Origin: a virus
Virus record (IMG/VR): IMGVR_UViG_3300044613_001217
Span: 1 to 21,991 of that record
Reading direction: 5' to 3' (one strand)
Length of the DNA stretch: 21,991 nt
This document shows, piece by piece, positions 1-21,991 of the stretch. The translations under genes and the position numbers were made by a program. Each line of letters starts with the position of its first letter. Position 1 is the first letter of the stretch. The notes below the pieces were generated by a model. It saw only the letters and a list, made by a program, of their open reading frames with translations. It had not been told where the DNA came from and ran no database searches.

Positions 1-1
1 G

Positions 2-763
2 TTCACCACAATGCAAGCAGCGTTTAATAACCTCGCTTCTGGCGACATCATTTACTTTGTTGGTAAAGTAACTGAGTCCCTGACGACCCCGGTTCAGGTA
101 TTTGACGTAACCATCGTTGGTTGCGGAAACCTACCCCGTACCGCAGACGCAACCCCAACGGGCGGAAACTATGCCGCTTCTTCGTGGACAAGTGCTTCTG
201 CATCGTCACCTGCCTTAACGATTATTCAGCAAGGCTGGCGTTTAATTAACATTTTCTACACCGCTCCTGCTACTGCCGCTGCCGTTCAGTTATTCCGTAA
301 TGGCGGTGCTGGTAACGCAGAGCGTGATGCTTCTCACGCAAACATCGTTGGTTGCCACTTTAGCGGCGGTCAGAACCACATTGAGTTTAACGGTGGTTTG
401 ACTAACGTAGTGATTACCGGATGTAAATTCAACGGTTCCACCGGTGCGGCTCTGAAAAATACCACGGGTGCTGGCATTGGAACGAACTATATTTTTACAA
501 TTGCTAATAATATTTTCCAAGGTTGCGCAAGCAATATTATTGTTCCTACAAACCAAGCAAGCATTACTGGAAATACAATTGGTGCGTTTACAACTTCCGG
601 AATTAGTCTTACCGGCGGTGTTGGTAAAAACTCCGTTTTCGGTAATCAGTTGGCGGGGACATACTCAATTGCTGGCGGATATGTATCTGCTAATGCCGAT
701 GACTCTTGGTTTGGTAATTTTGCTGATGTATCCGGTGGTATTACCCAAGCCGATCCTGCTTAA
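2..763 (+). CDS. Beta-helix virion/tail protein, 5'-partial
   Basis: The reading frame is open to the left window edge, and the first ATG (position 11) has no visible ribosome binding site, so the N-terminus probably lies outside the window. The visible 254 residues are rich in Gly, Asn, Thr and Ile. They carry repeated short strands of the type IVGCHFSGG, VVITGCKFNG, FTIANNIFQGC and SITGNTIG, the rung pattern of a right-handed parallel beta-helix (pectate-lyase-like fold). In phages this fold is typical of tailspikes and other host-contact or baseplate proteins. No catalytic residues for a glycan lyase or hydrolase can be pointed to. A GC-rich hairpin follows the stop. The structural call is fairly secure; the exact role in the virion is inferred. 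Confidence 0.7.
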   Translation, partial: FTTMQAAFNNLASGDIIYFVGKVTESLTTPVQVFDVTIVGCGNLPRTADATPTGGNYAASSWTSASASSPALTIIQQGWRLINIFYTAPATAAAVQLFRNGGAGNAERDASHANIVGCHFSGGQNHIEFNGGLTNVVITGCKFNGSTGAALKNTTGAGIGTNYIFTIANNIFQGCASNIIVPTNQASITGNTIGAFTTSGISLTGGVGKNSVFGNQLAGTYSIAGGYVSANADDSWFGNFADVSGGITQADPA

Positions 764-776
764 TTAGCGTGATCAT

Positions 777-794
777 GGGGGGCTTCGGCCCCCC
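777..794 (+). terminator. GC hairpin with TTCG tetraloop
   Basis: A perfect 7-bp stem (GGGGGGC/GCCCCCC) closes a TTCG loop, giving the very stable cUUCGg tetraloop in RNA. It lies between the stop at 763 and the ribosome binding site of the next gene. No run of T follows it, so it is either a weak or factor-assisted terminator or an mRNA-stabilising/processing hairpin. It is the only clear hairpin of this strength I noticed between genes in the window. Confidence 0.6.
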
Positions 795-816
795 TACTTA
801 ACCACGGAGAACAAAG

Positions 817-1131
817 ATGGCAACAATGCAATATGATATATTTGCGACGCAGCCGCTAACGACTACTGGAGATTTTAAAGATCAAAACAGTAACGATATT
901 AATCGGACTCGTATCAAGACCGTGTATGCGATTAATGGTGCAAGTGCTGGTTCTGTCGTTATTCGTGAAGGTGGTTCTGGCGGTAGCATTGTACTTACTG
1001 TAGACACCGCTGCAAGCGGTACGGCTGGATACACCATCATTCCTTTGCCGGGTGAAGGTATTCTAGTCAAAACCGGTACGCTACACGGTACCGTTACAAA
1101 CACAACTTCAATGGTACTTTTCTACGGATAA
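817..1131 (+). CDS. Small putative virion protein
   Basis: This 104-residue protein has no signal peptide or membrane segment. It is Thr/Gly/Ser-rich with alternating hydrophobic residues (SVVIREGGSGG, IVLTVDTAASG, GILVKTGTLHGTV), which suggests an all-beta fold like small phage decoration or structural proteins. A GGAGA ribosome binding site lies 6 bases upstream of the ATG. The gene sits just after the hairpin and 7 bases before the glycosyltransferase gene. I do not recognise a named family; virion association is inferred from composition and position. Confidence 0.55.
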   Translation: MATMQYDIFATQPLTTTGDFKDQNSNDINRTRIKTVYAINGASAGSVVIREGGSGGSIVLTVDTAASGTAGYTIIPLPGEGILVKTGTLHGTVTNTTSMVLFYG

Positions 1132-1138
1132 CCAAAAA

Positions 1139-1876
1139 ATGCAAAATCAAAAAGGTTACACGTTGGCAGGCCGCAAGGTGTTTTTTGGCATCCCTGCTTA
1201 CGACCACAAAGTTTCACTCAAACAAGCCATCTCGTTGATGCGTTTTGCTCAAATTGCTCCGCAACATGGGATTGACATTACGATTGGAAGTATTTGTGGG
1301 TGTTCCGTGGTATCACGGGCACGTAATCTTTTAGTTCAGGACTTTTTAGAGTCTGACGCAACGGAGTTGATGTTTATTGACTCGGATATTAACTTCCAAC
1401 CAGAAGACGTTATCCGTTTGCTGGCTTGGGTCTCTGAGCCAAACATTGATATTGCTGCTGGTATCCCGTGCGCCCGTAAGGTAGAGAAGACCTACATTGT
1501 TACGCTAGATGAAGATGGAAATGGCGTCACGATGAACGGCATGGGACTGGTACGTGCCCAGCGTGTTGCTACTGCCTTTATGATGATTAAGCGTGAAGTC
1601 ATTGAGAAGTTGGTTAAAGACAACCCTCAGTGGAATTACTGGGATGACAAGACCCAGCGCACACTGTCCGCGATATTTGACTTTGCCGTAAAGGACAACT
1701 CTTACGTAGGTGAAGACTACCTGTTCTGTGACCGCGCCCGTGCAGATGGGTTCCAAGTCTGGGTAGACCCAACAATCAAACTAGGCCATATGGGCGTACA
1801 AGAGTACGAAGGGGACTTTGGAAACGAAGCCTTCTACCCACGGCTTGTTAAAGACGAGAAGATTGCAAATGGTTAA
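1139..1876 (+). CDS. GT-A-fold glycosyltransferase
   Basis: This 245-residue protein has the layout of family-2/GT-A nucleotide-sugar transferases. An N-terminal strand (KVFFGIPAYD, 13-22) is followed by SRARN (59-63), a hydrophobic strand ending in the metal- and nucleotide-binding DSD motif (81-83, in MFIDSDINF), an acidic GEDYLFCDR segment (191-199) and a late His in LGHMG (H217). These match a divalent-metal-dependent transferase that moves a sugar from a nucleotide donor to an acceptor. There is no membrane anchor, so it should act in the cytoplasm. It lies among virion genes and overlaps the next gene by 8 bases, which suggests late expression. Possible acceptors are a virion protein, modified DNA or a cell-surface precursor; the sequence does not decide this. 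Confidence 0.75.
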   Translation: MQNQKGYTLAGRKVFFGIPAYDHKVSLKQAISLMRFAQIAPQHGIDITIGSICGCSVVSRARNLLVQDFLESDATELMFIDSDINFQPEDVIRLLAWVSEPNIDIAAGIPCARKVEKTYIVTLDEDGNGVTMNGMGLVRAQRVATAFMMIKREVIEKLVKDNPQWNYWDDKTQRTLSAIFDFAVKDNSYVGEDYLFCDRARADGFQVWVDPTIKLGHMGVQEYEGDFGNEAFYPRLVKDEKIANG

Positions 1877-2123
1877 GACTCCTGCGTGGCAACGCAAAGA
1901 GGGTAAGAACCCAAAAGGTGGGCTAAACGCTAAGGGGAGGGCATCGTATAACGCTGCTAACCCCGGTAAGCCCGGCTTGAAGGCCCCGCAGCCAGAAGGT
2001 GGCTCGCGCAAAAAATCATTCTGTGCCCGCATGACGGGTATGAAAAAGAAGTTAACTAGCGCCAAAACCGCTAACGATCCAAACAGCCGTATCAACAAGA
2101 GCCTACGGGCGTGGAAGTGCTGA
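1869..2123 (+). CDS. Small basic conserved phage protein (DUF6321-like)
   Basis: The protein has 84 residues. The start chosen is the ATG at 1869 (MVKTPAWQRKEGKNPKGG); an earlier in-frame ATG at 1818 lies deep inside the glycosyltransferase gene. It is rich in Lys, Arg, Gly, Asn and Pro, with segments GGLNAKGRASYN, CARMTGMKKKL, ANDPNSRINKSL and a C-terminal RAWKC. I recall similar small proteins in many phages, tentatively filed as DUF6321, with no known function. Its basic, low-hydrophobic composition fits nucleic-acid or virion-interior binding, but that is inference. It is translationally coupled to the glycosyltransferase by an 8-base overlap. Confidence 0.7.
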   Translation: MVKTPAWQRKEGKNPKGGLNAKGRASYNAANPGKPGLKAPQPEGGSRKKSFCARMTGMKKKLTSAKTANDPNSRINKSLRAWKC

Positions 2124-2124
2124 T

Positions 2125-2358
2125 ATGGAGATGATGCTTTGGAATATGGTGTTGACAGTATTGCTGGGTGTCTTGGCCTATGTTGGGCATGAGAAGGCAT
2201 CTGAGATACAGAGACTCAACATTTTGATTAACAAAACTAGAGAAGAGGTGGCCCGTGATAACGTCACTCAAGCAGAAATGGACAAACTTGTTGACCACAT
2301 TGACCAACGGTTTAACAAACTTGAAGCAAAAATTGATCTCCTTATGCAAAAGGGGTAA
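2125..2358 (+). CDS. Membrane-anchored coiled-coil small protein
   Basis: The protein has 77 residues. Residues 4-20 (MLWNMVLTVLLGVLAYV) form a hydrophobic N-terminal segment, probably one membrane helix. The rest is charged and heptad-like (EIQRLNILINKTREE, DKLVDHIDQRFNKLEAKIDLLM), consistent with a coiled coil. Such an arrangement occurs in small phage inner-membrane or spanin-like proteins, but this gene is far from the lysis genes and lacks a second component, so I do not call it a spanin. The start at 2125 follows the previous stop by one base; ATGs at 2131 and 2134 are alternatives. Confidence 0.55.
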   Translation: MEMMLWNMVLTVLLGVLAYVGHEKASEIQRLNILINKTREEVARDNVTQAEMDKLVDHIDQRFNKLEAKIDLLMQKG

Positions 2359-2361
2359 GTG

Positions 2362-2625
2362 ATGGCTGAAGAATCCACACGCACGAAGATGATTCGTGAA
2401 ACCAAGGTTGACGATGACATGCCTATGGTTAAGAAAGCCGTCCGTGCTGTAACCCTTGGGGCAAGCAAGTTGGCTGACAAGATGGGTTTTACTCAGGAAA
2501 AAGAGTATTCGGATAAATCCAAAGAGGAAGTCGTTAAAAAACGTGCTGGTGGTACGGTATCTTCGGCTTCCAAACGTGCCGATGGCTGCGCTACTAAAGG
2601 TAAAACTCGCGGAAGGATGGTGTGA
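2362..2625 (+). CDS. Small basic protein with SASKRADG C-terminal module (copy 1)
   Basis: The protein has 87 residues. The ATG at 2362 is preferred over the GTG at 2359 because an AGGGG site sits 6 bases upstream. The N-terminal part is mixed-charge (TRTKMIRETKVDDDMPMVKKAVRAVTLG), and the protein ends in the first copy of the module SASKRADGCATKGKTRGRMV, placed exactly at the C-terminus. The N-terminal part is unrelated to those of the other module-bearing proteins downstream. Function unknown. The module is strongly basic and carries no known enzymatic motif. Confidence 0.65.
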   Translation: MAEESTRTKMIRETKVDDDMPMVKKAVRAVTLGASKLADKMGFTQEKEYSDKSKEEVVKKRAGGTVSSASKRADGCATKGKTRGRMV

Positions 2626-2626
2626 G

Positions 2627-2935
2627 ATGGGCTTAAAAATGGAAGATATTTCGCCTTTAGCCGCGATGATTTCCGGTAAAGGTGGTATGGGCAAGGCTAT
2701 GCGCCAAGGTTTTGGTGGAATAGCCCCAATGATGATTGCCCGTAGTGGGTATAAGGACGAGGAAGAAGAGCGTCGAGCGCAAGAACAAGCCGCTGCGGAA
2801 CAAGCCGCTGCTGAAGGCGGCATGAAAAAAGGTGGTAAGGTTAAAAAAATGGCTAAAGGGGGTTCAGTTGGTTCGGCTTCTAAGCGTGCTGATGGGGTTG
2901 CTACTCGTGGCAAAACCCGTGGACGGATGGTGTAG
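2627..2935 (+). CDS. Small basic protein with SASKRADG module (copy 2)
   Basis: The protein has 102 residues. The frame is open upstream to 2456, but the ATG at 2627 (MGLKMEDISPL) is chosen: GGAAGGA lies about 9 bases upstream and the previous gene ends at 2625. It has a Gly/Met-rich N-terminal part (AAMISGKGGMGKAMRQGFGG), then an acidic-to-Ala/Gln helix with two EQAAA units (52-63), a KKGG linker (GGMKKGGKVKKMAKGG) and the C-terminal module. The Ala/Gln plus KKGG stretch is shared almost exactly with the gene at 3146, pointing to a local duplication or recombination. Function unknown. Confidence 0.65.
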   Translation: MGLKMEDISPLAAMISGKGGMGKAMRQGFGGIAPMMIARSGYKDEEEERRAQEQAAAEQAAAEGGMKKGGKVKKMAKGGSVGSASKRADGVATRGKTRGRMV

Positions 2936-2936
2936 C

Positions 2937-3146
2937 GTGGATGCTTTAAAGGCCCTTAGTATTTTGTCTAACTTTATACCTAGAAAGCCGCCTTCACCTT
3001 TTGCAAAAGAGGAAAAGAAGGAAGACAAAAAGGAAGAGAAGAAGGAAGAGCCAGAAAAGAAACGCTCCGGTGGGATAGTTGGTTCTGCTTCCAAACGGGC
3101 CGACGGTATTGCTCAACGAGGTAAGACTAAGGGAAGGATTGTGTAA
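2937..3146 (+). CDS. Small Lys/Glu-rich protein with SASKRADG module (copy 3)
   Basis: The protein has 69 residues and starts at a GTG (2937), one base after the previous stop. The in-frame ATG further upstream (2832) lies inside the preceding gene and encodes an unrelated shadow sequence. Domains: a short hydrophobic start (DALKALSILSNFIP), a Pro stretch, then a highly charged Lys/Glu run (about residues 26-46, units of EEKKEDKKEE type) and the C-terminal module GSASKRADGIAQRGKTKGR. The charged run is probably a single helix or disordered. Function unknown. Confidence 0.6.
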   Translation: MDALKALSILSNFIPRKPPSPFAKEEKKEDKKEEKKEEPEKKRSGGIVGSASKRADGIAQRGKTKGRIV

Positions 3147-3394
3147 TGGAATTAAAAGATCTTGCTAATTACGGATCCTTTGGTGCTGCCGTTCCGGGAA
3201 TGTCGCGTTCTCTTAAAAAAGAGGCTGACAAATACCAGAATGAGGAAAAAAAACGCCGAATGGAAGAACAAGCCGCTGCTGAACAAGCCGCTGCTCAAGG
3301 TATGAAAAAAGGTGGCAAGGTAAAAATGTCCACTGCCTCTAAGCGGGCTGATGGTATTGCTACCAAGGGTAAAACGAAAGGCCGGATCGTTTAA
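3146..3394 (+). CDS. Small basic protein with SASKRADG module (copy 4)
   Basis: The protein has 82 residues; its ATG overlaps the previous stop by one base (TAATG). The N-terminus (MELKDLANYGSFGAAVPGMS) is followed by a charged helix with the same EEQAAAEQAAA unit as the gene at 2627, then MKKGGKVKM and the C-terminal module TASKRADGIATKGKTKGR. Apart from the Ala/Gln unit, linker and module, its sequence is unrelated to its neighbours. Function unknown. Confidence 0.65.
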   Translation: MELKDLANYGSFGAAVPGMSRSLKKEADKYQNEEKKRRMEEQAAAEQAAAQGMKKGGKVKMSTASKRADGIATKGKTKGRIV

Positions 3395-4068
3395 TGTATT
3401 TGACAAGCAACATTCCGTATTTTAAATGTTGGGTTAGAAAAGAGTTTACAAATGGGCATCAGGGTTATCACGGGGAGTATGTACACGCATTAGCAGTAGC
3501 AGTAACGACCATCCCTGATAGGTGTCTTAGTTTTCAAGTCATATTTACTGGGTGTGAAGCAGATGATGGTAGTCAACCAAATGTACATGGCGGTGCGATG
3601 TGGGCAAGGATGCCGATTACCGCTTTGGTTGGGGACATACCGCTTGAGCAATGGCCTGAGCGTATGCAAACCCATCTGGCACAGCCTTGGGACTGTAGTT
3701 CGTATAACCACGGGGTTGTTAAAATTGATCGGGCGCAACCCTCTCCGTGGCTTTGTAAAATTAATAACGAGTTTCACACTGGGCGGTATCTGTTCACGGT
3801 TGACTATGCTGAGAGCGAGGTTTCAGAAGACCCGTCCCAGCATAAACAAAGCCATGTGCTTATACTGACTGATGCAGGAAAATGGACAGGAAATATAGTG
3901 GCACTACCGAATAATCGAGTGCGAGTTACCAGCCCAGCGTATTGGGTTACTGGGCAAGGAGCGCCTGATTTTAAACCCAGCCAATGGATTCATTGTGCAG
4001 AGCAGGATGATTCGTACATGGACCCAGAGGTAACTTTTAATAACTTGTATAAGGAGTCTAAGAAATGA
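3394..4068 (+). CDS. Uncharacterised phage protein
   Basis: This 224-residue soluble protein has no signal peptide or membrane helix. It is unusually rich in aromatic residues, His and Pro, with stretches such as YFKCWVRKEFTNGHQGYHG, CLSFQVIFTGCEADDG, GGAMWARMPI, PWDCSSYNHGVVKID and SQWIHCAEQDDSYMDPEV. The length and mixed beta pattern suggest a folded globular domain. I do not recognise a catalytic motif. It starts on a TAATG overlap and ends in an ATGATGA overlap with the next gene, so it is translated with the small basic genes around it. It may be a virion or maturation component; this is a guess from position. Confidence 0.6.
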   Translation: MYLTSNIPYFKCWVRKEFTNGHQGYHGEYVHALAVAVTTIPDRCLSFQVIFTGCEADDGSQPNVHGGAMWARMPITALVGDIPLEQWPERMQTHLAQPWDCSSYNHGVVKIDRAQPSPWLCKINNEFHTGRYLFTVDYAESEVSEDPSQHKQSHVLILTDAGKWTGNIVALPNNRVRVTSPAYWVTGQGAPDFKPSQWIHCAEQDDSYMDPEVTFNNLYKESKK

Positions 4069-4370
4069 TGAAGTCCAAAATGATGGCTGGTGGTGGGATG
4101 ATGAAAAAAATGGCTGCTGGTGGTATGCCGATGGGGCCAGATGGTAAGCCTACTTTTGTTGGTGATGGCAAAGGCAAGATGGCTAAAGGTGGTATGACAA
4201 AGATGGCTGCTGCTGGCGGTATGATGTCTAAGATGAAGGCCGGTGGCGGTGTCATGTCCAAGATGAAAACTAGCGGCGGTGCTTCTAGCGCCTCTAAGCG
4301 AGCCGACGGTGTTGCTATAAAAGGCAAAACCAAGGGCAAACTTCTTGCTAAGGGCGGCATGACCAAATGA
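4065..4370 (+). CDS. Met/Lys/Gly repeat protein with SASKRADG module (copy 5)
   Basis: The protein has 101 residues. The ATG at 4065 has AAGGAG 8 bases upstream and overlaps the previous gene's stop. About the first 72 residues are a degenerate repeat of Met, Lys and Gly (MMKSKMMAGGG, MMKKMAAGG, MAKGGMTKMAAAGG, MMSKMKAGGGV, MSKMKTSGG). The shared module follows (GASSASKRADGVAIKGKTKGK) and then a short tail LLAKGGMTK. No hydrophobic core is evident, so it is probably disordered and strongly cationic. Binding to nucleic acid or to acidic virion surfaces is plausible but unproven. Confidence 0.65.
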   Translation: MMKSKMMAGGGMMKKMAAGGMPMGPDGKPTFVGDGKGKMAKGGMTKMAAAGGMMSKMKAGGGVMSKMKTSGGASSASKRADGVAIKGKTKGKLLAKGGMTK

Positions 4371-4648
4371 GATCTAGCCGGGGAATGGGGATTATCAACC
4401 CCTCTAAAATGCCGAAGGCCAAGACGATTATCCGCAAGGATGATCCGAACAAGGTCAAGATGTATGCTAAGGGCGGTGAGTCCAAGGTAAACGAGGCTGG
4501 TAATTACACCAAACCCGGTATGCGTAAGGCTATATTTGAGCGGATTAAGGCTGGCGGTAAGGGGGGTGCTCCGGGTCAATGGAGTGCCCGTAAGGCCCAG
4601 ATGATGGCTCTTCAGTACAAGAAAGCAGGCGGTGGGTACAAGGATTAG
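4367..4648 (+). CDS. Small basic protein, DUF5872-like C-terminus
   Basis: The protein has 93 residues and starts in an ATGA overlap with the previous gene. The first half is basic and flexible (INPSKMPKAKTIIRKDD, KMYAKGGESKV). The second half reads NYTKPGMRKAIFERIKAGG, then KGGAPGQWSARKAQMMALQY and KKAGGGYKD. The YTKP...R..I...I.AG.KGG.PGQWSARKAQ pattern is one I recall from a small domain of unknown function seen in phages and large eukaryotic viruses (tentatively DUF5872). Its role is unknown; the basic helix with GQWSARKAQ could bind nucleic acid. The match is by memory of the motif. Confidence 0.65.
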   Translation: MRSSRGMGIINPSKMPKAKTIIRKDDPNKVKMYAKGGESKVNEAGNYTKPGMRKAIFERIKAGGKGGAPGQWSARKAQMMALQYKKAGGGYKD

Positions 4649-4808
4649 GTTTCCGGTGTACGACTCCGTAATAGATGGAAACGTATTTGACTGGTTAATT
4701 ACTACAGCCGAAGACTTTAGGAAGATTAGGCAGAGAGAACGAGATGTCGAACTTGAAAAAGCCGCAGCAAAGTCTGAAAGCATGGACTCAACAAAAGTGG
4801 AGAACTAA
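4632..4808 (+). CDS. Short overlapping ORF, hypothetical
   Basis: A 58-codon frame begins at GTG 4632 (or GTG 4656) and ends at TAA 4806-4808. It overlaps the end of the gene at 4367 and the first 65 bases of the gene at 4744. It encodes a protein-like sequence (RIRFPVYDSVIDGNVFDW, then a charged helix RKIRQRERDVELEKAAAKS). It would fill the otherwise empty 4649-4743 stretch. No clear ribosome binding site distinguishes the two possible starts. I do not recognise a family; the composition and fit to the gap are the only support. Confidence 0.4.
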   Translation: MGTRIRFPVYDSVIDGNVFDWLITTAEDFRKIRQRERDVELEKAAAKSESMDSTKVEN

Positions 4809-5007
4809 GAGTGGCAAACCTTCTACGCAAGGACCGAAGGCTACAGGGGAAAGATACCTCCCAAGCAGCGCCATCAAAGCGCTCTCCCCGCAAGAGTACG
4901 CCGCGACCACCAAAGCCAAGCGAGCCGGAAAAGCAGCCGGAAAGCAGTTCGTCGCCCAGCCTAAAGGGGTGGCTAAAAAAGTTGCTCCACATAGGAAAAT
5001 AGGATGA
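4744..5007 (+). CDS. Small basic conserved phage protein
   Basis: The protein has 87 residues, starting at the ATG at 4744 with a GA-rich ribosome binding site (GAGAGAACGAG). It is a Lys/Gln/Ala-rich soluble protein: KPQQSLKAWTQQKWRTKSG, then GPKATGERYLPSSAIKALS, PQEYAATTKAKRAGKAAGKQ and a basic end. The WTQQKWRTKSGK...GERYLP...LS..EYAATT..KR arrangement is one I recall from small conserved proteins of many marine and freshwater phages, with no known function. A different frame over 4811-5002 is open but low-complexity and is treated as a shadow. Confidence 0.7.
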   Translation: MSNLKKPQQSLKAWTQQKWRTKSGKPSTQGPKATGERYLPSSAIKALSPQEYAATTKAKRAGKAAGKQFVAQPKGVAKKVAPHRKIG

Positions 5008-5174
5008 AGAACTGGATTAAGTCAGCCATCAAAAAGCCCGGTGCATTAAGAAAGTCTTTGGGGGTCAAGGCTGGTGAGAAGATCCCAGCCAAAAAACTTG
5101 CCAAAGCGGCTAAAGCCCCGGGTAAACTAGGTCAACGTGCCCGTTTGGCACAAACACTTAAGAAGATGAAATGA
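5004..5174 (+). CDS. Short Lys-rich conserved phage protein (KNWIKSAIKKPGALRKSLGV)
   Basis: A 56-residue gene shares an ATGA overlap with the gene before it and another ATGA overlap with the gene after it. It begins MKNWIKSAIKKPGALRK, continues SLGVKAGEKIPAKKLAKAAK and ends QRARLAQTLKKMK. This W-I-x-x-A-I-K-x-P-G-x-L pattern, followed by GEKIP..KL..AA and a Leu-rich C-terminus, is common among very short proteins of many unrelated phages. Function unknown. Strongly cationic and probably helical; possibly DNA- or capsid-associated. Confidence 0.7.
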   Translation: MKNWIKSAIKKPGALRKSLGVKAGEKIPAKKLAKAAKAPGKLGQRARLAQTLKKMK

Positions 5175-6082
5175 GCACAACCGGGACGACCACCTTTAAC
5201 CTAGACCTCAATAACCTCGTAGAAGAGGCTTTTGAGCGTTGTGGCGCCGAGTTACGCTCGGGCTACGATATGCGTACTGCCCGTCGTTCCCTTAACTTAT
5301 TAACGATTGAGTGGGCTAACCGGGGTATTAACCTGTGGACTATTGAGCAGGGATCGATCCCCATAAATCAGGGACAGATTTGTTATGCCCTACCTGTGGA
5401 TACTATTGATTTGATGGACATGGTAATCCGTACCCAGACCGGTATTAACCAGTCGGACATCAATATCAACCGGATTTCTAGCAGCACCTACTCTACGATT
5501 CCCAATAAGAACGCCCAAGGCAGGCCGATTCAGGTGTGGATTGACCGCCAGAGTGGGTATGAGAACGTCACAACCAAGACCCTAGCCACCACGATTACCT
5601 CGACTTCCAACACCATCACCTTAAGTTCCGTAGATGGGTTGAATTACGTTGGGTTCATCAAATTGGGTAACGAGACCATTGGTTATAACGAAATATCAGG
5701 GAATACCCTACAAAACTGTGTTCGTGGTGTAGATAACAGCACGGCTACTGCACATACCGCCGGGGCTATTGTGACGGTGCGAAACCTGCCCAATATCTGT
5801 GTGTGGCCTGCCCCAGACCAGTCTAATTTTTATTCCTTTGTTTACTGGCGTTTGCGCCGTATCCAAGACGCTGGTAACGGTATTAACACCGAGGACATCC
5901 CTTTCCGTATGATCCCTTGTATGGCGGCTGGATTGGCCTACTACCTGTCCCTGAAGATACCTGACGCTATGAATAGGATCGAGATGCTGAAGGCGTCCTA
6001 CGAAGAGCAGTGGGCATTAGGGTCGAGTGAAGATAGGGAAAAGGCGTCTTTGAGGTTGGCTCCACGGCAGTATTTCTACTAA
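5171..6082 (+). CDS. Head-to-tail adaptor / tail accessory factor, P22 gp4-like
   Basis: This 303-residue protein has an N-terminal helical part (VEEAFERCGAELRSGYD and TARRSLNLLTIEWANRG, residues 16-52) followed by NLWTIEQGSI and YALPVDTIDLMDMVIR. This layout is typical of phage neck proteins that bind the portal and start tail assembly (P22 gp4-like). Residues about 138-204 are a beta-rich insert (ITSTSNTITLSSVDG, GFIKLGNETIGYNEISG, CVRGVDNSTATAHTAGA) of a type seen as a repeat in other phage structural proteins. The C-terminus returns to helices (MIPCMAAGLAYYLSLKIP, MLKASYEEQWAL). No membrane segment. Adaptor role is inferred from the fold pattern and from the second adaptor-like gene at 6872. 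Confidence 0.7.
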   Translation: MSTTGTTTFNLDLNNLVEEAFERCGAELRSGYDMRTARRSLNLLTIEWANRGINLWTIEQGSIPINQGQICYALPVDTIDLMDMVIRTQTGINQSDININRISSSTYSTIPNKNAQGRPIQVWIDRQSGYENVTTKTLATTITSTSNTITLSSVDGLNYVGFIKLGNETIGYNEISGNTLQNCVRGVDNSTATAHTAGAIVTVRNLPNICVWPAPDQSNFYSFVYWRLRRIQDAGNGINTEDIPFRMIPCMAAGLAYYLSLKIPDAMNRIEMLKASYEEQWALGSSEDREKASLRLAPRQYFY

Positions 6083-6090
6083 GGTAAGCC

Positions 6091-6528
6091 ATGTCCGGCC
6101 CAAAGTTTGCTTCTGGTAAAAAAGCAATATCGGAGTGCGATAGATGCGGATTTCAGTATCAGTTAAAGCAATTGAAGAAATTGGTAATCAAGACCAAGAA
6201 CATCAATTTGCTCGTTTGCCCGACTTGCTGGGAACCGGATCAGCCACAGTTGCAGTTAGGGATGTACCCGGTTTATGACCCACAGGCTTTACAGAACCCA
6301 AGAAAAGATACCAGTTATATACAGGCCGGTCTTACAGGTATTCAGACTAACCCGTTAAACTTGCCGAATGAGGATGTAGATGCTTTTGGAACGCCGTCTG
6401 GCGGTAGTAGACAGATACAATGGGGGTGGAACCCTGTTGGTTTGGACAACCCCTTGCAGTTATCTGGGTTACTGAATAACCTAGTGGCTAACGGGGAAAC
6501 AGGAACCGTAACAGTAACAATTACTTAG
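6091..6528 (+). CDS. Zinc-ribbon virion-region protein
   Basis: The protein has 145 residues. Two CxxC pairs, CDRC (16-19) and CPTC (43-46), 23 residues apart, make a likely zinc ribbon near the N-terminus. They are followed by WEPDQPQLQLGMYPVYDPQ, DTSYIQAGLTG and a Gly/Asn-rich C-terminal half ending in a Thr/Val beta strand (GTVTVTIT). The ISECDRCGF ... CP.CWEPDQPQL arrangement is one I recall from conserved phage proteins near neck genes, function unknown. It starts 8 bases after the adaptor gene. A structural role with Zn stabilising the N-terminus is plausible. Confidence 0.7.
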   Translation: MSGPKFASGKKAISECDRCGFQYQLKQLKKLVIKTKNINLLVCPTCWEPDQPQLQLGMYPVYDPQALQNPRKDTSYIQAGLTGIQTNPLNLPNEDVDAFGTPSGGSRQIQWGWNPVGLDNPLQLSGLLNNLVANGETGTVTVTIT

Positions 6529-6537
6529 GAGCAAAAC

Positions 6538-6726
6538 ATGGATATGAAAGCAGCATTGAAGGCGCACATGAAAAAGAAGGGTGCTAAGGCTCACCCGGAC
6601 TCCAATGTGAAGAAACTCGCCAAGGGTGGTAAAACCAACCTCCAGATGAAACAATTAGGCCGTGGGCTGGCAAAAGTTGCCAACCAGAGGAAGGCTATGT
6701 CGATGGTTCGTAAAACGGGGATCTAA
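6538..6726 (+). CDS. Small basic KGG-type protein
   Basis: A 62-residue, strongly cationic protein with a good ribosome binding site (TTAGGAGC) before the ATG at 6538; the Met at residue 3 is an alternative. It contains a helical start (KAALKAHMKKKGAK), the KKLAKGGKTNLQMKQLG linker and GRGLAKVANQRKA. The AKGG element is shared with genes at 2627, 4065 and 4367 and links it to that small basic protein group, though it lacks the SASKRADG module. Function unknown. Confidence 0.65.
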   Translation: MDMKAALKAHMKKKGAKAHPDSNVKKLAKGGKTNLQMKQLGRGLAKVANQRKAMSMVRKTGI

Positions 6727-6727
6727 T

Positions 6728-6868
6728 ATGGATACGCCAGTCAAGCAAATACCAATTGTGCCCAATAACAATGGGTACCCTAACAACGTGCCTAACACGC
6801 AAACTCAACGGACTCGTGGAACTAAAAACACGACCCGTGGGAACAGCCATAGCAAAAAGATGGGGTAA
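6728..6868 (+). CDS. Very short Asn/Thr/Arg-rich phage protein
   Basis: The protein has 46 residues; the ATG at 6728 follows the previous stop by one base. An in-frame ATG at 6662 lies inside the previous gene and is rejected as the start. The first half is Pro/Asn-rich (VKQIPIVPNNNGYPNNVPN). The second half is basic (TQRTRGTKNTTRGN, SHSKKMG). A C-terminal RGT-x-x-x-x-RG ... KMG pattern is common in very short phage proteins and loosely echoes the GKTxGR module upstream. It is probably disordered. Function unknown. Confidence 0.6.
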   Translation: MDTPVKQIPIVPNNNGYPNNVPNTQTQRTRGTKNTTRGNSHSKKMG

Positions 6869-6871
6869 GTT

Positions 6872-7549
6872 GTGAACTACTCGACGTTGTTTCAGACCAT
6901 ACAAGCCTACGCTGAGAATAACTTCCCAGATACGGTGGTCGCAACTACCACTGCTACGACGACATCTTTTCTTACAAAAGATCAGGTGGACACGTTTATT
7001 CGTCAGGCCGAGCAGAGGATTTACAACAGCGTCAACCTCCCGGTAATGCGGGATAACGTAACGGGTAGTTGTACAAGTGGTAATAGGTTCTTAGCCACAC
7101 CTACAGATTGGCTTTCTACATTTTCATTGGCCCGAATTAACGCTGATGGAAGTTACGATTACTTGCTAAACAAAGACGTTGAGTTTATTCGGGAGTCTTT
7201 CCCCATCCCTGCTACTACAGGTGCTCCCACTCATTACGCTATTTTTGATGAGAATACGTTTATTCTAGGGCCGACTCCAGACGCAGACTACACTATGGAG
7301 TTGCTTTATTACGCCTATCCAGCGTCTATTGTTACGTCTGGTACAACTTGGCTTGGTACTAACTTTGACTCGGCACTTTTGTATGGATCGTTACTTGAAG
7401 CCTACGCCTTTATGAAGGGCGAAAAAGATGTTAACGATAATTACGTAGCCCGTTATAATGAAGCGCTTGCCATGTTGAAACAACTTGGCGAAGGCAAAGA
7501 TCGTCAAGATACATACCGTACAACTCAAACAAGGGTTCAAGTTCGATGA
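6872..7549 (+). CDS. Phage adaptor/neck protein (SU10-adaptor-like)
   Basis: A 225-residue protein from a GTG start at 6872. It begins with a helix (YSTLFQTIQAYAENNFPD), then FIRQAEQRIYNSVNLPVMRDN, a beta-rich centre (NRFLATPTDWLSTFSLAR, YAIFDENTFILGPTPD) and a C-terminal helix pair (LLYGSLLEAYAFMKGEKD, YVARYNEALAMLKQLGEG). This order (DQVDTFIRQAEQRIY, P.DWL, F.LGPTP, LLY.SLLEAY.FMK...D, Y...Y..A...L) is typical of phage head-tail adaptors of the gp6/SU10 type. It should sit in the neck between portal and tail. It overlaps the next gene by 4 bases. Confidence 0.75.
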   Translation: MNYSTLFQTIQAYAENNFPDTVVATTTATTTSFLTKDQVDTFIRQAEQRIYNSVNLPVMRDNVTGSCTSGNRFLATPTDWLSTFSLARINADGSYDYLLNKDVEFIRESFPIPATTGAPTHYAIFDENTFILGPTPDADYTMELLYYAYPASIVTSGTTWLGTNFDSALLYGSLLEAYAFMKGEKDVNDNYVARYNEALAMLKQLGEGKDRQDTYRTTQTRVQVR

Positions 7550-7842
7550 GCACTATGAGCGAAGTGGCCTTCCTTTTGGGTGGCAGTCAGGTCAAAGTAT
7601 TAACAACTTCTGGTCGTGGGTTTACACCAGAGGAAGTTGCCGAACGGGCTTTGGACAAAATTATTTCTGTAGGTTCGCAAACGCATCCTGCTATTAGAGA
7701 TCAGGCAGAGGCGTTTAGAAATCAAATCCGTCAGGTTTTGGTGTTTTATATGAAGGAAGCCATTAAGTCAAACCATACGACATTGGCTCTTAAGTTCAGG
7801 AAAGCAGGACATCCTGAGTTTATTAAACTTTTAGATGAGTAA
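7546..7842 (+). CDS. Small conserved phage protein
   Basis: The protein has 98 residues and starts in an ATGA overlap with the adaptor gene; the Met at 7555 (MSEVAFLLGG) is an alternative. It is mostly helical: VKVLTTSGRGFTPEEVAERA, LDKIISVG, then HPAIRDQAEAFRNQIRQVLV and FYMKEAIKSNHTTLALKF ending AGHPEFIKLLDE. I recall the SGRGFTPEEVAER.LDKIIS motif from phage structural regions, without an assigned function. The position right after the adaptor suggests a neck or tail role. No enzymatic residues are apparent. Confidence 0.65.
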   Translation: MSTMSEVAFLLGGSQVKVLTTSGRGFTPEEVAERALDKIISVGSQTHPAIRDQAEAFRNQIRQVLVFYMKEAIKSNHTTLALKFRKAGHPEFIKLLDE

Positions 7843-7853
7843 AGGAGCCTAAT

Positions 7854-8342
7854 ATGGCTATCACGCAAGCAATGACAACCTCGTTTAAGGCCGAACTTCT
7901 TTTGGCTGTACACGATTTTCGTCCCTCAGCGGACACCGGAGCAGACATTTTTAAACTTGCTCTGTACACTTCTTCGGCTTCTTTGGACGCCAACACAACG
8001 GCGTACACTGCTTCTAACGAAGTTGGTACTGTTGGTACTAACTATTCGGCTGGTGGACAAGCACTAACTAACACGGGTGTAACGGCAACCAACATTAACG
8101 CCAACACCGGCACAGGCTTTACTGACTTTTCCGATGAGACCTTCACGAACGCTAACTTCACGGCTCGTGGCGCTTTGATTTACAACACTACTCCTTCGGC
8201 AAACAGCAATGCTAATACTACGTTGACCAATGCTTCTGTCTGCGTTCTGGATTTTGGTGCTGATAAAACCGCTTCTGACGGTGATTTCACCATTATTTTC
8301 CCGACCAATGACTCAAGCAATGCCATCATCCGTATTGCCTAA
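7854..8342 (+). CDS. Conserved phage virion protein
   Basis: The protein has 162 residues with a strong ribosome binding site (AAAGGAG) before the ATG at 7854. The N-terminus AITQAMTTSFKAELLLAVHD is followed by FKLALYTSSASLDANTTAY, TNYSAGGQALTNTGVT, NFTARGALIYNTTPSAN, VLDFGADKTASDGDFTI and a hydrophobic end (NAIIRIA). This sequence order is widespread in tailed phages and is usually annotated as a virion structural protein. It is an all-beta, Thr/Asn-rich soluble protein. The placement before the repeat protein and tail fibre suggests a tail role. Confidence 0.75.
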   Translation: MAITQAMTTSFKAELLLAVHDFRPSADTGADIFKLALYTSSASLDANTTAYTASNEVGTVGTNYSAGGQALTNTGVTATNINANTGTGFTDFSDETFTNANFTARGALIYNTTPSANSNANTTLTNASVCVLDFGADKTASDGDFTIIFPTNDSSNAIIRIA

Positions 8343-8370
8343 TTAATTACTTCCCCGTAAAGGACAAATC

Positions 8371-9927
8371 ATGCTCGGTTGGGGCTTAGGTCCTTTTGGG
8401 GAAGGTAACTTTGGCGAAGGTGAGCCAAATGCTGTAATTAATGCTACTGGTTTACAGGCCATTGGTGAGATTGGCGCTGCTTTTACTAGGCAGTCTGTTG
8501 ATGCTGAAGTAACTGGGGTTCAGGCAGAAGGCGTTTTAAACGCCCTTCCTCCCCTTGCTGGTTGGGGTATTGGTTTTTGGGGTGAAGGCGCTTGGAGTGT
8601 AGGCAACCCAAATATCATAGTAAATGTTACTGGAGTAGACGCCTCTGCATTACTTGACCCGGTTGGAGTTGCTGCCGGGGGTGAGGTAGAACCTGCTGGG
8701 TTTCAGGCTGAAGTAGAACTTGGACAAGAGTTTGTAACTGCTGCCGCCAATGAGTCCTTGTTTGGTGTTGAAGCAACAGGTGAAGTTGGAATAGTAGTTG
8801 CAAGCGCTAAAGCAAGTGTACTAGTTACTGGGGTTGAAGGAGTTGGGGAAACTGGAGTTGTTGCGTTTGCCATTGAAGCAAATGTATATCCAACCGGAGT
8901 ACAAGGTAACGGTGAAGTAGGCGAAACAGAAGAAGAATTTGCCTATTACGTTACTGGAGTTGAAGGTTCTGGAAGTGTAGGAGCAATAAAGACTAGCACC
9001 GATGTTAATTACATTGGTTGGGGTTCAGGCCCGTGGAGTCGTGGCGCTTGGGGCGCAGACCTTAGTGGGTTTAACGTAGATCCTGTAACTGCTACTGGTC
9101 AGGTTGGTTCTGTTTTTGTACAGTATGCTGCGAATATATACCCAGTTGGTGTCGAAGGTGACGGTCAACTTGGCGAAGAAGAAGTAAGAACCGAAGCCAC
9201 CGTTCGACCTACAGGGGTTGAAGGTGACGGGCAGGTAGGGCAGGTAGTTGCTAGGGCTGGGTCAAATGTGCCCGTAACAGGGGTTGAAGCCTCTGGGGAA
9301 GTTGGTCAAGTAACCCAGCGCACTGGGTATCGGGTGTCTGGGGTTGAGGCTACTGGGGAGACCGGAACCTTAACAATTATTACTACCGCCAATGTACAAC
9401 TTTCAGGGGTTGTTGGTTCTGGGCTTATTAGTTCTGTTGGAATCAGTGCTAAGGGAAATATCACCCCGGCGGGGGTTCAAGCCGAGGGAGAACTTGGGCA
9501 AGAAACTGCTGAAGGTGGCGCTAATGCTCAGGTCACAGGGCTTGAAGGGACTGGAGAAACCGGCTCTGTAACAATAGTTACTAAGGCAAATGTATACCCA
9601 ATAGGGGTTGTTGGGACTACGCAATTAGGTGAAACTGATGAAAGCGGTGCGGCTAATGTACCGGTAACGGGGGTCGTAGGGGATTCTGAACTTGGTCAGG
9701 TTACGACTAAGACGATTAATTTTATACCCGTCACACTTCAACAGGCGACAGGATCGGTAGGTAGTGTTGTAGTAAGTATTCCAATAAATGTATCTGTAAC
9801 GGGGGTTCAAGGGCAGGGCCGTGTTGGAAAAGTGCTGATCTGGAGTAAAATTAACCCCAATCAGAACCCCAACTGGCAGCAGATTAACGATGTACAAACA
9901 CCAAATTGGTTGCCCATAGCGGCTTAA
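8371..9927 (+). CDS. Repeat-rich tail/virion protein with 22-residue beta repeats
   Basis: The protein has 518 residues. Nearly the whole chain is made of about 20 copies of a 22-residue unit with the core xxVTGVEGxGEVGxVxxxxx (for example NVYPTGVQGNGEVGE, TVRPTGVEGDGQVGQ, NVPVTGVEASGEVGQ). Three Gly/Trp segments interrupt it: GWGLGPFGEGNFGEG at the start, GWGIGFWGEGAWSVG near residue 64 and GWGSGPWSRGAWGAD near residue 214. The C-terminus (NPNQNPNWQQINDVQTPNW) is distinct and may be an attachment or folding end. Such regular beta repeats suggest an elongated fibre or solenoid. AAAGGA lies before the start. No enzymatic domain is seen. Confidence 0.7.
   Translation: MLGWGLGPFGEGNFGEGEPNAVINATGLQAIGEIGAAFTRQSVDAEVTGVQAEGVLNALPPLAGWGIGFWGEGAWSVGNPNIIVNVTGVDASALLDPVGVAAGGEVEPAGFQAEVELGQEFVTAAANESLFGVEATGEVGIVVASAKASVLVTGVEGVGETGVVAFAIEANVYPTGVQGNGEVGETEEEFAYYVTGVEGSGSVGAIKTSTDVNYIGWGSGPWSRGAWGADLSGFNVDPVTATGQVGSVFVQYAANIYPVGVEGDGQLGEEEVRTEATVRPTGVEGDGQVGQVVARAGSNVPVTGVEASGEVGQVTQRTGYRVSGVEATGETGTLTIITTANVQLSGVVGSGLISSVGISAKGNITPAGVQAEGELGQETAEGGANAQVTGLEGTGETGSVTIVTKANVYPIGVVGTTQLGETDESGAANVPVTGVVGDSELGQVTTKTINFIPVTLQQATGSVGSVVVSIPINVSVTGVQGQGRVGKVLIWSKINPNQNPNWQQINDVQTPNWLPIAA
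8434..9852 (+). repeat. Tandem 66-bp coding repeat, about 20 degenerate units
   Basis: The DNA encodes units of about 22 residues aligned on the core TGV(E/Q)G-x-GE-(V/L/T)G. Most units start with Asn-Val/Ile-x-(P/V). Copies diverge strongly at the nucleotide level, so this is an old expansion maintained by protein structure. The units near residues 60-80 and 210-230 are replaced by Gly/Trp segments. Confidence 0.85.
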
Positions 9928-9942
9928 TTTAAGGAGTAAAAA

Positions 9943-10941
9943 ATGGCAAGTACGTACAGTAATTTAAAAATTCAACTTATGGCTACCGGGGAAAACTCGG
10001 GGACATGGGGTAACGTCACTAATGACAATCTAGGGGTGGCAATTGAGCAGGCGCTTGTAGAAACAGCAACAGTTACATTTGCAAGCGCTAACGTCACCCT
10101 AAGCCTAACTAATACCAATGCAAGCCAAACGGCTCGTGCGTTAAGACTTGACTTAACAGGAACCACGGGCGGTGCTCGTGACCTCATAGTTCCAGCAATT
10201 CAAAAGCCATACATCGTTAATAATGGCACTGCCGACACTATTACGGTTAAAGTAACAGGCCAGACTGGTGTTGCGGTCCCCGCTGGACGGTCTTATTTGC
10301 TTTACAACAACGGCACAGATGTAGTAAATGCCCTTGAAGGTATATCGGTGGTTTCCGGTGGAACCGGACTTGAGACTTTGACCGCTGAAAGTGTAGTTAT
10401 AGGTAACGGCACAAATGCTGTTAAATTTGTAGCCCCCGGCACAACGGCTAACATACTTACATCTAACGGTACGGCATGGGTTTCTCAGGCCCCGGCTGGA
10501 GGACAGGCTTTTCCTTCTGGCACTGTAATGCTGTTTGCTCAAACTACTGCACCTACTGGATGGACTAAAAACACAACGCAAAATAATAACTCTGCGCTAC
10601 GCCTTGTGACTGGATCAGTTTCTACTGGTGGTAATGTTGATTTTTCGACTGTTTTTGTAAGTAATAGATCGGTAAATATTACTTCGGTAACAGGTTCTAT
10701 TGGTGCTACTACACTTACAACACCTCAGATACCAAGCCACACTCACGCTGTTAATAGGCAAAATGGTCCCAGTCAGGGTCAGTCTGTTTCATACATACAG
10801 GGTGTCACGTTGTCAAATGAAAATACAACAGCAACAGGTGGTGGTGGCTCGCATACTCACCCACTATCAGTATCAAGTGGTTCTGGAACAGTTGATCTTG
10901 ACGTTAAATACGTTGATGTTATTCGAGCAACGGCAGATTAA
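9943..10941 (+). CDS. Tail fibre with C-terminal phage collar domain
   Basis: The protein has 332 residues and AAGGAG before the ATG at 9943. The N-terminus STYSNLKIQLMATGENSGTW is a pattern typical of tail fibre attachment ends. A Thr/Ala-rich beta region with a GISVVSGGTGLETL segment (133-146) follows. The C-terminal part has the phage tail-collar signature: FPSGTVMLFAQTTAPTGWTK (190-209), then HTH at 266-268 (IPSHTHAV) and HTH at 304-306 (GGSHTHPL), and ends DVKYVDVIRATAD. In T4 gp12 and similar fibres, paired HxH motifs bind metal along the trimer axis. This is a strong candidate receptor-binding fibre. The next gene, an oxygenase, begins 3 bases after its stop. Confidence 0.85.
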   Translation: MASTYSNLKIQLMATGENSGTWGNVTNDNLGVAIEQALVETATVTFASANVTLSLTNTNASQTARALRLDLTGTTGGARDLIVPAIQKPYIVNNGTADTITVKVTGQTGVAVPAGRSYLLYNNGTDVVNALEGISVVSGGTGLETLTAESVVIGNGTNAVKFVAPGTTANILTSNGTAWVSQAPAGGQAFPSGTVMLFAQTTAPTGWTKNTTQNNNSALRLVTGSVSTGGNVDFSTVFVSNRSVNITSVTGSIGATTLTTPQIPSHTHAVNRQNGPSQGQSVSYIQGVTLSNENTTATGGGGSHTHPLSVSSGSGTVDLDVKYVDVIRATAD

Positions 10942-10943
10942 TT

Positions 10944-11567
10944 ATGGCAGTTAAAATTATTGACAATTTTTACCCAGACTCAATTATTGAAGATCTGCTA
11001 AGAGAAGAAATTGAGTGGGAGTTTTGTCGTTCTGATGTCCAGAGTGATATATATTGGACTAAACATATATATGGGGATATGTTTAGTAAGCCGCCTAAAG
11101 TAATTAAGCATATGAATTGCCAAAAAACAAAAAGTGCTTGGGATTTTTTTTCAGAAAAATTTTCTTTGTCAATTGATAATTTATATTCATGTTACATAAA
11201 TGGTTTGACTTTTGGTGTTGAAGCGTACCCACATATTGACGATGAAAGAGAAGATTATGTAACTGTAATTTGTTATTTGTGTGATTCTTGGAATTCTCAT
11301 TGGGCTGGGCCAACTGTTTTTTATAGTGGTGATTATGAAAGAAATTTGAATACTGGTAAACATGAACCAAACCCAGCCCATGAAATATATTACAAGCATG
11401 ATATAGTTTCTTCTGTTTTACCAAGAAGAAATAGAATTTGTATATTTAAATCAAATATACTTCATTCAGTTCACCCAATATCTAAAAGTTTTAAAGGAAT
11501 TAGAAAAACATTAATGTTTAAGTTAAATAATATTTCTTACGAGGATATTTTTGCAAATGCAACTTAA
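10944..11567 (+). CDS. 2OG-Fe(II) oxygenase A
   Basis: The protein has 207 residues. Key residues of the 2-oxoglutarate/Fe(II) dioxygenase core are visible: HxD at H97-D99 (AYPHIDDER), a distal His at H174 or H177 (SNILHSVHP) and Arg at 187 (GIRKTLMFKL), which would bind the 2OG carboxylate. Length and spacing match soluble prolyl-4-hydroxylase-like and related phage oxygenases. It would couple 2OG decarboxylation to hydroxylation of a substrate; the substrate is unknown. It starts 3 bases after the tail fibre gene, so both are probably co-translated. Its A+T-rich sequence contrasts with the fibre gene and suggests a separate acquisition. Confidence 0.85.
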   Translation: MAVKIIDNFYPDSIIEDLLREEIEWEFCRSDVQSDIYWTKHIYGDMFSKPPKVIKHMNCQKTKSAWDFFSEKFSLSIDNLYSCYINGLTFGVEAYPHIDDEREDYVTVICYLCDSWNSHWAGPTVFYSGDYERNLNTGKHEPNPAHEIYYKHDIVSSVLPRRNRICIFKSNILHSVHPISKSFKGIRKTLMFKLNNISYEDIFANAT

Positions 11568-11934
11568 GAATGGAGCCTTTTGCCCCTTACTTAAAAAAAA
11601 CTGTGTTGGGCTGCAATGCGCTTGGTTTGCTCGAGTGCAGGGTATGGATATGAATACCGGAAATCAGGTAGACGAATATCAGTGCGCTATTGCTTGGATG
11701 CCTATGCTTTTAATTGAAAACTCAGGCCAACAGCGGCAGACAGGTGCAGCAGTAGAAAGTTTCCGTAATGAAATGGTGAAGTCTAATGAAACTTCTCAAA
11801 AAGTTCTTTTAGCATCTTTGATGGCGGCACAACCCAATATTCAGCAGCAGGATAAACCAATTGCTATTGAAGTACAGGCTAGGCCAAAATCAAAAACTCA
11901 ATCTAAACTTAAAGTAACAGGAGTTAAAAAATGA
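11557..11934 (+). CDS. Conserved phage protein with Cys-rich N-terminus
   Basis: The protein has 125 residues from ATG 11557. An in-frame TTG at 11551 is also possible, with GAGGA about 5 bases upstream, and would add two residues. It overlaps the end of oxygenase A by 11 bases. The N-terminus reads KNGAFCPLLKKNCVGLQCAW, giving Cys at three close positions, with a further Cys in DEYQCAIAW. These may bind a metal. A helical region follows (IENSGQQRQTGAAVESFRNE), then a basic tail. I recall FCPL....C...QCAWF and GAAVESFRNEMV from genes near phage tail fibres; function unknown. Confidence 0.65.
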   Translation: MQLKNGAFCPLLKKNCVGLQCAWFARVQGMDMNTGNQVDEYQCAIAWMPMLLIENSGQQRQTGAAVESFRNEMVKSNETSQKVLLASLMAAQPNIQQQDKPIAIEVQARPKSKTQSKLKVTGVKK

Positions 11935-12239
11935 GAATTGTTATTCTTGCAGATGGTACTGTTGGTAAAGAGGGCACCTTTTATGTTTGCGATCTTTCTA
12001 CCTGCGGTTTACCTCAAAATTTTTGGGCGCTTCAGTGGGAAGAGTGGGAGCCTAACAAAGGTCATATTGAATATGATTCACCATCGATTGATAACGATCA
12101 AATCACTGCTCTTCCGTCTTGGGTTGACGCTTGTTTAATAAAGTGGCAAGAGGCTGTTGATGCAAAACAAGCGGCAGACGAAGCAGAGAGAGCCGCCCGC
12201 ATTGCAGCAGCGCAGCAGTCCTCGCAACAGGGGACTTAA
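11931..12239 (+). CDS. Small protein, possible tail-fibre assembly factor
   Basis: The protein has 102 residues; ATGA overlap with the previous gene. The N-terminal half is beta-rich with many aromatics (LPQNFWALQWEEWEPNKGHI, EYDSPSIDNDQ). The C-terminal half is an Ala/Glu/Gln helix (WQEAVDAKQAADEAERAARI). A small protein with a Trp-rich front and an Ala-rich coiled end directly downstream of a tail fibre is reminiscent of fibre assembly chaperones, but no specific family is recognised. It is less A+T-rich than the flanking oxygenase genes, so it probably belongs to the older tail module. Confidence 0.55.
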   Translation: MRIVILADGTVGKEGTFYVCDLSTCGLPQNFWALQWEEWEPNKGHIEYDSPSIDNDQITALPSWVDACLIKWQEAVDAKQAADEAERAARIAAAQQSSQQGT

Positions 12240-12240
12240 T

Positions 12241-12600
12241 ATGGCAAACCCAGAAGTTAAACTTGGTTGTGTGGCTAATTTATTTAGCCGTATGATGCAC
12301 TTTAAAAATGTTGGTGATGTAGAACATGGGCATACACATCAGTTTGACCACCTTACTCTTTTGGCTTCTGGGAAACTCCAAGTAACAGTTGATGGTCATG
12401 TGTCTGAGTTTGAAGCCCCACATATGATATATATTAAAAAAGATAAAATGCATGAACTTATTGCATTAGAGCCAAATACGGTTGCTTATTGTATTCATGC
12501 AATAAGAATTGGTGAAAATGTAGATGATATTGTTGATCCGTCTATGGTACCGGAAGGCGTGGATATACCACATGATTCATTGTTATGCGCCTTGAAATAA
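12241..12600 (+). CDS. Small cupin-domain protein
   Basis: The protein has 119 residues; the ATG at 12241 follows the previous stop by one base (an upstream in-frame ATG at 12157 lies inside the previous gene). It contains a single cupin barrel. Motif 1 is G25-x5-H31-T-H33-x3-H37 (HGHTHQFDH), with His where many cupins have Glu. A Gly turn (ASGKLQVTVDG) follows, then motif 2 ending in P60...H71 (APHMIYIKKDKMHEL). These four His could bind Fe, Mn, Zn or Ni. Small metal cupins may be isomerases, dioxygenases or sugar-binding proteins; which applies here is open. It lies among four oxygenases and overlaps the next one by 16 bases. Confidence 0.75.
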   Translation: MANPEVKLGCVANLFSRMMHFKNVGDVEHGHTHQFDHLTLLASGKLQVTVDGHVSEFEAPHMIYIKKDKMHELIALEPNTVAYCIHAIRIGENVDDIVDPSMVPEGVDIPHDSLLCALK

Positions 12601-13169
12601 TTCAAAACAATTATTTAGTTGTGCCGGGGTTTATATCCGCTACTTCTGCCAATTCATTAGCAGAGGAATTTAAAGCCTATTGTGGTAAGTTTAATCTCCA
12701 AGGAGATTCACAGGCGCCTAACTCACAGGCTATGTACAATTTTATGTCTTTTGTAAGACTACTCGTAGAGAAAGTACCAGAGGTATCTGAATTATTAGGA
12801 GAAAAAATTTTACCTACTTACACTTATGCAAGAGTGTATAAAGAAAATTCAGAATTGCTCCGCCATAGAGATAGGCCCGCCTGTGAAATAAGCCTTACAT
12901 TAAATCTATCAAAAGATAAAGATTGGCCTATTTATTTTCAACGATCTGATGGTTCTGAAACATTTGTTGAGTTAGCCCCCGGCGATGCTGTTATGTACTT
13001 AGGATGTCGGGCAGATCATTGGAGGAATAAATTTGTAGGGAAAGAATATACCCAATTGTTTATGCATTATGTAAGGTCGTATGGATCTAAATCATGGGCG
13101 TATTTTGATAAACTTCAACAACAAAACCCAACCCCTCCTGTGGCTGATATACCCAAAACTATTTTATGA
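12585..13169 (+). CDS. 2OG-Fe(II) oxygenase B
   Basis: The protein has 194 residues. The Fe-binding triad is visible as H94-R-D96 (LLRHRDRPACEISLTL) and distal H145 (CRADHWRN), with the PGDAVMYLG turn (132-140) before the distal strand. The usual Arg about ten residues after the distal His is not evident; the segment reads GKEYTQLFMHYV, so 2OG binding may rely on another residue, as in related phage proteins I recall with the same PTY.YAR.Y...L.RH.DRPACEIS pattern. It starts inside the last 16 bases of the cupin gene and has no clear ribosome binding site, so translation is probably coupled. Substrate unknown. Confidence 0.8.
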   Translation: MRLEIIQNNYLVVPGFISATSANSLAEEFKAYCGKFNLQGDSQAPNSQAMYNFMSFVRLLVEKVPEVSELLGEKILPTYTYARVYKENSELLRHRDRPACEISLTLNLSKDKDWPIYFQRSDGSETFVELAPGDAVMYLGCRADHWRNKFVGKEYTQLFMHYVRSYGSKSWAYFDKLQQQNPTPPVADIPKTIL

Positions 13170-13714
13170 AATTAAAAATATCTAGGGTTGTTAAAAGGTG
13201 GAAGTATGCTTCTATGGTAAAACCATCTTTTGATTTTCAATTAAACACAGCCGGTGATGGGCGACGTTTTGCAACACAAGATACTGCGCCTTACTGGAAG
13301 GAAGCATTTGCTGAGTTTAAGTTAGACCCTATAAGTGTAGAGCCAATATTCAAAAATTTAACAGGCAATCATTTTAAAGATGGGGCTTTTGTACACCCTC
13401 ATACTGACGTTGCTCCAGACGGATTTGTTCACGTTCGATGTAATTTAATGTTGCGCAAACCAAAAGAAGGCGGTAATCCTATTCTTGATGGTGAAGAGTT
13501 GGATGTTAAAGAAGGGGACTTGTGGTTGTGTTTAGCCAGTATGGAGACGCATTCTTCCACCCCTATTAAAGGTGGAGAAAGATTAATTTTTTCTTTTGGT
13601 GGTCTTGTCCCAATCGACCAGATTAACAAAATTTTATTTATTAAAAGTGAAAAATTAGATTGGTACGGGCGTTATGCAAATAAAAAATTAATTTATGAAA
13701 AATACATTTATTAA
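13166..13714 (+). CDS. 2OG-Fe(II) oxygenase C
   Basis: The protein has 182 residues and an ATGA overlap with the previous gene. HTD at 79-81 (AFVHPHTDVAPDG), distal H129 (MASMETHSS-type context, LASMETHSSTP) and R139 (GGERLIFSFGG) form the Fe(II)/2OG site. A KEGDLWLCL strand (115-122) precedes the distal His as in double-stranded beta-helix oxygenases. Its sequence is unlike oxygenases A and B outside these residues, so the three are not recent duplicates. It is A+T-rich like its neighbours. The substrate is unknown; its place directly between another oxygenase and an SGNH-like protein suggests a multi-enzyme pathway. Confidence 0.8.
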   Translation: MKLKISRVVKRWKYASMVKPSFDFQLNTAGDGRRFATQDTAPYWKEAFAEFKLDPISVEPIFKNLTGNHFKDGAFVHPHTDVAPDGFVHVRCNLMLRKPKEGGNPILDGEELDVKEGDLWLCLASMETHSSTPIKGGERLIFSFGGLVPIDQINKILFIKSEKLDWYGRYANKKLIYEKYIY

Positions 13715-14421
13715 TGCCTAAACTCTATACTTTTGGGGACAGTTTTACTTACGGATATAATTTTCTACCTGATGAGGAACTTAGAAAACGTAGTACATGG
13801 CCTACTAAATTATCTAATTTACTTGATTATGAATTAGTTGATTTATCAATACCGGGCGGAAGTAACTGGAGAATAGCAAGACTTATTTCTTCTATGAACT
13901 TTGAATCAGATTGCTTAGTTGTAATAGCATTTTCTACACACAAAAGATTTGAGTTTGGGGTAAATCAACAACATGAAATTCCAGAAGTGTTTTTAGAAAA
14001 CGGGGTACCTTTGGTAGGTGATTTAGTAGAAATAGATGGTAAGTTATTAACAAAAAGATTTTTTCCAAACTTAAACGAACGTTCTACGGATATAGACGCA
14101 AAAATATTTTCAACAATAGCATTTTCAGAATTTTTTAATGCTGAATGGTTTTCAAGAATGCAGGGGGTTAACTTTAATTCCATACGGCACAGGTTACAAA
14201 AACACAAATGGATGGCTTTTAACGCTTGGTCTAAACCATTTGAACCAAATGATTATTGGTTGCAAGAAACGCATATAGAAAATTATGTATTAGGTATAAA
14301 CGGTATCATGAGTGAGCAAGTAGCAAATACAGCAGATGATACTTTTGTTTATTTAAATGAAAATCAACATACAGTAGTCGCAAATATTTTACTAAAAGAA
14401 AGTAATAGTATTTATGGTTAG
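13714..14421 (+). CDS. SGNH/GDSL-hydrolase-like protein
   Basis: The protein has 235 residues; its start overlaps the previous stop by one base (TAATG). Block I is FGDSFTYG (7-14), with S10 the expected nucleophile. The block II Gly region is SIPGGSNWRIARL (45-57). A hydrophobic strand then ends in AFSTHKR (72-78), where classical SGNH enzymes have GxND. Near the C-terminus NENQHTVVANIL supplies H219, with Glu rather than Asp three residues earlier. The fold is convincing; the exact chemistry is less so. SGNH proteins remove or transfer acyl groups on glycans and small molecules. It may be an esterase or acetyltransferase-like decoration enzyme acting with the carbamoyltransferase whose gene overlaps its end by 8 bases. 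Confidence 0.75.
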   Translation: MPKLYTFGDSFTYGYNFLPDEELRKRSTWPTKLSNLLDYELVDLSIPGGSNWRIARLISSMNFESDCLVVIAFSTHKRFEFGVNQQHEIPEVFLENGVPLVGDLVEIDGKLLTKRFFPNLNERSTDIDAKIFSTIAFSEFFNAEWFSRMQGVNFNSIRHRLQKHKWMAFNAWSKPFEPNDYWLQETHIENYVLGINGIMSEQVANTADDTFVYLNENQHTVVANILLKESNSIYG

Positions 14422-15313
14422 TTATGGAGTTGTAGCGTTAAATCATGATGCTGCTTTAGCCGTTTTAGAAGATAAAAATTTATTGTTTTTTAAACGGGCC
14501 TCCGAGTATTCTGGCGTCCATAATGATTTTTTCCTTAACGAAGAAATAGTTTCAGATGCGTTTAACTTAGCCAAACCAGATAAAATTGGTTTTTTTGAAA
14601 ATCCGTACGTAAAAAAATATCGTCAATTTATAAGCGGACAATTTAATTTAGCCTTAGACATCGATTTATTTCCAAAAGTCTATTTACGAAGAATAGGATT
14701 TAGTAATGTTCCAATTGAATACCACGGGCATCACAATAGTCATGTAGCCTATGCTAAATATAGTTTAAATTTTGAGGAAGCAATTTATTTGGTCGCAGAC
14801 GCTATAGGAGAGATGGATACAATATCTATATGGAGTGTACGTGGAGACGTATTTAAAAAAATTAAATCTATAAAGTACCCAATTAGTCTAGGATTGTTTT
14901 ATTCTGCGTTTACTAAATTTATTGGTATGACACCCATAAAAGATGAAGGCAAATTTATGAATTTAAGTTTGTCTGGCAATCCGGAGCCTTACAAAAATTT
15001 AGTTTTATCGTACTTATATAAAAATTTGCACTTTGGTGTTAAAGATATTGACCCCTTAAATTTTAATTTAGAAAACCTAGCGGCCTCTGTACAGGAAGTT
15101 TTTCAAGAAGAGTTACTTAAGTTAGTTTATAGTTGCAGATCTTTATCTTTAGAATTACCAATTGTGTTTACTGGGGGTTGCGCACATAATAAACTTTCTA
15201 TAGACTATGTTAAGAAACAAGTAACTAATTTTTACCATGTTCCTGATCCCGGTGATGCAACTAGCAGTATAGGTGCTGCTTACTTGACTTACGTAAAACA
15301 CAAACTTGTATGA
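14414..15313 (+). CDS. Carbamoyltransferase N-terminal (Kae1-like) domain protein
   Basis: The protein has 299 residues. It shows the ASKHA/Kae1-like half of NodU/CmcH/TobZ O-carbamoyltransferases: NHDAALAVLED (10-20), the metal-binding HxxxH as HGHHNSH (104-110, H106 and H110), VADAIGEMDTISIW (127-140, where VxDGxGE is usual), LGLFYSAFTKFIG and KDEGKFMNLS (177-184), NLAASVQEVFQ (221-231), TGGCAHN (253-259) and PGDATSSIGAA (279-289). Full-length family members are about 550-600 residues and carry a second YrdC-like domain that makes carbamoyl-adenylate. That domain is absent here and the next gene starts 4 bases before this stop, so this is not a simple cut. It may need a partner or host enzyme for the donor. 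The acceptor is unknown. Confidence 0.8.
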   Translation: MVSYGVVALNHDAALAVLEDKNLLFFKRASEYSGVHNDFFLNEEIVSDAFNLAKPDKIGFFENPYVKKYRQFISGQFNLALDIDLFPKVYLRRIGFSNVPIEYHGHHNSHVAYAKYSLNFEEAIYLVADAIGEMDTISIWSVRGDVFKKIKSIKYPISLGLFYSAFTKFIGMTPIKDEGKFMNLSLSGNPEPYKNLVLSYLYKNLHFGVKDIDPLNFNLENLAASVQEVFQEELLKLVYSCRSLSLELPIVFTGGCAHNKLSIDYVKKQVTNFYHVPDPGDATSSIGAAYLTYVKHKLV

Positions 15314-15870
15314 AAAGTATCAGCGATTACATTGTTACATTTGAAAATGCAATGACCCATGCTCTTTGTGACGCCATATTAGAAGAATTTAACAATGAAG
15401 AAGAATGGGAAAAAACAGTTGTTGGCGAGGGGCGAGTAGATGAAAAAACTAGAACAGCAGAAACAATTGTAATTTCTTATCCGCACATAATAGAAAAAAA
15501 CAAAAAAGTAAGGCAAAAACTTGATAAATATATATTTGCTTCTGCCGGATTAGCAATAAGGAAATATAACGAAAAATTCCCTTTGGCTCTTATTCAAGAA
15601 GATTCAGGTTATGAATTATTAAGATATAAAGAAAGTCAGTTTTACGCCCAACATACAGATTCTTTTAAGGAACGTCCTCGTGCAGTATCTTGTTCTTTTT
15701 CATTAAATGATGATTATGAAGGGGGTGAGTGGGGGTTTTTTGATCGTGAGACAGTTATAAAGGCACCAAAAGGTTCAGCAATACTTTTCCCATCAAACTT
15801 TATGTACCCACATGAAATAATGCCTGTAACAAAAGGTACTCGTTACTCAGTTATAACTTGGTTTATTTAG
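15310..15870 (+). CDS. 2OG-Fe(II) oxygenase D, prolyl-4-hydroxylase-like
   Basis: The protein has 186 residues and an ATGA overlap with the carbamoyltransferase gene. This is the most canonical oxygenase of the window: LLRYKESQFYAQHTDSF with H115-x-D117, the EGGEWGFFD strand (137-145), APKGSAILFPSNFMYPHEIMPV with distal H168, and KGTRYSVITWF with R178 for 2OG. The pattern Y...G.....H.D followed by L.GGE..F and P..G.AL.F...F.H.V.PV..G.RY is that of prolyl-4-hydroxylase-type enzymes, including phage homologues. It could hydroxylate a protein side chain, making an acceptor for the carbamoyltransferase upstream. That link is inferred from gene order only. Confidence 0.9.
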   Translation: MKSISDYIVTFENAMTHALCDAILEEFNNEEEWEKTVVGEGRVDEKTRTAETIVISYPHIIEKNKKVRQKLDKYIFASAGLAIRKYNEKFPLALIQEDSGYELLRYKESQFYAQHTDSFKERPRAVSCSFSLNDDYEGGEWGFFDRETVIKAPKGSAILFPSNFMYPHEIMPVTKGTRYSVITWFI

Positions 15871-15880
15871 GAGTAAAAAA

Positions 15881-16099
15881 ATGAAAACAGTAATCGAAGC
15901 GCATAAGGTAGATGGGGTAAAAGTCTGCCGCTCAGAGGAAGTCCACGTTTGCGCCGCTTGTGGGTACGACTTAGACGAGGCTGAGTTAGCGGCTGATACT
16001 TGCTCCGATTGTGGTGCACCTTTGAAGTTAAGAAAATCTGTATCAGTCTGGGCTACATCCGTACCCAAAGCCGGTGTTAAGACTTGGGGTGATAAGTGA
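15881..16099 (+). CDS. Small zinc-ribbon protein
   Basis: The protein has 72 residues with a strong ribosome binding site (TAGGAGT) before the ATG at 15881. CAAC (24-27) and CSDC (41-44) form a four-Cys zinc ribbon with a 13-residue spacer. An earlier Cys (16) is extra. The surrounding sequence is mixed-charge with no other motif, ending in VPKAGVKTWGDK. Its codon use is richer in G+C than the flanking oxygenase D and DUF6065-like genes. Zinc ribbons of this size act in protein or nucleic-acid binding; the partner is unknown. It overlaps the next gene by 4 bases (GTGA). Confidence 0.65.
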   Translation: MKTVIEAHKVDGVKVCRSEEVHVCAACGYDLDEAELAADTCSDCGAPLKLRKSVSVWATSVPKAGVKTWGDK

Positions 16100-16821
16100 G
16101 TTTAATAAAAGTATGGACAAACATACCGGAGTTATTAGATATACCGGAATGTATACCCCAACCCGCACATAAATTTTTACCTAAATGGTGGAAAGACACT
16201 CCTGTATATACAAAAGAAAATCTTAGTTTTTACGAAAAACTTAGTGATAATTTCACTGTAAAAAAATGTCCTGCTTTTCCTGAATTTTTATACCAAGGTA
16301 TTGTAATTCCTATGTGGTGTGATTCTTATCTTTATTCTAATAAATCAGAGTGGAAATATAAGGTACCAAGTTCTAAGTTTAATTGGGCAATCCACAAAAA
16401 TAATCAATTTGTTGATCATATTCCGTCTTGGGCTAAAGATAACATTGTAGCGACATTTAAAAGTACTTGCCCTTGGTACATTAAAACTCCTCCGGGTTAT
16501 TCAGTATATCAACTACCACTTTTTTATAATTTTAATCAAAATTACACTGTTGCACCGGGAAGTATTCAAACCGATAAACATCATCAAATAAATCAGCAAG
16601 TACTTTTTCACACTAAAAAAGAAGAAATATTAATACCTCGTGGAGAACCTTTTGTATGGTACATACCGTATAAAAGAGAAGAATTTACCTACAGTATTAT
16701 TGGAGGGGGGGAAGAAGAAAAACAAGATTTAAAAAATAGTAACATACATATCGACACAAAATTTTCTAACGGATATAGTGGGCACACAGAAAATGTTTGT
16801 CCTATGAAAAATCGGAGTTAA
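16096..16821 (+). CDS. Conserved phage protein, DUF6065-like
   Basis: The protein has 241 residues from a GTG start in a GTGA overlap. Conserved-looking segments in order are VWTNIPELLDIPECIPQPA (6-24), FLPKWWKD (27-34), KKCPAFPEFLYQGIVIPMWC (56-75), CPWYIKTPPGYSVYQLPLFY (125-144), SIQTDKHHQINQQVLFH (156-172) and ILIPRGEPFVWYIPYKRE (178-195). The CP.F.E....G..IP, PW.I.TPPGYS, DT/TD.HH.IN and I.RG.P....IP.KR order is one I recall from phage proteins and from DUF6065, which I take to be a cupin-like beta barrel. TDKHH could bind metal. No function is known. It is strongly A+T-rich and sits at the end of the oxygenase island. Confidence 0.6.
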   Translation: MSLIKVWTNIPELLDIPECIPQPAHKFLPKWWKDTPVYTKENLSFYEKLSDNFTVKKCPAFPEFLYQGIVIPMWCDSYLYSNKSEWKYKVPSSKFNWAIHKNNQFVDHIPSWAKDNIVATFKSTCPWYIKTPPGYSVYQLPLFYNFNQNYTVAPGSIQTDKHHQINQQVLFHTKKEEILIPRGEPFVWYIPYKREEFTYSIIGGGEEEKQDLKNSNIHIDTKFSNGYSGHTENVCPMKNRS

Positions 16822-16823
16822 TA

Positions 16824-16883
16824 ATGGGTGTTTGGGCGTTGACTTTCCTATTTTTACTGCTACCTTGGGTTTTATTTATTTAG
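16824..16883 (+). CDS. 19-residue hydrophobic peptide
   Basis: ATG at 16824 with GGAG 6 bases upstream opens a 19-codon frame ending at TAG 16881-16883. The peptide is almost entirely hydrophobic (MGVWALTFLFLLLPWVLFI), matching the length of one membrane helix. It fills the gap between the DUF6065-like gene and the first gene of the lysis region. Tiny phage membrane peptides can act in lysis control, superinfection exclusion or membrane anchoring. The ribosome binding site and the composition support it; no homology can be claimed. Confidence 0.45.
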   Translation: MGVWALTFLFLLLPWVLFI

Positions 16884-16899
16884 GGACAGGGGATGAATT

Positions 16900-17358
16900 T
16901 TGAGCGACTTAGATCCGATTATTACCACCGCAAAGGCGGCAACAAAGAGCATTAAATCTGCTATTGAATCAGGCAGAGAGGTAAGTTCGGCAGTCGAGTC
17001 TATTCAGAACTTTGGTATGGCGGAGGTCAAAGCCCGTCATGCTTTTAAAGCAGTACGTAGTAGGCAGGAAGGTGAAATAACGATTATGACCGCCATGAGT
17101 GAATGGCGCAGACTAGATCAGATTCGCCGTATGGAGTTAGAAGTAAAAGACTTTCTAATCCAGCAATTTGGGCAGTTTAAAGGTGAAGAAGAATTTGAGA
17201 AGGTCAAGAAGATTAAAGAAGACATGATTGCCCGTCATGCCAAAAGTAAAGATGCAATGGGTAGAGATATAGCAAAGATGCGGGAGTTGCAGATTATTTG
17301 TGTGATGCTGGCGTTTCTGGTTGTCACAATTTATTACATCATGAAGGGTCATCTGTAA
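16900..17358 (+). CDS. Coiled-coil protein with C-terminal membrane anchor
   Basis: The protein has 152 residues from a TTG start at 16900, with a GGGGA site upstream; an ATG at 16893 is in another frame and hits a stop after 20 codons. Residues 1-130 are charged and helical (TTAKAATKSIKSAIESGRE, EWRRLDQIRRMELEVKDFL, EKVKKIKEDMIARHAKSKD). Residues 131-148 are a hydrophobic C-terminal helix (QIICVMLAFLVVTIYYIM). It overlaps the T-like holin gene by one base and heads the lysis cluster. It may be a tail-anchored lysis regulator or an early lysis component; no spanin feature (lipobox or signal plus proline-rich linker) is seen. Its codon use is like the structural genes. Confidence 0.6.
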   Translation: MSDLDPIITTAKAATKSIKSAIESGREVSSAVESIQNFGMAEVKARHAFKAVRSRQEGEITIMTAMSEWRRLDQIRRMELEVKDFLIQQFGQFKGEEEFEKVKKIKEDMIARHAKSKDAMGRDIAKMRELQIICVMLAFLVVTIYYIMKGHL

Positions 17359-17972
17359 TGGCTGAAAAACTAAACGCTAACGACACGCTGTCTAAGGTGC
17401 TGGCGTATGTTGACTCGCCGTTTAAACTCTTTGCCCTGATCCTCATGGCGGTGCTGGCTTTTGGTGGTTGGATGCTGTATGACAATAAAGACCTAATTGT
17501 AGGGACGTACAAGGAAAGCCAGAAACTGCCTGAGATTGTTGAAGACCGTGTGGATGATGCCGTATCCCATATATTTAAGACCACGGGTGCGACTACTGTG
17601 GCGATATTTAAGGTCAACCCCCTGCTTGGAACTCGGGTGCAGTATCGGGCGTATACCAAGGAAGGAAGGGATAAGACCAATGATGGGCTAGACGTAGGAC
17701 TCTTTACAACCAATCAAGCCAACAATCAGGACGTAGTAAACCTTATGGCAGGCAACGTCCCGTGTAGTGAATACAAGGCAGCGCAGTCAGAGATTGGTCT
17801 GTGGTACATCGAGAAGGGTATGCGATTTGGGTGTCGGATCAGTATCCCGCCTGAGCCTAGCCGGTTTATAGGACAGATTACGGTGGGCTGGGCAACTCCT
17901 CCCGCTGATTTAGATCAAACCCGTGCGATGCTTAATATCGCCGCAACCATGCTTTCAAGGAGTAAGAAATAA
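17358..17972 (+). CDS. T4 gpT-like holin
   Basis: The protein has 204 residues; the ATG at 17358 forms a TAATG overlap (an in-frame ATG at 17298 lies in the previous gene). A short cytoplasmic N-terminus is followed by one membrane helix (residues 22-41, FKLFALILMAVLAFGGWML) and a periplasmic domain. The C-terminal region, MRFGCRISIPPEPS, IGQITVGWATPPADLDQTRA and LNIAATMLSRSKK, follows the order seen in the T4 holin T C-terminus (Cys, then ITMYWYRND, then ..AARILGRAK). Holins of this class form the membrane lesion that triggers lysis, and the periplasmic domain senses inhibitors. It sits next to a second holin-like gene and upstream of the endolysin. Confidence 0.75.
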   Translation: MAEKLNANDTLSKVLAYVDSPFKLFALILMAVLAFGGWMLYDNKDLIVGTYKESQKLPEIVEDRVDDAVSHIFKTTGATTVAIFKVNPLLGTRVQYRAYTKEGRDKTNDGLDVGLFTTNQANNQDVVNLMAGNVPCSEYKAAQSEIGLWYIEKGMRFGCRISIPPEPSRFIGQITVGWATPPADLDQTRAMLNIAATMLSRSKK

Positions 17973-18370
17973 TGTTACCTATAGCCGCACTGTTAAGTAT
18001 TGGGGAAAAGGTTCTAGACAAGGTTCTGCCAGATCCAGAGGCACGGGCCAAGGCGCAGGCTATGCTTTTAGAGATGCAACAAAAAGGAGAACTTGCCAAA
18101 CTCCAAGCCGACATGAACGAGCAGGACAACTTGACCAAACGGGCTGAGGCTGACATGAAGTCGGACTCATGGCTATCCAAGAACATCCGGCCTATGACAC
18201 TGATCTTTATCCTATTGACATACACCGTATTTGGGATGATGTCCGCTTGGGAGATTGAGGTAAACAATAACTATGTAGAACTCTTGGGCCAGTGGGGGAT
18301 GCTAATTATGTCCTTTTATTTTGGCGGGCGCACCCTTGAGAAGATTATGGATATGAGGGTAAAAAAGTAA
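17972..18370 (+). CDS. 3TM-type holin family protein
   Basis: The protein has 132 residues and starts in a TAATG overlap. The N-terminus has a weakly hydrophobic amphipathic segment (ALLSIGEKVLDKVLP), then a long charged helix (DPEARAKAQAMLLEMQQKGE, residues 21-65) followed by WLSKNIRPMTLIFILLTYTV (TM 73-93) and WGMLIMSFYFGGRTLEK (TM about 105-118). The order DPEA.A.A..ML...Q.GE...LQAD, D.W.S..IRP......, G...MSFYFGGR.LEK matches the holin-of-3TMs family (gene-transfer-agent-type holins). It would act in the inner membrane. Having this and a T-like holin adjacent suggests holin plus regulator, or two pore formers. Confidence 0.75.
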   Translation: MLPIAALLSIGEKVLDKVLPDPEARAKAQAMLLEMQQKGELAKLQADMNEQDNLTKRAEADMKSDSWLSKNIRPMTLIFILLTYTVFGMMSAWEIEVNNNYVELLGQWGMLIMSFYFGGRTLEKIMDMRVKK

Positions 18371-18417
18371 AAATGTACACACGCTACCAACGCCATATAT
18401 AGAAAAGGCTAAATTGT

Positions 18418-19002
18418 ATGCAAAATATATGTAAAGATTATATTTTTCCTAGTATTGTATATTCTATGGATTTAGAAGATGTAAACAATTCTTGTTTAAT
18501 AGAAGATTGTTTAAAAATAAAAGAAAGTAATGAATCCGTTCAAAACAGCAATGTAGGTGGTTGGCAAAGCCCACTTATATGTGAAAAATTAAAAACTCTA
18601 AACTTAAAAACTTTAGAACAAAAAGTTGAAGAAGCAATTTTATTTGTACTAAATTGTGAAAACTTACCCAATATAAAACTTAAAACTGGTTATTGGATTA
18701 ACATAAATAGTAGTAATGATTATAATATAATCCACCACCATACATTTCCTTTAATTACCGCAGTATATTATCCTTTTGTACCAAAAGATTGTGAGGCGGA
18801 ATTAGTTTTTAGCAGAACAGATGGTGGATGTTATTTTGATTTGCATAAATCAAACTCAATATTTTCAATTTCTTGTAAAACGGGAATGTTAGTTATATTT
18901 AGCCCTCATTTATTTCATTATGTTTTACCTAACAAATCTAAAGAAAATCGTATATCAATAGCATATAACTTTAAGGCCATACAAAATGAACCTGACCGCT
19001 AA
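18418..19002 (+). CDS. 2OG-Fe(II) oxygenase E (2OG-FeII_Oxy_5-like)
   Basis: The protein has 194 residues; AAAAGG precedes the ATG at 18418. YWININSSNDYNIIHHHTF (92-110) supplies His at 106-108, LITAVYYPFVP follows the iron-binding strand, and LVIFSPHLFHYVLPNKSKEN gives distal H167, with R178 in RISIAYNF. The YN..H.H....SGVYY ... G.L..F....H.V.PN....RISIA.N order is that of the putative 2OG-Fe(II) oxygenase family Pfam calls 2OG-FeII_Oxy_5 (TIGR02466). It is strongly A+T-rich and sits between holin and endolysin genes whose base composition differs, so it looks inserted into the lysis cassette. It overlaps the endolysin start by 17 bases. Substrate unknown. Confidence 0.8.
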   Translation: MQNICKDYIFPSIVYSMDLEDVNNSCLIEDCLKIKESNESVQNSNVGGWQSPLICEKLKTLNLKTLEQKVEEAILFVLNCENLPNIKLKTGYWININSSNDYNIIHHHTFPLITAVYYPFVPKDCEAELVFSRTDGGCYFDLHKSNSIFSISCKTGMLVIFSPHLFHYVLPNKSKENRISIAYNFKAIQNEPDR

Positions 19003-19450
19003 CTTTACCCTGTCTGAAATGGTGAAGTCTGATACTGCACTGCGGCATGACATGGATAACACACCGGGGGAGGCTGAGATTGCTAATCTTAAAACACTCT
19101 GTGAAAAGGTATTGCAGCCCGTCCGTGACCAATTCAAAACCGGAGTCAAGGTCAACTCAGGATTCCGTCATCCCGAGGTCAACGCAAAGGTTGGAGGATC
19201 AAAAACTTCAGACCACTGTAAGGGTCAAGCCGCTGACATCGAAATCCCCGGAATCCCCAACGCAGACCTAGCCGTTTGGATTATGGAGAACCTTGACTAT
19301 ACCCAGTTAATCCTTGAGTTTTATACTCCGGGCGTACCAGACTCAGGCTGGGTGCATGTTTCCTACGACCCTGCTAACCTTAAGAAGCAGAACTTGACCG
19401 CCACCAAGCAAAACGGTAAAACAGTATATCTGCCGGGACTTGTAGCGTGA
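18986..19450 (+). CDS. Endolysin, peptidase M15 family
   Basis: The protein has 154 residues. The zinc-peptidase signature SxHxxGxAxD is present as S75-D-H77-C-K-G80-Q-A82-A-D84, followed by a general-base region LILEF (E111) and GWVHVSYD with the third zinc ligand H124. NSGFRHPEVNAKVGG (57-71) precedes the signature as in M15 carboxypeptidase/endopeptidase endolysins. It would cleave peptide cross-links of peptidoglycan after holin opening. No signal peptide is seen, consistent with holin dependence. The start is inside the 3' end of the oxygenase E gene and no strong ribosome binding site is obvious, so coupling is likely. Confidence 0.85.
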   Translation: MNLTANFTLSEMVKSDTALRHDMDNTPGEAEIANLKTLCEKVLQPVRDQFKTGVKVNSGFRHPEVNAKVGGSKTSDHCKGQAADIEIPGIPNADLAVWIMENLDYTQLILEFYTPGVPDSGWVHVSYDPANLKKQNLTATKQNGKTVYLPGLVA

Positions 19451-19457
19451 GGACGCC

Positions 19458-21365
19458 ATGCCATTTATAGCACTTAGATTTAAACCGGGAATAAACCGAG
19501 ATCAGACCAACTACTCTAACGAGGGTGGCTGGTTCGAGGGTGACAAAATTCGTTTCCTTTCGGGTTTTCCTCAAAAGATTGGTGGCTGGCTTAAACAGAC
19601 GCCTAATACCTTTCTTGGCACTTGCCGCCAACTATTTAATTATGTAACAACTTTTGGGGACAACCTATTAGCCGTTGGGACAAACTTAAAACTGTACATA
19701 GAAGCAGGTGGCTATTTTTATGACATTACTCCTCTACAAGCCACAACAACTGCTGGAGATGTAACATTTGCTGCTGTTAACGGATCTTCTACCGTAACAG
19801 TTTCGGATACAAGTAATCCAGCAGTGGCAGGTAATTATGTTCAATTTACTGGCGCCGTTTCTTTGGGTGGTAATGTCACGGCTGCGATCTTAAACGTCAA
19901 CCAAGGCTTTGAAATTGCTACCGTAGTTAATGCTAACGCTTACACAATTGTTGTTCCGGTAACGGCTAATGCTTCTGATGCAGGTAATGGCGGCTCTGCA
20001 ACGGTTGGTAAGTATCAGATAAACGCTGGCCCTCCGGGTGGTACGTTTGGTTATGGCTGGGGAACAGATACTTGGGGCCGTCTTGAGTGGGGTCTTGGGG
20101 GAACAATACCGGTTGCTTTAAGTGGTAGCGATTGGTGGTACGACAACTTTGATAATGACTTAGTTGCTAATATTCGAGACGGCGCTATTTATTATTGGGA
20201 GCGTGGGTCTTCTACTAACCCCGGGGTAGCGCTTAATACTAATGCAATCCTTCTTTCAACAAAGGCCACCGCAGATGGATACAACGCCAATGCAGTACCA
20301 GCCAAGGCTATGCAGGTTCTTGTATCGCAAAACGACAAGCATCTTCTCGCTTTTGGGAGTGTGCCTTTTGGTTCTACTAGTGTGGCTGATTTTGACCCCC
20401 TTCTTATTAGGTGGGCTGATCAGGATAATCCGGGCCAATGGACTCCGACGCCTACCAACTCTGCGGGATTTATAAGGGTATCTAGGGGATCGAGGATTGT
20501 CCGTGCCCTACCAACAAGGCAAGAGATCTTGGTATGGACTGAATCGCATCTTTATTCTTTTCAATATCTTGGAACCACAGACGTATTTGGCTTACAGGAA
20601 CTAGCAGACAACATCTCTATCCTTAGCCCACGGGCTACTGTAACCGTAAATAACGTAACTTACTGGATGGGGACAGAGAAGTTCTATGCCTACTCAGGCC
20701 GAGTTGAGACCCTACCTTGCACTTTGCGACAGTTTATCTTTCAAGATATTAATTTTGGTCAGGCCGACACTATTATTTCTGGCTCAAACGAGGGTTGGAA
20801 CGAAGTTTGGTGGATTTACCCAAGTTCTAGTTCTTCATACCCCAACCGTTATGTAATCTATAACTACCTTGAGCGTATCTGGTACTACGGGAATATTGAT
20901 CGTACCGCATGGTTAGACAGTCCGTTGCGTGAGTATCCTATGGCAGTCAATACACCCGGTGGCACCAGCACTGGAGTTTTATACGACCAAGAAAATGGTT
21001 TAGACGACGACGGTGCTCCTATAACGGCTTACATTCAATCATCTGACTTTGATATTGCCGATGGTGAGCAGTTTATGTTGACTCGTCGTATGCTTCCAGA
21101 TATTAACTTTTCTAACTCAACCGCCGCTGCACCAGAAGTAACGCTACAGATTCGCCCCCGTAACTTCCCCGGGTCAGGCTTCCAACCTGTAGGTACGACG
21201 GACTCTAAGCCGGTAATTGAGACTGCGGTAGATGTTTACACGGATCAGGTATTTATCCGTGCCCGTGCCCGTCAGATGGCGTTAAAAATTAGTTCAGAGG
21301 ACTTAGGCGTTAATTGGCAGTTAGGTGTGCCTAGACTAGATGCTCGTGTGGATGGTAAACGCTAA
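19458..21365 (+). CDS. P22 gp10-like stabilisation/tail protein
   Basis: The protein has 635 residues; GAGG lies upstream of the ATG at 19458. It begins FIALRFKPGINRDQTNYSNE, then GGWFEGDKIRFLSGFPQKIG, a pattern typical of P22 gp10-like proteins that join the neck to the tail needle and stabilise the packaged head. A Thr/Val-rich insert lies at about 95-190 and a Gly/Trp segment (YGWGTDTWGRLEWGLGG) near 195-215. The rest has repeated WYDNFDNDL, LLAFGSVPFG, EILVWTESHLYSFQYLG and YRNP-like beta-propeller strands, ending VNWQLGVPRLDARVDGKR. No enzymatic motif. It probably works with the gp4-like protein at 5171. Confidence 0.75.
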   Translation: MPFIALRFKPGINRDQTNYSNEGGWFEGDKIRFLSGFPQKIGGWLKQTPNTFLGTCRQLFNYVTTFGDNLLAVGTNLKLYIEAGGYFYDITPLQATTTAGDVTFAAVNGSSTVTVSDTSNPAVAGNYVQFTGAVSLGGNVTAAILNVNQGFEIATVVNANAYTIVVPVTANASDAGNGGSATVGKYQINAGPPGGTFGYGWGTDTWGRLEWGLGGTIPVALSGSDWWYDNFDNDLVANIRDGAIYYWERGSSTNPGVALNTNAILLSTKATADGYNANAVPAKAMQVLVSQNDKHLLAFGSVPFGSTSVADFDPLLIRWADQDNPGQWTPTPTNSAGFIRVSRGSRIVRALPTRQEILVWTESHLYSFQYLGTTDVFGLQELADNISILSPRATVTVNNVTYWMGTEKFYAYSGRVETLPCTLRQFIFQDINFGQADTIISGSNEGWNEVWWIYPSSSSSYPNRYVIYNYLERIWYYGNIDRTAWLDSPLREYPMAVNTPGGTSTGVLYDQENGLDDDGAPITAYIQSSDFDIADGEQFMLTRRMLPDINFSNSTAAAPEVTLQIRPRNFPGSGFQPVGTTDSKPVIETAVDVYTDQVFIRARARQMALKISSEDLGVNWQLGVPRLDARVDGKR

Positions 21366-21991
21366 TGGCACTTGAGAAGTTTCAGGCGCCAGCATTACCG
21401 GTACCGCCTGTTGAATACGACCAGAGATACCACACGGATCTGATTCGTATACTTCGCCTTTACTTTAACCAACTAGATTCGCTTACTCCCAATCAGGCCG
21501 AATCATATCGTGCAAATAATTTTTATGGTGGGGACTTTATTGGATATGGTCAAAACTTAGTCTTTCCTCATATTGCCGCATCTGACTCAACAGATCAGAT
21601 TGCTACAGGAAACAATACTGCCACTCAGGTTAAGTTCAATACACTTGACTCTAGTTTTGGTTGGACTCTTAATCCGTCCGGCTCGGCAACGGCTACCTAT
21701 GACGGGGTTTATAAAATTACTTTTAGCCTTCAGTTTATTAATTCGGCAAATGCTATCCACTACGCCACAGTTTGGCTTAAAGTTAATAATATAAATGTAG
21801 ACAACTCAGCCACAATCTTTACTATCCCAGCCCGTAAAAGCGGGTCTCCGGGACAAGAAGGCTATATTTGTGGGTATTCCGAGGCTACTTTTACTGTTAT
21901 CGCTGGGGATGAGGTTGAGTTGTACTGGGCAACAGATTTGGCTGGCAACCCCACCTCCCCAACAAACGGTGTCTATATTTACCACGACGGC
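21365..21991 (+). CDS. Beta-rich fibre/virion protein, 3'-partial
   Basis: The ATG at 21365 overlaps the previous stop by one base. The 209 visible codons continue past the window end. The N-terminus (MALEKFQAPALPVPPVEYD) leads to a helix (RYHTDLIRILRLYFNQLD), a pattern used by phage fibres to attach to the tail. A jelly-roll-like, C1q/TNF-type beta domain follows: DQIATGNNTATQVKFNT, DGVYKITFSLQFINSANAIH, ATVWLKVNNINVDNSATIFT and GYSEATFTVIAGDEVELYWA. It is probably a short fibre or virion surface protein; receptor binding is possible but not shown. Confidence 0.65.
   Translation, partial: MALEKFQAPALPVPPVEYDQRYHTDLIRILRLYFNQLDSLTPNQAESYRANNFYGGDFIGYGQNLVFPHIAASDSTDQIATGNNTATQVKFNTLDSSFGWTLNPSGSATATYDGVYKITFSLQFINSANAIHYATVWLKVNNINVDNSATIFTIPARKSGSPGQEGYICGYSEATFTVIAGDEVELYWATDLAGNPTSPTNGVYIYHDG

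Follow-up and report, generated by a model that had tools for sequence, protein, structure and literature searches.

The 21,991-nucleotide stretch of viral DNA analyzed here (IMG/VR record IMGVR_UViG_3300044613_001217, hereafter the window) raises the question of why a phage would carry several unlike 2OG-Fe(II) oxygenases directly behind its tail fibre gene. A preliminary description had noted four such oxygenases together with a cupin, an SGNH-like protein, and a carbamoyltransferase (CTase) in one island reaching to position 16,821. These open reading frames are all in place, and the oxygenases (OxA to OxD) and their companions fill the region 10,944-15,870 (Table 1). The island ends there, however, since the DUF6065-like gene further right is a separate insertion, absent from the siblings examined, and the count of four oxygenases had missed a fifth, OxE, which lies outside the island and is likewise a separate insertion (match to sibling phages broken at 18,366-18,983). 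The GC content is 0.32-0.40 in the island versus about 0.46 on the flanks, and a gap of two bases separates the fibre stop codon from the start of OxA. No tRNA genes were found in the window. The DUF6065-like protein is predicted to adopt a dUTPase-like beta-clip fold (AF2 pTM 0.64; VIA Z of about 10, the top rows all being dUTPases), and its homologues adjoin OxB/OxD in L082, L093, and L105.

Table 1. Features of the fibre cassette and its surroundings, in window coordinates.
Feature	Coordinates	Strand	Basis and remarks
Tail fibre gene	9943..10941	+	N-terminal ~115-147 aa common to siblings; C-terminal collar-type tip exchanged
OxA, 2OG-Fe(II) oxygenase	10944..11567	+	PF13640 E=9e-7; optional member of collar-type cassette
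Small 4-Cys protein, fibre-module gene	11557..11934	+	CPLxKKxC...CAW...C
Chaperone-like small protein	11931..12239	+	N-terminal part of tail-assembly-chaperone family, via clustering with L048:3865-4335
Cupin-like protein	12241..12600	+	PF07883 E=8e-4, below cut-off
OxB, core oxygenase	12585..13169	+	P4H/PHD2-like 2OG fold from model; no Pfam match
OxC, divergent 2OG oxygenase	13166..13714	+	HxD..H..R motif; PF13640 E=0.015, below cut-off
SGNH-like protein, cargo	13714..14421	+	GDSFT block I; Pfam matches below threshold
Carbamoyltransferase domain, stand-alone Kae1-like (N-terminal), cargo	14414..15313	+	PF02543 E=4e-18
OxD, core oxygenase	15310..15870	+	PF13640 E=4e-17; peptidyl (prolyl/lysyl) hydroxylase-like
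Zinc-ribbon protein	15881..16099	+	Conserved right flank of fibre cassette; sibling DNA match back from ~15877
phrog_7084/DUF6065-like protein	16096..16821	+	Separate insertion; sibling match broken 16090-16880
OxE, fifth oxygenase	18418..19002	+	PF13759 E=1e-14; between holin-like and peptidase genes

The HxD...H iron triad is present in all four island oxygenases, as H97xD99 with distal H174 in OxA, H94xD96 with H145 in OxB, H79xD81 with H129 in OxC, and H115xD117 with H168 in OxD. An arginine follows at +13 in OxA and at +10 in both OxC and OxD; OxB has none in the usual 2OG-binding place, 10-14 positions past the distal histidine. These motif positions bear out the earlier reading of an Fe site in each of four mutually unrelated sequences, with a clear 2OG arginine in all except the second. 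Pairwise BLASTP among OxA-OxE gave no significant similarity (best E ~0.02), and weak profile matches are consistent with one superfamily. OxE shows no HxD. The double-stranded beta-helix fold is indicated by PF13640 matches above the cut-off for OxA and OxD and by a structural model for OxB, and OxC is tentatively assigned to the 2OG fold by its motif and a weak profile match. OxA also matches the NCBIfam FlmC family (E=4e-13, with a score far under the cut-off); a homologue 48-51% identical occupies the equivalent position in L096, and its cyanophage relatives carry the wrong label 'DNA endonuclease V'.

The AF2 model of OxB (pTM 0.80) displays a 2OG-oxygenase fold across residues 1-175, with VIA Z values of 15-17 to SnoN, P4H, and PHD2. 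On this model, OxB is predicted to be of the 2OG-oxygenase fold despite its database name 'ferrochelatase'. That name, given to the family in PHROGs and RefSeq, is unsupported by Pfam or by the model, whose list of structural matches contains no ferrochelatase, although absence there is no proof. In the phage collection 156 records match OxB, and many among the matches listed bear this widespread and probably wrong label. The HxD and distal histidine are invariant in the OxB alignment, as are the arginines of HWR and HxDR; judging from the alignment, one of these or another residue may replace the usual 2OG arginine, the lack of which weakens the case for OxB as a standard active 2OG oxygenase. 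In OxD the triad is invariant across the alignment, and profile matches to PiuC, P4H, PHD2, P3H1, and LH3 (E down to 5e-13) suggest a resemblance to prolyl/lysyl hydroxylases.

Sibling phages of a freshwater family, 85-97% identical in DNA on the flanks, show how the island is exchanged. The sibling match stops within the fibre gene, at 10,286-10,331, and is back at ~15,877 (83-91%). The fibre ORFs of the closest siblings are common to that of the window only over residues 1 to ~131-147; the window tip is marked by HTH motifs and a ...DVKYVDVIRA end, and the sibling tips are of S74, Gly-rich, collagen-like, or other types. Between the breakpoints, each sibling has its own fibre tip and, usually, its own oxygenases. 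The island makes up the variable half of a tail-fibre-tip exchange cassette. Two siblings, L032 and L036, have a fibre and no oxygenase at this site, and the enzymes are therefore not always needed. A tie between the C28 oxygenase, found within sibling islands only in L041 and L078, both with (GPT)n fibres, and collagen-like tips was considered and dropped, as C28 relatives elsewhere occur without collagen.

Relatives were gathered via a backbone gene and the OxB alignment because searches with island DNA and with single proteins yielded little. As a DNA query, the island had almost no matches among named phages, where the cupin and the SGNH-like protein had none; IMG/VR scans with the CTase and with the DUF6065-like protein returned as their sole match a copy of the same phage, and solved structures, searched by sequence, offered no useful match for the DUF6065-like protein, OxA, or OxC. 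Recurrence of the gene set in other phages had been chosen beforehand as the test on which the proposal could fail, and it was found for OxB and OxD, which occur together in 70 of the 79 OxB loci, either fused (33 loci) or at most three ORFs apart (37). This pair is the core, whereas OxA, OxC, the CTase, and the SGNH-like protein are optional, so that the four oxygenases do not form a fixed set. OxC is cargo between OxB and OxD, and L064 has a copy 82-83% identical between its own OxB and OxD. The pairing is found in podovirus-like contigs, cyanomyoviruses, and bacterial chromosomes. On four betaproteobacterial contigs, OxB, OxD, and a large ORF resembling a surface protein lie side by side; the one such contig scanned also contains an Lcl_C lipoprotein.

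The OxB lineage agrees with the fibre-tip type in every one of the 61 labelled loci; the labels came from simple rules on composition and BLAST matches, which left 26 of 88 loci unlabelled. On the OxB tree, 20 collar and 41 Gly-rich loci are split by one change, compared with a mean of 17-18 after shuffling. The lineage does not track the phage backbone: the window OxB is 75-78% identical to that of the distant collar-tip phages L064 and L089 (stab 53-59%), and only 31-34% identical to that of siblings with near-identical backbones and Gly-rich adhesins. In 81% of loci, at least one of the three ORFs preceding OxB is fibre-like or chaperone-like; for random anchors the share is 40%, and none of 2000 trials exceeded 59%. 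No fibre or chaperone was detected upstream in 5 of 21 non-redundant OxB loci. A parallel count of further oxygenases near OxB was set aside, since OxB itself had entered its control. The order fibre, 4-Cys gene, chaperone, OxB/OxD recurs in other phages. The cultured cyanophage S-SCSM1 has a short tail fibre, a 4-Cys gene, a hypothetical gene, and OxB-OxD, and the cultured S-RIM32 and S-H9-2 have tail fibre/collar, 2OG, chaperone, and 2OG genes; P-SSM2 is a further cultured phage of this kind. In cyanophages Syn30 and ACG-2014f, OxB is located away from the fibre genes.

All 21 fetched loci with the 4-Cys gene have OxB/OxD; in phage CRP-361, it adjoins fibre and chaperone genes that have no oxygenase annotated next to them. 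The window chaperone-like protein appears, from its sequence, to be without the C-terminal PF16778-type domain, which its cluster partner L048:3865-4335 possesses (E=2.7e-9). The cupin proved real though weak, with a start downstream of the 12,157 first given, and copies 64-91% identical sit in the equivalent place of L048, L064, L089, and L093. The tentative SGNH-like call draws on the GDS block and on sub-threshold Pfam matches, the block III Asn not being seen; SGNH-like ORFs, recognized by motif only, lie close to the CTases of L086, L106, and L113. The carbamoyltransferase is clear, but its N-terminal domain alone is present. It matches GdmN/NovN/TobZ, conserves H106, H110, D129, and D281 with an HHxxH motif, and stops at the boundary where the C-terminal domain (PF16861) of homologues begins. 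In NodU/TobZ-type O-carbamoyltransferases, that domain makes carbamoyl-adenylate. Among the homologues it is present in L048 and L086 and encoded as a separate gene in L108; the C-domains of these three used as queries had no significant match in the window, other frames included, and the missing domain may be encoded outside this fragment.

Since the fibre tip is swapped as a block with an enzyme set, these phages may chemically modify their host-recognition part. We give about an even chance to the reading in which the fibre tip, or a protein partner of it, is the substrate for hydroxylation by OxB and OxD and the cargo enzymes decorate the product. Gene content, the OxB fold, co-exchange with the tip, the OxB-OxD pairing, and the agreement of OxB lineage with tip type are shown here, while what the enzymes act on, what they catalyze, and how the phage gains are inferred. 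In this reading, recombination inside the fibre gene swaps the host-contacting tip along with the genes serving it, the exchanged unit comprising the tip, the 4-Cys protein, the chaperone-like protein, sometimes the cupin, and OxB plus OxD. In late expression, residues of the new tip, or of a co-assembled protein, would be the most likely targets of OxB and OxD. The cargo (here OxC, the SGNH-like protein, and the Kae1-like CTase; at other loci a radical SAM protein, a glycosyltransferase, or a full carbamoyltransferase) would then attach groups to the hydroxyls or a sugar, or trim them there, and the decoration could tune receptor binding or shield the tip. A more specific version, in which a lineage-matched pair of peptidyl hydroxylases in aquatic phages, with exchangeable carbamoyl-, acyl-, or glycosyl-tailoring enzymes, decorates the tip itself, tip and chemistry are one exchange unit, and the stand-alone CTase is fed by another protein's activated carbamoyl, is possible, if rather doubtful. 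The hydroxylate-then-decorate scheme proposed earlier for a virion fibre thus draws support from the co-exchange with the tip, the OxB-tip match, the prolyl/lysyl-hydroxylase likeness of OxD, and the recurring gene order, but not as a single fixed four-oxygenase pathway. The other substrates suggested, DNA and a 22-residue-repeat protein, gain no support, and the repeat left no trace at the DNA level.

The GC drop in the island, the two further single-gene insertions away from the tip (the DUF6065-like gene and OxE), and the siblings without oxygenases would fit a fibre flank that is a tolerant insertion hot spot, where oxygenase and tailoring genes collect as morons, linked to the tip and moving with it but having targets of their own. 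We regard this as unlikely given the fixed order from fibre to OxD, the OxB-OxD pairing across phage groups and bacterial chromosomes, and an OxB lineage that matches tip type in all 61 labelled loci. The match itself is shared by another explanation, that the cassette modifies a host surface glycan by hydroxylation, carbamoylation, or acylation for superinfection block or cell masking, as a receptor-matched modifier would track tip type too. Decoration of glycans is a typical activity of both carbamoyltransferases and SGNH proteins. Such genes cluster with sulfotransferase-like and glycosyltransferase-like genes in L086 and L113, and in S-SCSM2R the genes after OxB-OxD include a glycosyltransferase, an aminotransferase-like, and an amidinotransferase gene. 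However, the core pair is peptidyl-hydroxylase-like, the set is located in the structural region, and the island ORF list contains no acyl- or glycan-transfer membrane protein, which makes a glycan target improbable as well.

An auxiliary-metabolic role, with OxB/OxD and cargo making or tailoring a small molecule or peptide and the fibre linkage incidental, is suggested by Brasilonema, where an OxB homologue is flanked by two very large NRPS-like ORFs, and by SnoN/SnoK and free-amino-acid halogenases among the top structural neighbours of the OxB model; with no peptide synthetase, peptidase, or transporter recognized in the phage cassettes examined, and with OxB lineage matched to fibre type, it is very unlikely. 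Some 2OG enzymes oxidise bases. DNA hypermodification, with bases hydroxylated by the oxygenases and carbamoylated by the CTase as for 5-carbamoyloxymethylcytosine, could likewise invoke a known phage-type DNA carbamoyltransferase, which resembles the present case as a CTase on an environmental phage contig (PMC8670742). That enzyme occurs together with thymidylate-synthase-like genes (PMC8670742), whereas no such partner was recognized among the profiled ORFs, a part of those in the 22 kb; moreover, the TobZ cytosine-specificity positions 408, 421, and 423 should fall in the C-terminal domain absent here, and OxB/OxD resemble peptidyl hydroxylases, so that this explanation is extremely improbable.

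Compared to known systems, the cassette shares with the P4H/PHD2/procollagen lysyl hydroxylase group the fold of OxB, the profile of OxD, and the HxD..H site, and P. putida P4H was solved with a protein partner, EF-Tu (structure title 4iw3). It differs in its phage setting with a fibre, in an OxB without the 2OG arginine, and in the paired or fused OxB-OxD. The window CTase resembles the NodU/TobZ/GdmN O-carbamoyltransferases in its Kae1-like domain with conserved His/Asp, but not in domain content. Phage exchange modules of fibre tip and chaperone have the same conserved N-terminal anchor and swapped tip and, putatively, the same chaperone-like gene downstream, whereas the unit here also has tip-matched oxygenases and tailoring enzymes. 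OxB is of the same family as the T4-GC615 'ferrochelatase' proteins (S-PM2; PMC3037559), a label to which its predicted fold gives no support. In the T4-like cyanophages S-PM2, S-RIM32, S-H9-2, and S-SCSM1, oxygenases adjoin short tail fibre and chaperone genes, and the roles suggested for cyanophage 2OG oxygenases are 2OG/nitrogen signalling or DNA repair (PMC3037559). A literature search covering phage 2OG oxygenases on fibres, FlmC, and PiuC with fibres found, within the library covered, no published link of phage 2OG oxygenases to fibres.

Aquatic phages abound in 2OG oxygenases, and what these do has been a question since the first cyanophage genomes. The tie of OxB/OxD to exchangeable tips makes it testable in cultured phages whether tips are hydroxylated or decorated and whether host range is set thereby.

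The window, 21,991 bases long, lies in the structural region of a phage genome. Its backbone protein, used here to judge phage relatedness, has matches in many IMG/VR contigs with identities of up to 96%, and isolates including DSL-LC04 and the pelagiphages HTVC027P and HTVC023P match at 28-40%. The enzyme island has a GC content of 0.32-0.40, compared to about 0.46 for its flanks. The ORF listing contains all the genes named in the preliminary description, which had reported four unlike 2OG-Fe(II) oxygenases (OxA to OxD) with a cupin, an SGNH-like protein and a carbamoyltransferase. As described, HxD and a distal His are found in all four, with an Arg 10-13 residues past the distal His in OxA, OxC and OxD and none there in OxB; pairwise BLASTP gave no significant similarity among the oxygenases. 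The window also encodes a fifth oxygenase, OxE. A near-identical tag, S(A/T)SKRADGxAxxGKT+G, lies at or close to the C-terminus of five small basic ORFs whose remaining sequence differs from protein to protein.

Positions of features in the window and in other fetched loci (L-numbers, mostly phage contigs)
Feature	Locus	Position
Small basic ORFs with shared tag	window	2359-2625, 2456-2935, 2832-3146, 3146-3394, 4065-4370
Fibre gene, collar-type tip	window	9943-10941
OxA	window	10944-11567
4-Cys protein	window	11557-11934
OxB	window	12585-13169
OxC	window	13166-13714
Carbamoyltransferase	window	14414-15313
OxD	window	15310-15870
OxE	window	18418-19002
Backbone gene	window	19458-21365
OxB/OxD cargo: OxC	L064	
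OxB/OxD cargo: full-length carbamoyltransferase	L048	
OxB/OxD cargo: radical SAM/B12 protein	L093	
OxB/OxD cargo: two DUF6065-like proteins	L105	
OxB/OxD cargo: naturally split carbamoyltransferase, C-domain ORF first, then N-domain ORF	L108	2477-3046, 3048-4112
Collagen-like (GPT)n stretch within fibre tip	L041	4577-4729
Collagen-like (GPT)n stretch within fibre tip	L078	3094-3228
OxB homologue with a very large NRPS-like ORF on each side, Brasilonema sp. CT11	L185	5803-6474

DNA alignment of the window with its siblings, whose backbone genes are 82-96% identical, revealed 85-97% identity ending at 10286-10331 within the fibre gene for the closest siblings. Similarity returns from about 15877, at a zinc-ribbon gene, and the siblings differ wholly from the window in between. 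Sibling fibre ORFs retain about the first 131-147 residues and end in S74-type, Gly-rich, collagen-like or other tips. After the fibre come chaperone-like ORFs, a cupin of either of two types, and one or two oxygenases; L032 and L036 are siblings without oxygenases. The exchanged unit is thus the fibre tip plus enzymes. On the right side, the match is interrupted only over 16090-16880 and 18366-18983, so the 16096-16821 gene and OxE are separate single-gene insertions. The oxygenase type C28 is carried by the islands of L041 and L078, the two relatives with collagen-like (GPT)n fibre tips, and is absent from the remaining sibling islands.

OxB identity to the window protein is 78% for L089 and 75% for L064, whose backbone proteins reach only 59% and 53%, but just 31-34% for siblings L006, L020, L021, L026 and L039, with backbone proteins at 91-96%. 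OxB lineage tracks the tip rather than the backbone. In a tree of 62 labelled rows, one change divides 20 collar-associated from 41 Gly-rich-associated OxB sequences. The Gly-rich label refers to the closest upstream ORF that is Gly-rich, which in some cases is a different gene from the swapped tip. Label shuffling gave a mean of 17-18 changes with 0/500 shuffles as low, which shows clustering only, near-copies adding to the signal.

OxB was detected by scanning in at least 595 IMG/VR stretches, of which 80 loci were kept. Among the 79 newly fetched loci used for pairing, 33 have a fused OxB-OxD gene and 37 have OxD within three ORFs of OxB; in most of the other nine, OxB is near a contig end. 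A fibre-like or chaperone-like ORF lies at most three ORFs upstream of OxB in 51/63 loci (81%); random anchors placed in these loci averaged 40% and reached 59% at most. After clustering at 60% identity, the count is 16/21. The collar-type order, seen in L089, L093, L096, L105 and L108, is fibre, [OxA], 4-Cys protein, chaperone-like protein, [cupin], OxB, [cargo] and OxD, brackets marking optional genes; the cargo entries of the table lie within or next to the pair. L106 and L113 have carbamoyltransferase and SGNH-like ORFs about 8 kb or less from OxB.

The 4-Cys protein and its relatives are strongly conserved (CPLxKKxC, CAW, C...ENSxQQR..VESFRNE), occur in fibre modules of unrelated phages and have no match in Pfam, PHROGs or NCBIfam. 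In phage CRP-361, the gene has a large ORF on one side and a tail assembly chaperone on the other, and no oxygenase is annotated next to it, indicating that the gene belongs to the fibre module.

The OxB model (pTM 0.80) aligns with solved 2OG oxygenases at Z 15-17 over 144-173 residues, matching SnoN, P. putida P4H (also solved in complex with EF-Tu), PiuC and HIF-PHD2. The PHROGs/RefSeq family name, ferrochelatase, found no support here. OxD profiles match PiuC, bacterial and algal prolyl 4-hydroxylases, PHD2, prolyl 3-hydroxylase 1 and lysyl hydroxylase LH3. Among OxA relatives in phages, many cyanophage records read 'DNA endonuclease V', though OxA is a 2OG oxygenase. The carbamoyltransferase matches PF02543, GdmN, NovN and TobZ, retains H106, H110, D129 and D281, and ends where homologues enter PF16861. 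In TobZ, the domain absent here makes carbamoyl-adenylate; the window enzyme would therefore have to obtain its activated carbamoyl donor elsewhere, perhaps from a phage gene beyond the fragment or a host protein. A sequence search of solved structures gave no match for the 16096-16821 protein; its model (pTM 0.64) matches dUTPases at Z about 10 in all 50 of the matches listed, which is no more than a fold-level lead towards a dUTPase-like protein. Its relatives (phrog_7084/DUF6065-like) occur in L082, L087, L088, L093 and L105, in haloviruses and in one cyanophage.

In four betaproteobacterial contigs (L175, L176, L177, L179), OxB and then OxD follow three ORFs, one large and repeat-like, one resembling a lipoprotein, and one other. 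In Polaromonas (L177, a 4.5-Mb contig), an Lcl_C-domain lipoprotein-like protein and an APH-type kinase lie upstream of the pair, and the opposite flank has SecA-like and M50-like genes. These loci are an independent pairing with surface proteins but probably represent a single related operon, possibly an uncharacterised one for surface-protein modification or export.

In the cultured cyanophages S-PM2, S-H9-2, S-RIM32, S-SCSM1 and P-SSM2, 2OG oxygenases lie immediately 3' of collar/short tail fibre genes, around tail assembly chaperones, and in S-SCSM2R a fused OxB-OxD gene precedes glycosyltransferases (one of family 25) and an amidinotransferase. The siblings lacking oxygenases, together with the OxB genes distant from fibres in Syn30 and ACG-2014f, argue against a strict requirement. 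Other roles have been suggested for cyanophage 2OG oxygenases (PMC3037559), and we found no published link between them and fibres in the open-access library searched. The main rival explanations are that the fibre flank is a linked hot spot, or that the enzymes modify host glycans in a way matched to the receptor. On the most economical interpretation, OxB and OxD would hydroxylate the tip of the fibre or a protein associated with it, which the cargo enzymes would then elaborate.
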